Source of the DNA: Opitutia bacterium
Lineage (GTDB): Bacteria > Verrucomicrobiota > Verrucomicrobiia > Opitutales > Opitutaceae
Assembly: GCA_947474365.1 (NCBI GenBank)
Contig: CANJIU010000027.1
Location: forward strand, 1 to 64,000
Length of the DNA: 64,000 nt
Direction: 5' to 3'
The notes under the pieces were generated by a model, which ran no database searches, was not told the origin of the DNA, and saw only the letters and a program-made list of their open reading frames with translations. The position numbers and the translations under genes were made by a program. Shown piece after piece: positions 1 to 64,000 of the stretch (its first letter is position 1; every line of letters begins with the position of its first letter).

Positions 1-214
1 GAAACATCGGCAGTTGAATTTGCGGCATCCCTCTTCAGTGCCACGTCCGGTCCCGGCCTTCAATCCCGGCCATACCAAACTCACGTTCCGGTCTCTTTTT
101 CGTTCCACTCTCCACCACTCCACTTCACGTGCAGGTCAGGAGGTCTGAGACTGTACAAGCCATCGCCCAATCCCTGTTGTAAGGCCGGATGGGGACGGAC
201 CGGGCGCGGCTCCG
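1..214. other. No gene recognised at left edge
   Basis: This edge stretch contains no open frame that resembles a protein and no convincing hairpin or RNA gene. It lies downstream of the coiled-coil gene that ends at 215 on the minus strand. Confidence 0.5.
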
Positions 215-910
215 TCACTCGTTAAATTCGTCCCGCTGTTTGGCCCTCTCGTCCGCCGCCTTCAGCGCCGCGGCGGCCTGCGGATCGATCGCCGCCTCGC
301 GTTCCCGCACCCGGCGATCACGCGCGCGCAAATCCTCCTCGCGCTGTTCAAGCTCGATTTCCTTCTCCTGCTGGGCCTGCACCTTCTCGAAAAGCTTCGT
401 CTCCGACTCGTCCAGAAACTGCTCGCGCTCACGCAGAGCCTGCTTCGCCTCCCTCACGCTCGCCTCCTGTCGTTCCAATTCCGCGCGGAGTTGATCGAGC
501 GCGATCCTTTCCTCCGGGGACACCACCGTCTGCGGTGGCGCCGGTTTGCGAGAGACGGCCAGCAGTTTTTCCCGCGCCACGATCAGCGCCTCCATCTCGG
601 CCAAATCTCGTTCATGGTCAGCCTGCCGCGCCTCGTTTTCGGAGATCGCCCGCTCTCGCTCAGCCAGGGTGAGTTCGAGTTGCCGCAACGATTTCTCCAA
701 CTCCGCAATTTTGACCGACTCGGCGGCACCGGCGACGGAAAATGGCGCGCGCGTCGCCGAAACGATGGCCTTGATTGACTCCCGCGCGGCGGCCGAGGCC
801 TCGGAAATCTCGAACGGAGATCGTGTGAGCGCGGCGCGCCGGCGCAGCGACAGCGTGGCGGGAGCGCCAGGTCGGGCCACAGGGAACTTGATCGCAACGG
901 GCTCGGGCAT
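215..910 (-). CDS. Coiled-coil protein of unknown function, downstream of ParA
   Basis: A 231-residue protein that I do not recognise. After an N-terminal segment rich in Pro, Ala and Arg (about residues 1-60), nearly all of the rest is Glu/Arg/Gln/Lys-rich heptad sequence with runs such as LEKSLRQLELTLAERE and REREQFLDESETKL, which predicts one long coiled coil. There is no signal peptide or membrane segment, so it is probably cytoplasmic. The ATG at 910 is chosen because it lies 5 bases after the stop of the preceding gene; an in-frame ATG at 934 would overlap that gene by 19 bases. It is the last gene of a ParA-led three-gene unit, so a scaffold or ParA-partner role is an inference only. 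Confidence 0.75.
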   Translation of the reverse strand: MPEPVAIKFPVARPGAPATLSLRRRAALTRSPFEISEASAAARESIKAIVSATRAPFSVAGAAESVKIAELEKSLRQLELTLAERERAISENEARQADHERDLAEMEALIVAREKLLAVSRKPAPPQTVVSPEERIALDQLRAELERQEASVREAKQALREREQFLDESETKLFEKVQAQQEKEIELEQREEDLRARDRRVREREAAIDPQAAAALKAADERAKQRDEFNE

Positions 911-915
911 GCGGA

Positions 916-1839
916 TTACTTTCTCGAGAACCAACCGAAGAGGCCACCCTTCTTCTTTTCACCCGCCGGCGCCGGCTCCTTCTTGGGTACGGCAACTCGC
1001 AGATGAGGCCGCAGCAAATCAGCCGCCTTGCGCTCCAATTCCGAGTTTCCCAGCGAGACGAAGACGCGACTGAGAGAACCACCGGCCACAAGCTCCTTTT
1101 CGAGGGCCGAGAGTTCGTCGCGAAACCAGGTGGTCGCGAACTCCGCGCGCGCGGCACCGTCTGGCAGGCGGGCCGCCTGGGCCAACGATTCGACAAGGTG
1201 CAGCCCCTTGTGCCCACGCCGGAACGGCAGGACTTCCGCCAGCGCCGCTTCATCGACGTGTGAAAGCGCATTGAGCAGTTTCTTAAAATCACCGCCGACA
1301 ATCGTTTTTTGCGACATCTCCTGCGCCCGAATCGCAAATTCACCGAGGGTGATCAACCCCTCTAATTTGCAGAACTCCAGCGTGCCGGCATCGAGGGCGG
1401 TCAACCGGATCGGGAAATTTTCCGCGATCCCGAGCTTCGCCAGATTCTTCAACAGCGGATTGTCTTTTTCCGACGCCGCCTGCGTCTGCTCGACCATGTC
1501 GCCAAACGGGCTGTCGAACGCCAGTGTCTCCTTGAGCAACCCAATCAACTGGTCCACCCGCTCGGGTTTCTGCCCCTTGAGCTGCAGCATCTCGATCACT
1601 TCGTCGAAAGAAAGATCGATGTACTTGGCCGGAGTCTCTTCCTTTCCCTTGATCGGCCACTCGGGCCCGTCAAGATTCTGGGCAAGGCTGTTGAGCGAGG
1701 TATCGACCATGATCGAAGAGGCAAAGGCGCCGCGCACTTCGTCCCAGTCTTTAGCGGTGGATTTCATCAGGGGGAGGATAAATTTGACGGAAGCGCCGCG
1801 CTGCCGCGCCCGCTCCCTTCGGATGCAGGCGGCGACCAC
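916..1839 (-). CDS. Uncharacterised protein with basic amphipathic C-terminal tail, between ParA and coiled-coil genes
   Basis: Up to 307 residues, no family recognised. The middle is helical with alternating hydrophobic positions; the segment TLEFCKLEGLITLGEFA resembles a small helix-turn-helix or SAM-like bundle, but this is weak. The end is distinctive: a Pro/Lys linker followed by KKKGGLFGWFSRK, a cluster of lysines and aromatic residues of the kind that can dock on membrane or acidic partners. The longest frame starts at a GTG (1839) 8 bases after the parA stop; an ATG at 1767 (MKSTAKDW, 283 aa) is the alternative and neither has a clear ribosome binding site. Its position in the ParA unit suggests it may be ParA cargo or a regulator. 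Confidence 0.75.
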   Translation of the reverse strand: MVAACIRRERARQRGASVKFILPLMKSTAKDWDEVRGAFASSIMVDTSLNSLAQNLDGPEWPIKGKEETPAKYIDLSFDEVIEMLQLKGQKPERVDQLIGLLKETLAFDSPFGDMVEQTQAASEKDNPLLKNLAKLGIAENFPIRLTALDAGTLEFCKLEGLITLGEFAIRAQEMSQKTIVGGDFKKLLNALSHVDEAALAEVLPFRRGHKGLHLVESLAQAARLPDGAARAEFATTWFRDELSALEKELVAGGSLSRVFVSLGNSELERKAADLLRPHLRVAVPKKEPAPAGEKKKGGLFGWFSRK

Positions 1840-1847
1840 GCCGCCGT

Positions 1848-2747
1848 TTAGGCGGGCACTTGCTGGATGATTTCTCCGGCGAGTTTGCGGTAGTCGCTGA
1901 TCACGTTATCTCCGGCCGGCCCCGCATCCGTCGCCTCAGCACTCACGAGCGCCACCGGCAAACCAAGCGCCACCGCCCGGCGGACCACCATCGCGTCGCG
2001 AATCTGGGTGTCAAAAATCTTCGCCACCGGCGCCGCCCGTTTTGCCGTTTTGAATTGGTTGAGCCGAAGTTGCATCCGCATCTTGGGGACCTCGATGTCC
2101 ACCCCGCTCTTAATCGAATTGAAGATGATGCCGTGCACCTGCGCCGGGAGTCCCATCGCCGATTTGCGGAAGCTCGCGGACAGCTGGTGGAATTTGTGCA
2201 GCTTCTCCACGAGCAGGGTGAAGCCGATCAGGCTCAGGGCGTCGGGATTGGCGGGCACGTAAATTTCATTCGAGGAAAACACCCCGCATTGGGACGCGCG
2301 CAGAATATTCGGGGGACAATCGAAGAGGATGAAATCGTAATTCGCCTCGACGGCCGCGAGTTGCTCGTAAAACACCAGGTACGGCGGCCGCTTCGGGTCG
2401 CCATTGTACTCATTTTCCAGATCAACCAGATTGAACGTGGTCGGAACCAGGTCGAGGCCGGGCAGCAGCTTCTCGCCCGTTTTTCCCTCAACCACGTCCT
2501 TGATGATCATGTCCTTCACCTGCGCCCGGCCCGGTTCAAAGATCGAAAAGATCGCACCCTCCCCGGTCGCATTGATCTTGTTCCAACGATCGAGCTTCAG
2601 GAGCCAGATGCTGGCATTCGACTGCGTGTCGAAGTCAAACAGCAGGACACGTTTGCCCAGCTTGGCGAGTGCCGCCGCTGTGTTGACGATGAGGGAGGTT
2701 TTTCCGACTCCGCCCTTGTAGTTGATGAAGCTGATTTTTCGCGCCAT
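1848..2747 (-). CDS. parA: ParA/Soj-family ATPase, orphan (no ParB nearby)
   Basis: A 299-residue deviant Walker-A ATPase. KGGVGKT sits at residues 11-17, the FDFDTQSN (A-prime) motif at about 37-44 and the LFDCPPN Walker B motif at 141-147, all diagnostic of the ParA/MinD superfamily. ParA ATPases form ATP-dependent dimers on DNA and position plasmids, chromosomes or protein complexes. No parB or parS-like repeat is visible, and the two following genes are unknown, so this is more likely a cargo-positioning ParA than the chromosomal segregation pair. The start at 2747 (MARKISFINY) is set by the family; the frame remains open for 82 more codons upstream but that extension is not ParA-like. 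Confidence 0.9.
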   Translation of the reverse strand: MARKISFINYKGGVGKTSLIVNTAAALAKLGKRVLLFDFDTQSNASIWLLKLDRWNKINATGEGAIFSIFEPGRAQVKDMIIKDVVEGKTGEKLLPGLDLVPTTFNLVDLENEYNGDPKRPPYLVFYEQLAAVEANYDFILFDCPPNILRASQCGVFSSNEIYVPANPDALSLIGFTLLVEKLHKFHQLSASFRKSAMGLPAQVHGIIFNSIKSGVDIEVPKMRMQLRLNQFKTAKRAAPVAKIFDTQIRDAMVVRRAVALGLPVALVSAEATDAGPAGDNVISDYRKLAGEIIQQVPA

Positions 2748-2855
2748 GCGTGATGCCGTTGACAAGCCGGACAGGTAGCGCGTGAACATGCGCACCTGCC
2801 ATCCGCTGTGCCAGACAAAAACAGGATGGCGTGGATTTACCAATATTTCCCAACT

Positions 2856-3347
2856 GTGAACAAGCCCGCACTCCGAGATGCCATCCTCCAACAACTGCGC
2901 CAGGAGCTGACGCGGCAGGCGACGGCTGCCGAGACGTCCCGCGACGAGGCGATCAGCGAGGAGAGTCGCGCGGAAAACAAGTGGGACACCCACAGTCAGG
3001 AAGCAGCCTACCTGGCAGAGGGTCAGGCCAAGCTCGCCGGCGAAATTGGCACGAGCATCGAGCTTTATGGCACATTACCGCTGCCGGAATTTGGCGCGGA
3101 CGACCCAGTTGCGATTGGCGCCGTGGTGGAGGTCGAGAGCCGCACCGGCGCAAAATCAAACCGCTCCACCTATTTCCTTGGCCCGCGTGCCGGTGGCCTC
3201 GAGATCAGCTTGGCCGGCCGGGACATCTTGGTCCTGACGCCCCAATCCCCCCTCGGCCGACAATTGCTCGGTCGGCGCGTCGGAGACGTCGTGGCGTCAA
3301 CCGGCCGGGGTGCCCCCGTGTCCCATAGAATTGTCGCAATTGAATGA
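2856..3347 (+). CDS. GreA/GreB-like factor (C-terminal FKBP-like domain)
   Basis: About 163 residues. The N-terminal half is a predicted antiparallel coiled coil (from NKPALRDAILQQL) containing ENKWDTHSQEAAYLAEGQ, typical of a small Gre-like family that databases often mislabel as 3-oxoacyl-ACP synthase. The C-terminal half (VAIGAVVEVES, then LVLTPQSPLGRQLLGRRVGD) matches the Gre C-terminal domain that docks in the RNA polymerase secondary channel. The role, transcript cleavage or another secondary-channel function, is inferred from family. The GTG at 2856 is chosen because homology starts there; an ATG at 2826 would add a short unrelated extension. It is divergent from parA and followed by a promoter-like sequence for the next gene. 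Confidence 0.75.
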   Translation: MNKPALRDAILQQLRQELTRQATAAETSRDEAISEESRAENKWDTHSQEAAYLAEGQAKLAGEIGTSIELYGTLPLPEFGADDPVAIGAVVEVESRTGAKSNRSTYFLGPRAGGLEISLAGRDILVLTPQSPLGRQLLGRRVGDVVASTGRGAPVSHRIVAIE

Positions 3348-3449
3348 CGGGGCCGGCTGGCGGCGGCAGCGAACGCTGCAGGAGATTACGTGCTACTGAA
3401 AAAAGGCCGGCAATCCGGAGGATTTTTTCTCAAGTCTCACCACGCGCTT

Positions 3450-3477
3450 TTGACGTGCGGTCGGTTCTCTGCATAAC
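3450..3477 (+). promoter_or_regulatory. Possible sigma70-type promoter before the creatininase-family gene
   Basis: TTGACG at 3450-3455, a 16-base spacer and CATAAC at 3472-3477. The transcription start would fall only a few bases before the ATG at 3489, giving a nearly leaderless mRNA. The -35 element is good and the -10 is imperfect. Confidence 0.35.
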
Positions 3478-3488
3478 CGCACCATCCC

Positions 3489-4247
3489 ATGGAACTCATC
3501 GAACTCCCCTGGCCGGCCGTCGCAGCGCTTTCGAAGGACACCCCCGTCGTTTTCCCCATCGCCGCGCTCGAACAACATGGACACCACCTCCCTCTCTTCA
3601 CCGACAGCCTTCTGCTCGGGGAGGTTCTCCGCCGCGCCAAGGAGCCCCTCGCTTCTCGCGCGCTCTTCGCTCCGCTCACTTGGATCGGAAATTCGGACCA
3701 CCATCTCGATTTCGCAGGCACGCTCTCGGCGCCGCCGCGCACCTATCTGGACCTCCTCAACGGGCTCGCGGAAAACTTCGTACAGCACGGTTTTCGCCGG
3801 CTGGTGTTCGTCAACGGTCATGGCGGCAACGACGTCCCCGGCCGACAGGCGGTGTTTGAACTCCGCCAGCGCCACCGGCACCGCGATGATCTGCTGTTTC
3901 TCTTTGCGACGTACTGGAGCCTCGGAGCCAAGCCGGCGGAATCCGACCCGACCCTGCATCAAAAGACGATGGGGCACGCCTGCGAATGGGAGACGTCGAT
4001 GATGCTCCGGCTCGCCCCGCAGCTGGTGGGCGACCTTCGTGCGACCGCCGCCGTGGATCCGGGCACGCCGTTTACCCCCGCGAACCGCGCGTGGATCACC
4101 CGCGAGCGATCGGAACCGGGCCACATTGGATCGCCGCACCTGGCAAGCGCCGAAAAGGGTGAGCGCCTGTTCAGCGCGTTTTCCGCCGATGTCGTCGCGA
4201 TGCTGGAACGCGTGGTTCGCTGGGACGGCAAGTCTTGGAACGGATAA
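3489..4247 (+). CDS. Creatininase-family metal-dependent amidohydrolase
   Basis: A 252-residue member of the creatininase / mycofactocin MftE-like family. The metal-binding motifs are visible: ALEQHGHHLPLFTDS near residue 27, VNGHGGND near 108 and ACEWETSMM near 162. Members hydrolyse cyclic amides, formamides or small peptides and usually bind two divalent metals; the substrate here cannot be read from sequence. It is cytoplasmic (no signal peptide). It starts the plus-strand group creatininase, MFS transporter, exported protein; the transporter begins 7 bases after the stop, so coupled expression is likely and the substrate is probably imported by that transporter. Confidence 0.85.
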   Translation: MELIELPWPAVAALSKDTPVVFPIAALEQHGHHLPLFTDSLLLGEVLRRAKEPLASRALFAPLTWIGNSDHHLDFAGTLSAPPRTYLDLLNGLAENFVQHGFRRLVFVNGHGGNDVPGRQAVFELRQRHRHRDDLLFLFATYWSLGAKPAESDPTLHQKTMGHACEWETSMMLRLAPQLVGDLRATAAVDPGTPFTPANRAWITRERSEPGHIGSPHLASAEKGERLFSAFSADVVAMLERVVRWDGKSWNG

Positions 4248-4254
4248 GGTCAAC

Positions 4255-5502
4255 GTGACCGCCTCCCCTCCCGGCCAAGGCGCGAGCGATCCCAAGTGGA
4301 AATGGATCGTGTGCGGTCTGCTGCTGCTGGCATCCGCGATCAACTACATGGATCGCCAGACGCTGGCGAACGCCTCCGTGCGAATCAGCCGGGAATTCAG
4401 TTTGACGCAGGCGCAGTACGGAAACGTTGAGGCCGTGTTTGGTTACGCCTTTGCCGCGGGCTCCCTCGTCTTCGGATGGCTGGCGGACCGTCTGGCGCTG
4501 CGGTGGCTTTACGCCGCGGTCCTCGGACTCTGGTCGTTAGCCGGACTCGTGACGGGCTTCGTCAAGACCTACGACGAACTCCTGCTGTGTCGGATGCTGC
4601 TGGGTTTTTTTGAGGCCGGTCATTGGCCCTGCGCCATTCGCACCACCCAGATGTTGCTCAACCCAAGCGAACGCTCGATGGGCAACGGCCTCCTGCAGAG
4701 CGGCGCGTCTCTCGGCGCCGTCATCACTCCTGTCATCATGCAACTGTTGATGACGTCGGATCTCGGCAGCTGGCGGCTGCCCTTCATCGTGGTCGGCGGC
4801 GTGGGGCTGCTCTGGATTCTGCCCTGGGTTCTCCTCCTGAAAGGAAACGATCTCCATCCGGTGGCCTCCGCTTCCTCGGCGCGAATTCCCGGCGCCGGCT
4901 TTGCCAGTGTAATTTTCAGCCGCCGCATGCTGGTGGTGTTCGTCGTCATCGCCTGCATCAACACGACGTGGCAGATCCTTCGCGCGTGGATGCCGAAATT
5001 TCTACAGGAAGGTCGCGGCTATTCGGAGGCCCAAGCCCTCAACTTCAACTCCGTTTGGTTCATCGCGACCGACCTCGGCTGCCTCGCGGCGGGTGCGCTG
5101 GCGGTCTGGCTGGCGCGGCGGCATCTCTCGGTGCACGCGTCCCGTGTGCTGGTGTTCGCCGGTTGTGCCCTGCTCTGTGCCGCCTGCGTGCTCGTGCCGT
5201 GGCTGGGGCGCGGCTGGCTGTTGCTGATGGTGCTGTCGTTCGCCGGTGCCGGTGCACTCGGGGTGTTTCCGCTCTATCACGCCTTCACCCAAGACATCTC
5301 ACCGGATCATCAGGGTAAAATCACCGGCGTAGCAGGAGTCGCCGCCTGGCTCGTGCCGGCGCAGATTCAAAAGCTGTTTGGTCTGTTGGCCGACCGCACC
5401 GGTTCGTTCGATCTTGGCCTGGTGTTGGCAGGCTTTCTTCCCCTGCTCGCCGTCATTCCGCTTTGGTTCTTTTGGGAAAAACCAAAATCACCCCTGCCAT
5501 GA
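4255..5502 (+). CDS. MFS transporter, ExuT/hexuronate-like (ACS family)
   Basis: A 415-residue multi-pass transporter with about 12 predicted membrane helices. The sequence NYMDRQTLANASVRISREF in the first helix and loop, and LVFGWLADR after helix 2, are characteristic of the anion:cation symporter family that includes hexuronate transporter ExuT. The exact substrate is unknown, but a sugar acid or related organic anion is the best inference. The start is taken as GTG 4255, immediately after the creatininase-family stop; the frame continues upstream only as an overlap of that gene. Its stop overlaps the ATG of the next gene as ATGA, indicating translational coupling. Confidence 0.85.
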   Translation: MTASPPGQGASDPKWKWIVCGLLLLASAINYMDRQTLANASVRISREFSLTQAQYGNVEAVFGYAFAAGSLVFGWLADRLALRWLYAAVLGLWSLAGLVTGFVKTYDELLLCRMLLGFFEAGHWPCAIRTTQMLLNPSERSMGNGLLQSGASLGAVITPVIMQLLMTSDLGSWRLPFIVVGGVGLLWILPWVLLLKGNDLHPVASASSARIPGAGFASVIFSRRMLVVFVVIACINTTWQILRAWMPKFLQEGRGYSEAQALNFNSVWFIATDLGCLAAGALAVWLARRHLSVHASRVLVFAGCALLCAACVLVPWLGRGWLLLMVLSFAGAGALGVFPLYHAFTQDISPDHQGKITGVAGVAAWLVPAQIQKLFGLLADRTGSFDLGLVLAGFLPLLAVIPLWFFWEKPKSPLP

Positions 5503-6761
5503 ACTCCCCTCTCACCCGCCGACAATTCCTCGTTTCATCCGCCGCCACTGCCGCGTTCGCCTGGCGGCCGCTGCAAGCCGCGGCGCGCCCGCGCAAGAAG
5601 GTCGCCCTGATCGGCACGATGGTGCGCCCGCTGTCGCATGCCCAGCACTTCCTCGACCGACTCACGCTCGGCTACACGTGGGAGGGCGGCTGGCACAAAC
5701 CAGAGGTGGATCTCGTTTCTCTCTACATCGATCAGTTCCCCGAGGACGACCTCGCCCGCGCCACGGCCAAGCGCCACGGAGTACCGATTTACGGCAGCAT
5801 TGCAGAAGCACTCACCCTCGGCACGTCCAAGCTGGCGGTGGACGGCGTCGTCATAATCGGCGAACACGGAAAATATCCGAAGAACGAACAGGGCCAGACG
5901 CTCTATCCCCGCTATCGCTTCTTCAAGGAAGTGGTCAAGGTCTTCGAGGCGAGCGGCCGGAGCGTACCCGTGTTTAACGACAAACATCTCTCCACCAACT
6001 GGCGTGAATGTGTCGAGATGGTGGAGGACTCGCGGCGCCTGAAGTTTCCGTTCCACGCCGGCTCGTCGCTCCCGGTCACTCGCCGCATGCCCTCGATCGA
6101 GATGCCGCTCGGCACGCCCCTCGCCGAAAGTGTCTGCGTGTGTTACGGCGGGATGGACAGCTACGACTTTCACGGACTGGAAGTCGCGCAATGCATGTCC
6201 GAGCGCCGCCAAGGCGGCGAAGTGGGCATTCAACGCGTGCTCGCGCTGCGCGGCGCGGCGATGTGGGAACACGCGGCCAAGCGCGAGACGACGCAGCGCC
6301 TCCTCGTCGCCGCGCTTGCCCGCAGCCACAATCTTCCGGTCAAGGACGCCTACCTCACCGCCGCCGTCACGTTTGACTGGGCGCGCCAATCGTTTCCCGA
6401 GGCCTGGGCCTACTTCATCGAGCATCGCGACGGCTTTCGCACCACGCTCTTCATGGTTCCCATCCGGGACATGAATTATGCCGGACTGAACAGCACCACC
6501 GGTGCGATCATCTCCTGCCAGATGTACCTGCCGATGCCCGGACACGGCTCAACCACCGCGGATTTTTTCAATCCCCTGGTTCGCCATATAGAACGGATGG
6601 TGATCGAGAATCGCGCTCCCTATCCGATCGAACGGACGCTGCTCACCTCCGGGATGACGATGGCCGGCGTCGAATCGTTCCATCGCGGCCGGGCGATCGA
6701 AACCCCGGAGATGGCCGTACGATATTCGGCCCCCACCGAGTCGTCGTTTTGGCGCGAATGA
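5499..6761 (+). CDS. Tat-exported protein of unknown function
   Basis: About 420 residues. The N-terminus SPLTRRQFLVSSAATAAFAW is a textbook twin-arginine signal followed by a hydrophobic core, so the folded protein is exported. The mature part begins KKVALIGTMVRPLSHAQHF and contains a Rossmann-like alternation in its first half, IGEHGKYPKNE in the middle, and MPSIEMPLGTPLAESVCV later. I have seen similar exported proteins in Planctomycetes and Verrucomicrobia but know no assigned function. The start ATG overlaps the stop of the MFS gene (ATGA), so it belongs with creatininase and transporter genes and may process the same carbohydrate-like substrate; that is inference. Confidence 0.8.
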   Translation: MNSPLTRRQFLVSSAATAAFAWRPLQAAARPRKKVALIGTMVRPLSHAQHFLDRLTLGYTWEGGWHKPEVDLVSLYIDQFPEDDLARATAKRHGVPIYGSIAEALTLGTSKLAVDGVVIIGEHGKYPKNEQGQTLYPRYRFFKEVVKVFEASGRSVPVFNDKHLSTNWRECVEMVEDSRRLKFPFHAGSSLPVTRRMPSIEMPLGTPLAESVCVCYGGMDSYDFHGLEVAQCMSERRQGGEVGIQRVLALRGAAMWEHAAKRETTQRLLVAALARSHNLPVKDAYLTAAVTFDWARQSFPEAWAYFIEHRDGFRTTLFMVPIRDMNYAGLNSTTGAIISCQMYLPMPGHGSTTADFFNPLVRHIERMVIENRAPYPIERTLLTSGMTMAGVESFHRGRAIETPEMAVRYSAPTESSFWRE

Positions 6762-6837
6762 CCGTTGCCATTTTACCGCGGCTCACCGGCTGTGTCTCGA
6801 CTTGCGGTCTCGTCCCTCGCCCGCCCACGATGGCGGG

Positions 6838-7713
6838 ATGAACCCCGCCCTCCTTTCGCGCCGTAAATTTATCACGGCAATTCCTGCTCTTATTACAACC
6901 GCAGCGGTCTGGCGGGGACGTCCGCTGCAGGCCGCCGCCCCCCAGGTTCGTGTCGGCTGCCAGGCGAATGGATTTCCCCTCAAGGCCGGAGAGTTTCCCG
7001 CATTGATCACTGCGTTGCAGAAAATGCACGAACTCGGCTACACCGGCTTCGAGTGCAACATCCGCTTCGTGGAGGGCGAATTTGCCCGCGTGGAGGAGGC
7101 GCGAAAGCGCATTGAGGACACCGGCGTCGCATTCATCGGCAGCCACCTGGGAATGTCGCAGGTCAAACCGGACGTTTTTCCGCGCTGGCTCGAAAAGGTC
7201 GCGGCCCTCGGCGGCAATGCCATCGTAATGAGTGGAAACGGGCTCGCGGCCAACGGTATCTTCCCGCGTGGGGCCGCGCTGAAAAAAGCCGAGGAACTGG
7301 ACGCGCTTGGCCGGCAGTGTCGGCAGGCCGGATTGCGACTCTCCTATCACAACCACAATCCCGAGTTCGCCAATCACAATGCCGAGATCGAAGCCTTGGC
7401 CGAGGCGACTGACGCCAAGGCGGTGGATTTCCTGATGGATGCCGGCCACGCGCGCCTCGGCGGCGGCGATCCGGCCGCGTTCATGCGCAAATTCTCGGGC
7501 CGCATCCTCGGCTGTCATCTCAAGACCTATCAGGGCCCCATGCAGGTGCCGCTCGGCCAAGGGGATTGGGAGTTCGACGATCTGGCTGCCGCAATCAAGA
7601 GCACGCGATGGGGCGGTTGGTTGATAACCGAGGAAGGGGGCGGTCCCAAGCCGGGCAACACCGCCGCCCTCGCTCCCGACCGCGCCTATATCAGGAAAGT
7701 GTTCGGCGTTTAG
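6838..7713 (+). CDS. Tat-exported sugar phosphate isomerase/epimerase-like TIM barrel
   Basis: A 291-residue xylose-isomerase-like TIM-barrel protein. The N-terminus LLSRRKFITAIPALITTAA is a twin-arginine signal. The barrel shows FECNIRF, SYHNHNPEF, MDAGHARLGG, HLKTYQG and ITEEGGGP, the metal-binding strand ends of the AP-endonuclease-2/sugar isomerase family. Such exported members are typical of Planctomycetes and Verrucomicrobia and are thought to act on sugars outside the cytoplasm. The ATG at 6838 is chosen because it sits directly before the Tat motif; an upstream in-frame ATG at 6802 would add 12 residues. Its end overlaps by 4 bases the end of the converging exonuclease gene. Confidence 0.85.
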   Translation: MNPALLSRRKFITAIPALITTAAVWRGRPLQAAAPQVRVGCQANGFPLKAGEFPALITALQKMHELGYTGFECNIRFVEGEFARVEEARKRIEDTGVAFIGSHLGMSQVKPDVFPRWLEKVAALGGNAIVMSGNGLAANGIFPRGAALKKAEELDALGRQCRQAGLRLSYHNHNPEFANHNAEIEALAEATDAKAVDFLMDAGHARLGGGDPAAFMRKFSGRILGCHLKTYQGPMQVPLGQGDWEFDDLAAAIKSTRWGGWLITEEGGGPKPGNTAALAPDRAYIRKVFGV

Positions 7714-8297
7714 ATCCGTTGGGGCAGCATTGTCTGCGTTCGCGGAATGCCGCTGCATGCCGCATCGAGGTCAAGTTTCCGCCACATCAGCTCCACCGCC
7801 TGCGCCAGTCGTGAAACATCGCCGCGGGCATCGTGCCGGCGACCGTCGAGCGGGTTCACCCCCAAACGGAAAAGTACGGCATCCAGACCATGCCCCGTCC
7901 CGCGCGCAGTCCCAAAGAGCCGCTTCGAAAAATGGATCGAGTCAATCAAAGGAACCGGCCGCATGTTCAGTCGTTGCCGGGCGCACGCCTCCCACAAAAA
8001 CTTCGCGTCGAATCGGTGTCCGTTGTGCGCAATCAGCACCGCATCGCCCACAAAATCCGAAAAACTTGCCAGCGCCTCGCCAATCGACGGCGCCTTCGCG
8101 ACGTCCCCGTTGGAAATGCCGGTCAGGCCCGTGATGAACGACGGGATCGCAACGTCCGGCCGGACGAACGTCGCGAAGTGTTCCCCGGTCCCCGCCCCTC
8201 CACTCTGAAGGCGCGTTCCCGCAATCTGGATAATCTCATTAAAACGCGGCGAGAGTCCGGTCGTCTCAAGATCGAACACAACATAGTCGCAACTCAT
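7710..8297 (-). CDS. DEDDh-type 3'-5' exonuclease (DnaQ/PolC epsilon-like)
   Basis: A 195-residue exonuclease. The catalytic acids are all visible: VFDLETTGL at residues 7-15 (Asp and Glu), AHNGHRFDAKFL in the middle (third Asp) and RHDARGDVSRL near residue 154 (His and fourth Asp). This is the full DEDDh set. The protein is stand-alone, without polymerase or helicase domain, so it could proofread or trim 3' ends in DNA or RNA; its partner cannot be told from context. It converges with the sugar isomerase-like gene and overlaps its end. Confidence 0.9.
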   Translation of the reverse strand: MSCDYVVFDLETTGLSPRFNEIIQIAGTRLQSGGAGTGEHFATFVRPDVAIPSFITGLTGISNGDVAKAPSIGEALASFSDFVGDAVLIAHNGHRFDAKFLWEACARQRLNMRPVPLIDSIHFSKRLFGTARGTGHGLDAVLFRLGVNPLDGRRHDARGDVSRLAQAVELMWRKLDLDAACSGIPRTQTMLPQRI

Positions 8298-8413
8298 GAA
8301 ATTCGCAGTGACGCAGGCATCGGAACGCCCGCGAGTCTGGATCGTGAAATGTCAATGTCACGACTACGTTCTCGCCCTGAAATCCCCGGTCAAAACCCGA
8401 TTCGAATCGAATC

Positions 8414-9721
8414 ATGGCTCCATTGAGTCAGGCTGCACTTCTCCGCCGAAAACGAATGAATCCCGCCCCCGCGCCTTTCCCGACCTCAACTGCGGACTTC
8501 GCCACGTTCGCCGCAACACCGATTCCGGAGCAGCGCCTCGCGTCGCTGGATGCCCTGCGCGGCTTCGACATGCTCTGGATTGTCGGCGGTGCGGCGGTGG
8601 TGCACGCACTCCACGGTCTGGGCAATAATTCGGTGACCCGGTGCCTCGACGGGCAATTCGAGCACGTGCAATGGGAGGGGTTTCACTTCTACGATCTGAT
8701 CTATCCCCTCTTCCTTTTCCTCATCGGCATCTCGATCGTCCTGTCCCTCGAAAAAGCCTTGGCGCGGGGCGACCGGAGGTCGGCATTGTTCCGCATCCTG
8801 CGCCGATCGCTCACGCTCTACCTCCTGAACTTCGTCTACAACGGCGGGTTCTCCTATCGCTGGCCCGACATGCGCGTGGTTTCCGGAGTCCTCGCTATGA
8901 TCGCCGCGAGTTACCTGCTGGGAGCACTGCTCTACCTTTTCTTTGGACGAAACCTGAAGGGCCTCGCGACGATTACCGCCGCGCTACTGTTAGGGAATTG
9001 GGCGATCCTCGGATTGATCCCGTTCCCTGATTTCAAACTGGAAGGGAAGACCGTCGCGACCCTCGCCGCCCAGGCAGGCTCACGGGATCCCTCCGCTATC
9101 TCAGCCCTCGTGAAGCAACGCACCCATGGCACGTACGAGGAAGCGCACAATCTCAGCAACTACCTCGACTACCGTTACATTCCGGGAAAAAAGGTCGCCG
9201 GATTCTACGAGAACCAGGGGCTGCTCAGCCCGCTCACGTCGGTCACGCTTTGTCTCGCGGGAATTTTCGCGGCCCGATTGCTCCTTGCCCCACGGCCGTC
9301 ACCACATCGGAAAGTCGCGTGGCTCGCCGGCGTCGGTCTCGGCGCCGTGCTGCTCGGCGGGCTTTGGGGACTGGAGTTGCCCATCGTGAAAAAGCTCTGG
9401 ACCGCCTCCTTCTGCCTCGTGACGGCCGGTTGCAGTGCGCTCCTCCTGGCGATGTTCTACCTCGTGGTGGACGTGTGGAAGATGCAACGCTGGTGTCGGC
9501 CGTTGGTGTGGATCGGCGTAAACCCCATCACCATCTACCTGCTCTACGAATTGGTCGGATTTTCCAAAATCGCCGAACGGCTCGTTGGTGGCGACGTCAA
9601 GGCAGGGCTTGAGCATCTGTCAAAAGGCCTCGGAGGGCTCACCGTGGCCGCCGTGAGCCTCGCACTGGTGCTGCTATTGATGAGGTTTCTCCATCAGCGC
9701 CGCATTTTCATCCGAGTCTGA
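8414..9721 (+). CDS. DUF5009 / HGSNAT-like membrane acyltransferase
   Basis: A polytopic membrane protein of 435 residues (421 if the ATG at 8456 is used). LASLDALRGFDMLWIVGG near the N-terminus is the signature of the DUF5009 / heparan-alpha-glucosaminide N-acetyltransferase-like group; about ten membrane helices follow. In characterised relatives an acyl group is moved across the membrane from acetyl-CoA to a glycan amino group; the acceptor here is unknown. A soluble loop (about residues 200-260) contains the variable part. It is followed by a secreted esterase gene 41 bases away, so a joint role in acyl-glycan turnover is possible. Confidence 0.8.
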   Translation: MAPLSQAALLRRKRMNPAPAPFPTSTADFATFAATPIPEQRLASLDALRGFDMLWIVGGAAVVHALHGLGNNSVTRCLDGQFEHVQWEGFHFYDLIYPLFLFLIGISIVLSLEKALARGDRRSALFRILRRSLTLYLLNFVYNGGFSYRWPDMRVVSGVLAMIAASYLLGALLYLFFGRNLKGLATITAALLLGNWAILGLIPFPDFKLEGKTVATLAAQAGSRDPSAISALVKQRTHGTYEEAHNLSNYLDYRYIPGKKVAGFYENQGLLSPLTSVTLCLAGIFAARLLLAPRPSPHRKVAWLAGVGLGAVLLGGLWGLELPIVKKLWTASFCLVTAGCSALLLAMFYLVVDVWKMQRWCRPLVWIGVNPITIYLLYELVGFSKIAERLVGGDVKAGLEHLSKGLGGLTVAAVSLALVLLLMRFLHQRRIFIRV

Positions 9722-9762
9722 CGCTCGTGGCATCTACCCGATTCGCCCATCCCTTCCCTGCG

Positions 9763-10722
9763 ATGAAGCCCACCCTTTCGCTCGCCGCGCTCCTGTATGC
9801 CGCATTTATGACACCCATGTCGCTTTGCGCGGACCGCGCGATCGAAGCGGCGCCCCACGCAGTGACGGCGGCCATGAAATCGAACGCCCGCGCCGTTGCA
9901 CCGTGGCTTGATCCAGAACGCGATGAGCCGGCTGGAACGCGATACCTGACATTTTTCAGCACGACGTTGGGGCAGGACGCGAGCTACCAGGCTTATTTTC
10001 CACCCGGTTATGAGTCTGATTCGAAAAGGCGATATCCAGTGGTTTATTGGCTACACGGCTTGGGGGGCGATCAACGACGTGGTGTTCCATTCACCGAAAA
10101 TCTCGACCGGGCGATCAAAGCAGGAACGGCGCCGGCGATGATCGTCATCCTGATCAACGGACTCCGCGATCGGTTTTACTGCGACGCGCAGGATGGCTCC
10201 GTACCGGTGGAAAGCGTGATTGTGAACGATCTCATTCCCGCGGTGGACAAGGTGCATCGTACCATTGCCCGGCGCGAAGCTCGCGTCATCGAAGGCGCCT
10301 CGATGGGTGGTTTCGGAGCGCTTTGCTTGGGTCTCAAGCATCCGGAAATTTTCGGGGTCATCTCAAGCGTGATGCCCGGGATTCACGACGAAGGCAGCAT
10401 CGCCGAAATGTATCCAAACACCTTCCGATCCGTCTACGGTGGGAACAAAGCCTATTTTCAGGCCAACAGCCCGTGGAATCTGCTGCAGAAGAACGCCGAC
10501 GCGCTTCGCGGCCGCACGGCGATTCGACTCTGGATCGGTGGGGCCGACCTCGAATGGCGCCAAGAACGTAACGCCCGGTTTCACGCCGCGCTGAACAAAC
10601 TGAAAATCGAACACGAGTACCGCGTGATTCAGGGCGTGGCCCATGCCTTCTTGTCGCTCTATGAAAAAATGGGCGACGAAAACTGGAATTTCTACCGACG
10701 CGTGCTGCCGACTGGAAATTGA
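9763..10722 (+). CDS. Secreted alpha/beta-hydrolase esterase (esterase D / feruloyl esterase-like)
   Basis: About 319 residues. A Sec signal peptide (KPTLSLAALLYAAFMTPMSLC) is followed by a putative-esterase domain. Visible landmarks are VVYWLHGLGGDQ (oxyanion region), EGASMGGFGAL with the nucleophile Ser, WIGGADLEW (probable acid) and GVAHAFLSLYEKM with the catalytic His. The fold matches carbohydrate-esterase families that remove acyl groups from glycans or hydrolyse activated esters. ATG 9763 is preferred over 9727 because the signal peptide starts there. The substrate is not predictable. Confidence 0.85.
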   Translation: MKPTLSLAALLYAAFMTPMSLCADRAIEAAPHAVTAAMKSNARAVAPWLDPERDEPAGTRYLTFFSTTLGQDASYQAYFPPGYESDSKRRYPVVYWLHGLGGDQRRGVPFTENLDRAIKAGTAPAMIVILINGLRDRFYCDAQDGSVPVESVIVNDLIPAVDKVHRTIARREARVIEGASMGGFGALCLGLKHPEIFGVISSVMPGIHDEGSIAEMYPNTFRSVYGGNKAYFQANSPWNLLQKNADALRGRTAIRLWIGGADLEWRQERNARFHAALNKLKIEHEYRVIQGVAHAFLSLYEKMGDENWNFYRRVLPTGN

Positions 10723-10800
10723 CCTGCGCGTATCCCGCGTCCACCTCCCACGCCAGCGGGAGGCCACGAAAGCACCTGCCCGCGGCGCAGTGTCGGATCG

Positions 10801-13263
10801 CTACGCCCGCACGGTGATGGTTCCGTCCGCGACAATTAGCTGCTGAATTTGGGCGAAGGCCGTGTTGACCTCGGCGTCGGTGAGCGTCCGGTCGGCCGCG
10901 CGGAACACCAGGCTGAATGCGAGGCTCTTCTTGTCGTCGGGCAGGCCCTTCCCTTGGTAAACGTCGAACACGCTCACGCTCTCCACGGCAAACGCGTTGC
11001 CGACCGCGGCGCGGGCTGTCTTCGCGAGCGCCTTCTGCACGTCGCCGGCAGGTTTGGCGACATCCACCACAAGCGCCAGATCCCGCAGTGCCGCCGGGAA
11101 AAGTCCGAATTCGTTAAACCGGCGTCGGGCCGAATCCCCCGAAAGACGGGCGGGAAGAATCGCAAAAATGCCGGCATACACCTTGCCCTCGAGTCCGATC
11201 GATTTCACGAGCCCGAGATTCAACAAACCAAAGCGAGCGGTCCAACCGTGCGCGATATCTCCCACCGAAGCCGACTGGCCTTCCTGCCAGCCAAAATACG
11301 CCCCAGTGACGGGAGCGGCGGGCTGTCGTCCAAGATCGACTCCGGCGGCGGCAGCAATCGCAGCGACATGATGCTTGATCGTGTAGAAATCAGCACCCGT
11401 CCGCGGCAGCCAAACCCGCTCGCCAACGGGCTCCGCAATGACAAAGCCCACGGCCGCACACTCAAGATTCTCCCCGTTGTGCTCGATAAAAATCCGTCCG
11501 GTCTCACACAGGCGAGACACCACCACCCCGCGCGACTGGTTGAGCTTGAGCGATTCCAGCAACCCCGTGATCAACGTCGGGCGCAAATGGGACTGATCCT
11601 CGACAAACGGATTCGCCAACGCGAGCTCCTGCGCCGCCGCCTGCGAGACCCAGGTCGCGATTTCCTTCGCCGGTCGCAGCGTATAGGTGACACATTCGTG
11701 GAAATCGTGCCCCACAAGATAGTTGGTCACGCGTCGATTGAACACGACGATCGGATCATCGTCAGCGAGCAATCCCGGGGACTGCACCACAGCAGGTGGA
11801 ATTTTTTCCGTGCCATACAGCCTGAGCACTTCCTCCACCAAATCGATCGGCCGGTCGAGGTCATCGCGCCAGCTGGGGATATTCACCGTCCAAGCCGGAC
11901 CCCGGGCGGGATGCACGGTCTCTTCTTCACGCGTCACTGTCAGTTCCAGCGACTCAAACGCCGCGCGCATCGCCTCAGCCGGAATATCGAAACCGAGCCT
12001 CTCGGTGATGAAATCATGCGTCACCACGATTTCGCGCTGCCACGGCACGTCGCCTCCGACCTTGAACACCGGACCCACCACCGCTCCACCGGCGGTTTCG
12101 ATAATCAGATCAACCGCACGATAGGCCGCCTCTAAGGCGGCGTGGGCATCCACCCCCCGCTCGTACCGATACGAGGAATCGGAAGAGAGCGCGAGTTTGC
12201 GCGATGTCCACCGAACCGACTGGCGGTTGAATACCGCACACTCGAGGACCAGGTCCGTCGTGTCGGCCGAAACGCCCGAGTTTTCCCCGCCCATGATGCC
12301 GGCGACAACGACCGGACGCTGGGCGTCGGCAATCACCAGCATGCGACTGCTCAGCGTGCGTTCCTTGCCATCGAGCGTGGTGATTTTTTCCCCGTCAACC
12401 GCGCGCCGGACTACAATCTCCAACCCGCCCAGTTTCTTTGCGTCAAACGCATGCAGCGGTTGCCCCGTCTCCAACATGACGTAATTGCCAACGTCGACGA
12501 CGTTGTTGATCGGACGGAGCCCGACAGCGGTGAGTCGTTCCTGCAACCAGGCGGGACTCGGGCCCACTTTGATGCCCGTGATGATGTGGGCCGTATAGAG
12601 CGGGCAGTCCGCTGGTGAATCGACCCGAACCGCCTTCAGCAGATCAGGACGCGCCAAATCTCCGGGGGCACCCCGAAATTTTTCCTGTGGGTAGAGGAGC
12701 GGAAGCTTGAACCAGGCCGCCAGCTCGCGGGCGATCCCGAGGTGCGACTGGCAGTCGGGACGGTTCGGCGTGACCTCAATATCGAACACCGTGTCTCCCG
12801 CCGGCAGCGCGTCGTTCATCGGCATACCGAGGGCCGGGCGACCGGCGAGAATCAGCAATCCACTGTGTTCGCCGCCCATGCCGATTTCATCGGGCGAGCA
12901 CATCATCCCATCCGATGCCTGGCCGCGGATCTTCGACTGCTTGATCTGGAAATTTCCAGGCAGCACCGCTCCCGGCAACGCCACGAGAACACGATTGCCG
13001 GCGTCGCAGTTGTGCGCACCGCAGACGATGGTTTTGACGCCGCCCGCCGGACCGACGTCGACCGTGCAGACAGAAAGTTTGTCTGCATTCGGATGCCGGG
13101 CACGGGTGAGAATCTCGCCCACCACGACATGGTCTAGCTTGGGCGCGCCGGTGGAGACAACGCCTTCGACCTCGAAGCCAAGGAAGGTGACCGCGCGCGA
13201 GATCTCGTCGACCGAGGCGTCGAGCTGCACATAATCGCGGAGCCAGTTGAGGGAAATTTTCAT
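10801..13263 (-). CDS. pheT: Phenylalanyl-tRNA synthetase beta chain
   Basis: An 820-residue beta subunit of normal length. The N-terminus MKISLNWLRDYVQLDA is typical; then comes the EMAP/tRNA-binding domain (VGEILTRARHPNADKLSVC, about 48-145), the B3/B4 editing region (DIEVTPNRPDCQSHLGIARE onward), the B5 DNA-binding-like domain, the catalytic-like core and a C-terminal anticodon-binding FDX-ACB domain (SVFDVYQGKGLP, LTDAEVN). With PheS it forms the alpha2-beta2 enzyme that charges tRNA-Phe and clears Tyr-tRNA-Phe by editing. It starts 40 bases after pheS and is the last gene of the translation block. Confidence 0.97.
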   Translation of the reverse strand: MKISLNWLRDYVQLDASVDEISRAVTFLGFEVEGVVSTGAPKLDHVVVGEILTRARHPNADKLSVCTVDVGPAGGVKTIVCGAHNCDAGNRVLVALPGAVLPGNFQIKQSKIRGQASDGMMCSPDEIGMGGEHSGLLILAGRPALGMPMNDALPAGDTVFDIEVTPNRPDCQSHLGIARELAAWFKLPLLYPQEKFRGAPGDLARPDLLKAVRVDSPADCPLYTAHIITGIKVGPSPAWLQERLTAVGLRPINNVVDVGNYVMLETGQPLHAFDAKKLGGLEIVVRRAVDGEKITTLDGKERTLSSRMLVIADAQRPVVVAGIMGGENSGVSADTTDLVLECAVFNRQSVRWTSRKLALSSDSSYRYERGVDAHAALEAAYRAVDLIIETAGGAVVGPVFKVGGDVPWQREIVVTHDFITERLGFDIPAEAMRAAFESLELTVTREEETVHPARGPAWTVNIPSWRDDLDRPIDLVEEVLRLYGTEKIPPAVVQSPGLLADDDPIVVFNRRVTNYLVGHDFHECVTYTLRPAKEIATWVSQAAAQELALANPFVEDQSHLRPTLITGLLESLKLNQSRGVVVSRLCETGRIFIEHNGENLECAAVGFVIAEPVGERVWLPRTGADFYTIKHHVAAIAAAAGVDLGRQPAAPVTGAYFGWQEGQSASVGDIAHGWTARFGLLNLGLVKSIGLEGKVYAGIFAILPARLSGDSARRRFNEFGLFPAALRDLALVVDVAKPAGDVQKALAKTARAAVGNAFAVESVSVFDVYQGKGLPDDKKSLAFSLVFRAADRTLTDAEVNTAFAQIQQLIVADGTITVRA

Positions 13264-13302
13264 GCGGTGCTAATGATGCGAATCGTGAGTAACGGTTTCC
13301 CC

Positions 13303-14346
13303 TCAGGCAAACTGCCGCAGGAACCGCAGGTCATTCTGATAAAAATAACGGATGTCATCGATGCCGTAGAGCAGCATGGCGAGACGTTCGAGGCCCATGC
13401 CGAAGGCGTAGCCGGTCCAAATTTCCGGATCATAACCCACCGCCTCGAACACCGTCGGGTCCACCATTCCGCACCCACCGATCTCGATCCACGGTTTCTT
13501 TACCTTCGGCAAGTGGGTCGCCGTCAAGTCCACCTCGAAGCTCGGCTCGGTGTAGCCAAAGTAATGCGGGCGAAACCGGGTCTTCGTGTCCTTGCCCAGC
13601 AGCGAGGCAAAAATGTAATCGAGCAGGGCCTTCAGATCGCGAACGGTAACGTTCTTGTCGACGTACAGGCACTCGAGTTGATGAAAATTCGCGCTGTGGG
13701 TGGCGTCCGTCGTATCGCGCCGGTAAACCCGGCCCGGCGAAACGATCCGGATCGGCGGCGGCCCCTTGAGCATCGAGCGGATCTGCACCGACGAGGTGTG
13801 CGTGCGCAGCAGGTATTTCTCCTCGGGAATTTTCTTGGAGACGTTGCCGAATCGGGCCGACTCGGGAAAATAAAACGTGTCTTTTTCGTCGCGCGCCGGA
13901 TGATCCGAAGGGGTGTTGAGGGCGTCGAAACAGTAGTACTCCGTCTCAACCTCGGGTCCGTCGGCAACGGTGAAACCGACTTTGCGCAGGATCCGGCACA
14001 TCTCCTCGCGGACGAGAGTAAGCGGGTGATGGGTCCCGGGGCCGCAGTCAGGGGACGGCAGCGTGGCGTCAACGGCGGGCCCAAGTTGCGCCGCGAGTTC
14101 CGCGTCGCCGATGCGGGTGAGCGCAGCGTCAAGCTGCGATTGCAGCTGGGTCTTGGTCTCGTTGATGAGCTTGCCGACGACAGGACGCTGCTCCTTCGGA
14201 ACAGCACCCATCTGCTTCATCAATGCGGTAAGTTCGCCGTTCGGGCCGACATAGCGCGCCTTGGCAGCCTCAAACTCGGGCCGCGTTTGGAGCGTGGGCA
14301 GTTCGACAGCAGCCTTGGCGAGGAGGGCGGAAAGTTGGTCTTGCAT
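13303..14346 (-). CDS. pheS: Phenylalanyl-tRNA synthetase alpha chain
   Basis: 347 residues, the usual length. The N-terminal coiled coil (MQDQLSALLAKAAVELPTL) is followed by the class II catalytic core: motif 2 region FHQLECLYVDKNV, ATP-binding GGCGMVDP and motif 3 GMGLERLAMLLYG. Subunit alpha binds ATP and phenylalanine. Start ATG 14346 is fixed by homology; the frame is open for 59 more codons upstream, which run through a terminator hairpin and are not coding. The gene is separated from rplT by that hairpin, so its expression may depend on read-through or on a separate promoter. Confidence 0.97.
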   Translation of the reverse strand: MQDQLSALLAKAAVELPTLQTRPEFEAAKARYVGPNGELTALMKQMGAVPKEQRPVVGKLINETKTQLQSQLDAALTRIGDAELAAQLGPAVDATLPSPDCGPGTHHPLTLVREEMCRILRKVGFTVADGPEVETEYYCFDALNTPSDHPARDEKDTFYFPESARFGNVSKKIPEEKYLLRTHTSSVQIRSMLKGPPPIRIVSPGRVYRRDTTDATHSANFHQLECLYVDKNVTVRDLKALLDYIFASLLGKDTKTRFRPHYFGYTEPSFEVDLTATHLPKVKKPWIEIGGCGMVDPTVFEAVGYDPEIWTGYAFGMGLERLAMLLYGIDDIRYFYQNDLRFLRQFA

Positions 14347-14435
14347 GGATACGAATGAGGAATTTTGCCCGCGGAACGCACGGAAGACACGCGGAATTCT
14401 CGAAAATATTTTCCGTTCGTGCCGTGCACCCTCGG

Positions 14436-14476
14436 CCAAAAAAGAAGGACGGAACCTCAGATGAGGCCCGTCCTTC
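14436..14476 (-). terminator. Rho-independent terminator/attenuator between rplT and pheS
   Basis: On the minus strand a hairpin with arms GAAGGACGG and CCGTCCTTC, plus an inner CCTCA/TGAGG stem, spans 14476-14444 and is followed directly by six T residues (14443-14438). It lies about 50 bases after the rplT stop and about 90 before the pheS start, so it ends the ribosomal-protein transcript or acts as an attenuator for pheST. Confidence 0.85.
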
Positions 14477-14527
14477 CTGAAAACGGAAACAGGGAGGCGA
14501 GCCCGCCGGGCTCGCGTTACCACTGAA

Positions 14528-14911
14528 TCAGGCCTTCTTGGCGGTGGCCGCCTTGGCCTTCAACGCGTCCTGGGCTTGTTTGACCAAGCCGGCAAACGCC
14601 ACCTCGTCGCGAATCGCGAGGTCGCTCAGCACCTTGCGGTCGAGCTGGATGTTAGCCGCCTTAAGGCCTTCGATGAAGCGGCTGTAGCTGATGCCCGCAT
14701 TGCGGCAGGCGGCATTCAGACGAACGATCCAAAGACCGCGGAAATCGCCCTTCTTCTTCTTGCGGGCGGCGTAGGCGTACTGCCACGCGTGTTGAACGGC
14801 TTCCTTCGCATAGCGAAAGAGCTTTGATTTACTGCCGAAATACCCACGGGCGTATTTCAGTACTTTCTTGCGGCGCTTGCGCGACGCGGGACCATTTGTT
14901 GCACGAGCCAT
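14528..14911 (-). CDS. rplT: 50S ribosomal protein L20
   Basis: 127 residues, slightly long for L20 because of an Ala/Lys-rich C-terminal tail. MARATNGPASRKRRKKVLKY and the conserved GYFGSKSKLFRYAKEAVQ and LWIVRLNAACRNAGISYSRFI are unmistakable. L20 binds 23S rRNA early in 50S assembly and, in several bacteria, represses its own rpmI-rplT mRNA; no equivalent operator structure was identified by eye here. It follows rpmI by about 96 bases and is followed by a strong terminator. Confidence 0.98.
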   Translation of the reverse strand: MARATNGPASRKRRKKVLKYARGYFGSKSKLFRYAKEAVQHAWQYAYAARKKKKGDFRGLWIVRLNAACRNAGISYSRFIEGLKAANIQLDRKVLSDLAIRDEVAFAGLVKQAQDALKAKAATAKKA

Positions 14912-15007
14912 GTTGGATTTATCCTTTTAGGTTAGTCGCTGGCAGGTCGGCTTGGGAAATCACCCGCCCGCGAAGTTTTGGTTGATGCGCGTCAGTCAGC
15001 TAACGAA

Positions 15008-15202
15008 TTAGAGACCGAACGGCAGGGCGCGCTTGAGCGGCTTGGCATGGCCTTCAGCCACCAGCTTGTCGCGGGAGGCACGTCGCTTTTGCTTCGTGCT
15101 CTTCGCGCCAAGCAAGTGACGAAAACCAGGCGTGCGTCGCACGAGCTTGCCCTTGGCGGTGAGTTTGAACCGCTTGGCAATGGACTTCTTGGTCTTTTGC
15201 AT
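15008..15202 (-). CDS. rpmI: 50S ribosomal protein L35
   Basis: 64 residues. MQKTKKSIAKRFKLTAKGK, RRTPGFRHLLGAKSTKQKRR and the C-terminal KPLKRALPFGL match L35 throughout. It is a late-assembling 50S protein encoded, as usual, before rplT. The customary upstream infC (initiation factor IF3) is absent: the gene before it is a PIN/TRAM protein, 114 bases away. Confidence 0.97.
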   Translation of the reverse strand: MQKTKKSIAKRFKLTAKGKLVRRTPGFRHLLGAKSTKQKRRASRDKLVAEGHAKPLKRALPFGL

Positions 15203-15316
15203 GGAGAGAGCGGTCGAAAACAGAGATCCGACCTCCGCATGGCAAGGGGAAAGTTGGTCGATTTTTTCCGAACCCTTCCCTTTCGCCCCGCCCCCTCAAT
15301 CAGGACAGAATCCCGC

Positions 15317-16324
15317 TTAATCCGCCTCGCTCACCAATCGGGCAAAAATCAGTTTTCCACCGGCGGTCGGCATGACGCTGACAATTTCGGCCTGCACCCG
15401 GCGACCAATGAGGGCGCGCGATCCGTTGACCACGACCATTGAGCCATCCTCGACATAGCCCACCGCCTGGGTTTCCTCCTTGCCCGGTTTCACCAACTCC
15501 ACTTCGAGGCGTTCGCCGATCATGAGTTCCGGACGGAGTGACTTCGCGAGGGCATTGAGATTGAGCCACGGTACCCCGTGGAATTCCGCCATCTTGGCGA
15601 GATTGTAGTCCGTTGTCAGTAGCTTGGCCTTCATCGACTGGGCGAGGAACACCAACTTGGCGTCCACATCCTCCCGTTTCGTGACCTCGCTCTCCGTGAT
15701 CCGAATATCCAGATTCTTGATCCGACGGAGCTCGTTCAAAACATCCAGTCCACGCCGGCCACGGGCCTGCTTGTGCGAGTCGCTCGAATCGGCCACCGCC
15801 CGAAGCTCGTTCAGAACGAAGCGCGGGATCACGAGCGCGGTGCTCAAGAATCCGGCCTCACACACCCGGGCGATACGGCCGTCGATCAACACGCTCGTAT
15901 CCACCACCACCAACGGCACGTCGACATCGTGCGGTACAAACCGCACGTACGGAATCACGAGATTGAACTCGTCCTTGCCACGCAGCGCGATGACCGTGGC
16001 CAGATAGGTGATGACGAGGAACAGCGCCAGCCGCACGAGAAACTTGTTCTGCTCGTCCGCTTTCTCGAAAAATGGCGACGAACTGATGAAAAAGGCGATG
16101 AGCGATCCCACGGCGAGACCAAACGTCACCGCCGAAAGCGCCCGCAGCGAAAACCCCTTGAGCAGCAGGTCCGTCAAAACAACCAGAATTCCGAGGGAAA
16201 GCCCGACATAGATGCCACGCAGACGATACATGTCCCAGTCGGGACTGGAATAGCAGACGAGCCAGCCCGCCGCCGCACAGAGCACAACAAAAACGAGCCT
16301 AATCGGCAAAAGGGTTTTGTTCAT
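15317..16324 (-). CDS. Membrane-anchored PIN/TRAM domain protein (YacL family)
   Basis: 335 residues. Four predicted membrane helices occupy about residues 8-112. A PIN nuclease domain follows, with the acidic metal ligands in VVDTSVLIDGR, LNELRAVAD, DAKLVFLAQ and LLTTDYNLAKMAE. A TRAM RNA-binding domain ends the protein (IGERLEVELVKPGKEETQAVGYVEDGS split over about residues 268-330). YacL-type proteins are widespread and conserved but their RNA target is unsettled. The gene is preceded, 26 bases upstream, by a 38-residue membrane peptide gene and followed by rpmI. Confidence 0.9.
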   Translation of the reverse strand: MNKTLLPIRLVFVVLCAAAGWLVCYSSPDWDMYRLRGIYVGLSLGILVVLTDLLLKGFSLRALSAVTFGLAVGSLIAFFISSSPFFEKADEQNKFLVRLALFLVITYLATVIALRGKDEFNLVIPYVRFVPHDVDVPLVVVDTSVLIDGRIARVCEAGFLSTALVIPRFVLNELRAVADSSDSHKQARGRRGLDVLNELRRIKNLDIRITESEVTKREDVDAKLVFLAQSMKAKLLTTDYNLAKMAEFHGVPWLNLNALAKSLRPELMIGERLEVELVKPGKEETQAVGYVEDGSMVVVNGSRALIGRRVQAEIVSVMPTAGGKLIFARLVSEAD

Positions 16325-16350
16325 ACAAGTTTCCCGTTGATTTCTTCAAC

Positions 16351-16467
16351 CTACGGGAGGCGCAAAAAAAAGATCACCGCGGGAGCGCCGATCATGACCG
16401 CCATGAGGGCATAGAGCAAAAGCTGCACGCGCCGGGCTTTTAGCTTTTCAGCATCGGTCGGTTCCAT
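16351..16467 (-). CDS. 38-residue single-pass membrane peptide upstream of the PIN/TRAM gene
   Basis: A short open frame not normally called. It starts with ATG at 16467 and ends with TAG at 16351. The product has a charged N-terminus (MEPTDAEKLKARR) and one hydrophobic helix (VQLLLYALMAVMIGAPAVIF) ending LRLP. The organisation, cytoplasmic charged head, one membrane span and immediate C-terminus, is that of a real small membrane protein. It sits 26 bases before the YacL-family start on the same strand and is divergent from the EVE gene. It may assist the PIN/TRAM membrane protein; no homologue is known to me. Confidence 0.65.
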   Translation of the reverse strand: MEPTDAEKLKARRVQLLLYALMAVMIGAPAVIFFLRLP

Positions 16468-16497
16468 TTCGGTGCAGCGCACCAAACGAACCCACAC

Positions 16498-16920
16498 ATG
16501 ACAACGCAATACTGGCTGATGAAATCGGAACCCGACGCGTACGCCTGGGCTGACTTGGTCCGCGACGGCACCACCGACTGGACTGGCGTCCGAAATTATT
16601 CAGCCCGACTGCATCTCAACGCCATGCGTCCCGGCGACCGCGTCCTTTTCTACGAAAGCATGACCACCAAGGCCGTGGTCGGTACCGCCGAGGTCACCCG
16701 TGCGGCATTCGCCGACACGACCGCGGAGGAGCCGGGCTGGGTGGCCGTCGAGATCAAGGTGGGCGTCGCCCTCCCCCATCCCGTCACCCTAGCCCAAATC
16801 AAGGCCGAACCCACCCTGGCCAAAATGACCCTGCTGCGCATTTCCCGGCTTTCTGTCCAACCCGTCGCCCGCACGGAGTTCGACCGCATCGTGAAAATGG
16901 GAAAAACACCACCGTCGTGA
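16498..16920 (+). CDS. EVE domain protein (thymocyte nuclear protein 1-like)
   Basis: 140 residues, a single EVE domain. The opening TTQYWLMKSEPDAYAWADL and DWTGVRNYSARLHL, then MRPGDRVLFYES, are the hallmark of this PUA-like fold, which binds modified bases in DNA or RNA. Bacterial members are usually constitutive single-domain proteins of unsettled role, or appear within restriction systems; there is no restriction gene here. It is followed 10 bases later by tyrA. Confidence 0.9.
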   Translation: MTTQYWLMKSEPDAYAWADLVRDGTTDWTGVRNYSARLHLNAMRPGDRVLFYESMTTKAVVGTAEVTRAAFADTTAEEPGWVAVEIKVGVALPHPVTLAQIKAEPTLAKMTLLRISRLSVQPVARTEFDRIVKMGKTPPS

Positions 16921-16930
16921 CGTCCATTCC

Positions 16931-17836
16931 GTGTCCCCGCTCGACACGGCGGGACGATTTTGCGTGCCTCCCGCAGTGACCGCTCACCCTCAACTCACGA
17001 TCCTCGCACCCGGCCTGCTCGGCGGCTCAGTCGCCCGCGCGGCACGCGTGCACGTCGCGGCGCAGCGAATCGTGATCTGGGCCCGCCGGCCGGAGGCCCG
17101 GCTCAAGTTGCGCGACCAGCCGTGGTGTGACGCCATCGCCGATACGCCCGAGGAAGCGGTGCGCAATGCGAGCATCGTCGTCATCGCGGCCCCGGTAGAC
17201 GCCATCGTGCCACTCGCCCGGCAAATTGCTCCCGCGCTGCCTCCCGGAGCCTTGGTCACCGACGTCGGCAGCGTGAAGGGGGAAATCTCCCGGCTCGGCG
17301 GCGCAGCACTCGCGCCGCACGCGCATTTCATCGGCGCCCATCCCATGGCTGGTTCGGAGAAAACCGGCTGGGAACACGGCGCCGCCGGCCTTTTCGAAAA
17401 TCGCACCTGCTTTGTCACGCCGCTGCCCGGGAGCGACGCCCGCGCGGTTGCGGACGTGGTCGCCTTCTGGAGCAAGCTCGGGGCCGAGGTAGTGACGGTC
17501 GATCCCGACCGGCACGACGAAATCGTCGCGCACATCAGCCACCTCCCGCAGGTCATCGCCTCAAGTCTCTGCGCGTTTCTCGCCCAAAAAAATCCGACCT
17601 GGCGCAACTACGCCGGTGGTGGTCTCCGGGACACCACGCGAATCGCCGGCAGCGACGCCCAGCTCTGGCGCACCATCCTCGAACAAAACCGTGACGAGGT
17701 GCTGCGCGCGCTCGGGAAATTTCAGGACGAATTGCACGCGTTTCAAGCTGCCCTGGCGAATCGTGACTACGTCGACGTCGTCGCCCGGATGGAACGCGGC
17801 AAGGCGTATCGCGATCAGTTCCGCCCGCGCCCCTAA
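16931..17836 (+). CDS. tyrA: Prephenate dehydrogenase
   Basis: About 301 residues from GTG 16931, or 286 from an in-frame GTG at 16976. ILAPGLLGGSVARA near the N-terminus is the NAD-binding Rossmann motif; VTDVGSVKGEI, GAHPMAGSEKTGWEHG and the histidine in HISHLPQVIASSL are catalytic landmarks of the TyrA family. It oxidatively decarboxylates prephenate (or arogenate) in tyrosine synthesis. No ACT or chorismate mutase domain is attached. It converges on bshA with a 12-base gap. Confidence 0.93.
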   Translation: MSPLDTAGRFCVPPAVTAHPQLTILAPGLLGGSVARAARVHVAAQRIVIWARRPEARLKLRDQPWCDAIADTPEEAVRNASIVVIAAPVDAIVPLARQIAPALPPGALVTDVGSVKGEISRLGGAALAPHAHFIGAHPMAGSEKTGWEHGAAGLFENRTCFVTPLPGSDARAVADVVAFWSKLGAEVVTVDPDRHDEIVAHISHLPQVIASSLCAFLAQKNPTWRNYAGGGLRDTTRIAGSDAQLWRTILEQNRDEVLRALGKFQDELHAFQAALANRDYVDVVARMERGKAYRDQFRPRP

Positions 17837-17848
17837 CCCGCGGCGCCG

Positions 17849-18985
17849 TTACGCTCCGCACACTCGCCGGTAAAGCGCCTCGTAGCGCGGCACAATGGCG
17901 TCCGCCGAGAAGAGTTCCCGCGCGCGACCCTTCGCCGCCTGACCAAGCCGCGCCCGCTCCACCGGATCGCGCAGCAGCGATTCCACGCCCCGCGCGAGTG
18001 AATCCGCGTCTCCGACCGGTACGAGCACGCCGGACTCCCCCGAAACCACGACCTCGGGAATCCCGCCGACCGCCGTCGAGACACTCGGGCAGCCAAACCA
18101 CATTCCTTCGAGAATGCTGAGGCAAAAGCTCTCGGACTCGGAGGCAAACAAACCGAGATCCGCCGCCTGCAGATAGTCCTCCACTTCGATCACTTTTTCC
18201 CGCACCAAAACCCGGTCGGCAATTCCGAGGCGCCGCAGGTGCAGGCTGAACGGGGAAAAATCGCCGCCCGCGAGGATCACCAGTTTGAAGGCGTCCCGCG
18301 GCCGCACGCGGGCCACGGCGTCAAGCAAGAGATCGATCCGCTTCACCGGCCGCAAATTCGAGAGATGCACCACCATCGCCTCGTCCCGCAACCCGAGCTC
18401 AGCCCGAACCTCCTCCCGAGATCGCCGCGGCACCTTTGGCTCGAAAAAATTGTGGATGACATCGATCCGCCGCTCGATGCCCAGCAACCGCTGCGTTTCA
18501 TCCCTCAGCCAACCGGAGACCGCCGTCACGGCATCGGAACAATTGAGGGCATGGCGGATGGCCGGACCATAGCCGGCATCGCGGCCCAGCAGCGTCGTGT
18601 CGGTGCCGTGGAGCGTGGTCACCACTTTCGGCTGGCGCCCTTCCGGCAGCATCGACCGCGCAAGAATGGCCGCCGTGGCATGCGGCACCGCGTAATGCAC
18701 GTGCAGCACGTCGAGGGCGTAATCGCGCGTGACCTCGGCCATCTTGACCGACAGCGGAAGCGTATAATCCGGATAGCGGAACAACTCGTAGTCGTTGATC
18801 ACGACCGGGTGAAAGTGCAGACGCGGAGCGTTCGCCGGCATGCGAAAGGGGCGCTCGTAGGCAATAAAGTGCACCTCATGACCTCGCCGTGCCAGATCCT
18901 CGCCCAAGGCCGACGCGAGGATGCCGCTGCCGCCGACTGACGGATAGCAGGTAATGCCGATTTTCAGTGGGCGGGGTTCCGGCAT
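17849..18985 (-). CDS. bshA: Bacillithiol glycosyltransferase BshA
   Basis: 378 residues, the normal length for BshA. The sequence LKIGITCYPSVGGSGILASAL at the N-terminus, HVHYAVPHATAAILA, TTLHGTDTTLLG and the C-terminal GT4 region (SESESFCLSILEGMW) are specific for BshA, which joins GlcNAc from UDP-GlcNAc to L-malate. The ATG at 18985 lies 2 bases after the bshB1 stop; a TTG at 18991 would overlap it. It is the last gene of the unit that also encodes BshB1 and a BshC-like protein, so this is the first pathway step transcribed last. Confidence 0.95.
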   Translation of the reverse strand: MPEPRPLKIGITCYPSVGGSGILASALGEDLARRGHEVHFIAYERPFRMPANAPRLHFHPVVINDYELFRYPDYTLPLSVKMAEVTRDYALDVLHVHYAVPHATAAILARSMLPEGRQPKVVTTLHGTDTTLLGRDAGYGPAIRHALNCSDAVTAVSGWLRDETQRLLGIERRIDVIHNFFEPKVPRRSREEVRAELGLRDEAMVVHLSNLRPVKRIDLLLDAVARVRPRDAFKLVILAGGDFSPFSLHLRRLGIADRVLVREKVIEVEDYLQAADLGLFASESESFCLSILEGMWFGCPSVSTAVGGIPEVVVSGESGVLVPVGDADSLARGVESLLRDPVERARLGQAAKGRARELFSADAIVPRYEALYRRVCGA

Positions 18986-18987
18986 GC

Positions 18988-19713
18988 TCAAAACCGCCGC
19001 GCGGCCCGCTCCAACGCCACGAGTGAGTCGACGACAATCGCATCCCCCGGAAAAAGCGGGATGGCATGCCCGAGGCCGGCGCGCAGTCCGTTCAGCCGCG
19101 CGCGCGCGAGCTGAAGTTCGCCGTAATTGCGCGTGCGCATCTGCGAGGCATGCGCCGCCATCGCGGCGGTCCAGGTCGCGACGATTTCAGGGTCGGATAC
19201 ATCCACGAGCACGCGCCCGTGATCGGTCGGTTCCGCCTCCGGCGACACCGCGTAAAAAAACAATTGGCCGATGCCGTGGGGACGCTGGCGTTTCAATTCC
19301 CTCAGCCCACCATATCGCGCCAACCGGGCCGCATCGCGCACCAATCGGCCGAGACACACGTGGTCGGGGTGCTGGTTTTCCACCACACTCGGCGTGAGCA
19401 CGATCGATGGACGCAGCCGGCGAATGATGGCCGCCAATTTGATCGCATGCTGCGGTTTAACCTCAAAGTGGGCGTCGCCCCCGAGATTGACGAACTCAAT
19501 CATGGCGCCCAGCACCGCCGCGGCTTGCTTCGCCTCGCGGGTGCGCCCAGCCGGCGTGCCATTGCTGCCCGCCTCGCCACGCGAGCAGACCACGAAGTGC
19601 ACGCGCCGACCGTTCCGCGTTTCCCTCGCGATCACGCCGCCGCAGCCAAATTCGATGTCATCAGGGTGCGCGCCAAACGCGAGCAGCAGCCCGGCGTCAG
19701 TGGTAGGCTTCAT
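18988..19713 (-). CDS. bshB1: Bacillithiol deacetylase BshB1 (PIG-L family)
   Basis: 241 residues. LAFGAHPDDIEFGCGGVIARE (AHPDD at about 15-19) and VENQHPDHVCLGRLVRDA supply the zinc ligands of the PIG-L/LmbE fold; CSRGEAGSNGTPAGRTREA is typical of BshB1. It removes the acetyl group from GlcNAc-malate, giving GlcN-malate for BshC. The ATG at 19713 lies inside the end of the preceding BshC-like gene (17-base overlap), so the two are translationally linked. Confidence 0.95.
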   Translation of the reverse strand: MKPTTDAGLLLAFGAHPDDIEFGCGGVIARETRNGRRVHFVVCSRGEAGSNGTPAGRTREAKQAAAVLGAMIEFVNLGGDAHFEVKPQHAIKLAAIIRRLRPSIVLTPSVVENQHPDHVCLGRLVRDAARLARYGGLRELKRQRPHGIGQLFFYAVSPEAEPTDHGRVLVDVSDPEIVATWTAAMAAHASQMRTRNYGELQLARARLNGLRAGLGHAIPLFPGDAIVVDSLVALERAARRF

Positions 19714-20461
19714 CGGAACGGTCGATGGGGTCACGGTTGACGAAAGTAATCTCAGGCGCGTCTTCCTTCCGCAAGTACGCTTGTTCGCCTGCTCCCGCGA
19801 TGTAGTGCGTGCACTGCAACACCGTCTGCATCCAGCGGAGGCGCGTGTCACGGGTGGGAGTGACCTGTTCCTTGGCGAATTCCATCGTCGGCAGCGACAG
19901 GTAACTCTCGCCACCCTCGTGCAGCTTTGGCCCGCCGTCGAGCCAGCGCGCCCGCACAACCTCCCCGGCGTACGGCAGGTCGACAAAAAAATCCGCGACC
20001 TCGCAGGCCGCCCGACGCACCGCCGGATCGCTCGACCGCACGACGCGCACGCCCTCGAGCAACCCCATCCGGCGGTACATCTCGAGGCAGAAATCGGCCG
20101 CGTTGGTGGCTGCGACCTGCTTGAACGCCTCGACCCAGCGGGGTTCGACGTACGCACCGAGCTGCCGCGCGGTGTTGGCCTGCCAGCCCGCCGGAATTCG
20201 TTTGAGAAACAGCGGCGACCACTTCCGCTGCACCTTGTTTTCGAAGGCAAAATTCAGCGTCGCGGGCTCGTTCGTCTTGCGATGGCGCAAAATCGTCTGC
20301 GTCTCGCGCGCATCGTGGTCGCTGTCGTGGCAGAAATAGACGATCTCGCCGCCAATCTCGGACTGGAGTCGTCGCGCCGTCTCAAACTTGGCAAAGAGAA
20401 AGCGGCGCGGGAAAAATCCGCACGGCTGCTGGCCGAAACAAATTACCGGCGACGCGCTCAT
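19697..20461 (-). CDS. Compact BshC-like protein (candidate bacillithiol cysteine ligase, core domain only)
   Basis: 254 residues, no family assigned at first sight, but four landmarks of BshC occur in order: CFGQQP at 9-13 (BshC GGQQ), CHDSDHDARET at 45-54 (BshC GEDHDLDEI), RSSDPAVRR at 142-150 (BshC NSGDPGIKK) and YIAGAGEQAY at 220-229 (BshC FIAGPGEINYW). Canonical BshC has about 540 residues, with a Rossmann-type core, inserted peptides and a C-terminal coiled coil. Here the two halves of the core are present while the inserts are short and the coiled coil is missing. The gene overlaps the symporter before it (ATGA) and bshB1 after it. Adding cysteine to GlcN-malate is therefore the likely reaction; activity is inferred. 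Confidence 0.7.
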   Translation of the reverse strand: MSASPVICFGQQPCGFFPRRFLFAKFETARRLQSEIGGEIVYFCHDSDHDARETQTILRHRKTNEPATLNFAFENKVQRKWSPLFLKRIPAGWQANTARQLGAYVEPRWVEAFKQVAATNAADFCLEMYRRMGLLEGVRVVRSSDPAVRRAACEVADFFVDLPYAGEVVRARWLDGGPKLHEGGESYLSLPTMEFAKEQVTPTRDTRLRWMQTVLQCTHYIAGAGEQAYLRKEDAPEITFVNRDPIDRSDEAYH

Positions 20462-22170
20462 GCGGGCACCGGCACCTTTCTCGGCGGGAGCATCGTCTGC
20501 AGGATCAGGCTGAACACCACGCAGGCGGTGCAGCCGATGGGATTGAGCCAGAGGTAACCGATTTCGTGCGCCGGATAAAATTTACCGAACAGGTAGATGC
20601 CCACCACGACCAGTTGCGCCGCGACCGCCGCCCAAAACACGGCCGTGCCCCCGACGTGTTTCAGGAAGAACGCCACGATGAAAACGCCAAGCAGGGCTGG
20701 ATAAAAAATCGACGCCACGATGTTGAGATACTCGATCAGGTTCTCCGCCAGCCGGACGAAGAGCGCGAAACAAATGGCGAACACACCCCAGAGCGCCGTG
20801 AAGCGTTTGGCGTTGCGTACATTCCTGGCCTCGTCGTGCGCCGCCAGCGGCCGGAAATGCCGCCAGAGGTCGATGGTGCTGGTCGTGCCGAGGGCGTTGA
20901 GTTCGCCGGCTTTGGATGAGAGCGCCGAGGCAAACATGACGGCGATCAGCAGGCCGATCACTCCGTGGGGCAATTGGGTCAGGACGAACGTGATGAAGAC
21001 GTAGTCCGAATCCTTGGTCTTGGCCCGCGGGTCCGCGGCGAGCAACGCGTCCTTCGCCTCCTTGCGCACCGCCTCAATTTTCTTCTGCGCCGACACCAGC
21101 GCGGCGCGACTCGAGGTCTCAATCAACGGATCGCCGCCCTCGCGGGCATCCGCCCAGGCCTTGGCGGCGGCCGCCCGTTGGGCATGCAGCGCGGTGTGCT
21201 TTGCCTCGATGGCGCGAAATTTCGCCGCGTCGGGCCCCTCCACGTGTCGCCGCCACTCGGTCTGGTTGAAAAAGACCGGCGTGGCCGGCTGAAACGTGTA
21301 GAAGACGAAGAGCAGCGCCCCGAGGATCACGATGAAGAACTGCATCGGGATCTTGAAAACCGCGTTGAACATCAGGCCGAGACGTCCTTCCCGCAGCGCC
21401 GCACCACCGATGTAACGCTGCACCTGCGACTGATCGGTGCCGAAATACGAAAGCGACAGAAACAGTCCGCCGAGCATCCCGCTCCAAAACGTGTAACGTC
21501 GCTCAAGATCCGGTGTGAAATCCACGGCCTGGAGCTTGCCCATCGCACCAGCGAGGTGCACCGCATCCGGCGGCAGTTTCCAGAGCAGGACGCCGAACGC
21601 CGTGATCATCCCGCCAAAGATCACGCCCATCTGCCATTTCTGGGTAAGGTTTACCGCCGCACTTCCCCCGGTCACGGTGTACACGATGGCCAGCAATCCG
21701 GTGAACACGATCGTGAGCTCAAGCTGCCATCCCAACACAGTGGAAAGGATGATGGCCGGCGCGTAAATCGTGATGCCGGCCTGAATGCCGCGTTGCAGGA
21801 GGAACAGCGCCGCTCCGAGCAGGCGGGTCTTCGCGTCGAAGCGTTTTCCGAGGTACTCATACGCCGTGTAGACACCGAGCTTGCGGTAAATCGGCAGGAA
21901 CACGGCGCACACAATGATCAAGGCGAGCGGCAGCCCAAAATAATTCTGGATGAAGGCGATTCCGCTCTCGTAGGCCTGCCCCGGCAGCGAGAGATACGTG
22001 ATCGTGCTCGCCTGCGTCGCCATCACCGACAACCCGATCGTCCCCCACTTCGTCGTGTGGTTGCCCTTCAGATAGGTGTTGAGGTTGTCGGTGTGGCGCG
22101 TGCGCCAGGTCCCGTAGGCCGCGATTCCCAGCATCGTCCCCAGCAGCACGATCCAATCGATTGGGTTCAT
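20458..22170 (-). CDS. Sodium/solute symporter (SSS family) with cytoplasmic or periplasmic helical insert
   Basis: 570 residues and about 13 membrane helices. ATQASTITYLSLPGQAYESG and the following helices are typical of the SSS/solute-sodium symporter family. Between two helices, residues of about 296-388 form a soluble, Ala/Glu/Lys-rich insert (KFRAIEAKHTALHAQRAAAA and on) predicted helical, not found in classical PutP or SGLT but present in a subfamily known from Bacteroidetes. The substrate is unknown. The gene is coupled by ATGA overlaps both to the 46-residue membrane peptide before it and the BshC-like gene after it, so it might import a precursor of bacillithiol or a product of the secreted PIG-L hydrolase. 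Confidence 0.88.
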   Translation of the reverse strand: MNPIDWIVLLGTMLGIAAYGTWRTRHTDNLNTYLKGNHTTKWGTIGLSVMATQASTITYLSLPGQAYESGIAFIQNYFGLPLALIIVCAVFLPIYRKLGVYTAYEYLGKRFDAKTRLLGAALFLLQRGIQAGITIYAPAIILSTVLGWQLELTIVFTGLLAIVYTVTGGSAAVNLTQKWQMGVIFGGMITAFGVLLWKLPPDAVHLAGAMGKLQAVDFTPDLERRYTFWSGMLGGLFLSLSYFGTDQSQVQRYIGGAALREGRLGLMFNAVFKIPMQFFIVILGALLFVFYTFQPATPVFFNQTEWRRHVEGPDAAKFRAIEAKHTALHAQRAAAAKAWADAREGGDPLIETSSRAALVSAQKKIEAVRKEAKDALLAADPRAKTKDSDYVFITFVLTQLPHGVIGLLIAVMFASALSSKAGELNALGTTSTIDLWRHFRPLAAHDEARNVRNAKRFTALWGVFAICFALFVRLAENLIEYLNIVASIFYPALLGVFIVAFFLKHVGGTAVFWAAVAAQLVVVGIYLFGKFYPAHEIGYLWLNPIGCTACVVFSLILQTMLPPRKVPVPA

Positions 22171-22307
22171 GCGTAAGCGCGCGAAAAGATCGCAAGGGCG
22201 ACGACCGTCAGCAGGAACACCCCGAACACAAAGAAGTACACCGACCGCCAGCTGCGGAAACCGGGCACGCCGGGCGACTCGTCGTCAGGAGGAGGCACGC
22301 GCTTCAT
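22167..22307 (-). CDS. 46-residue single-pass membrane peptide, likely symporter accessory subunit
   Basis: A short frame between PIG-L and symporter genes. ATG 22307-22305 overlaps the PIG-L stop as ATGA and its own TGA overlaps the symporter ATG, again as ATGA. The product has a Pro/Asp-rich head (MKRVPPPDDESPGVPGFRSW) and one hydrophobic helix (VYFFVFGVFLLTVVALAIF) with a short basic end. Two perfect translational-coupling overlaps on both sides make it almost certainly a gene. Small one- or two-helix partners are known for several SSS transporters; that role is inferred here. Confidence 0.8.
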   Translation of the reverse strand: MKRVPPPDDESPGVPGFRSWRSVYFFVFGVFLLTVVALAIFSRAYA

Positions 22308-24841
22308 CGTCCCAGGGAAACGAGGTTGGCAAACAAGCGGTACGCACCCGACACGCCCGCGGGCAGCTGGCGGAAAAACGCGAGTCCCGTGTAGACGTAA
22401 TAGCCTTTCCCGGATTGGGCGATCAACACCCCGCTGGACAGCGGCTCTTCTCCGGGATCACTCATCGCGAGAATTGTCGCATAACGGTTCCCATCCCAAC
22501 GGCTCGGAAAATAGGCGCCACGCTCCTGGACCCAGCCGTCGAAATCCACGGGCCCGATTCGGTTCGGGATGTTTAACGCGGGATGATCGGGCGCCAGAAA
22601 CGTGACCGGCGCGTTCTCGTCGGTCACGCGCCATTTCGGAGGATCGCCCTGAATGGAAATCGGGAACGGCCCCAACTGCTCGGCTCTCAAGCCCGTGGGC
22701 CGGTTGTACTGTGCAATCACGGTTCCGCCGCGTTCGACATAAGCGAACAAGGCCGACAGGTTCGCGGCAAGATCCCGCCGTTCGTTGAACGCCCGGACGC
22801 CGATTACCACGGCATCGAGCCCCTGCAATTGCCCGGGCGTCAGATCTGAGCCCCTGAGCGTCTTAACCTGATAGCCGAGTTGCTCCAGGTTTTCCACGGT
22901 GTCATCGCCCGCACCCGGCACGTAGCCGACCGTCCGGCCCCGAATCGCAAAATCGAAACTCACGACCCGCGCCCGGGCCGGCGGCTGGAGAATTTGCCGC
23001 GGGATGTGATCGTAGCGGATCTCGGTCCGAAGGTTGGAGTAGCGCTTCCCGTCGATTTCAACCGAAGCGGTGATTCGCCCCTTTGCCGCCTGTGCGGGCG
23101 AGGTCACGGAAAACGTGAAGCCCGTCCTGGCCCCGCTTTTCGCCAGACGAAAGTCGTGCGACGCCGGGGAAACTGTCCAACCCGCGGGTACCGCCAACTT
23201 GAGTTTGCCGGAGGCCCCGGCCCGTACCGCCGTCACGTCAACCGCCACGGACTGGGTGGACCCGGGTCTGAACAGCGAGACGTTGGCCCCAAAATGCAGC
23301 GACACCGGCGACACCACATCGACGCGACGGCGCATTTCGCCCTTCGCTCCTTTTTCGACCCGCACCGCCTCGCCCGCCAGCACCATCGTCTGGGCACCCA
23401 CCTCGAGCACGTATTCGACCGGGAACGAAGGCGGATTTTCCGGACGACCAATCAGGCCGGGGTCGTCGACCCGGAAGATTCCCGCCGCGCCGTCTTCACG
23501 CAGCCAATACGGCTGGGTCAGCACGGTGTCGGGCGGAACCACCCTCGACTCCTCCAAGACCGCCGCTTCGTTTTGAACAAGGGCACGCGTCGCATCGAGT
23601 TCTCCCGGCAAAATCGGCGTGCGCACCGACACCAACCGGACCGGAACCGTCGACGTCACCCGCACCGCATGTCGCAGCTTCAAGGTCTCACCCGGCGACA
23701 CCTCTGCCTTGTCCGCCGTGGTCTCCACTGAAAGCCCGAGACAGGATTGCAGGATCCGGTCGAGTTGACCGCGCTTGTCGTCGACCAAGGGATCGGACGG
23801 AAGCGCCGCCACCAGCGCGCGAATTGCCAGTAGCGCAGGTACACTCGCCGCCGGCTCCTCTCCGTTGAAACCCGCGATGGCCTTTGCCGCCAGTTGACCC
23901 ACTTCCGCCCCGCCCGGCACGCGTGCCCATGTTGTGTCGACGCCTTCCATGATGTCTTCCGTGGCGGGTTCTCCGCCCATCAGTACAAACGTCTGCAGAT
24001 TGGAACCACCACCGCCACGTCCGCCGAAATTTCCAAAACCCTGCGTGATGTGCCGTCCGCGGCTACGGCTGGCGATGGAGCCAAACGACTCGCCCGTGAC
24101 GGGATCGTCACCGCCAATCTCAACTTGAATCGAAGGCGCGCCGGCGGCTCCACTCCGGCCACCACCGCCCCCCCCGCGACCCGGCCCGCCGCCATTCAAC
24201 ATCACGCGCTTGGGCTGCCACACCGTGAGGCCCTGCGCGAGCTGCTCCGGATAGGCGCTGGGATCACCCGCCAATTTGAACGCTTCGATACCCAGCAGAC
24301 CTGAGGCGGTGTGATGCCCGTGCGTGCCGCCACCGGTCGGGGAAAAACGTGTGACGATGACGTCGGGACGAAATTGCCGAATGACACGAACGACGTCGCC
24401 GAGCACCTGGGCGCGATCCCAAATCCGCAGCGCCTCGTCGACCGACTTCGAGTAACCAAAATCAATCGCCCGGGTGAAAAACTGCCGGCCGCTGTCAATC
24501 TGGCGCGCGGCGAGCAGTTCCTGCGTCCGGGCCACGCCGAGTTTTTCGTCGAACTCCGAGCCGATTTCGTTCTGGCCGCCGTCGCCGCGGGTCAGCGACA
24601 GATAGGCGGTGCGATATCCGCGGCCACGCGCAAAATAGGTGATTAGCGCCGTGTTCTCGTCGTCGGGGTGAGCCGCCACGTGCAACACCGTGCCGGTCGT
24701 CGCGAAACTGCGCAGATCCTGCAGAATCGCGGCGCCCGGGGCCACTTCACCGGAACGGACTCCGAGCGCCGCGGCGAAAAACGTGCACGCCGCCACCCCG
24801 CAACGGATGCGCCTGACGAAGTCGCGGGGCCGGCCGTGCAT
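22304..24841 (-). CDS. Large secreted PIG-L family hydrolase with C-terminal GATase-like domain
   Basis: 845 residues. An N-terminal signal (RRIRCGVAACTFFAAALG) is followed by a PIG-L/LmbE deacetylase domain: AAHPDDENTALITYF with AHPDDE at 57-62, and THGHHTASG with the third zinc ligand near 174-177. Between them and the later half is a Gly/Arg-rich stretch (about 217-235). The remainder has Ig-like segments and, near residues 680-760, a Rossmann-like part (AVVIGVRAFNERRDL, GGTVIAQYNRPTG) resembling class I glutamine amidotransferase/ThuA folds. Substrate unknown, probably an acetylated amino sugar conjugate outside the cytoplasm. It is coupled to a membrane peptide and symporter downstream. 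Confidence 0.85.
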   Translation of the reverse strand: MHGRPRDFVRRIRCGVAACTFFAAALGVRSGEVAPGAAILQDLRSFATTGTVLHVAAHPDDENTALITYFARGRGYRTAYLSLTRGDGGQNEIGSEFDEKLGVARTQELLAARQIDSGRQFFTRAIDFGYSKSVDEALRIWDRAQVLGDVVRVIRQFRPDVIVTRFSPTGGGTHGHHTASGLLGIEAFKLAGDPSAYPEQLAQGLTVWQPKRVMLNGGGPGRGGGGGGRSGAAGAPSIQVEIGGDDPVTGESFGSIASRSRGRHITQGFGNFGGRGGGGSNLQTFVLMGGEPATEDIMEGVDTTWARVPGGAEVGQLAAKAIAGFNGEEPAASVPALLAIRALVAALPSDPLVDDKRGQLDRILQSCLGLSVETTADKAEVSPGETLKLRHAVRVTSTVPVRLVSVRTPILPGELDATRALVQNEAAVLEESRVVPPDTVLTQPYWLREDGAAGIFRVDDPGLIGRPENPPSFPVEYVLEVGAQTMVLAGEAVRVEKGAKGEMRRRVDVVSPVSLHFGANVSLFRPGSTQSVAVDVTAVRAGASGKLKLAVPAGWTVSPASHDFRLAKSGARTGFTFSVTSPAQAAKGRITASVEIDGKRYSNLRTEIRYDHIPRQILQPPARARVVSFDFAIRGRTVGYVPGAGDDTVENLEQLGYQVKTLRGSDLTPGQLQGLDAVVIGVRAFNERRDLAANLSALFAYVERGGTVIAQYNRPTGLRAEQLGPFPISIQGDPPKWRVTDENAPVTFLAPDHPALNIPNRIGPVDFDGWVQERGAYFPSRWDGNRYATILAMSDPGEEPLSSGVLIAQSGKGYYVYTGLAFFRQLPAGVSGAYRLFANLVSLGR

Positions 24842-24846
24842 CGGGC

Positions 24847-25422
24847 TTATTTCTTATTGGTAAAAGCGACCGAATACTGCGTGTCCTCCCATGCCATCTT
24901 GATCACGCCGGCACCCGCGCCCGTCTTCTCAACTGCCATTGTGAAGGGATCAACATTGCCGTCGGTCTTGCCCTTCTTGAGGTCGATGCGGGCGAGTTCG
25001 TTGGCCTTCTCGTCCGCCTCCTTGTAGGGGATGCCCCACTGGCCGGTCTTCTTGTTGATGATCAGTTTCGCCGAACCGTCCGCCTGCGGGACGGTGAACA
25101 ATGAATAGGTGCCCGCTGCGAGCGAGTAGCCGCCGATCACAATGGGCTTCGCGACCGTCAGGAGCGTCGCCTCATTGGCTCCGGTGCGCCAGACTTGGCC
25201 ATAAGGCACGAGCCCTCCCCAAATTTTGCGGACCTCTCCGCTCTTGGGATTCTTGGCGCCGGGACGGCTGTAGGCGATTTTGACTTCGTTGCCGTCAATA
25301 TCGGCACTCACGGTGGCGGGCGGACTCGGACGGGCCTTCTTGGCCTTCTTTTCTTGGGCGAAGAGCGCGGTCGAACCGAGCACCGCAGCAGTTAAAAGGG
25401 CGATGAATTTGAATCGGGTCAT
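24847..25422 (-). CDS. Secreted DUF2911 protein (single domain)
   Basis: 191 residues. A signal peptide (TRFKFIALLTAAVLGSTALFAQ) is followed by a DUF2911 domain with the conserved YSRPGAKNPKSGEVRKIWG and PYGQVWRTGANEATLL, then YSLAAGTYSLFTVP. DUF2911 proteins are small exported proteins common in Bacteroidetes and Verrucomicrobia, with no established role. ATG 25422 is chosen because the signal starts there. It ends 5 bases before the PIG-L gene, so the two are probably cotranscribed. Confidence 0.85.
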   Translation of the reverse strand: MTRFKFIALLTAAVLGSTALFAQEKKAKKARPSPPATVSADIDGNEVKIAYSRPGAKNPKSGEVRKIWGGLVPYGQVWRTGANEATLLTVAKPIVIGGYSLAAGTYSLFTVPQADGSAKLIINKKTGQWGIPYKEADEKANELARIDLKKGKTDGNVDPFTMAVEKTGAGAGVIKMAWEDTQYSVAFTNKK

Positions 25423-25552
25423 GATGTTTTCAGGGGATTGAGCTAATCGGGGTGAAGTTGAAACCGCGGCGACACTGGCGGGCACTGGCGCAAACGCAAC
25501 CGTGTGGAGAGGGACGAATGAAGCCCCGGACGCTTGCGTCGAGGCCGACGGC

Positions 25553-26431
25553 CTATTTGAGACTGGCGATGAGCGCCTCGTTCAGGCGGACGTATTCGGC
25601 GCGCGGTGCGCCTTCGGCCGCGGCCATCGACTGTTTTGCCGCGGCGATCGCACCCGCCTTGTCGCCCAGTTTGGCGAGGATCTTCGCCTTGCCGTGCAGC
25701 ATGTAAAACAGCGGCTTGTCTCCCTGGGTGGCCTTTTCGATCCAGCTGCGGGCCTTCGCCAAATCCAGCCCGTTGTCGTGGTAAAACATCGCGGCGGTAA
25801 AATACGTGGCCGGCGGGAGCGTCGCACCTGACGTCATCGCCGCGTCGATTTGGGCGACGACCTCCTTGATCACGTCGAATTCCAACTTCACCGGCACGCG
25901 GGTCTTTTCCCAAATGAGATTCAGCGTCGCCGACTCGGTCTTGAGGTCGTTGAGATCGATCGTAAAGGTCTCGACCGCCTGCGCGAGGGCGACCGGCTTC
26001 ACCTTGATACGGAGGGCGTCGTTCTCCTGTTTATAACTGTACGCTCCCCACTCGCCCGTGACCTTGTTGAAGATCAACGTCCACTCCTTCGCATCCGGAA
26101 TCGAATAGAGCGCATAGGAACCCGCGGCGAGTTCCTTGCCCTGCAACCGGACGGCGGTGCTGAAGGTGATCTTCGTCGCGGTGTTCGCCCCCGTCCGCCA
26201 CACTTCGCCATAGGGCAGAAACGCGCCGAAGATCTTCCGGTCGCGCATGCTGGGGCGCGCGTAGACGACCTCCACCTCCGTGAAGCCGACCTTTTGCTTC
26301 AACGTACTGGTCGGACTCGCCGCGGGGGCGTTGATCTTGGGAGGCTGTTGCGCGTGGGCACAAACGCCGGACGCCGCAAACAGCAGGCCGACGGAAACGA
26401 GACGAACCGCGAAGGAATGGGTAGTGATCAT
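25553..26431 (-). CDS. Secreted DUF2911 protein with TPR-like C-terminal extension
   Basis: 292 residues. A signal peptide (SFAVRLVSVGLLFAASGVCA) precedes a DUF2911 domain with YARPSMRDRKIFGAFLPYG and EVWRTGANTATKITF, the same motif as in the next gene, showing tandem duplication. The C-terminal part (about 190-290) has helical pairs such as YFTAAMFYHDNGLDLAKARSW and AKILAKLGDKAGAIAAAKQSM that look like tetratricopeptide repeats, probably a protein-docking platform. It starts the chain of minus-strand genes that continues into the PIG-L and bsh genes; a gap of 130 bases separates the two DUF2911 genes. Confidence 0.85.
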   Translation of the reverse strand: MITTHSFAVRLVSVGLLFAASGVCAHAQQPPKINAPAASPTSTLKQKVGFTEVEVVYARPSMRDRKIFGAFLPYGEVWRTGANTATKITFSTAVRLQGKELAAGSYALYSIPDAKEWTLIFNKVTGEWGAYSYKQENDALRIKVKPVALAQAVETFTIDLNDLKTESATLNLIWEKTRVPVKLEFDVIKEVVAQIDAAMTSGATLPPATYFTAAMFYHDNGLDLAKARSWIEKATQGDKPLFYMLHGKAKILAKLGDKAGAIAAAKQSMAAAEGAPRAEYVRLNEALIASLK

Positions 26432-26524
26432 GGGTATTGCCGAAAACCGTGACGAAGATTCATCGCAGGATACAATCTCGAATACGTGCGGGGCCGGCAC
26501 ATCCGGCCTCCGGACACTCGTCCG

Positions 26525-29257
<2,733 letters not shown>

Positions 29258-29424
29258 CGGTTCGTGCAGGATTTGAACCGCCGAGAAAACGAGCCGCCGG
29301 AGCGCGACGCAAGTGTTAGTTCCCGCAACGCGTAACGATCCCGTAAGAATTCGGCGCGACACCCGGACCCAATCAGCGCGCGCCGGGAAGGTCATCCCAC
29401 CCGAAAAACGACCGGCAACGGCCC

Positions 29425-30270
29425 TCAGGCACCGGCGCGCGTCAATTCCCGCACCGCCATCGCAAACTGCGCCAAGTGACGCCGGATTCCCCCAAAACCC
29501 GCGTTTCGGCCCCCGGTCGACTCGTCCAGATAGAGCGCGCGGTTGATCTCAATCTGCACACTGTAGCGCTGCCGGGCCGGGTCTCCATGGGTCCGCACAA
29601 TATCGGCGCCCCGGTGCGGATCGTTAATCGTCGCCCTCAATCCGCGCTGCAAAAAAAACGCCGCCACCCACTCGGTGAGCACGCGGGGGGCAGTGGTTCC
29701 GTTGCGATCGCCCACCACTACGTCCGGACGCACCACATCCGGCCCTCCGCTCCGACCCAAGCCCCGCGACTTCATCGAGTGCATGTTGAAATGCCACACG
29801 ACACCATGCTGCCTCCACGCCGCCTCGATCGCGTCACGCAGCGCCCGACGATACGGCACGTGACAGCTGGCGATGCGCGCCTGCACTTCCGCCACTGAGA
29901 GCTGCCGATCGTACATCGGCACGGCCGGACCGGCGAAGCGGCGAATCAGCCCCATGCCCCGCCGGCCGTACTCGGTCAATTCCACCGGTTGCGGCCAGGG
30001 CGTGGCGAGGACTTCCGGATCAATGTCATTTTCCGCCCGGTTGGGATCGACATAGGCGCGCGGGAAACGGGCCGTCACCAGGGTCGCGCCCGCCGCAGTC
30101 ACGTCGGCACACAATTCGTCCACATACGCATCCCACGTGGTTCGAATCTCCGCGCGCGTCGCCACCGGTCGGAAGTCGGCGGGGAATTCAAAGCCACTGT
30201 GCGGCGAATCGAATACCACGGGCGCCGCCCGCCCCTTCGGAGTCGTCACGGAAACGGCGCAGAATTCCAA
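29425..30270 (-). CDS. N-formylglutamate amidohydrolase family protein
   Basis: About 281 residues. FDSPHSGFEFPADF, ARFPRAYVDPNRAENDID, YGRRGMGLIRR, WHFNMHSMKSRG and QIEINRALYLDE are the conserved blocks of N-formylglutamate deformylase (HutG-type), which releases formate and glutamate, the last step of one histidine degradation route; relatives act on other N-acyl amino acids. The start is uncertain: TTG 30270 keeps the beta-strand that precedes VVFDSPHSG, and GTG 30249 is an alternative; no ATG is suitably placed. It follows the TonB receptor by 41 bases, within an island of amino-acid-derivative hydrolases; no other hut gene is present. Confidence 0.87.
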   Translation of the reverse strand: MEFCAVSVTTPKGRAAPVVFDSPHSGFEFPADFRPVATRAEIRTTWDAYVDELCADVTAAGATLVTARFPRAYVDPNRAENDIDPEVLATPWPQPVELTEYGRRGMGLIRRFAGPAVPMYDRQLSVAEVQARIASCHVPYRRALRDAIEAAWRQHGVVWHFNMHSMKSRGLGRSGGPDVVRPDVVVGDRNGTTAPRVLTEWVAAFFLQRGLRATINDPHRGADIVRTHGDPARQRYSVQIEINRALYLDESTGGRNAGFGGIRRHLAQFAMAVRELTRAGA

Positions 30271-30311
30271 CGACGACGCCCCGTTCGAACCGTCGAGAGC
30301 CCGCCCGTCGC

Positions 30312-33300
30312 TCAGAAGCGCCGCGTGAGTTCGAACGTCCACGTGCGGCCGAGGGCGAGGTAACTGTAAACCGATGCCTGATAGCCGGAGGGATCCGAAC
30401 TGAGCGGGGGCTTCGCGTCGGTGAGATTCGTCACGCCGATTCGGACCGTTGTCCCCTGGAGCAACGCTCCGAAGTTGGCGCCGATTCGGTGCGAGACAAA
30501 GGCGTTCAAACTGAGGGAATCGACGACGCGGTAGTAATAGTTCACCCGGCCCTGGTCGTAGACCTGAGTGATGTAGCGGGGCTGGCCGAGCGCGTTGAAG
30601 GTGGTCGCATCCGTCGAGGCGCCGGTGTCGGCAAACGCCCCGATGTAGTAGCCGCTCAGTCCGGCGATCCACGCATCCTTGCGCCAGGTGATGCCGGTAT
30701 TCCCGCGCCAGCGGGCGGCGCCGTCCTGATTGAGCCGCGAGTCGATCACCGCGTTGCCGGGCAGGGTGGTGTAGGACTGGTCGAGATACGTCCAGTCGGT
30801 CGAGACGGAGAACCGTCCGATCGGCAGCGCCGGAAGACGATAATTCACGGCAAAGTCCACGCCCGAGATCGCCGAATTGGAGCGATTGCTGAACGCGCGC
30901 CGCTGGGAAACAAGCGCGCCGAAGGGCGCGATCTGCTGGGACGGCGGCCGCGCGGCGTTGTAGGCGGCAAACGACGCCAGTTCCGCGGCCGAAATCGTGC
31001 TCGAGCGAATGGCCCGCGGGTCCCCCTTGTAGCTGGCGGTGCCACTGCCGGTGTCGATCGAGCCGACCGCCCGCCCCGCCGCGATCTGCTGCTGAGTGTA
31101 GGCAAGCAGCAGCGCGTTGTCGCTCGTGAGAATGTCGGTGGTCGTGTCGGCATCGATAACGTTGCGCTGCTTGATTTCCCAGATATCGGCCGAAAACGAC
31201 AGGCCCTTCACGCCCGGGACGTCGACCACGAGTCCATAGCTCTTGCCCTTGCTGCTCTCGGCGGTCAGGCCGAAATTACCGGAGCTGACATAGGTGCGGT
31301 TCGTCGAGCCATCCGTGGGCAAAGCGGTGATGGGCTGGCGGAAAATATCCGCGTACGCCTGAACGATGCGGCGTTCCTTCTGGTTCAGCACCGCGAGATT
31401 CGGAGCCCGGAAGCCTTCGTTGTAGGAGCCCCGCAGCATCACCCACTTGACCGGACGCCAGTTGGCGCCGTACTTCGGCTTCGTCGTGTTGCCGAAGTCG
31501 GAATAGTTTTCATAGCGCGCCGCGGCGGAAAGTTCGAAGGAGTCGACGACCGGGATCTGGTTGCGGGGAGAAACCAACGGAACGACCACTTCGGCGTAGA
31601 AGCTGCCCACGGTCCGCTTGCCGACGATGTTGGACGCGGCGGAGGCCTGGACGAAGTCATTGTCACTCGGGTCGAGCCCGGAGTCGGCGGGATTGAGGCC
31701 TGCGAAGGGCGGACGCGTGTGGGACAGTTTCTCTTCGCGATATTCTCCGCCAGCCGCGACCGAGACCGCGCCGCTCCAGAGACGGAAAACCTCACCGGAG
31801 GTGCGAAAATCCACGCTCGCGATCGACGTCTCCCCGATGTTCGGCAGCTTGTCGTAAATCGGCTCCATCACGCTCGCGGGATTGAGATAGGGTTGGTCCG
31901 CGACGACCGCGCCGCCCTGCACCTTGAAGGAATAGCCAAACGGATTGAACGCCGACGCATCGGTCCGCAGCGTGGCGGCAAGGAGGCGGGTTTCCCGCAA
32001 AGCGTTTTGCACCGTGTCCGTCGTGCGCGCCCGGGTGTAGTACGCCGCGGACTCCCAGGTCCACGAACCTGCCAGCCGGCCGCGCGCGCCGGCCAGAAGC
32101 CGCAGCGCATCGGAATCGATCCGCACGCTCTCCTGCCCCATGTCCATGATGCGCTTGCTCAGGATGCTGACGGCCTGCGGCGTACCGGTGATTCGCGCCG
32201 AACCGTCGGCGTTGGGCGCACCGGTCGCGCTGACGTAACGCGAACCGAACGGGTTGTAGGGATTGTCAATCGCGACGACGAGCGCCCGGTCGGATCCGCT
32301 GCTGTAGGGCAACGGCGAACGGCGGAACCACGAGTCGGAATTGTAGAGCGAGAATTCGCCAAACAAGGTAATCCGCGGTGAGACATCGTACTCGAGCCGA
32401 CTATAAAGATTGGCGCGCGCGCTTCGCGGCAGCCCCATCTGGTCGGAATTGATGTTGTAATAATAGTTCGCAGTGACGCCCGTTCGCGCCGGCGCGGTTG
32501 TCGTGAAGCCGACATTCCCGGCGGCCAACGGCAGGAGGTATTGCGTCGTAGTGGATGTGCCGACCCGGAAGCTCGCGTAGGGCCCCGTGGCGTTGCGGTC
32601 GAAAAATGAACCCGTCGTCGAGTTGAACGGTGCCGGCGCGCGCGGGGTCTTGTCCGCATCCGCCGAAAAAGACCGGTCGCCGAGGTAGAGTTGATGGCGC
32701 TGAAAACCATCGACCACCGCCAGGAAGCGGCCGCGGCCATTGGCGAAATCCATGCCATACGTGAGCGTACCGCGGACCTCCTGACCGGCGCCGTGCTCGG
32801 GGGCCGCCGTTCGCACACTCACTTCGGCGCCCCGGAATTCGGAATCCATGATCGTGTTCACCACCCCGGCCACCGCGTCCGAACCATAAATCGAGGAGGC
32901 GCCGTCGCGCAGCATGTCGATGCGACCGACCCCGCGATTCGGGATCTGGTTCACGTTGACGGACGTGGCCAGCACCCCGTTTTCATTCTGCGTGATGGGG
33001 TGCGAGGCGAGCCGCCGGCCATTGAGGAGGATGAGCGTATTGCCAGACCCGAGACCGCGCATGCTGATCGCCGCGACGTCGCCACGGGCCAGCGCACCGG
33101 TGGAGTTCGACTCGTTGATCGGAACCGAAATCACCTGCGGCATGGCGGTGAGCATTTGCACCGGAGTCGAGGCGTCGCGCAGTTGCATGGCGTCCCGATC
33201 GATCACCGTCACAGGAAGATTCTTCTCCTGTTCGACGCGCCTGATGTTGGAGCCGGTCACCGTAAACGCCTCGAGTTTGATTAATTCGTCAGACTTCGGC

Positions 33301-33389
33301 GCAGTCTGACCACGCGTGAAAGTCGCAACGCCGCAGAGGGCGGTGGTCAAAAGCGCAAGACGCAGGACGGGCGGGAGGTTGTTCTTCAT
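30312..33389 (-). CDS. TonB-dependent outer membrane receptor (1)
   Basis: 1025 residues. A signal peptide (PPVLRLALLTTALCGVATF) is followed by a TonB-box-like LEAFTVTGSNIRRVEQ, a plug domain (PVQMLTAMPQVISVP, GLGSGNTLILLNGRRLASHP, DMLRDGASSIYGSDAVAG) and a long beta-barrel ending FELTRRF with a C-terminal Phe, the outer-membrane assembly signal. Such receptors take up large or scarce nutrients using TonB energy. The three receptors in this region are paralogues; they share plug motifs but differ in barrel loops, so their substrates probably differ. The two neighbouring gamma-glutamyltransferases point to peptides or glutathione-like molecules, by inference. Confidence 0.93.
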   Translation of the reverse strand: MKNNLPPVLRLALLTTALCGVATFTRGQTAPKSDELIKLEAFTVTGSNIRRVEQEKNLPVTVIDRDAMQLRDASTPVQMLTAMPQVISVPINESNSTGALARGDVAAISMRGLGSGNTLILLNGRRLASHPITQNENGVLATSVNVNQIPNRGVGRIDMLRDGASSIYGSDAVAGVVNTIMDSEFRGAEVSVRTAAPEHGAGQEVRGTLTYGMDFANGRGRFLAVVDGFQRHQLYLGDRSFSADADKTPRAPAPFNSTTGSFFDRNATGPYASFRVGTSTTTQYLLPLAAGNVGFTTTAPARTGVTANYYYNINSDQMGLPRSARANLYSRLEYDVSPRITLFGEFSLYNSDSWFRRSPLPYSSGSDRALVVAIDNPYNPFGSRYVSATGAPNADGSARITGTPQAVSILSKRIMDMGQESVRIDSDALRLLAGARGRLAGSWTWESAAYYTRARTTDTVQNALRETRLLAATLRTDASAFNPFGYSFKVQGGAVVADQPYLNPASVMEPIYDKLPNIGETSIASVDFRTSGEVFRLWSGAVSVAAGGEYREEKLSHTRPPFAGLNPADSGLDPSDNDFVQASAASNIVGKRTVGSFYAEVVVPLVSPRNQIPVVDSFELSAAARYENYSDFGNTTKPKYGANWRPVKWVMLRGSYNEGFRAPNLAVLNQKERRIVQAYADIFRQPITALPTDGSTNRTYVSSGNFGLTAESSKGKSYGLVVDVPGVKGLSFSADIWEIKQRNVIDADTTTDILTSDNALLLAYTQQQIAAGRAVGSIDTGSGTASYKGDPRAIRSSTISAAELASFAAYNAARPPSQQIAPFGALVSQRRAFSNRSNSAISGVDFAVNYRLPALPIGRFSVSTDWTYLDQSYTTLPGNAVIDSRLNQDGAARWRGNTGITWRKDAWIAGLSGYYIGAFADTGASTDATTFNALGQPRYITQVYDQGRVNYYYRVVDSLSLNAFVSHRIGANFGALLQGTTVRIGVTNLTDAKPPLSSDPSGYQASVYSYLALGRTWTFELTRRF

Positions 33390-33454
33390 GGGCTTGGTCG
33401 TGGAAAAATTCAGGAGGGAAAGGATACGGGCGAAATACGGCTCGGGGCGTTTCA

Positions 33455-35206
33455 TTAAAACCCCGCCGCAACATTTGAGCGCCGTGGGTCGGCATATCCA
33501 ATCAGGGTACCATCAGCGTTGAACTGCACGGCATTTATTCCGCCAAAGTGATGCCCGCCGCCCGCCTTCTCGGGCAAATTCACCCGCCACCCGAGTTTCT
33601 GCAAGGCCTCGGAGTCGGCATGCGGAAACGACATCTCCGCCTCAAACGCCTCCTTGTCGTCCGATCTGAACGGCAGGGAATAGTGCACCCGCGTATCCCC
33701 AATCGCTTCTGCCAGCGGGCGATGGAGGGTCAGCCGATCGAACAGCACCTGCAAAAGGGCGGTCGGGATCCGGGCCGAGCCGGGGATGCCGATCGCAAAG
33801 TCGGGCCGGCCGTTCCGCAGCACGATCGTGGGACTGATCGTACTCCGGGAGCGTTTTCCCGGCGCCACGCAATTGATGCTCTTATCATCGATGAACGTGA
33901 AATTGCTCATCGAATCATTCATCACAATCCCAGTGCCCGGCGGCACCACCCCCGCGCCGAAATGCAGGCTTTGCGATTGGGTGGCGCAGACAATGTTGCC
34001 CGCACGATCGACGACGATGAAGTGGGTCGTCGCTGCCATCGCACTTTCCGCGAACGCCGACTCCGCACGCACAGCGAGGCGTTCGGATTCGTCCGTCCCC
34101 GGAAACTCAACAATCCGCCCACCGTCCGTCTTCGCCACCTTCTTTTGTTTTTCGGGCGGCCCAAACGCCTTGGCCCGAATTGCCGCGATTGAATCCGGGG
34201 CCATCAATTTTTCGAAAAGAAAACGCGACTCCGGTACATCGGCGATCGTGAGGCTCACGGCCGGGGATACGATCCGCCAGACGCGGCCGATTTTGTCCAA
34301 ATTGACGGCCGTGCGCAGCGGACCGCCGCCGAACGTCTCTGACTCGAGCACCTTCAGGATGGGAAAAATGAGCGCCGCACCACTCGCCGGTGGTGGGGCA
34401 CACATCAGGGTGTGACCGCAAAAAGCAATCGACACCGGCTCGGTGATCCTCGCCTCGTAACGAGCGAAATCGTCCAGGGTAAGCGCGCCCCCTCCCCGCT
34501 CGGATGCCGCCACAATCGCCGCGGCCACCGGCCCGCGATAAAAACCAGCGCGCCCTTTTTCGGCCAGAATTTCCATCGTGCGGGCGAGATCTTCGTTGCG
34601 CAGACTCTCGTCCACGTCCGGCAACCGTCCGCCCGGCAAGTAGAGGCGGGCGATTTCCAGATCGCCGCGCCGGAGCTTCTTCTCCTGCTCGACAAAAAAT
34701 TCGCGGGTCTTCGGCAGGATCGTAACACCGCTTCGCGCCAGCGCGATCGCCGGCCGCACGTCATCGGCCCACGGCCGGCTCCCCCATTTTTCGTGGGCGG
34801 CCCACAATCCGGCCGCGAGGCCCGGCACGCAGACGGAGCCGTAACCATAACTGCGATCGTCTTCCGGCCGCTTCAGGTAGCTGGCGACGTCGACCGAACC
34901 CGCCGCATCCATTGCATCGACCGCAAACGTCCGCCCGGTCTTTGCCTCGAAATACAGCAGCATGAGCTTCCCGCCGAGACCGGAGCCGTACGGCTCAGCC
35001 ACCCCGAGAGCAAGCGACGTCGCCACCGCGGCATCAATCGCGTTGCCTCCCGCTTTGAGCACCGCCACCCCGACTGCCGTCGCCTGGGGATGCGCCGCCA
35101 CGACCATCCCATTCTTGGCCGTGACCGGCACGACGGTGACGGGCACGTTCGCGCGCAGCGCGCCAACCACGAGCGAGACGAGGGCGATGAAGACCGATTT
35201 ATTCAA
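33455..35206 (-). CDS. ggt: Gamma-glutamyltransferase (copy 1)
   Basis: About 583 residues from TTG 35206, the codon that begins a proper signal peptide (NKSVFIALVSLVVGALRANV); no ATG lies in a suitable place. The Ntn-hydrolase core is complete: AAHPQATAVGVAVLKAGGNA, GSGLGGKLMLLYF, and the autocleavage/nucleophile motif ATTHFIVVDRAGN with Thr near residue 393, then VMNDSMSNF. It would cleave itself into two chains and hydrolyse gamma-glutamyl amides such as glutathione in the periplasm. It is followed by TonB receptor 1 after 65 bases and preceded by a second ggt, a tandem duplication. Confidence 0.93.
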   Translation of the reverse strand: MNKSVFIALVSLVVGALRANVPVTVVPVTAKNGMVVAAHPQATAVGVAVLKAGGNAIDAAVATSLALGVAEPYGSGLGGKLMLLYFEAKTGRTFAVDAMDAAGSVDVASYLKRPEDDRSYGYGSVCVPGLAAGLWAAHEKWGSRPWADDVRPAIALARSGVTILPKTREFFVEQEKKLRRGDLEIARLYLPGGRLPDVDESLRNEDLARTMEILAEKGRAGFYRGPVAAAIVAASERGGGALTLDDFARYEARITEPVSIAFCGHTLMCAPPPASGAALIFPILKVLESETFGGGPLRTAVNLDKIGRVWRIVSPAVSLTIADVPESRFLFEKLMAPDSIAAIRAKAFGPPEKQKKVAKTDGGRIVEFPGTDESERLAVRAESAFAESAMAATTHFIVVDRAGNIVCATQSQSLHFGAGVVPPGTGIVMNDSMSNFTFIDDKSINCVAPGKRSRSTISPTIVLRNGRPDFAIGIPGSARIPTALLQVLFDRLTLHRPLAEAIGDTRVHYSLPFRSDDKEAFEAEMSFPHADSEALQKLGWRVNLPEKAGGGHHFGGINAVQFNADGTLIGYADPRRSNVAAGF

Positions 35207-35302
35207 AGCAGGACAACCTGAGTGCCTTGGGGCGCGGCGACAAGCGCCGAGAATTTCCGGGCCAGAATTTCCGGGAAATTCCCGCAACAATCAGATCATT
35301 GT

Positions 35303-37057
35303 TCAATAGCCAGCCGCCGCATTGGTCCGCCGCGGATCGGCGAATCCCGTGAGCGTCCCGTCATTGCCAATCGCGATCGCAGTGAAACCGCCGAAGTGGC
35401 GTCCCGTGCCGGCCTTTTCCATCTTGTTAACCGTCCAACCGAGCGCCCGCAACGCCTTCGCATCGGGCTCGGGAAAGGAGGCCTCGACCTCCCACACATT
35501 GTTCGGATCGGCCGACGACTCGGGGTTGAGCAGGTGCAAGCGCGTGTCGCCGATCGCGTCGGCCAGCGGGCGCTGGAACGCCAGCACGTCGAGCATCACC
35601 TGCATCATCGCGATCGGGATCCGTTGCGCCCCGGGAATACCGATCGCTAGTACCGGCCGGCCCTCACGAAACACGATCGAAGGCGAGGTCGTGCTGCGCG
35701 CGCGCTTGCCGGGAGCGACCAGGTTGGGGGAATTCGCACTTGTGAAACTGAAGTTGCTCAACGAATCGTTCATCACGACCCCTGTTCCCGGCGCAATCAC
35801 CCCCGCGCCAAAGTGCAGGCTCGTCGACTGCGTGCAGCTCACCACGTTGCCTTTCGCGTCGACCACGACGAAATGCGTCGTGGAGGCGAATGCGGGCTCC
35901 TCGTCGTAGTCCGGTTCGAATGCGGCGGGACGGGGCTGAGCCCCACCCTCGCGCACGATCCCACGGGAAAAGGGCAGGTCCAAGACCTGCCCGACTTTGG
36001 AGCTGACGCCCGCCTTTCGCCGAATCTCGTCAATCGAGTCCGCACTCAAGAATTTCTTCACTGCGATATCCCCACCGGTCACATCCGCGACCTGCGCCGA
36101 CACCAGCGGTTGCACCACCTGCCAGACCTTGCCCACCCGGTGGAGATTCGCCGGCGCTCGCAGCTCCCCTGAAATCCAAGCTTGAGTTTCGAGCGTCTTG
36201 AGCATCGCGAGATAAAGGGCCAGGCCGGAGGTCGGCGGCGGCGCGCCTTCGATATGATGTCCAAAAACATCCGCCGCCACCGGCGCCGTGATTCTCGCCT
36301 GATAGCGGGCGAGATCGTCGGTCGTGATGAATCCCCGACCCTGCTTCGCCCCGGCGGCAATCGCCTCGGCCACCGGCCCGCGATAAAACCCCTCGGCGCC
36401 CTTCGCGGCAAAAAGCTCCATCGTCCGCGCGAGGTCCCCGTTGGCGAGCAATGTGCCGGCCTTGGGCAATTGCCCGCCCGGGAGATACCACTTCGCGATC
36501 TCGCGATCGCCGCCCCGGAGCTTCTTCTCCTGCTCCGCGAAGAAATCCCGCGTTTTCGGGAGCACCCGGAATCCGTCGCGGGCGAGTTTGACCGCGGGCG
36601 CGACGTCGTCCGCCCACGGCCGCACGCCCCATTTCTGGTGCGCCAGCCAAAGCCCCGCAGGCAAGCCCGGCACAAGGACCGACGTCCAGCCCAGCCGGCG
36701 TTCGTCGCGCGTCAGCGTGCGCCCGCGCGGGACGTCGAAGGAGTGGCCGGCCGCATCCAGTCCGTCGACCGCGAACGTCTGCCGGGTGGCCGCGTCGTAA
36801 TAGATCAGCATCAACTTTCCCCCCATCCCCGAGCCCTGCGGTTCCGCCACGCCGAGCGACAGCGAAACCGCAACGGCCGCATCGATGGCGTTGCCTCCGG
36901 CGCGCATGACCGCGACCCCCGCCTCCGCGGCCTGTGGATGCCCCGCCACCACCATGCCGTGCGCAGCGGAGACTGGTTCAACCGCGACAGGCGTGGCTCC
37001 GAGAGAACAGGCGACAGAGACGAGAAACGCGAGAAGCGCGGCGAAGCGATGCTGCAT
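35303..37057 (-). CDS. ggt: Gamma-glutamyltransferase (copy 2, with palindromic insert)
   Basis: 584 residues. A signal peptide (QHRFAALLAFLVSVACSLGA) precedes the same Ntn-hydrolase architecture as copy 1: AGHPQAAEAGVAVMRAGGNA, GSGMGGKLMLIYYD, and ASTTHFVVVDAKGN with nucleophile Thr near 393, then VMNDSLSNF. Both copies keep these residues, so both should be active. The linker just before the self-cleavage site (about residues 352-370) encodes KVGQVLDLPFSRG from a perfect DNA palindrome not found in copy 1, which suggests insertion of a repetitive element in frame. The gene follows a terminator hairpin behind the previous TonB receptor. Confidence 0.93.
   Translation of the reverse strand: MQHRFAALLAFLVSVACSLGATPVAVEPVSAAHGMVVAGHPQAAEAGVAVMRAGGNAIDAAVAVSLSLGVAEPQGSGMGGKLMLIYYDAATRQTFAVDGLDAAGHSFDVPRGRTLTRDERRLGWTSVLVPGLPAGLWLAHQKWGVRPWADDVAPAVKLARDGFRVLPKTRDFFAEQEKKLRGGDREIAKWYLPGGQLPKAGTLLANGDLARTMELFAAKGAEGFYRGPVAEAIAAGAKQGRGFITTDDLARYQARITAPVAADVFGHHIEGAPPPTSGLALYLAMLKTLETQAWISGELRAPANLHRVGKVWQVVQPLVSAQVADVTGGDIAVKKFLSADSIDEIRRKAGVSSKVGQVLDLPFSRGIVREGGAQPRPAAFEPDYDEEPAFASTTHFVVVDAKGNVVSCTQSTSLHFGAGVIAPGTGVVMNDSLSNFSFTSANSPNLVAPGKRARSTTSPSIVFREGRPVLAIGIPGAQRIPIAMMQVMLDVLAFQRPLADAIGDTRLHLLNPESSADPNNVWEVEASFPEPDAKALRALGWTVNKMEKAGTGRHFGGFTAIAIGNDGTLTGFADPRRTNAAAGY
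35971..35993. repeat. REP-like palindrome inside ggt copy 2
   Basis: GGGCAGGTC (35972-35980) and GACCTGCCC (35984-35992) are perfect 9-base inverted arms separated by 3 bases, followed on the minus strand by TTTT. The element lies in frame in the variable linker of the gamma-glutamyltransferase. I found no second copy in this window, so calling it a dispersed repeat is an inference. Confidence 0.5.
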
Positions 37058-37084
37058 AATAAAAGGGCCGAACGAGGTCGGCCC
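37058..37084 (-). terminator. Rho-independent terminator after TonB receptor 2
   Basis: On the minus strand the arms GGGCCGA (37084-37078) and TCGGCCC (37071-37065) form a 7-base-pair stem with a 6-base loop, followed by TTTTATT. It lies about 13 bases after the receptor stop and directly before the ggt copy 2 start codon, so it could also attenuate ggt transcription. Confidence 0.75.
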
Positions 37085-37097
37085 GGTTGGGTTTAAA

Positions 37098-40000
37098 TCA
37101 GAGCTTTTTCGTAACCTGCAGCGAGTAGGTGCGCCCGCGTGCGATCAGGTTGTAGACGCCGACCTCGTAACCACGCGAGTCGGCAGTGAGCGGCGGCTTG
37201 AGATTGAAGAGGTTGTTCACCCCGAGCCGGACACTCGTATCCTTGAACCAACGGTTCTGCGACGGCACCCGGTACGACGTGAAAACGTTGTAGGAATTCG
37301 AGTCGTGCACGACGTAGCGGTAGGAGTAATTGCCGTTATTGAAAACGGGCATGATATATCCCGGATTGCCAAGTGCATCCCAATCGCTCCGGGTGGTGGT
37401 CGCATTCACGTCGGTGTAGTGGCCGATGTAGTAGTGCCCCAGACCGGCGCTCCAATTGTCCCGACTCCAGGTAAGCGTCGTCGATCCACGCCAGATCGGC
37501 AGCGCACCACCGACATTCGTGCTGTTGCCGTTGCGATAGTTGGTGCGCGGCGCGCCGGGCGTGAGGTAAGTGTGGAAGTCGTTCAGGTACGTCCAGTCGG
37601 TGCTGACCTTGAACTGTCCGATCGCGAACTTGGGAAACCGGTAGCTGATGTTGAAATCGAACCCGTTCGTGAACTGCTCCGACTTGTTGAAATAGGTCAC
37701 GAGCAGAGCCTCGATCTGGCCCACCACTGCACGCTGATTGCCCGGCGCACGAGTGGCGTTGTAGGCGGCGAAGGCCGCGACGTCGGCAGGCGTCACTGGG
37801 AGGCGTCGGATCGCCGGGTCGCCCTGGTAGCGATCGGTGCCGGATCCAAGATCGATGGCCCCAACGGCCGTTCCCTTCGCGAGCGCGGCCTGGGTCGCCG
37901 CCTGCAGCGCGGCGGTGTCGTCGGCAATCGTGCCGCTGGCGCCGATGAGATTCTTTTGGCGAATCTCATAGTAGTCGACCGACACCGAAAGACCCTTGAT
38001 CCCCGGGACGTCGATCACAAACCCACCGGATTTTCCAGTCGAGGTCTCGGGCAGCAGGTTGCGATTGCCCTGGGAAATCTGACGGCGATTCGACGGGCCG
38101 TCGATGATGAGACCCGTCACGGCGCTGCGATAGGTGTCCGTGCTGTTCGTCGCGGTGCTCTTGCGCACTCCGGAGTAGAGCTGAACGAGATTCGGCGCGT
38201 GGAAGCCTTCGTTGTAGGAACTTCGCACCATGATCCACCGGGCCGGTTTCCACGCGACGCCGTACTTGGGTTTCGTCGTCTGGCCGAAATCAGTGTAGCT
38301 CTCGTAGCGCGCCGAAGCGGAAACTTCGAGCGACTGCACGAGCGGTAGTTTGAATTCCCTTCCCACGAGGGGAACGATGGTTTCGGCGTAGAGCGCGGCG
38401 ACGTGGCGATTGCCATGCGTATCCGATACCGCACCGAAACCGAGAAAGTCGTTCAAATCCGGGTCGAGGCCGGATCCGACCGGGTTGAGTCCCGCAAACG
38501 GCGCACGGAAACGGTCATAGGCTTCGTAGCGGAACTCGCCGCCGAACGCCCCGCTGATGGTGTTGCCACCCCAGATCCGCCAGACGTCGCCACTCGCGCG
38601 AAAGTCGCCGCTGCCCATCTTCGTGATGCCGTTGTCGATGAAGCTGGAGCGAAAGGTCGAGGTGACGCTCTCGGGATTGGCGTATTGGCCGGTGACGGCG
38701 AGCGTGCCGTTCTGCACTGCAAACGTGCGGCTGAATGGGTTGAACGCCTTCGTCGGATCACTTTGGTTGATTGCGGCGACCAGCAGGCTCTTCCGGGTCT
38801 CCACCTCATTGTCGAGGACACGGGCCGTCGTGTAGAGCAACGCGGATTCCCACGTCCACGTCCTGAAGAGTTTTCCGCGCAAGCCAACGACCCCGCGGTA
38901 AATGCTGTCGTCCGAGGTGCTCCGGCGGGTCGGAAGATCGCCCAGGCGCTTGTTGGTGATTACGACGGCGGAAGGAGTCCCGGTCAGGCGAGGGGTGCCG
39001 TCGGTGTTGGCCGCTCCCGTTGTGGACCAGAAGCGATTGCCGAATGGGTTGAAGGGATTCGTCACCGGCACGACGATGTTGCCGTCCGTGCTGGCAGTGA
39101 TGCCGTCCGGCTCGCGATAGGTGATCGACTCCGCGCGATAAAGGCTCGCGTCGGCAAACACCGAGATCCGGTCCGTGAGATCGAATTCGGCGCTGGCGAA
39201 AACGTTGGTGCGGTTGGATTGCGGCTGGATGACACGATACGCGTTGTTGTTCCAATAGTAGTCGCGGGTGACGCCGCCCCGGCTGGGCGTGACCGTCGCG
39301 AAGACCGACTGGCCGGGACCATTGGGCTGAAGGACCCAAAAGCCGGAGGTGGCCACGAGCGTTGCCGGCACCCCGGCCGGTCGAGCGGCCGTGAAGGTCG
39401 TGATGGTGCCATACTGGTCAACCGCCCCAATCGTACCGGTCGAATAATTGCCGTATTCGGTGGTGGCGGAGCGGGTGTTGAAGGTGGTGACGGTTGGATT
39501 GTTCCAGGGCGCGGGCGCCTGACTGCTGTGATCGTTGTCAGCGGCAAAATCCCGCAATCGTGCGAAAACCGCGGCCCGGTGATAAAAGTCAGCGGTGATC
39601 ATCGCGCGGCCCCTGCCCTTGGCGAAGTCGAGTCCGTGCAAGAGTGTGGCGCGCCACTCCTGCCCATCGTGATAGCTGGTTTCCCCGATGCGCGTCGAAA
39701 TCTCGGTGCCGCGAAAGCGCCGCTGCATGTTGTAGTTTAAAACTCCCGCCACCGCATCCGTGCCATAAACCGACGAGGCCCCGTCGCGCAGTACATCGAT
39801 GCGCTCAATGCCGCGGTTGGGCAGCTGATTGACGTTGGTGGAAATCGAAGGCGTGCCCGCCTCCGTCGACGTGATCGGCGTACCAGCCAACCGACGGCCA
39901 TTGAGGAGAACGAGCGTGTTACTCGAGGCGAGGCCGCGCATCGAGACGGTCGCGTTGTCGCCGCGTGCGGTCGAGCCCAGCGTCGCAGTCTCATTGCCGG

Positions 40001-40277
40001 GCAAACCCGTGACCTGGGGCAAGGCGGTGATCAGGTCCGCCGGCTGCGATCCGTCGCGCACTTCGATCGCCGCCGCCTCGAACACGGTGACAGGCAGAAC
40101 CCGTTCGACTTCGATCCGCTTGATGTTCGATCCGGTGACTGTGAAGGCTTCCAGTTGGACGGTGTCACCCGTTGATGCGTTGTTCGGTGCCGGCTTGGGG
40201 GCCGTCTGCGAGAAGGCGGAAGCCGCGAATGCAAATGCAAGCGCGGCCCGCAGGGTGTATTGGCAGGTTTGGTTCAT
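37098..40277 (-). CDS. TonB-dependent outer membrane receptor (2)
   Basis: 1059 residues. Signal peptide (YTLRAALAFAFAASAFSQ), then VQLEAFTVTGSNIKRIEVE, the plug (LITALPQVTGLPGNET, GLASSNTLVLLNGRRLAGTP, DVLRDGASSVYGTDAVAG) and a barrel with alternating aromatic strands. Unlike its two paralogues it ends QVTKKL, with Leu in place of the usual C-terminal Phe; the last residue of outer-membrane proteins is normally aromatic, so assembly could be less efficient or recognition different. It is followed by a clear terminator. The ATG at 40277 directly precedes the signal peptide. Confidence 0.93.
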   Translation of the reverse strand: MNQTCQYTLRAALAFAFAASAFSQTAPKPAPNNASTGDTVQLEAFTVTGSNIKRIEVERVLPVTVFEAAAIEVRDGSQPADLITALPQVTGLPGNETATLGSTARGDNATVSMRGLASSNTLVLLNGRRLAGTPITSTEAGTPSISTNVNQLPNRGIERIDVLRDGASSVYGTDAVAGVLNYNMQRRFRGTEISTRIGETSYHDGQEWRATLLHGLDFAKGRGRAMITADFYHRAAVFARLRDFAADNDHSSQAPAPWNNPTVTTFNTRSATTEYGNYSTGTIGAVDQYGTITTFTAARPAGVPATLVATSGFWVLQPNGPGQSVFATVTPSRGGVTRDYYWNNNAYRVIQPQSNRTNVFASAEFDLTDRISVFADASLYRAESITYREPDGITASTDGNIVVPVTNPFNPFGNRFWSTTGAANTDGTPRLTGTPSAVVITNKRLGDLPTRRSTSDDSIYRGVVGLRGKLFRTWTWESALLYTTARVLDNEVETRKSLLVAAINQSDPTKAFNPFSRTFAVQNGTLAVTGQYANPESVTSTFRSSFIDNGITKMGSGDFRASGDVWRIWGGNTISGAFGGEFRYEAYDRFRAPFAGLNPVGSGLDPDLNDFLGFGAVSDTHGNRHVAALYAETIVPLVGREFKLPLVQSLEVSASARYESYTDFGQTTKPKYGVAWKPARWIMVRSSYNEGFHAPNLVQLYSGVRKSTATNSTDTYRSAVTGLIIDGPSNRRQISQGNRNLLPETSTGKSGGFVIDVPGIKGLSVSVDYYEIRQKNLIGASGTIADDTAALQAATQAALAKGTAVGAIDLGSGTDRYQGDPAIRRLPVTPADVAAFAAYNATRAPGNQRAVVGQIEALLVTYFNKSEQFTNGFDFNISYRFPKFAIGQFKVSTDWTYLNDFHTYLTPGAPRTNYRNGNSTNVGGALPIWRGSTTLTWSRDNWSAGLGHYYIGHYTDVNATTTRSDWDALGNPGYIMPVFNNGNYSYRYVVHDSNSYNVFTSYRVPSQNRWFKDTSVRLGVNNLFNLKPPLTADSRGYEVGVYNLIARGRTYSLQVTKKL

Positions 40278-40356
40278 GGAGTTCGGTCAGGTTGAAAGCA
40301 GAGAAAGAGACGGAGTCGGAGTCGGAACGTTGGGAGTCATTCGAAGGAACCGCCGG

Positions 40357-43300
40357 CTAGAAACGTTTCGCGATCTGGCCATAGAAGGCTCGGCCACGGG
40401 GATTCGTGCCTGCTCCCCGCTGGTAGCCGACATCCGAGTCGGCGAGCGGCGGCTCGGCATCAAAGACGTTGTTCACGCCAAAGCGCAGCGAAAGGTCGCT
40501 GAAGTTGCTGCCCCGCTTCCGTGGGAACGCGTAGTTCACGTAGGCATTGTGAAGGGACGACGAGGTGACGAGGTACCGGTAGCGCCGGACGCCGCCGGAA
40601 TCGACATAGGTGGAAATGTAATCCGGTTGACCGAGGACGTCGTAGATTTCCTTGGTCGTCGCGGTGCCGGTGTCGACGTAGGGTCCGTAATACGTTGCCA
40701 GCCACCCCGCGGTCCACCGATCCCGGCGCCAAGTCAGACCGAGATTGCCGCGGAAACGCGTGCGGCCGTCGCGATTGATGTCGTTGATCTTGGGCTGCCC
40801 CGCCCCGGAGATCGTGTCGTATTGGAGCAGATAGGACGCATCGCCACGGATCGTGCCCTGACCGAACCTGGTGGAGGGCAGACGGAGTTCGGCCCCGAAG
40901 TCCAGCCCCTGCACCTCGCGGCCCGAGAGATTGACGTAGTCGGTGACGAGCGACTGGAGTCCGCCCACGGGCGCACGTTGGGTGGCGGGGGCGCGGCCGG
41001 CATTAAAGGTGTTGAACACGGTGACATCCGCGGGCGCCACGGGATTGCGTACGATTTTCGGATTTCCGAGGTAGCCGGCCGTGCCGCTGCCGAGGTTGAT
41101 CTGGTTGATCGGCGTGCCCGCCTTGAGCGCTTTTTGCACCGCGCCGTCGAGGAGTTCTTCGTCGAGCGCGAGCTGGGTGGCCCCGGTGACAGAGGCAATC
41201 ACGTCCTTTTGGCGGATCCGCCAGTAATCGACGGTGAACGTCAGGTTGCGATGGAAAGGCGCCGACACCACCAGACCCGCGGTCAGCGAACGCGCGCTCT
41301 CCGGTTTTAGCTCGGCATTGCCCTGGCGAAAGACGACGGGCACCGCATTGGAGTCGCGCGCGAGGCCGGTGACGTCGGAGCGGTAGGTGTCGTTGTAGGT
41401 GCTGCCGGACCGCTGCAGCGGCGTGGTGTTGGTCTGGACGAGATTTGGCGCGCGAAACGACGCGGCGAGCGTGCTCCGAAACATCAGCCAGTCGGTCGTC
41501 CGGTAGTTGACGCCGAACTTCGGCTTCGTGGTCGTGCCGAAGTCGGAGAAATGCTCGGAGCGGCCCGCGACGGAAAGTTCGAGTCGCTTCACGAGCGGCT
41601 TGGCGTTGGGGCGGCCCACGATCGGCACGAGCACCTCGGCGAACACCGAAGCAACCGTGCGGGCGGCGTACAGGTTGACGTTGGGACTGAGGGCAATGAA
41701 GTCGTTCTCAAGCGGCCCGAAGAAGAGGTTGTTCGGGTCCGTGGGATTGCCGCTGTAGGGCGCGTCCGGCGGGTTGAGACCGGCATACGCCGGACGCCAG
41801 TCCTTGTAGTTTTCCCAGCGAATCTCCCCGCCCAGCGCCATACCGACGGGGCCGCCCCAGAACCGCTCGAATAAGGTGCCGCTCGCCTTGAAGTCCCAAC
41901 TCGCCAACTCGGTGCGGCCCTCGCGAATGAAATTATCGTAGAGCGACGCCGTGAGCGCGGCCGGATTACTATACGGCTTGTCAACCATCAGGAGGTACGG
42001 ATTCGCCGCGTTGCCCGGCTGGGGCACGAGCTTGAACGTGTAATTAAACGGGTTGTACGCCTTGGCCGGATCGGAGGATGTCAGCGCGACACGCAGGCGG
42101 CTCTCCCGCACCGCGAACTCCTCCTCGTCGTGGGTGGAGTTGCGGGCGTAGAGGACGGCCGACTCCCACTCCCAGCCGCGCGCCATCTTCCCCCGCAAGC
42201 CGCCGACGACGCGCATCGCCTCGGATTTCACCGTGATGCGGCGCGGCTGGAAATCGCGCGGGATCACCCCGACCCCGCTGAGAAACTGGACCGCCGCCGG
42301 CGCTCCGGTGAGGCGTGGGGTGCCGTCGGCATTCGGCCGTCCGCTGACGTCGTAGAACCGCGAACCGAAGGGATTGAATGGGTTGTCGGCGCTGATGTAG
42401 ATGTTGTGGTCGGTCGAGACATCAAACTTGTTGGGCAGCCGGCCGGTGACGGACGTCGAGCGGTAGGCGAGCAACTCGCCAAATAGTTCGAGTTTGTCGT
42501 CCAACCGGTGGTGGAGCATCGCCGTCAGATTGAAGCGGTCGGTCTTCGGGAGGATCGGTTTGAAGTCGTTCGGATTCTGAAACCAGTTGACGGTGAAATC
42601 GTCGATGTTGTGCGAGGGCAGCGTCTGGCGAAACCCGATGTTCCGATCGGCGAGCGGAATGAGGTAGAACGTGCCGTTGGTCGCGAGGGTCGCCGATGTG
42701 CTGCCCGAAGTCGTGATGATACCGAGATTGCCGGTCGGCCGCGCCCCGACGAAAGCGCCCGTGGCGTCATAATTGCCGCGCACGAAACCGCCGTAATAAC
42801 TCGAGTCAGTGCTGAGACGGTTGTCGAAATCGTTGTCGCGGGAAACGACGCCGGCCGTGTCGGTGATCGGCAGCCCGTTCCAGGGAGCCGGCACGTTGCG
42901 GGTCGTGCGCACGTCCTGGCTGCGGGAGAATTTCCGCTCGTTGAGCCAGAGGAAATCGCGATGGAAGACATCGAGCGTGATCAGGAGGTTGCTGCGTCCG
43001 CCGTTGAAATTGCGCCCCTCGGTAATCTCAGTGTTCCACTCGTTGCCGCCACCGTGCTGCGTGACGCTACCACGCGCCCGGAACGAAAGGCCGTCGTAGT
43101 TGCGCCGCGTGATGGAATTGACGACGCCGGCCGCCGCATCCGTGCCGTAGACGGCAGACGCGCCATCGCGCAGCACCTCGACCCGCTCGATCGCCGCAAG
43201 GGGAAGCTGGTTCACATTGACGGAGAGCGCGGGCACGCTGTCTTCCGCCATGCTGATGGGGTGCGGCGGAAGCCGGCGACCGTTGAGGAGCACAAGAGTG

Positions 43301-43689
43301 TTGCCGGTGCCAAGGCCACGGAGGTTGATCGAATTATTGTCCCCCCGGGCATCCGCGCCCGCGGTGTTGCCCTCGTCGAGCACGATCGGGCCGCCGATCG
43401 AAAACGAGTCGAAAAGCTCCGCAGTGGTGGAGACCCCACGCAGATCCCGATCGTCCGTGGCGATGACGGTGACGGGCAGCGTCGTTTCCTGATCGATGCG
43501 CCGGATGTTCGATCCGGTGACGGTGAACGCCTCCATCGTGACGGTCTCAACCTCCGACGTGGCAGGGGAGCGGCTGGACGCCGCGGCACCGGAAGGACTC
43601 GGTGCCGTCTGGGCCGGGAGCAACACGAACACGGGCAAACCGACACAGCTCAGCCGCAGGGTAAGGGAGATGAACGACGAAATATTCAT
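40357..43689 (-). CDS. TonB-dependent outer membrane receptor (3)
   Basis: 1110 residues, the longest of the three. A signal peptide (SFISLTLRLSCVGLPVFVLL) and a Ser/Ala-rich linker precede VTMEAFTVTGSNIRRIDQE; the plug has LGTGNTLVLLNGRRLPPHP and EVLRDGASAVYGTDAAAG. The barrel ends GQIAKRF with C-terminal Phe. The ATG at 43689 is set by the signal peptide, with the weak leader AGGAACC ahead of it. It follows the amidohydrolase by 40 bases and precedes receptor 2 by 79, in the same direction, so D-aminoacylase, amidohydrolase and receptor 3 probably form one unit. Confidence 0.93.
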   Translation of the reverse strand: MNISSFISLTLRLSCVGLPVFVLLPAQTAPSPSGAAASSRSPATSEVETVTMEAFTVTGSNIRRIDQETTLPVTVIATDDRDLRGVSTTAELFDSFSIGGPIVLDEGNTAGADARGDNNSINLRGLGTGNTLVLLNGRRLPPHPISMAEDSVPALSVNVNQLPLAAIERVEVLRDGASAVYGTDAAAGVVNSITRRNYDGLSFRARGSVTQHGGGNEWNTEITEGRNFNGGRSNLLITLDVFHRDFLWLNERKFSRSQDVRTTRNVPAPWNGLPITDTAGVVSRDNDFDNRLSTDSSYYGGFVRGNYDATGAFVGARPTGNLGIITTSGSTSATLATNGTFYLIPLADRNIGFRQTLPSHNIDDFTVNWFQNPNDFKPILPKTDRFNLTAMLHHRLDDKLELFGELLAYRSTSVTGRLPNKFDVSTDHNIYISADNPFNPFGSRFYDVSGRPNADGTPRLTGAPAAVQFLSGVGVIPRDFQPRRITVKSEAMRVVGGLRGKMARGWEWESAVLYARNSTHDEEEFAVRESRLRVALTSSDPAKAYNPFNYTFKLVPQPGNAANPYLLMVDKPYSNPAALTASLYDNFIREGRTELASWDFKASGTLFERFWGGPVGMALGGEIRWENYKDWRPAYAGLNPPDAPYSGNPTDPNNLFFGPLENDFIALSPNVNLYAARTVASVFAEVLVPIVGRPNAKPLVKRLELSVAGRSEHFSDFGTTTKPKFGVNYRTTDWLMFRSTLAASFRAPNLVQTNTTPLQRSGSTYNDTYRSDVTGLARDSNAVPVVFRQGNAELKPESARSLTAGLVVSAPFHRNLTFTVDYWRIRQKDVIASVTGATQLALDEELLDGAVQKALKAGTPINQINLGSGTAGYLGNPKIVRNPVAPADVTVFNTFNAGRAPATQRAPVGGLQSLVTDYVNLSGREVQGLDFGAELRLPSTRFGQGTIRGDASYLLQYDTISGAGQPKINDINRDGRTRFRGNLGLTWRRDRWTAGWLATYYGPYVDTGTATTKEIYDVLGQPDYISTYVDSGGVRRYRYLVTSSSLHNAYVNYAFPRKRGSNFSDLSLRFGVNNVFDAEPPLADSDVGYQRGAGTNPRGRAFYGQIAKRF

Positions 43690-43729
43690 GGGCTGGTTCC
43701 TGGTTTGGTTTGTCAGCGCGAAGGTCCGA

Positions 43730-45436
43730 TCATTTCCCAAAAACGGTTCGGCCGCCGACGACGGTCGCAACGACCGGAATGTCCTTGAGGTGTCTCGGAT
43801 CGACGGTAAGCGGATTCTCCGCCAACACGACAAAATCCGCGAATTTCCCTGGCTCGATCGAACCACGGGTCGCCTCCTCGAAATTCTGCCAGGCCGCATC
43901 GATCGTGACCGCCCGTAGCGCCGCGAGCACCGGAATCCGCTGTTCCGCCCCCAGCACGTGGCCATCGCGGGTCAGACGATTGACGGCGCACCACACCAAC
44001 AGCAGGGGATTCACGGGCGTGACCGGCGTGTCGTTGTGAATCGTGAAGCGAATGCCCCGGCGCCCGGCCGACGCGAGCGGGCTGATGCGGGCGGCGCGCT
44101 CCGGACCAAGAAACAAATCGCGATGCCGATCGCCCCAATAATAGACGTGCCCCACAAAAAACGAGGGCGTGAGGCCCAGTTCCCGGATGGCGTCGAGTTG
44201 GTCCTCGCGTGGCGTCTGGCAATGTTCGATCCGGTGGCGGGCATCCGTCCGGGGAAACGCCCGCTGGGCCGCGCCGAACGCGTGGATCACGTCGTCGATC
44301 GCCGCGTCGCCGTTGGCGTGGATCGCGATCTGATAGCCCGCGCGGTGATATTTCAGGACCGATGCCGCCAGCGCCTCTCGCGAGCGCGCCGCATAGCCGG
44401 CGAAATTTTTCTCGCCCTCCGGCTGCCGATGGTAGGGGACGGTCAGATACCCGGTGAGCCCCTGCAGCGAACCATCCTGGAGGAGTTTCACCCCGCTGAC
44501 CTCAATCTGGTCCGGCACCGGGCTGAGTCGCGCAAGTTCGGCCAGAGATCGCGGTACACCGGTCGTGCTGGCGGTCAGGGCGCGGACGCGCAGGCGAAGC
44601 CAGCCTTTCTCCCGTGCCTCGAGCAGTGCCGGCGTGAGGGGGCCTCCGCCACCGGCGATGATGGTCGTCGTGACACCCTTGGAAAGATACTCGGCGTCGC
44701 ACCATTGAATCGCGACCAACTGTTGCGCCGCCGTAAGCCCAGGGGTGAGACGACCGACGAGAGAAATGCTTTCTTCGATGATTCCGTTCGGCTCCCCGGT
44801 AACCGCGTCCTTGCGCACCACGCCGCCGGACGGGTTGGGGGTATCCTTCGTGATGTGCGCCAATTCAAGCGCGCGACTGTTGCCGACGCCGAGATGGCCG
44901 GAAGTGTGCACGATCCAGATCGGATGGGTCGTCGACGCGCGATCGAGATCGTGCCGGGTCGGATGGCGTCGCTCCGCCACCAACGTATCGTCATAGCCGC
45001 GGCCGAGGATCCAGTTGCCCGCCGGAGCCTGATCGGCCCTCGCTCGCAACGCGGCGACAATGTCGTCGATGTTCCGCATCGCGCCGATGGGCGGGCTGTT
45101 CAAGTCCACGTTGAACAGCGCCACGCGCCCGGCCGAGGGGAAATGATCGTGGGCGGCGTAAAATCCCGGCAACACGGTCTTCCCGCCCAAGTCGACCGTC
45201 TTTGTCGCCGCTCCGCGAAGCCCGCGCACGATCGAATTGGAACCGACCGCGAGTATCCGGCCGGCCCGTACCGCCACCGCCTCCGCGACCTGATTACTGC
45301 CCGCCATGGTTATGATCACGCCGTTGACGAAAAGCATGTCGGGCGCTTCGCTCGCCGGCGCTCGCATCGCACCGCCGAGAACGAGGAGCAGGACGCTCAA
45401 CCGACAAGAGCAACGCAACCGGTGCGGGCGCATCAT
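43730..45436 (-). CDS. Exported amidohydrolase, YtcJ-like (amidohydrolase 3 family)
   Basis: 568 residues. A signal-like N-terminus (RLSVLLLVLGGAMRAPAS) precedes a metal-dependent hydrolase. FYAAHDHFPSAGR carries the first His pair, HANGDAAIDDV and HRIEHCQTP further metal ligands, and FTIHNDTPVTPVNPL the region of the catalytic Asp; the protein ends with the typical GKFADFVVLAENPL. Substrates of this family are N-acyl amino acids or formamide-like compounds. The ATG at 45436 overlaps the stop of the D-aminoacylase gene as ATGA, so the two enzymes are translated together and probably act on related substrates. Confidence 0.88.
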   Translation of the reverse strand: MMRPHRLRCSCRLSVLLLVLGGAMRAPASEAPDMLFVNGVIITMAGSNQVAEAVAVRAGRILAVGSNSIVRGLRGAATKTVDLGGKTVLPGFYAAHDHFPSAGRVALFNVDLNSPPIGAMRNIDDIVAALRARADQAPAGNWILGRGYDDTLVAERRHPTRHDLDRASTTHPIWIVHTSGHLGVGNSRALELAHITKDTPNPSGGVVRKDAVTGEPNGIIEESISLVGRLTPGLTAAQQLVAIQWCDAEYLSKGVTTTIIAGGGGPLTPALLEAREKGWLRLRVRALTASTTGVPRSLAELARLSPVPDQIEVSGVKLLQDGSLQGLTGYLTVPYHRQPEGEKNFAGYAARSREALAASVLKYHRAGYQIAIHANGDAAIDDVIHAFGAAQRAFPRTDARHRIEHCQTPREDQLDAIRELGLTPSFFVGHVYYWGDRHRDLFLGPERAARISPLASAGRRGIRFTIHNDTPVTPVNPLLLVWCAVNRLTRDGHVLGAEQRIPVLAALRAVTIDAAWQNFEEATRGSIEPGKFADFVVLAENPLTVDPRHLKDIPVVATVVGGRTVFGK

Positions 45437-47034
45437 GGTTTGCCTCTCGCCAACACGCGGCCCGCTCGGAGGTCGGTTGGTTTTCCATCGACGAACGCCA
45501 GTCGCCCATTGACGAGCACCCACTTCATTCCCTCGGAAATCTGGTGGGGCTTCTCGTAGGTGGCGCGGTCGCGCACCGCGGCTAGATCGAACACGACGAC
45601 GTCGGCGTAGGCCCCCGGCCGAATCACGCCGCGACCCGGCACGCGAAACACGGTCGCCGGAAGACCCGTCATCGAGTGAACGGCCTGCTCCAGCGTGACC
45701 ACCTTCTCCTCGACGACATAGCGTCGGATCTTGCGCGGGAACGGGCCGTACGAGCGGGGATGCGGCACGCCCTCCCCCATCGCGACGAGTTCACCGTCAG
45801 AACACGTCATCGTCCACGGCTGCGTCATGAACGCCCGGATATCCCGCTCATTCATGTTGAACGACACGATCGACGCGCCGCCCGCGCGGATCATCTCGAT
45901 CGCCGCATCGACCGGTTCGACGAGCTTGCGCCGGGCGATTTCGTCGAGCCGCAGGCCTTCGAGCGACGGGTCCGGCTTGAAGATGCGAATCTGGATGTTG
46001 GCGGCGCCAGCCCGGCGGGCGAGGTTTTCGATCATCTCGCGACGCACGCGGCCAAACGTCTCGGAGTTGGCGAGCCGCCCGTGCAACGCCGCCGCCCCAC
46101 CCTCCTGTGCCCAGGCCGGCACGAGTGCGGCGGCCAAGCCGGTGGCTGAGGCGTCGTAGGGATATTGGTCGGCGAAAAGCTCCACGCCGTCGTCGCGCGC
46201 CGCGTTGATGTGGCGGATGATCTCGCCGGACTGCCCCCACACGCCCGGTCCAAGCGCCTTGATGTGGGTGACGATTCCGGGAAGCCGGGCTTCACGAGCG
46301 ACGCGAATCACCTCGTCGACGGCCGCCACGACGCCGATCGTGTAATTTCCCTCATCGCGAACATGGCTGGTGTAAAATCCGTCGAATTCCGCCGCGACGC
46401 GCGCCAGCGCCACGTGCTCCTCGGTCTTGGAAAAATTTCCTGGCGTGTAAAACGGACCGGCTGACAGTCCAAATGCCCCCGCCTCCATTCCCCGTCGCAC
46501 CAGCGCCGCCATTCGCCCCAGTTCGGCGTCGGTCGGCGCGCGATCTTCCAGGCCCAGCACCTCGGTGCGCACGGAATTATGCCCGATCAACTGGGCGATG
46601 TTGAGCCCGGGCCGCGCGGTTTCCAGACTGTGGCGCTGCCCCGTAAGATCCACCGGCCCACTCCCGTCGTGGTTGACGAACGTCGTCGTGATCCCCTGCG
46701 CCAGCAGCGGCGCGGCCGCGGCCAGTTCCCGACGCGCCAACGCCGGACCCGCATGCGCGTGGCCGTCGATGAAACCGGGGGCGACATGGAGCCCATAGGC
46801 ATCGATCACCTGCTTCGCCGTTGCATCCGTCAATTTGCCCACGGCCTCGATGCGGTCGCCTGTGATGCCGAGGTCGGCATAAACCCACGGCGAACCGGAA
46901 CCATCGAGCACGCGACCGCCACGAATCAACACGTCAAAGCTGGCCGCCCGGACGACTCCCGCCGTGCAGAGCACGCTGCACGCGAAGCGGGCGACGGACA
47001 GAGGAATCCGCCAGGGAGGGAGCGACAAGGGCAT
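45433..47034 (-). CDS. D-aminoacylase / N-acyl-D-amino-acid deacylase
   Basis: About 533 residues. A signal peptide (PLSVARFACSVLCTAGVVRA) is followed by FDVLIRGGRVLDGSGSP, the metal motif GFIDGHAHAGPA, then SHVRDEGNY, THIKALGPGVWGQS, and the C-terminal AYADVVVFDLAAVRDRATY with GMKWVLVNGRL, all typical of N-acyl-D-amino-acid deacylase. It removes acyl groups from D-amino acid derivatives, as generated in peptidoglycan or peptide turnover. The ATG at 47034 opens the signal peptide; an upstream extension has no support. It is the first gene of the minus-strand island, divergent from the NtrC-type regulator, and a sigma54-like site lies just upstream. Confidence 0.9.
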   Translation of the reverse strand: MPLSLPPWRIPLSVARFACSVLCTAGVVRAASFDVLIRGGRVLDGSGSPWVYADLGITGDRIEAVGKLTDATAKQVIDAYGLHVAPGFIDGHAHAGPALARRELAAAAPLLAQGITTTFVNHDGSGPVDLTGQRHSLETARPGLNIAQLIGHNSVRTEVLGLEDRAPTDAELGRMAALVRRGMEAGAFGLSAGPFYTPGNFSKTEEHVALARVAAEFDGFYTSHVRDEGNYTIGVVAAVDEVIRVAREARLPGIVTHIKALGPGVWGQSGEIIRHINAARDDGVELFADQYPYDASATGLAAALVPAWAQEGGAAALHGRLANSETFGRVRREMIENLARRAGAANIQIRIFKPDPSLEGLRLDEIARRKLVEPVDAAIEMIRAGGASIVSFNMNERDIRAFMTQPWTMTCSDGELVAMGEGVPHPRSYGPFPRKIRRYVVEEKVVTLEQAVHSMTGLPATVFRVPGRGVIRPGAYADVVVFDLAAVRDRATYEKPHQISEGMKWVLVNGRLAFVDGKPTDLRAGRVLARGKP

Positions 47035-47052
47035 GAAAGGTTTGGTCGGTTT

Positions 47053-47068
47053 AGCACCCGTTATGCCA
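47053..47068 (-). promoter_or_regulatory. Candidate sigma54 promoter for the D-aminoacylase unit
   Basis: On the minus strand TGGCATAACGGGTGCT contains GG-N10-GC with the exact -24/-12 spacing of sigma54 promoters. The transcription start would be near 47042, only a few bases before the ATG at 47034, so leader length is a weakness. The gene for a sigma54 activator lies immediately beyond it. Confidence 0.4.
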
Positions 47069-47148
47069 CGGCCGATCCACCGGGGCACGAACATTTCGAC
47101 TCGCCCTTCTGTTGACGAAACGTCCACTCTCGTCGCCATTTCAGCAAC

Positions 47149-48519
47149 ATGAACGCCTCTTCACTCGCCGGTCGCCGGATTCTGATTGTCGACGACGTAC
47201 CCTCTTTTCTTCAGGAAATCCGCGGCTTCCTGAAGGACCACTGCGCAGAGGTGATCATCTGCTCCAGTCCGCTGCGCGCCCTGCGGCGGCTCCGCCGCGA
47301 TCCACCGGACCTGCTCATCACCACGCTCGTGATGCGGGAGCTGGGAGGCTTCGAGGTGATCCGTCGCGTCCGCGGCCAGGGCTGCGATTTACCGATCGTG
47401 ATGATCACTGGTTTCGGCAACGAGAAGACGGCGATCGAGGCGACGCGGCTCGGGGTCTCGGACTATCTGGAAAAGCCGGTTTCCGCCGACGAGTTGCGCG
47501 CGCGGCTGGAAAAGATTTTTTCCCGGCAGGCACGCGCCGTCCCGGAAACCGCCGCCGCGTCGGGCCTGATCAGCGCCGACCCCGCGATGCAGGCAATCCT
47601 CGACACCGTGGGCGCGGTGGCCCGCAGCGACAGCCGCGTCCTCATCCTCGGCGAGACGGGCACGGGCAAGCAGCTGATCGCGCAGGCGATTCACGAGAGC
47701 AGTCCGCGCCGGACCAAGCCGCTGGTCGAGGTGAACTGCGCGGCAATTCCGGAAAATCTGCTGGAAAGTGAGCTGTTCGGCCACGAGCGGGGTTCGTTCA
47801 CCGGCGCCACAGAGCGGCGCACCGGGCGGTTCGAAGAGGCAAACGAAGGCACGCTCTTTCTCGACGAAATCGGGGAGATGAGTTTCACGGTGCAGTCCAA
47901 GCTGCTGCGCGTCCTGCAGAGCGGAAAATTCAACCGCGTCGGCGGCAGCGCCACGCTGCATTCCGGTGCCCGGGTGATCGCGGCGACCAACCGCGACCTG
48001 CAGCGCGAGGTCGAGGCGGGCCGGTTCCGCGCCGATCTCTTCTATCGGTTGCACGTGATCACGCTCACCCTGCCGCCGCTGCGCCAACGGGCGGGCGACG
48101 TGCCAATGCTGGCGGAACATTTTCTGCGTCGTTTCCGCGGCAGCCGGCCGGTTCCGCGCGGACTGACCCCGGAGGCGTTGCGCCGGATGCAACAGTACGC
48201 CTGGCCCGGCAACGTACGGGAACTTGAGCATCTGATGGAGCGCTTCGCCGTCCTGCACGACCGGCCGGAAATCGACGTGGCCGATCTGCCGGAGAAAATC
48301 GTGCGCGACGCCGGCAGTCCCGGGAACGCCGCCCCCGACGCCCTGCTCCAGGGCGACTACGCCACGGCCCGCGACGCCTTTGAGCGGGCCTACGTGCGCG
48401 AAACCTTGAAGCAGGCCCGCGGCAACATGGCGGAGGCAGCGCGCCGGGCCGGGCTGGATCGCTCGCATTATTTCCGGCTAGTGAGGCGGCAAGCCATTGA
48501 TCCGGCGGAGTTCCGCTGA
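47149..48519 (+). CDS. NtrC-family sigma54 activator with degenerate receiver domain
   Basis: 456 residues in three parts: receiver-like domain (about 8-125), AAA+ sigma54-interaction domain (135-370) and Fis-type helix-turn-helix (GNMAEAARRAGLDRSHYFRL, near 425). The AAA+ part has GETGTGK at 168-174, GSFTGA at 215-220 (a variant of GAFTGA) and LFLDEIGEM at 236-244, and should be an active ATPase that opens sigma54 polymerase complexes. In the receiver the DD pair (15-16) and Lys109 remain, but the phosphoacceptor position is Thr59 within DLLITTLVMRE, where Asp is expected. So control is probably not by phosphorylation. No sensor kinase gene is present here. Targets are probably the flanking units. 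Confidence 0.9.
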   Translation: MNASSLAGRRILIVDDVPSFLQEIRGFLKDHCAEVIICSSPLRALRRLRRDPPDLLITTLVMRELGGFEVIRRVRGQGCDLPIVMITGFGNEKTAIEATRLGVSDYLEKPVSADELRARLEKIFSRQARAVPETAAASGLISADPAMQAILDTVGAVARSDSRVLILGETGTGKQLIAQAIHESSPRRTKPLVEVNCAAIPENLLESELFGHERGSFTGATERRTGRFEEANEGTLFLDEIGEMSFTVQSKLLRVLQSGKFNRVGGSATLHSGARVIAATNRDLQREVEAGRFRADLFYRLHVITLTLPPLRQRAGDVPMLAEHFLRRFRGSRPVPRGLTPEALRRMQQYAWPGNVRELEHLMERFAVLHDRPEIDVADLPEKIVRDAGSPGNAAPDALLQGDYATARDAFERAYVRETLKQARGNMAEAARRAGLDRSHYFRLVRRQAIDPAEFR

Positions 48520-48545
48520 GATTTTTCGCCGCACAAAAACTTGAC

Positions 48546-48561
48546 TGGCATTACATCTGCA
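48546..48561 (+). promoter_or_regulatory. Candidate sigma54 promoter for the dehydrogenase gene
   Basis: TGGCATTACATCTGCA has GG at 48547-48548 and GC at 48559-48560, ten bases apart, the sigma54 -24/-12 spacing. A start near 48572 leaves about 14 bases of leader before ATG 48586. It lies directly after the gene of the sigma54 activator. Confidence 0.45.
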
Positions 48562-48585
48562 AAGGCGACGAACAACCTTTCACGC

Positions 48586-49596
48586 ATGAAAAAAATCAAA
48601 GTGGTGCAATTCGGGCTCGGGCCCATCGGAATCGAATCGTTGAAACTCGCCGCCGAGCAAACGTGGCTCGAAGTCATCGGCGGCGTGGACATCGATCCCG
48701 CAAAAACCGGCAAGACGCTCGGTGAACTCACCGGCGTCGCCGCCCTCGGCACCGCCAGCGTGTATCCGTCGCTCGGTGCGCTGTTCGCCGCCGTGGGCCG
48801 GCCCGACGTCGTCCTCCACACCGCGGGCTCAAGCGCCGCCGCCTCCTTTTCCCAGATGAAACCGGCGCTCGAACTCGGCATCAGCGTCGCCTCGACCTGC
48901 GAGGAGCTGATCTTCCCGGCGTTGAAAACCCCGGACCTCGCCAAGGAGTACGACGCCCTTTGCCAGCGCAGCGGCGCCCGCATCGCCGGCACGGGCGTAA
49001 ATCCGGGCTTCGTGATGGACATCCTGCCCATCTGCCTGACCGGCGTGAGCCGCGAGGTGAAATCGATCTATGTGGAGCGCGTCGTCAACGCCTCGACCCG
49101 CCGCCAGCCACTGCAGGCCAAGATCGGCAGCGGACAGGACCCGGACGATTTTCGGCGGAAATTCGCCGCCGGGCAGGCGGGCCACGCCGGCTTCCAGCAG
49201 TCGGTTGCCCTCCTCGCCCACTCGATGGGCTGGAAACTCGACGAAATCCGCGAGACCTGCGAACCCGTCGTCGCCTCAAGCCGCGTCGTGACCAAGTTCT
49301 TCGACGTCGCACCCGGTCGGAGCCTCGGCATCCATCAGAAATGCATCGGGATCTCGGGCGGCGAAACGAAAATCAAACTCGACCTCCAGATGTACCTGGA
49401 CGCCTCGCTCCCGCACGATGCCATCGTGATCAAGGGACGGCCCGACCTGAATCTCGTGCTCAACGGCGGCGTCGCCGGCGACGACGCCACCGTCGCCGCC
49501 CTGATCAACATCGTCCCACGCCTGCTCGCCGCGGTGCCGGGAGTACGGCTGATGACCGAACTTGCCGTCCCAGCCTGGCGAAATCCGGTGGCGTGA
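48586..49596 (+). CDS. Dihydrodipicolinate reductase-like / 2,4-diaminopentanoate dehydrogenase-like oxidoreductase
   Basis: 336 residues. VVQFGLGPIGIESLKLA is the NAD(P)-binding Rossmann motif; VLHTAGSSAAASF, SVASTCEELIFPAL and GTGVNPGFVMDILPI are shared with the DapB-like amine dehydrogenases that include 2,4-diaminopentanoate dehydrogenase of ornithine fermentation. The reaction is probably NAD(P)-dependent oxidative deamination of a diamino acid or related amine; the substrate is not fixed by sequence. ATG 48586 follows a sigma54-like site. The gene is followed by an M14 peptidase after 84 bases, consistent with amino acid catabolism of the released products. Confidence 0.8.
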   Translation: MKKIKVVQFGLGPIGIESLKLAAEQTWLEVIGGVDIDPAKTGKTLGELTGVAALGTASVYPSLGALFAAVGRPDVVLHTAGSSAAASFSQMKPALELGISVASTCEELIFPALKTPDLAKEYDALCQRSGARIAGTGVNPGFVMDILPICLTGVSREVKSIYVERVVNASTRRQPLQAKIGSGQDPDDFRRKFAAGQAGHAGFQQSVALLAHSMGWKLDEIRETCEPVVASSRVVTKFFDVAPGRSLGIHQKCIGISGGETKIKLDLQMYLDASLPHDAIVIKGRPDLNLVLNGGVAGDDATVAALINIVPRLLAAVPGVRLMTELAVPAWRNPVA

Positions 49597-49680
49597 CGGA
49601 GTATTTCGGCGGAAATTAGTGCTTTGCATCCGACACGCAGTCCGCGTGAGGTGGGGGCGCGTTTCCCCAAATTCTCCTTC

Positions 49681-52470
49681 ATGCACCGCGCGTCGCCTGC
49701 CGCCCTCGCACTCCTCCTCGCTCTCGCGTTCGTCGCGTCCCTTTCCGGGAGAATCACGTCGCCCAAGGAACATTTTGGTTTCGCCATTGGCGACGACTAC
49801 CATCTCGCCACCTATACCCAGACCGAGGCCTATTTCAAAAAACTTGCCGCCGAGTCCGACCGCGTGCGACTGGTCGACATGGGGCGGACCGAAGAGGGAC
49901 GGACCCAGTGGATGCTGGTCATCACGGCGCCCGAAAACCAAGCGGCCCTCCCTCGTTACAAAGACATCGCGCACAAACTCGCCCGGGCCGAGGGCCTGAC
50001 ACCCGAAGAAGCGCGGGCTCTCGCCGCGGAGGGCAAGGCCGTGGTGTGGATCGACGGCGGCCTGCACGCGACCGAAACCGTCGGAGCTCACCAATTGATC
50101 GAGACCGCCTGGCGGCTCGCCAGCGCGACCGACCCCGAGAGCCTACGGATTCTCAAGGACGTGATTGTGCTCTGCGTCCACGCCAACCCCGACGGGCAGG
50201 AACTGGTGAGCCAGTGGTACATGCGCGAACCGGTGGCCGCCAAGCGCGTCACGAGCACGTCGCCGCGGCTCTACCAGAAATACATCGGCCACGACAACAA
50301 CCGCGATTTCTACCTGGCCGCGATGAAGGAGAGCACGAACATCAACCGCCAGCTCTACCTCGAGTGGTTTCCACAGGTCGTCTACAACCATCACCAGACC
50401 GGGCCGGCCGGCACGATCATCTTCGTGCCGCCGTTCCGTGACCCCTTCAATTATTTCTTCGATCCGCTCGTGGTGAACGGGGTGCAGGCCCTCGGTACCG
50501 CGATCCAGGGGCGTTTCCTGCAGGAGGGAAAACCCGGCGCGACCTCGCGCAGCGGCGCCAATTACTCGACGTGGTTCAACGGTGGTCTGCGCACCACGAC
50601 CTACTTTCACAACATGATCGGATTGTTGTCCGAAATCGTCGGCAGCCCGACACCGATTCGCATTCCGCTCGTCGCGCGTCGTCAATTGCCGACCAACGAC
50701 ATTCCCGCGCCAGTGGCGCCACAAGTCTGGCATTACCGGCAATCGATCGACTATTCACTGAGTGCGAACTGGGCGGTCCTCGACTACGCGTCCCGCCAAA
50801 GGGAGGTGCTGCTCTTCAACAGCTATCGGATGGGGCAGAACTCCATCGACCACGGCAGCCGCGATCACTGGACAACGCGCCCCAGCCGACTTGAGGAAGT
50901 CGCACGGCTGGCAACCGCGGATCGAAACGGAATCGAACCCGAGGATCTCCCCGACAGCGGTGAGGCGCCGGCGACTGCCACCCAACGATTGGCAACCAAG
51001 TACTGGGACGTGTTGCGCAAACCCGAGTGGCGCGATCCGCGCGGATTCATCGTGCCTGCCGACCAGCCCGATTTTCCCACGGCGGTGAAATTCATCAACG
51101 CCCTCGTGAAGAACGGCATCACGATCCACCGTGCCACGGCCGACTTCACGGTGGCGGGCCGGCGTTACCCCGCGGGTTCCTACGTGGTGAAGAGCGCGCA
51201 GGCGTTCCGGCCGCACGTGCTCGACATGTTCGAGCCCCAGGACCATCCGAACGATTTCAAGTATGAGGGCGGGCCGCCAAACCGTCCGTACGATGTCGCC
51301 GGCTGGACGCTCGCCTTCCAGATGGGAATCAAGTTTGACCGCGTCCTCGACGGTTTCGACGGACCGTTCGAGCGCCTGCCCTATGGCCAGCTGCAGTCAC
51401 CGCTCCCCGGAAAAATCGCCGGCCAGGGCGTCGTGGCGGGATTTCTCATCAGTCATCGCGCCAACGACACCGCCATCCTGGCGAACCGCCTTCTGAAGCG
51501 CGGAACCACGTCATTCTGGCTGAAACAGGCGCCGGCTGAGATGCCCGCGATGGGGCCAGGCGCACTCTATATCCCCAACCGTGACGGGGCCCGCGCCGTC
51601 GTCGAATCCTCGGCTGCCGCGCTCGGATTGAACGTCGTGACGGTCGCAGCGGAACCCGCGCCGGAGAACCTGCTCCGACTCCAGCCGATGCGCATCGCGT
51701 TGTGGGATCGCTTCAACGGATCGATTCCGTCCGGATGGACCCGCTGGTTGCTCGAACAGTTCGAATTCCCCTTCGAGGTGATTTACCCTGCGCAAATCGA
51801 CGCCGGCAATCTGCGCGAACGTTTCGACGCGATCATCTTCGTGACCGGCGCAATCCCGGCCCATGGCATCCGTCCAGCCCCGATGAGCCGGCCGCGCAAT
51901 CTCCCCTCCGAATACGAAGGTCAAATCGGCACGCTTACGCCCGACAAATCAGTGCCAGCGTTGAAGGAATTCCTGCAGGCGGGAGGCACCGTCATCACGA
52001 TGGGCTCCTCGACCAACCTCGCCTACCACCTGGCGCTGCCGCTCCAGAGCGCACTCACGGAAAAGGGCGCCGACGGCAAATTGCGCCGGCTGCCCGACGA
52101 AAAATTTTATATTCCCGGCAGCGTGCTCGAAGCGCGGGTCGACGCGACCGATCCGGTGGCCTGGGGCATGGGCGAACGCACGGACATTTTTTTTGAGCGT
52201 AGCGCGTCGTTCACGCTCATGGACAACGCCGCCGCCGCTGGGATCAAGCCGATCGTCTGGTTTGATTCGGACAAGCCATTGCGAAGCGGCTGGGCGTGGG
52301 GCCAGAAATACCTGAAGGACAGCGTGACGGTCGCGACCGCGTCAGTCGGCCCGGGCAAACTCTACCTGATGGGCAGCGAAGTCTCGTTTCGCGGACAGAC
52401 GCATGGAACGTTCAAGCTCCTGTTCAACGCCCTCTATCTGTCGACAGCCAAAGCCGAGGCGCCGCGCTGA
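49681..52470 (+). CDS. Large secreted M14-family zinc carboxypeptidase with C-terminal GATase-like domain
   Basis: About 929 residues. The signal peptide (HRASPAALALLLALAFVASL) precedes a carboxypeptidase A/M14 domain: zinc ligands in DGGLHATETVGAHQ (HATE) and probably NHHQTG, with NPDGQELVSQWYMRE between them. The C-terminal half (from about 560) contains RIALWDRFNGSIPSGWTRW and a long Rossmann-like part resembling class I amidotransferase folds, the usual architecture of this 900-residue group. It would remove C-terminal residues from peptides in the periplasm, supplying the neighbouring gamma-glutamyl, D-amino acid and N-acyl amino acid enzymes. An upstream in-frame ATG at 49624 precedes the chosen start. 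Confidence 0.88.
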   Translation: MHRASPAALALLLALAFVASLSGRITSPKEHFGFAIGDDYHLATYTQTEAYFKKLAAESDRVRLVDMGRTEEGRTQWMLVITAPENQAALPRYKDIAHKLARAEGLTPEEARALAAEGKAVVWIDGGLHATETVGAHQLIETAWRLASATDPESLRILKDVIVLCVHANPDGQELVSQWYMREPVAAKRVTSTSPRLYQKYIGHDNNRDFYLAAMKESTNINRQLYLEWFPQVVYNHHQTGPAGTIIFVPPFRDPFNYFFDPLVVNGVQALGTAIQGRFLQEGKPGATSRSGANYSTWFNGGLRTTTYFHNMIGLLSEIVGSPTPIRIPLVARRQLPTNDIPAPVAPQVWHYRQSIDYSLSANWAVLDYASRQREVLLFNSYRMGQNSIDHGSRDHWTTRPSRLEEVARLATADRNGIEPEDLPDSGEAPATATQRLATKYWDVLRKPEWRDPRGFIVPADQPDFPTAVKFINALVKNGITIHRATADFTVAGRRYPAGSYVVKSAQAFRPHVLDMFEPQDHPNDFKYEGGPPNRPYDVAGWTLAFQMGIKFDRVLDGFDGPFERLPYGQLQSPLPGKIAGQGVVAGFLISHRANDTAILANRLLKRGTTSFWLKQAPAEMPAMGPGALYIPNRDGARAVVESSAAALGLNVVTVAAEPAPENLLRLQPMRIALWDRFNGSIPSGWTRWLLEQFEFPFEVIYPAQIDAGNLRERFDAIIFVTGAIPAHGIRPAPMSRPRNLPSEYEGQIGTLTPDKSVPALKEFLQAGGTVITMGSSTNLAYHLALPLQSALTEKGADGKLRRLPDEKFYIPGSVLEARVDATDPVAWGMGERTDIFFERSASFTLMDNAAAAGIKPIVWFDSDKPLRSGWAWGQKYLKDSVTVATASVGPGKLYLMGSEVSFRGQTHGTFKLLFNALYLSTAKAEAPR

Positions 52471-52536
52471 GACCGCGCATTGCGTCCACCCGGAAATCCG
52501 CGCCACGGTGGGCGCCAAGCCACTGCCGTCTGTCAC

Positions 52537-52574
52537 GCCGACGAAACGTCGGCAAGAAAGGGCGATGCGCCCTT
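52537..52574. terminator. Twin hairpins between converging genes, possible bidirectional terminator
   Basis: Two stem-loops stand side by side: GCCGACG/CGTCGGC (52537-52553, loop AAA) and AAGGGCG/CGCCCTT (52558-52574, loop ATG). They lie between the ends of the M14 peptidase and a minus-strand secreted protein gene. The second is followed on the minus strand by a short TCTT. Both stems are perfect 7-mers but U tracts are weak. Confidence 0.4.
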
Positions 52575-52633
52575 CAAACCACAGCCTGGCGACCCGCAGT
52601 GGTGAGGCATACCGCTCCCTCTCCCCGCCCAGA

Positions 52634-53371
52634 CTATTTTGTTGTCCGTTTCGGTTGCGCCGCGGGCGCGGGAGCAGGTGCGGGCGCGCTCCCGGGCGGC
52701 TGATCGAGCAGGACGCGCGACTGCACTTCCAACGCCCCCGGACGAAACGGCGGGAAAAGAATCATCAGCGCCCGCTCGTTGCGGCCCAGCGTCACATTGC
52801 CCGTGTATGATTGGTAAGTGCGGTTCTTGAACACCGTCGTCAGCGTCACTATCGCCGCGCGGGTGACTGCCACCGGAGGATTCAACCCCGCCTTGAGCGT
52901 GATCGGGTGCTCATTGACCGTCCCCTCCAACGCGAGCCCGCTAAGATTGATGATGGCGAGTCCGCCCGGGCCCTGCCGCGCGGCGCTGTCATCCAGCACC
53001 GCGACCTGATAGCGAATCCCCCCCTGGGCCTTCTCCAGCGGCGAAAACAGCAGGAGGGCGTTGTTCATCCCAGCGGGAATCACCGCCTCCGCCACCGCCA
53101 CGCCCTCCGTCGCGTCGACAAAACGAATGGGCATGGGCCCGCGGTATTCATAGCGCGCGGAGCGCGCCGTCGGCTGAAACACCACCTTCTGCGGCGGGCC
53201 ACCGATTCGGGAAACATACGTGAGCTCCGTGATCGGTTTGGCGGAAAATACCGTGAAGCGGACGGACGGTCCCGAGGCCGGTGCGTTCTGGCCCCACGTC
53301 AGACGGACCGCGGCCAGGCTGAGCAGCGCGAAGCAGATGACGCGCCTCAAATGTCCGATCGGGTGAGCCAT
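52634..53371 (-). CDS. Secreted protein of unknown function, last gene of the pseudopilus operon
   Basis: 245 residues. The N-terminus (HLRRVICFALLSLAAVRLTW) is a signal peptide. The mature protein has beta-rich sequence (VRFTVFSAKPITELTYVSR, ARYEYRGPMPIRFVDATEG) and ends in a Pro/Ala-rich tail (PAPAPAPAAQPKRTTK). I recognise no domain. Its start lies inside the end of the Verru_Chthon A gene (25-base overlap), which links its translation to the pilus genes. It may be a pilus-associated or outer-surface protein; that is inferred only from position. Confidence 0.75.
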   Translation of the reverse strand: MAHPIGHLRRVICFALLSLAAVRLTWGQNAPASGPSVRFTVFSAKPITELTYVSRIGGPPQKVVFQPTARSARYEYRGPMPIRFVDATEGVAVAEAVIPAGMNNALLLFSPLEKAQGGIRYQVAVLDDSAARQGPGGLAIINLSGLALEGTVNEHPITLKAGLNPPVAVTRAAIVTLTTVFKNRTYQSYTGNVTLGRNERALMILFPPFRPGALEVQSRVLLDQPPGSAPAPAPAPAAQPKRTTK

Positions 53372-56300
53372 CGGAAAGAGATCACCTTGAAGCGGCGGCC
53401 ATAGATCTTGTTGAGCTGGTGCCCCTGCGTCGGCGCGCTCGTCGCGTCATCCGGATTGCCCGGGGCGTCAAAGGCCGGGGCCATCGTATCGGGTTCGTCC
53501 GTACGATCGAAATACTCCGGCACGCGTTGCACCGTGGCCTCGCACCACGCGCTGCCCTCCCTCGAGCCGGTCGCAGGATTCACCGCCTCCCCGTAGCTGC
53601 GGATCACGAAGGTGTCGGAACGAGGGAAGAGGATCGGCGCCAGCGCCGTCATCACGTCCGCCTGGGTCAGCCATTGCGAGCTGAACTCGGCGATGTCGGC
53701 GTTGATACCGGCGTCGGCGATGGCCGCCTCCAGCAGACTGCGCGACGCGAGGGCATTGCCATCGGCGTCGACTCCGGCAAAGAGCGCCGACGGCGAGAGA
53801 AACTCCTCCATCGACCGGAACGGACCTTCGGCGGCCTGTTTCGTGCCGATCAGCTGGACGATCTTGGCCGCCAGGGCCGAAACCTGTGCACCGCTCAGCG
53901 TCCGCATGCCGCGTCGGAACAGGTGCGTGTTCGCCGGCGAGACTGCTCCCGCCGTCGCGGAGGAATCGGCCATGCCCGGCTCCGCCTTGTACGTTTCCTG
54001 GGCGGTCTGGGAGAACCGGAAAAACTGGGCGTCGGTCGACGACACAGTCGCAACATCCGTATCTGCGGCCGCACCTGTCGCGTTCGAGACGTTGAGATAG
54101 CTGAACGCCTGTGGCGCAGGAAAGCGCACGCCGCGCAGGACGGCGACCCACGCCGCCGCATTGACCGAGTTCAGGTTGAACGCCCCGCCCTGCAGGAAAA
54201 ACTTCGACGAGTAGGCGGTTCCGGGGGCCCCGGGAGTCACCGTGCCGTCCGCGTTGGTGGTGCTCGGCGGCGTCGCCATCAGGCGAATATCGTCGATTGT
54301 CACCTTGGTGGCATCGGGTTTCCGCAGCGGTTTCAGCAACGGATTGGGCAAAATGAGATCGCCCGTCGCCGTCGTGGCGGGGACGACGCCATCCACCAGG
54401 CCGGAAAAATAGAAACGGTCGAAGAACGCCGCCGTGGGGATGTTGTTCAGCAGGAAATTCGCGCCCCAGGGATTACCGATCATGTACGGCCGCTGCCCCA
54501 CCAGCCGGAAGTGTTGCAGGGCGCCGAGCGACAACAACGGACTTCGGGGAAGTTCGAACAGCGGCACATCCTCATTGTACGACCACGCATCGCTCGCGCG
54601 ATCGAGCAGGCGGTCCGGTTTGGAGATCGTGACGTAGTTTTCGTACTGCTCGGGGCTGTTGCCGTTCGCCTCCACGACAAAAGCCTCAGCCGGGAGTGTG
54701 CGGCGCCGGACATCGCGGCCATCCGTTGTGAGCCAGGTGGCCGGCGCGGCCGGTGTGTCGAGGCTCTCGGCCAGACGAAAAACATAGCTGAATTGGTAGC
54801 TCCCCGCACTGATGGGATGAGTCGCCGTCGTGAATTCGCTGACGAAGGACGGGGACTGGAAGCGCCCCAGCCTGACCCGCGCTCCGTCCCGCACCACATA
54901 GAGCGTAATAAAAATCTGCTCGGACCCGACCACCTCGAGATGGCAATCGTCGCTCGCGGGCACGCTGGGGCTGTTCGGCACATTGCGAATGACGCCCTGA
55001 TTGGTTTCGCCGTCGGCGGTGAACGAGCGCGCATAGAAACGGGCGGGAAATCCACCGTCAGGAAGCGTGCTGCTCTTGCTCGAATCCTCGATCGAGCGCC
55101 ACGTGTACACGCGCCCAGGCAACCACGACTGGCGATCTTCCGCAGGAGTTCCATCCGGGATGGTGGTATTGTCCCACGGCATGTTGATCAGGAGCGTCGT
55201 GCCGTACATCTCCTCGGAGCTGAGGGAAAAGCGTCCCACCGGGCCCGGGGTGGTCGCACTCTCGCTGACCACGGTGACTTGGCGCGGAAGGCCGGTGACC
55301 TCCATGGCCAGCGGTTCGGGCACGAGCGCGCTTGTGTAGGGATTCCACAGTGACGCCATCCACTTCGCCCGCACTTCCAGCGGCGGGCTTCCGCTCGTGG
55401 CGCCTTCGGCCGTCCGGACGTTAAAGGTGATCAGAAAATACGTCAGAATGGGACCGACTTGATGGGAACCGTTTCCATCCAACTGATGCGGGGTCATCTT
55501 GTAGCGCCGCCGCAGCGGATCCGCGCTGTAAGCCGGAGAAATGGCCGGCCCGGTAATGGTTGGTGTCGGCGTCACCACCGGCGTCCCGCCCTCGCCCGCC
55601 GGGGGCGGATCAACCACCGGGGGAACGTAATTTTCCATGTAGGCAGGATAGTTGACCCACGCGGCAAAGGCGTTGCCGAGGAGACCGGGCGAAAGCGACA
55701 GATCTTGCCGCAGTCCACCGGCCTTCGTATCGGCAATCACGGCAAGATTATTGGGCGACCAGGTGTGGAAATTCTGCTGGGCGCGGAGCAGACCGAGCTG
55801 GGCGTTGGCGGGGCTGCGCAGAAACGCGAATTGGCTGTGGGTTGAGACCTTTTGGTTCGCGACCAGGGTGGCGTTGTTGACGTCGCGCGGCTCAAGAATC
55901 GGCGAACCGTCGGCGGCGTTGGCCGCTCCGGAACCGAGCGCCGTCTGCTGGGCAATCCGGGAACGGAGTTCCGCCGAATCGTAGGGAGCAAACGTGATCG
56001 CGTTGGTACTGTCGGGCACCGCGACCGGTGCCTTTACGCCCTGATCCCCGACCCACCACGCGTACCGGCCGATGACCGAGGCGGCGGCAGGCGGCGTGCC
56101 CGGGACGCCGAAGGCCGTGAGGTCCACGAGCGGAGCATCGACCCAATTGGCACTGCGGGTGCGGTCGCCGGTGGAATTGGCGCCGACCAGATTCTGCAAG
56201 CGCGCCACGGGGCCGGGGGCATTGGGCTTGATGGCCAGCGGCGCCGGCACGGTGCTGCCGGCCTTGGCGTCCGGGCTGGGATCGGGAATGGAGAGCTCGT

Positions 56301-56730
56301 TGCCGCTGACGAGCCAGCTCAGCGGGGTGACCGCGGAATCGCTCGCCGCCGGGTCGCTGCTCCAGACGCCGGTGTACTGGCGGGTGCCGGCGGCGCCGCC
56401 GAAATTCTGCGCGGTCGCGGTGATCCGCGTATCCGGACCGGCGTGACGTTGCAGCTGGCTGAGCGCGACGTTAAGGCCGAGCAGGGCGTTCTCCCGCGCC
56501 TGGCCCTGCCGCTGGGTATTGCCGGCCACGGCGGTTTCCACCCGCGTGTAGACGGCAAGGCCGATCAGGAGCAGCACGATGAACGCGAGCATCGTGATGA
56601 CGATAAGCAGGGCGAAGCCGCGCGGTCGCGCAGATGACGAGGGAACAGAGACCACGGACCAAGGGACGCGGTGAGCGCGCCGTGCGATCCGGGCGGGATC
56701 GTTAGGAAGGTCTTTTGGTCTTTGGTCCAT
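53347..56730 (-). CDS. Verru_Chthon cassette protein A (large PilX/GspK-like pilus protein)
   Basis: Up to 1127 residues. After a long leader, SARPRGFALLIVITMLAFIVL is a prepilin-like signal (processing after Gly38); there is no Glu at +5, as in the GspK/PilX type of tip pseudopilin. The rest is a giant extracellular region rich in Asn, Ser, Pro and short beta strands, consistent with TIGR02600. The first 25 codons come from repeated GGACCAAAGACC words, and a GTG at codon 26 would give a more ordinary 13-residue leader, so the start is uncertain. It follows protein C by 31 bases and overlaps the last gene of the operon. Confidence 0.88.
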   Translation of the reverse strand: MDQRPKDLPNDPARIARRAHRVPWSVVSVPSSSARPRGFALLIVITMLAFIVLLLIGLAVYTRVETAVAGNTQRQGQARENALLGLNVALSQLQRHAGPDTRITATAQNFGGAAGTRQYTGVWSSDPAASDSAVTPLSWLVSGNELSIPDPSPDAKAGSTVPAPLAIKPNAPGPVARLQNLVGANSTGDRTRSANWVDAPLVDLTAFGVPGTPPAAASVIGRYAWWVGDQGVKAPVAVPDSTNAITFAPYDSAELRSRIAQQTALGSGAANAADGSPILEPRDVNNATLVANQKVSTHSQFAFLRSPANAQLGLLRAQQNFHTWSPNNLAVIADTKAGGLRQDLSLSPGLLGNAFAAWVNYPAYMENYVPPVVDPPPAGEGGTPVVTPTPTITGPAISPAYSADPLRRRYKMTPHQLDGNGSHQVGPILTYFLITFNVRTAEGATSGSPPLEVRAKWMASLWNPYTSALVPEPLAMEVTGLPRQVTVVSESATTPGPVGRFSLSSEEMYGTTLLINMPWDNTTIPDGTPAEDRQSWLPGRVYTWRSIEDSSKSSTLPDGGFPARFYARSFTADGETNQGVIRNVPNSPSVPASDDCHLEVVGSEQIFITLYVVRDGARVRLGRFQSPSFVSEFTTATHPISAGSYQFSYVFRLAESLDTPAAPATWLTTDGRDVRRRTLPAEAFVVEANGNSPEQYENYVTISKPDRLLDRASDAWSYNEDVPLFELPRSPLLSLGALQHFRLVGQRPYMIGNPWGANFLLNNIPTAAFFDRFYFSGLVDGVVPATTATGDLILPNPLLKPLRKPDATKVTIDDIRLMATPPSTTNADGTVTPGAPGTAYSSKFFLQGGAFNLNSVNAAAWVAVLRGVRFPAPQAFSYLNVSNATGAAADTDVATVSSTDAQFFRFSQTAQETYKAEPGMADSSATAGAVSPANTHLFRRGMRTLSGAQVSALAAKIVQLIGTKQAAEGPFRSMEEFLSPSALFAGVDADGNALASRSLLEAAIADAGINADIAEFSSQWLTQADVMTALAPILFPRSDTFVIRSYGEAVNPATGSREGSAWCEATVQRVPEYFDRTDEPDTMAPAFDAPGNPDDATSAPTQGHQLNKIYGRRFKVISFRWLTRSDI

Positions 56731-56761
56731 CGGGTCTTTGGTCCTCAGCCGCAGGCGGCGG

Positions 56762-57871
56762 TCACAGCGGTTTGGCGTTGATCACGATGCGACGCGTGTA
56801 GACCTGGGAATTTTCCAGGGCGGTGCCCCACCACCACTCCTGGGCGTTGCTGTTGTACTTCTGTGGCACGACAAGGGCGGGATTCTGGACCTTTTCGATG
56901 TTGGCGATCTGCGCGGCGCCTTCATCAGTGAGGACGCGGATCATCACGTCGACGACATCGGGAAACGGCTGGGCGGTGCCCCATTGGCTGAACGGCGTGT
57001 TGGACGGGAGCGAGCCGCGGAGCCGGACGGTTGCCGAGTTGGAAAGCGCGCCGGTGGCGGTGGCGGGAAAGATCAGCCGCAGGCCACCCGGGATGGTCTG
57101 GTCGCGCACATAGGCGCGCACGCCGAAATCGATGACGTTGTCGGTGACGACCGCGTCGAGGTTGCGGACGCTGCCGGGCACCTGAACACTACGCGGGTCG
57201 CCAGTGATGGCGCCGCTGTTCGTGGAAAGCGTGCTGGTCGTGTAATTCGCCGAAATGATATTGTAGCCGGCCTCCAAAACTCCCGGCCGACCGGACAAGG
57301 TCGCCGGGCGGGTTTCGGCGCGGTGCAGCAGGTAGGCGGCGTTCTGATTGGCGGGATTGGTCGCCGTGAATCGGCGGATAATCTGATAGCCGACGGCGAC
57401 CGGCGCCGAGATGGTCCCGGGACTCGACGCGACGTTGGCTCCGCGACTGGTAGTGAAGAACCGGAGCCACACGCCGGCGGCGCCGAAGCGCGCGTCGGAG
57501 AGTTTCGGCGTGTTCATCTGCAGAGAGAGATTCGTGTTCGGCTTCGGATTGCGGGGGGCGATTTGCCAGAGACCGGTCGCGTTGCCGTTCGGGCTGTTGA
57601 GCACGTCGACCGCGAACCAGGTATTGCCATCGTCACGATACATGGCGCCCTGCAGGTCGAGTTGCAGTTGATCCAGCACGAGCCGCGCCTGCGCGTCGGC
57701 GCCGAGCCGGTTGCTGGTGCGCGACCAGACGATCGAGACGTTGCGAACAATCACGGCGATGAAGCCCGCGAGCAGCGCCGTGATGCTCGCCGCGACGAGG
57801 ACCTCGACGAGCGTGAAGCCGCGGTTTGACCGGGAATTGCTCGGTGCGGAAAGGAAGCGGGGAAATCTCAT
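56762..57871 (-). CDS. Verru_Chthon cassette protein C (prepilin-like)
   Basis: 369 residues. NSRSNRGFTLVEVLVAASITALLAGF, read as two halves around the Gly18/Phe19 cleavage site, is a classical type IV prepilin/pseudopilin signal with Glu at +5 and a hydrophobic helix. The large C-terminal part matches the size of TIGR02599 members, PulJ/GspJ-like. It would be inserted in the inner membrane, processed by prepilin peptidase and assembled into a pseudopilus. The ATG overlaps the stop of protein B as ATGA. Confidence 0.85.
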   Translation of the reverse strand: MRFPRFLSAPSNSRSNRGFTLVEVLVAASITALLAGFIAVIVRNVSIVWSRTSNRLGADAQARLVLDQLQLDLQGAMYRDDGNTWFAVDVLNSPNGNATGLWQIAPRNPKPNTNLSLQMNTPKLSDARFGAAGVWLRFFTTSRGANVASSPGTISAPVAVGYQIIRRFTATNPANQNAAYLLHRAETRPATLSGRPGVLEAGYNIISANYTTSTLSTNSGAITGDPRSVQVPGSVRNLDAVVTDNVIDFGVRAYVRDQTIPGGLRLIFPATATGALSNSATVRLRGSLPSNTPFSQWGTAQPFPDVVDVMIRVLTDEGAAQIANIEKVQNPALVVPQKYNSNAQEWWWGTALENSQVYTRRIVINAKPL

Positions 57872-58512
57872 CGCGCGATGGCTCCGGTGAAAAACAGCAC
57901 CTGCTTCTTGCTGTGGTCGAAGGGAACAGCACCGCCGCCGGCCGGATTGGCGCCCACCTGAACCGCCGCGCCGCCGGGAGACGGCAGGAACGCCGGCCAG
58001 CGCACGCGCATCGTGTAGGCCACCATCGCGGTCGTGCCGTCCGCCGCCTTCGGGGACAAGGCGTCGTTGCGGATGAGATCCACTTCGAAGAACTTGTCGG
58101 CATTGGCCACCGGCTGCGGCGTCGGAACCGAGGAATCATACCACTGGTTCCGATTGGTTCCCGCCGCGTAGAGCCCCACGTCGCCGGACAGCTTTCCGAA
58201 GATTACAGCGGGATACTTGGTGCCGTCGTTGGGGTTGTAATTGCCGTCGCCGTCCTTTTTTCGAACGTCGGCCACTTCCTGGATGAGCGTGAGCGCGGTG
58301 TTGAACGGCAGGGACTGCAGCCGGGCCCGGACGTTGTCCACCATCCGCGCGGCGGCCTCGGCATCGGAAACGGTGGAAACCGACCGCGACACCGGGGCGA
58401 AGACACCGAGCACCGCGACCATGCCGAGCGCAAAAACCGCCAAGGCGGCGACGACCTCAATCAACGAGAAGGCACGGGAGAAAGCGGTCGGAGCTGGGAT
58501 ACGTGTGCGCAT
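57868..58512 (-). CDS. Verru_Chthon cassette protein B (prepilin-like)
   Basis: 214 residues. The signal PTAFSRAFSLIEVVAALAVF has Ala14 in place of the usual Gly at the cleavage position, followed by Phe-Ser-Leu-Ile-Glu. The C-terminal part contains FEVDLIRNDALSP and KQVLFFTGAI. Size and features fit TIGR02598, PulI/GspI- or PilV-like. The ATG at 58512 lies 2 bases after the stop of protein D; the frame is open far upstream as an antisense artefact of that gene. It is the second gene of the D-B-C-A set. Confidence 0.85.
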   Translation of the reverse strand: MRTRIPAPTAFSRAFSLIEVVAALAVFALGMVAVLGVFAPVSRSVSTVSDAEAAARMVDNVRARLQSLPFNTALTLIQEVADVRKKDGDGNYNPNDGTKYPAVIFGKLSGDVGLYAAGTNRNQWYDSSVPTPQPVANADKFFEVDLIRNDALSPKAADGTTAMVAYTMRVRWPAFLPSPGGAAVQVGANPAGGGAVPFDHSKKQVLFFTGAIAR

Positions 58513-58514
58513 CG

Positions 58515-59300
58515 TCAGAAGCCGGTCGAATCGTTGACGAGCGAGATGGCGCCCGACTTGCGGACGAACAGGCCGCGCACGCCGTTGGCGTTGTCGAACG
58601 CCGGCAAGGCATTGCTGGTGAGGACCGCGGTGGTGACGGCGATCTTCGTCGGATTGGTCGACGTGTTGGAGGTGACGGTGCCGTCCGACGCAAACTCCAG
58701 ATAGTGGATACGCCCGCTCTGCCCCTGCACGCCGAAGAACTGGTTGACGGTGGCGGCGCTCTGCCCGCGGTAGCTGAAGCCGGTCAGGGTCGTGAGCACG
58801 GAAACGGGGCCGGTGGCGACGTTGTTGTTCCAGGTCACGCCGCTGCGGAGGTGATTCGTCGGCACGGGCGCCGGCGGCACGACGCAGATCGGTTCGGGCA
58901 GGGTGACGGGGTCTCCCGCCGCGACCCACACCGTGGTCCCGTTCGCGAGCGTCTCGAGCCGCAGCACCTGCAACGCGCGCAGGTACTTGGAGGAGTCCAC
59001 ATTGGCGCCCGGCGGTTGCTGGGCGTAGACGATGAGCCGGGCGGTGGTCTGGTGCAGGGCGGCCTGCGCGCGCGTCGCACCCACCATACTGCTCACCAAC
59101 GATTGCGCATTGGCCAGAGCCGCGCCTTCCCCACCCCGCCCGCTCAGCGCCAGGCCGACACCCCCGAGCAGCACGATGATCAGACCGACGACCACGAGCA
59201 ATTCGACGAGGGTGAAACCTGCCGCAGCCGGGCCGGCGGAAACCCTATCCAGAGGCGCCTGGCGGGGGCGGCCAAAGACTGCTGACGGGCGAAACGTCAT
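58515..59300 (-). CDS. Verru_Chthon cassette protein D (prepilin-like)
   Basis: About 261 residues. A long leader ends in PAAAGFTLVELLVVVGLIIV, a perfect prepilin signal with Gly at -1 and Glu at +5, followed by a soluble domain rich in Thr and Val. Features and position fit TIGR02596, GspH-like. The ATG at 59300 makes an ATGA overlap with the stop of the gene before it; an upstream ATG at 59306 is possible. It is the first of the four-gene cassette and follows two extra prepilin genes. Confidence 0.85.
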   Translation of the reverse strand: MTFRPSAVFGRPRQAPLDRVSAGPAAAGFTLVELLVVVGLIIVLLGGVGLALSGRGGEGAALANAQSLVSSMVGATRAQAALHQTTARLIVYAQQPPGANVDSSKYLRALQVLRLETLANGTTVWVAAGDPVTLPEPICVVPPAPVPTNHLRSGVTWNNNVATGPVSVLTTLTGFSYRGQSAATVNQFFGVQGQSGRIHYLEFASDGTVTSNTSTNPTKIAVTTAVLTSNALPAFDNANGVRGLFVRKSGAISLVNDSTGF

Positions 59301-60064
59301 TTCCAACTGAGGATGAAATCGGTGTTCGCCGTGGCGTGCGGAGGCAGGCAGTAAAAGACGACTCCGGTTCTCACGCCGCCCTGGGTGGCGGTGGGAAAGT
59401 CCGCCGTGGACGGCGAGAGGCGGATGGCGGTGTTGTCGGGCGGGCTGACCAGCGGCAGGCTGGCGATGCCGTCGCCGCCCTGGCCGCTGAACTTGACCGA
59501 GCCGTCGAGGTTTCGGTCGACCAGTACGGCGATGTCGGTGTTGTCGAACGCATCGCGAATGAGACCGCGCTTGGCCGAAAGGGTCGTGTCCGTCGTCCCG
59601 ACTGAAACCATGTCCGCTTCAGTGAACGTGATGAACTGAATCCGGCGGGTGTTCTGGGCCTGGGGCGGCGGTGGCGTGCCGGTGAGCGTGGTGAGCAAGG
59701 CGGTGCCATCGCGGCGCGTCCCGACGAGCGTCTCATAAAAGCGGTGCGTGGCGGTGAGGTTTGTGCCGCCCGCGGTGTTGCCGTTCACCTTGTTCAGACC
59801 GGCGCCGCTCGTTTCGAAGGTCGGGTAGCCGCCATATTCCTGGCGGAAGGCCTCGATCGCCGCGCCCCATTGCGCGAACTGGCCGCGCGTCTTGGCGCGT
59901 TTCGCCGCCGTGTGGGCCGAGGACGTGGTGGGAATCAGAATCGCGGTGAGAATCCCGATGACCGCAATCACCGTGAGCAGCTCGATCAAGGTGAAGCCGC
60001 AGGATTGCCCGAGGCGGGCGGCACGGCTGCGATCCGGGGATCGCGGGAGGGAGAGCGGATTCAT
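59297..60064 (-). CDS. Type IV prepilin/pseudopilin (GspG-like)
   Basis: 255 residues. LGQSCGFTLIELLTVIAVIG contains the cleavage site (Gly23/Phe24) and Glu at +5; the following ILTAILIPTTSSAHTAAKRA and KTRGQFAQWGAAIEAFRQEY are typical of GspG-like major pseudopilins, where the segment after the helix ends in Tyr-Gly-Gly-Tyr-Pro. A larger-than-normal globular domain follows. It starts 1 base after the stop of the previous prepilin gene, in a tightly spaced operon. Confidence 0.85.
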   Translation of the reverse strand: MNPLSLPRSPDRSRAARLGQSCGFTLIELLTVIAVIGILTAILIPTTSSAHTAAKRAKTRGQFAQWGAAIEAFRQEYGGYPTFETSGAGLNKVNGNTAGGTNLTATHRFYETLVGTRRDGTALLTTLTGTPPPPQAQNTRRIQFITFTEADMVSVGTTDTTLSAKRGLIRDAFDNTDIAVLVDRNLDGSVKFSGQGGDGIASLPLVSPPDNTAIRLSPSTADFPTATQGGVRTGVVFYCLPPHATANTDFILSWK

Positions 60065-60065
60065 T

Positions 60066-60743
60066 TCAGGGATAAATGTTGTCTGCCATTTCGGCGGTTT
60101 GAGTGCCGAGCATCAGGCCGGTCGTAACTGTGATGGGAGCAGTCTGGGTGCCGTTGGCCGCGACGACGCGGCCCGCCGAATATAACACATAACCGGTGGC
60201 CTGCCACTGGGTGGGCGTCCGGGCATTCTTGTAATAGTACATGTAGCGCCGTCCCCACGGATCGAGGAGGCAGACGTTCTGCTCCACTTTCGACGGCGGA
60301 TTGGGCGTGTTGCTCACGGGCACGAGAAACTGGGTGGTCAGCACTCCGTTGAGCGTGAGCTTTCCCACGTCGAGGAGGTTGGGACCATTCACCCGGTCCG
60401 AATTGGTGAAGTTCTTGGCGCCAAAGACTCCGGTGAGACAATTGAAGAGCTTCGCCTGCGCCGTCGTGATGCCCGGACCGGTGGCGACGGCGGTGGGCGT
60501 CGCCGCCGCCTGGCTGAACTCTCCCAGTTGCGGATAGTCACCGTAAATCCGTTTGAACTCCTCCAGCGCCGTGACCAACGAGGCGAGGTCGGCCCGGGCG
60601 TGGGCGATCGCGGCGCGTCCCTTCACCGCCTGAACCGTCCCGATGGCGATCGACATCAGGACGGCGACGACCGAGATGGACGTCAGCAACTCAACGAGCG
60701 TAAATGCAGACGCGGAGCGCCTGCTATGACCGACGGACGGCAT
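60066..60743 (-). CDS. Type IV prepilin/pseudopilin (GspG-like), first gene of the operon
   Basis: 225 residues. SRRSASAFTLVELLTSISVV has Ala13 in place of Gly at the cleavage site, with Phe-Thr-Leu-Val-Glu after it. The helix is followed by AHARADLASLVTALEEFKRI and YGDYPQLGEF, typical of GspG. The C-terminus contains the GspG-like VCLLDPWGRRYMYYY, the calcium-proximal region in true major pseudopilins. It opens the seven-gene minus-strand unit; a strong hairpin separates it from acs. Confidence 0.87.
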   Translation of the reverse strand: MPSVGHSRRSASAFTLVELLTSISVVAVLMSIAIGTVQAVKGRAAIAHARADLASLVTALEEFKRIYGDYPQLGEFSQAAATPTAVATGPGITTAQAKLFNCLTGVFGAKNFTNSDRVNGPNLLDVGKLTLNGVLTTQFLVPVSNTPNPPSKVEQNVCLLDPWGRRYMYYYKNARTPTQWQATGYVLYSAGRVVAANGTQTAPITVTTGLMLGTQTAEMADNIYP

Positions 60744-60791
60744 GGAAGGAAAGGACGCGAGTGATGCGTGAACGTTACAGTCGCGGCAACA

Positions 60792-60814
60792 GGTTTCCGC
60801 CGGAGGCGGAAACC
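60792..60814 (-). terminator. Strong stem-loop immediately after acs
   Basis: GGTTTCCGCC and GGCGGAAACC form a perfect 10-base-pair stem with a 3-base loop. It begins 1 base after the acs stop codon. The following minus-strand sequence TGTTGCC is not a U tract, so it may be a Rho-type boundary, an mRNA-protecting 3' end or a weak intrinsic terminator. Confidence 0.5.
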
Positions 60815-60815
60815 G

Positions 60816-62774
60816 TCACTCTTCCGACTGCAGTGCCGCCACCACGCTGAAATCTTCCAGCGTGCTGGTGTCACCTTTCACATCACCGCCCGCGGCGATT
60901 TCCTTGAGGATCCGGCGCATGATTTTTCCGCTGCGGGTCTTGGGCAGCCCCGCGGCGAAGCGAATCGTGTCTGGTTTGGCCAGGGAGCCGATTTCCTTGC
61001 CAACGTGGGCGCGCAATTGCTCCTTGAGCGCCTCGCTGGCAGTCTGCCCCGCCTTGAGCGTGACAAACACGCATAACGCCTGGCCCTTGAGCTCGTCCGG
61101 CCGGCCCACGGCAGCGGCTTCGGCGACCGAAGGATGCGATACCAGCGCACTCTCCACTTCGGCCGTGCCAATGCGGTGGCCGGAGACGTTGAGCACGTCG
61201 TCGATACGACCGACGATCCAGAAGTAACCGTCCTTGTCCTGCCGCGCGCCATCGCCCGTGAAATATACATCCGGACGGCCGGGAAATTCGCTGAAGTACT
61301 GGCGGACATAGCGGTCGTCGTCGCCCCAGAGGGTCCGGAGCATGGAGGGCCAGGGCTGCGTGATGACGAGTTTGCCGCCACTGTTGCGGGGAACCTCCTT
61401 GCACTTGTCGTCGACCACCTTCGGGACAACGCCAAAGAAAGGCCGCGTGGCGGAACCCGGAGTCGTAGCGGTGACGCCCGGCAACGGGGTGATCATGATA
61501 CAGCCGGTTTCGGTCTGCCACCAGGTGTCGACAATTGGGCAACGCTTCTTGCCGATCATCGTGTGATACCACATCCAAGCCTCCGGATTGATCGGTTCGC
61601 CGACAGAGCCGAGCAAGCGCAGCGAGTCGAGCCGATGCCTCAATACATAATTGTCGCCCCAGCGCATGAAGGCGCGAATCGCCGTCGGCGCCGTGTAGAG
61701 AATCGTCAACCCGTGGCGGTCGATCATCTCCCAGAAACGATCGGGCTCCGGCTGATTGGGAGCGCCCTCGTAGATGAAGATAGTGGCGCCGTTGGACATC
61801 AGCCCGTACACGACGTAGCTGTGACCGGTGATCCACCCGATGTCGGCGGAGCAGAAATAGCGGTCGGTCTCCTTCAGATCGAAGACGTAATGAGAGCTGA
61901 GCTTCGCCCCGAGGAGATAGCCGGCGCTCGTGTGGAGCACGCCCTTCGGTTTTCCGGTCGACCCGGAAGTATATAGGATGAAGAGCGGATGTTCGGAATC
62001 AAAGGCCTTTGCCTTGTGCTGGTTGGGCGCGCCCACCCAGGCGTCCTTCCACCAGACATCGCGGCCTTCCTTCATGGTGACCGGATTTCCGCAACGTTTG
62101 ACGACCATGACCGTATGAACGGTGGGCGTGCCCTCGACGGCCTTGTCGACGTTGGCCTTCAATTCGATGACCTTGCCCCGACGCCAGCCGCCGTCGGCGG
62201 TGATGACGAGCTTCGCTTTGCAGTCGTTGATCCGATCTTTTAGTGCCTCAGGGCTAAAGCCGCCGAATACGACGGTGTGCACGGCGCCGACGCGGGCGCA
62301 TGCGAGCATGGAGATCACCGCCTCGGGGATCATCGGCATGTAGATGGCAACGCGATCGCCCTCACCGATGCCCATGTTCTCAAAGATGTGCGCGAGCCGG
62401 CACACATGGAAGTGCAACTGCTTGTAGGTGATGGTCCTGACATCGCCCGGTTCGCCCTCGAAAATCAGGGCGGCCTTGTTTTCCCGCTGGGTGCCAAGGT
62501 GACGGTCGAGGCAATTTTCGGCGACGTTCAGCTTGCCGCCGAGGAACCATTCGGCGTGCGGCGCCTCCCACTTGAGAACCTTCTTGTAGGGCTTGCGCCA
62601 CACCAAGTGCTCCTTGGCCTGTTTGTCCCAGAATTTTTCTGGGGAGTTGACAGACTCCGCATAGAGCCTTTTGTAGGAGGCATCACTCCCAAGATTAGCT
62701 TGGGCTTTGAACTCGGCCGAAGGCCTGAATTTCCGGTGCTCCCGGGACACTGAGGTAATCGTCTGGTCTGGCAC
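60816..62774 (-). CDS. acs: Acetyl-CoA synthetase (AMP-forming)
   Basis: 652 residues, normal length. [19 protein letters not shown] is the AMP-binding P-loop, DTWWQTETG includes the Trp that restricts the pocket to acetate, [20 protein letters not shown] follows, and [12 protein letters not shown] near the C-terminus holds the catalytic Lys that acetylation can silence. It converts acetate, ATP and CoA to acetyl-CoA. The GTG at 62774 is the furthest possible start and gives the expected N-terminus. It is divergent from rho and has a plausible sigma70-type promoter upstream. Confidence 0.96.
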
Positions 62775-62816
62775 GTGCGTGTCGGATTGTAGGGTTTAAG
62801 GACGCAAATCGCGTTT

Positions 62817-62845
62817 CTTATCCTGCCCAGAGTTTCAAGCGTCAA
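62817..62845 (-). promoter_or_regulatory. Possible sigma70-type promoter of acs
   Basis: On the minus strand TTGACG (62845-62840) is followed after 17 bases by GATAAG (62822-62817). Transcription would start near 62810, giving a leader of about 35 bases before the GTG at 62774. The -35 is good, the -10 fair. Confidence 0.4.
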
Positions 62846-62875
62846 GCACGGGGACTGATTTGATTCACCCATCGT

Positions 62876-64000
62876 ATGGAAAAGAAAAGTTCGTCCGCAT
62901 CCGCGGAAACACCGACCGTGCCCTCCCCGGCCGTCTCCACCCCACCGATTTCCGCCCCGGCGGAGTCAATGGCTCCTGCCCCCGTGGCTCCACCCGTCGA
63001 GAACACCATTCGCGTTGAAGGCGTCTTGGACATCGACCTCCAGCGCGGCGGCAACGGCCAGCTGATTGATATCGGCCGCGGCGGTAAACGTCGCCCCACC
63101 GATCCCTTCGTCCCGAAGGAACTCATCCGCCGCTTCAAGCTGCGGGCGGGCTCCATGATTGGCGGCACGGCGTTCCCGCCCGACGGCCGGTTCGCCAACC
63201 CGAAAATGCGCTTCATCGAGACGGTGGACAGCGTCCCCCTCGAAGACCGTCGCGCCAAGTTCGAGTTCACGACCCTGACGACCATCTCCCCCAATCAACA
63301 TCTCAAGATGGAGATGAAGGATGGTCGCCTCACCACCCGCGCCGTGGATTTATTCTGCCCCATCGGCAAGGGCACCCGCGGACTCATCGTGGCGCCTCCG
63401 CGCACCGGCAAGACCACCCTGCTGCGCGATATGGCGCTCGGCGTACTCGAAAATAATCCCGAGTGTCACGTCATGATTCTCCTCGTCGACGAGCGTCCCG
63501 AGGAAGTGACCGACTTCAAGCGCAGCGTCACCGCGGCCGAAATCTGGGCCTCGTCGAACGACGAGCAGATTGAAAATCACATTCGCATCGCCGACCTCTG
63601 CATCGAACGGGCCAAGCGCCTGGTCGAAATCGGGCGCGACGTCGTGCTGTTCGTCGACTCGATCACCCGTCTCTCCCGGGCGCACAACACGTCGCGCAAC
63701 TCCGGACGCACTGGTTCGGGCGGTCTCGACGTGCGGGCGCTGGAGAAACCCCGTCAGTTGTTCGCCACGGCCCGCAAGACGGAGGAGGCCGGCTCCCTGA
63801 CGATTGTGGCCAGCGTGCTCGTTGAAACCGGCAGCCGGATGGACGACGTGATCTTCCAGGAATTCAAGGGCACCGGCAACATGGAGCTCGTGCTGGACCG
63901 GAAGTGCGCCGAAATGCGCCTCTGGCCCGCGATCAACGTCGCCGCCAGCGGCACCCGGAAGGAAGAACTCCTGATCGACGCCAAGACGCTCGACGGCATC
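62876..64000 (+). CDS. rho: Transcription termination factor Rho, partial at 3' end, degenerate primary RNA-binding site
   Basis: 375 residues are present; the gene continues past the window. ATG 62876 is the start because an in-frame TGA lies at 62861. The motor core is normal: [15 protein letters not shown] (Walker A, 174-180), [13 protein letters not shown] (Walker B), [11 protein letters not shown], and [16 protein letters not shown]. The N-terminal helical Rho_N domain is missing and replaced by a Pro/Ala/Ser linker of about 45 residues. In the cold-shock domain (about 47-120), the cytosine-binding GFGFLR of typical Rho is GGNGQLID, and the region of the GERYFALL contacts is also changed. 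So it may select RNA differently. Another rho elsewhere in the genome cannot be excluded. Confidence 0.93.

Follow-up and report, generated by a model that had tools for sequence, protein, structure and literature searches.

Which protein adds the cysteine when a bacterium carries bshA and bshB1 genes and no full-length bshC? The question is raised by a 64,000-nucleotide stretch of DNA from an Opitutia bacterium (contig CANJIU010000027.1 of assembly GCA_947474365.1, positions 1 to 64,000), the whole of which is called the window here. A compact BshC-like protein is encoded there at the place where the missing cysteine-adding enzyme would be expected, in bacteria said to be thiol-less: a 2018 survey, in the passages of it used here, places Verrucomicrobia among the major lineages without a documented or predicted low-molecular-weight thiol (PMC6282198). 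An earlier note on this DNA, made from the letters alone, had read the protein as a minimal, core-only BshC or a new cysteine ligase of that lineage.

The BshC criteria of a 2025 survey, as worded in the sections used here, are similar length, more than 80% coverage and more than 25% identity (PMC12719100), and the compact protein would therefore be shut out; the main text of that survey, in the version consulted, contains no word beginning with "Verrucomicrob". No such compact protein is mentioned in the consulted portions of three papers that name bacillithiol and Verrucomicrobia (PMC6282198, PMC8261052 and PMC10033563). In the open-licence literature searched, we found no paper pairing bacillithiol with Opitutus and no description of a short BshC.

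A conserved gene coupled to bshB1 and bshA

The features of the locus are listed in Table 1. The 254-residue product carries the four BshC landmarks in the order described in the earlier note: GQQP at residues 10-13, DSDHD at 46-50 with the following E53, SSDPAVRR at 143-150 and IAGAGEQAY at 221-229. The gene starts in an ATGA overlap with the stop codon of the upstream symporter gene, and its 3' end overlaps the start of bshB1 (ATG at 19713) by 17 bp. The bshA gene, which starts at a TTG at 18991 or an ATG at 18985, lies after bshB1, so that the whole arrangement was present as described. Standard models do miss the protein, as had been suggested: no Pfam or NCBIfam family matched it at E ≤ 10, and a search against PDB sequences gave nothing better than E 0.12.

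Table 1. Features of the compact BshC-like gene and the genes around it in the window
Feature	Position	Strand	Remarks
bshA, N-acetyl-glucosaminyl L-malate synthase	17849..18991	-	TIGR03999 401.2 bits, above the cut-off of 273.7
bshB1-like deacetylase, PIG-L family	18988..19713	-	TIGR04001 best NCBIfam match, 137.2 bits, cut-off 182.5
Compact BshC-like protein gene	19697..20461	-	254 aa; core Rossmann-type domain only
Motifs of the compact BshC-like protein			GQQPCG, HDSDHDxRE, SSDP, R207, GAGExxY
Sodium:solute symporter, SSS family	20458..22170	-	TIGR00813 210 bits, cut-off 184
Unannotated 46-aa membrane peptide	22167..22307	-	One hydrophobic stretch, by eye
845-aa PIG-L family protein	22304..24841	-	PF02585 59.5 bits; TIGR03446 (Mca) 41.7 bits
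Two DUF2911 genes	24847-25485 and 25553-26500	-	PF11138 141 and 188.3 bits; head of module

Comparison of the window gene with another locus of the family (L001) gave 29, 14 and 90 mismatches at codon positions 1, 2 and 3, respectively, and one scan of a species genome collection yielded 259 stretches that encode relatives. Because of this third-position bias and these relatives, we conclude that the open reading frame at 19697-20461 is a real, conserved gene, coupled to bshB1 and bshA.

The best 80 of the 259 stretches, at 69-85% identity, were kept, and the 80-locus counts below refer to these alone, with loci from other searches left out; some loci of different searches represent one genome (for example, L033 and L083). 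By record title, the 80 comprise 33 Opitutales, 22 other Opitutia, 5 Limisphaerales, 2 other Verrucomicrobiia, 1 Pedosphaerales, 1 Akkermansiaceae and 16 without rank. In a tree of 103 rows, a branch with an SH-aLRT value of 96 had the Opitutales rows all to the same side. Within the order of the window, the compact family was matched in 24 of 177 sampled genomes; the match in one of them, G017, is a fragment of 39 residues, a second piece in G062 is a fragment of 85 residues, and the remaining matches are 54-100% identical. Protein length ranged from 253 to 282 aa in the 102 other complete loci. A plasmid collection gave zero matches to the family.

Sequence comparison with BshC

Four alignments were built: A1, from 57 of the best 80 loci; A2, with 27 members, including the window protein, nine of those 80 and 17 from the genome-sample searches; A3, of six full-length BshC proteins (522-554 aa); and A4, from 29 of 64 usable loci. 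Among the 27 members of A2, PF10079 was matched at E ≤ 1 by seven (best E 0.001) and TIGR03998 by five (best E 0.0029); the window protein matched neither at this threshold. As a gauge of noise, one member of A2 matched Imm7 at E 4e-4 and two matched GstA (best 0.006). PF10079 matches at about E 1e-3 prove little alone, because the unrelated Imm7 model was matched at E 4e-4. A better match came from a bridging relative, L125 of genome G433, which matched PF10079 over residues 20-151 with 25.9 bits (E 7.8e-6; cut-off 27) and TIGR03998 with 20.5 bits (cut-off 265.8). Three of the 5 proteins scored together with L125 matched PF10079 at E ≤ 1. By the curated cut-offs, neither the window protein nor L125, the best relative found, belongs to PF10079 or TIGR03998.

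Comparison of the profiles themselves, a check proposed in the earlier note, gave a divided result. On one side, the resemblance went beyond chance: the local profile-profile score of 34.4 against full-length BshC was reached by none of 200 column shuffles (maximum 25.9), and the global score of 17.3 by one of 200; a reversed-profile control scored 18.6 locally and 5.0 globally. On the other side, hhalign assigned low probabilities, 21.7% for A2 against the six full-length BshC proteins (E 9.9e-4, 54 columns from GQQ to DHD) and 6.1% for the narrower A1 (E 6e-3). The case for homology therefore leans on the fold and the bridging relative rather than on hhalign alone. An hmmsearch with the A2 profile against PDB sequences gave zero matches.

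When the 27 compact and six full-length proteins were aligned together, in a joint alignment of 33 that is based on sequence only and loose in its middle part, twelve residues were invariant: G10, Q11, Q12, K25, D48, H49, D50, E53, R207, G223, E226 and Y229. Their equivalents in B. velezensis BshC are residues 89, 90, 91, 104, 133, 134, 135, 138, 334, 350, 353 and 356. The conserved core residues of BshC (GQQ, K, DHDxxE, R and GxxExxY) are thus retained in the compact family.

The predicted fold matches BshC

An AlphaFold2 model of the compact protein, built with 58 sequences, had a mean pLDDT of 94.5 and a pTM of 0.91. Among 811 PDB matches at E ≤ 10 in a fold search with this model, just one lay at E ≤ 0.001, and this was 4wbd, B. 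subtilis BshC (E 7.9e-10; probability 1.00; TM 0.66 by the length of the query and 0.34 by that of the target; 16% identity; 307 columns including gaps, with an rmsd of 6.4). The next matches were class-I tRNA synthetases, from rank 2 (E 8e-3). The BshC core fold is therefore present, on a predicted model rather than a solved structure. The structural match to the BshC core on which the earlier note had made its reading depend was thus found, and a minimal, core-only BshC is supported by it. Together, these results establish the compact protein as a homologue of BshC, by sequence and predicted fold.

The compact protein resembles BshC in its predicted core fold, the order of its motifs and the twelve invariant residues. 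Unlike BshC (522-554 aa in the six used), the window protein has 254 residues, lies below all curated cut-offs and lacks the N-terminal region of about 80 residues (B. velezensis BshC has 79 more residues before the GQQ loop). Just 25 residues follow the GxGE..Y motif, and the coiled coil of BshC therefore has no counterpart in the compact protein; in Bacillus BshC, this C-terminal coiled coil serves dimerisation. The coiled-coil model PF24850 was matched over its cut-off in none of 25 genomes with the compact gene, versus all three with a full-length bshC. A separate coiled-coil gene elsewhere was considered and rejected: weak PF24850 matches (best E per genome 0.02-3) occurred in 11 of these 25, and the matches, which lie in open frames 144-2611 aa long, look like ordinary coiled coils. 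The stretches between the motifs, which bear on the question of the connecting peptides CP1 and CP2, are shorter in the compact protein than in BshC, as judged from aligned sequences.

All 27 compact proteins share six invariant cysteine and histidine residues, C14, H45, H49, C125, C217 and H219, of which H49 is also found in BshC. Extra invariant residues, including H45, C14, C217 and H219, set the compact family apart from BshC. MshC and cysteinyl-tRNA synthetase carry zinc, and for this reason a metal site formed by some of C14, H45, H49, C217 and H219 is possible. MshC, the mycothiol cysteine ligase, likewise puts cysteine on a glucosamine. It is of the same broad class-I-like Rossmann type as the compact protein, but the fold match (PDB 8hfn) is weak, at rank 24 with E 0.13 and TM 0.40 on the query.

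The compact gene in place of full-length bshC

Across 387 genomes sampled from the phylum, treated as one sample because three samples agreed in size and handles, the compact family was found in 25 genomes, full-length BshC over its cut-off in 3 and BshA in 28, the last at E ≤ 1e-90, a threshold that would drop any BshA between 273.7 and roughly 305 bits. The 28 BshA genomes consist of the 25 with the compact protein and the 3 with full-length BshC, none having both and none neither. Each BshA genome of the sample has one match, another likeness to BshC, and BshA accompanied the compact protein in 25 of 25 cases. The genomes are all related, and the presence and absence splits are therefore not independent events. 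A fourth, sub-threshold PF10079 match in the same sample proved to be the compact gene of G433. A closer scan of the class of the full-length cases, covering 98 genomes, added one more PF10079 match over the cut-off, in a genome of another family (G526).

The window's own genome gave no PF10079 match at E ≤ 10 in a search that does find B. subtilis BshC. The assembly is 97.6% complete and 7.4% contaminated. The absence of a canonical bshC elsewhere in the genome, on which the earlier reading also depended, accordingly held at this threshold and completeness.

The three full-length clusters (L178, L179 and L180) come from one family of the same phylum and are ordered methyltransferase (nmbA)-bshC-bshB1-bshA. 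The C-B1-A order of the compact operon is that of these clusters in three of three cases, a further likeness to BshC. The best PDB match of their methyltransferase was 9ri2 (E 4e-26), which is NmbA of Chlorobaculum tepidum according to the sections used of PMC12719100. With YpdA and BrxA/B encoded elsewhere in the genomes, these clusters form a predicted N-methyl-bacillithiol system. A scan of viral contigs for full-length BshC with other neighbours returned zero relatives.

The operon around the compact gene

Among the best 80 of the 259 loci, the 3 kb around the compact gene contain, in the same orientation, bshB1 downstream in 80 of 80, the symporter gene upstream in 79 and bshA in 74. In L059, the sole locus without the symporter, only about 200 bp of sequence precede the compact gene. 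For five of the six loci without a nearby bshA the whole genome was searched, and bshA was found over the cut-off in four of the five. As a separate observation, G546, the genome of locus L048, has two BshA genes over the cut-off on different contigs, and L048 itself has none by tblastn.

Further upstream, among 59 loci whose upstream sequence extends for 7 kb or more, 51 have a DUF2911 gene, the PIG-L protein gene and an adjoining symporter gene; four have no DUF2911 gene, two no PIG-L protein and two no adjoining symporter. A DUF2911 gene lies within 7 kb upstream on the same strand in 55 of the 59. The description of the cluster in the earlier note was therefore right as to bshC-like, bshB1 and bshA and incomplete as to extent, with further operon genes upstream and with YpdA, BrxA/B and NmbA not found over threshold in the compact genomes. 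Other neighbours in the window are pheS, PIN-TRAM and EVE genes. Of the 80 loci, 3 have EVE and 5 have tyrA within 3 kb of the compact gene; the 3-kb count is uninformative on pheS, PIN and valS, because in the window as well these are further away than that. An Rfam search of window positions 15000-30000 gave nothing.

The gene for the 46-aa membrane peptide lies between the PIG-L and symporter genes and shares ATGA overlaps with the PIG-L stop and the symporter start. In 65 of the 71 loci inspected, a short open reading frame with a W-x(1,2)-[VL]Y motif immediately precedes the symporter, the core in the window being W-R-x-V-Y, and the peptide is possibly a small partner of the symporter.

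The 845-aa PIG-L protein was present in 24 of the 25 compact genomes (the exception being G480), in none of the 15 BshA-less genomes, which are the same-family genomes without a compact match in the 387-genome sample, and in one of the three full-length-BshC genomes. Its gene lies megabases away from the compact gene in G126 and G415 and on another contig in G491; in the full-length genome G284, the PIG-L gene, symporter and DUF2911 gene are on a contig other than that of bshC. The protein is present with BshA even when unlinked and therefore accompanies the pathway as such rather than the operon alone. We presume that Bacteroidota also have full-length bshC genes beside PIG-L and symporter genes.

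In a model of the PIG-L protein (pLDDT 86.8), a low-confidence N-terminal helix, the PIG-L domain, a middle part rich in beta structure and an alpha/beta part at the C-terminus can be told apart, and several N-termini resemble signal peptides, as judged by eye. AHPDDE and both histidines of HGHH are invariant in the PIG-L domain. A fold search confirmed this domain (LnmX and diacetylchitobiose deacetylase), gave many matches to the beta-rich part and did not separate deacetylase from amidase. The PIG-L domain is like that of the Mca/Bca thiol-conjugate amidases, and Mca is the best NCBIfam match; unlike them, the protein scores 41.7 bits against a cut-off of 277 and has a signal-peptide-like start and extra domains. 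We regard it as a candidate thiol-conjugate amidase.

Proposed function and alternative explanations

We consider it likely, with a probability of about 0.7, that the compact protein is a ligase of the BshC lineage, takes the place of full-length BshC and finishes a bacillithiol-type molecule. BshA would join GlcNAc to malate, the BshB1-like enzyme would take off the acetyl group, and the compact protein, as we infer its substrate, cysteine specificity and chemistry, would couple an amino acid, most likely cysteine, to the amine thus freed on GlcN-malate. The product would be bacillithiol or a closely related compound. The class-I-like Rossmann core would provide the active site, with the GQQ loop after strand 1, DHD..E after strand 2, and GxGE..Y together with R207; both parts that the compact protein lacks, the N-terminal region and the coiled coil at the C-terminus, would be dispensable or replaced. 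For BshC itself, a 2015 review states, in the portion used here, that cysteine ligation to GlcN-malate was never demonstrated in vitro (PMC4360819). The compact protein offers a single-domain subject for testing how BshC-type ligation works, and if it is the ligase, a bacillithiol-type pathway is predicted for part of the phylum (25 of 387 genomes; 24 of 177 in the order of the window).

Counted in favour of this ligase are the fold match to 4wbd, the PF10079 score of L125, the twelve shared residues, the bshB1 and bshA context and the 25 + 3 split of the BshA genomes. Counted against it are the lack of a BshC-model match for the window protein, the low hhalign probability, the Imm7 noise match, the absence of YpdA, BrxA/B and NmbA over threshold from all 25 compact genomes and a BshB1-like protein below its equivalog cut-off. 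About half the usual length could also mean that a bshC has been cut short or is decaying here, or that the assembly or the reading frame is at fault; the narrow length range of the other complete loci, the codon-position bias, the invariant motifs and the confident fold refute this. That an unrelated class-I Rossmann enzyme, kin to MshC or the aminoacyl-tRNA synthetases, carries the motifs by chance is extremely improbable: such proteins do follow in the fold search, the synthetases from rank 2 and MshC at rank 24, but BshC is better by seven orders of magnitude in E-value, the motif order is shared and no shuffled profile reached the local score. A regulatory or accessory subunit that has kept the BshC fold would account for the half size and for the lack of a coiled coil over the cut-off in compact genomes; we hold this to be very unlikely, as the shared core residues are invariant and none of the 25 compact genomes has a PF10079 match over the cut-off that could be a partner ligase.

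Partner genes and the product of the pathway

The main rival keeps a BshC-lineage ligase and changes its product: another amino acid would be added, or cysteinyl-GlcN-malate would be used outside the cell, for metal binding, detoxification or exchange, rather than as a redox buffer. YpdA (TIGR04018) and BrxA/B (TIGR04191) were found over their cut-offs in none of the 25 compact and none of the 15 BshA-less genomes, versus all three full-length genomes, and a full-length NmbA-like protein was distributed in the same way (0/25, 0/15 and 3/3). Below these thresholds, a partial match of 48 bits to the NmbA-like protein was seen in G172, and seven compact genomes have partial YpdA matches. These absences from 25 genomes count against plain bacillithiol and point toward a different product, as do the linkage to a secreted-looking PIG-L protein, symporter, membrane peptide and DUF2911 genes and the invariant H45, C14, C217 and H219, which BshC's shared set lacks. 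However, the absence of BrxA/B is weak alone, because two control genomes with BshC, Thermus composti and Deinobacterium chartae, also gave no TIGR04191 match; YpdA was found in both, and its absence weighs more against ordinary bacillithiol. BshA lies well over its cut-off, the core residues held in common with BshC speak for unchanged chemistry, and the PIG-L and symporter pair also occurs in one full-length-BshC genome. On balance, we judge a different product to be unlikely, though a serious contender to the bacillithiol-type molecule.

For the bacillithiol-type pathway, the linkage of a secreted-looking PIG-L protein to a symporter suggests that conjugates may be cleaved outside the inner membrane and then taken up again. 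A fuller cycle of thiol export and salvage, working without YpdA or bacilliredoxin, can be drawn, and we regard it as quite doubtful: a metal site of some of C14, H45, H49, C217 and H219 would hold the substrate thiol, cysteinyl-GlcN-malate would be exported, the secreted PIG-L protein would cleave conjugates outside the inner membrane, the symporter and its 46-aa partner would reimport GlcN-malate, and the compact ligase would recharge it.

With regard to YpdA, open frames of 756-821 aa in four genomes (G033, G049, G126 and G415) and the three full-length genomes (G217, G284 and G462) match positions 1-265 of the YpdA model. They score 128-166 bits, below its cut-off, and may encode a YpdA-like fusion protein.
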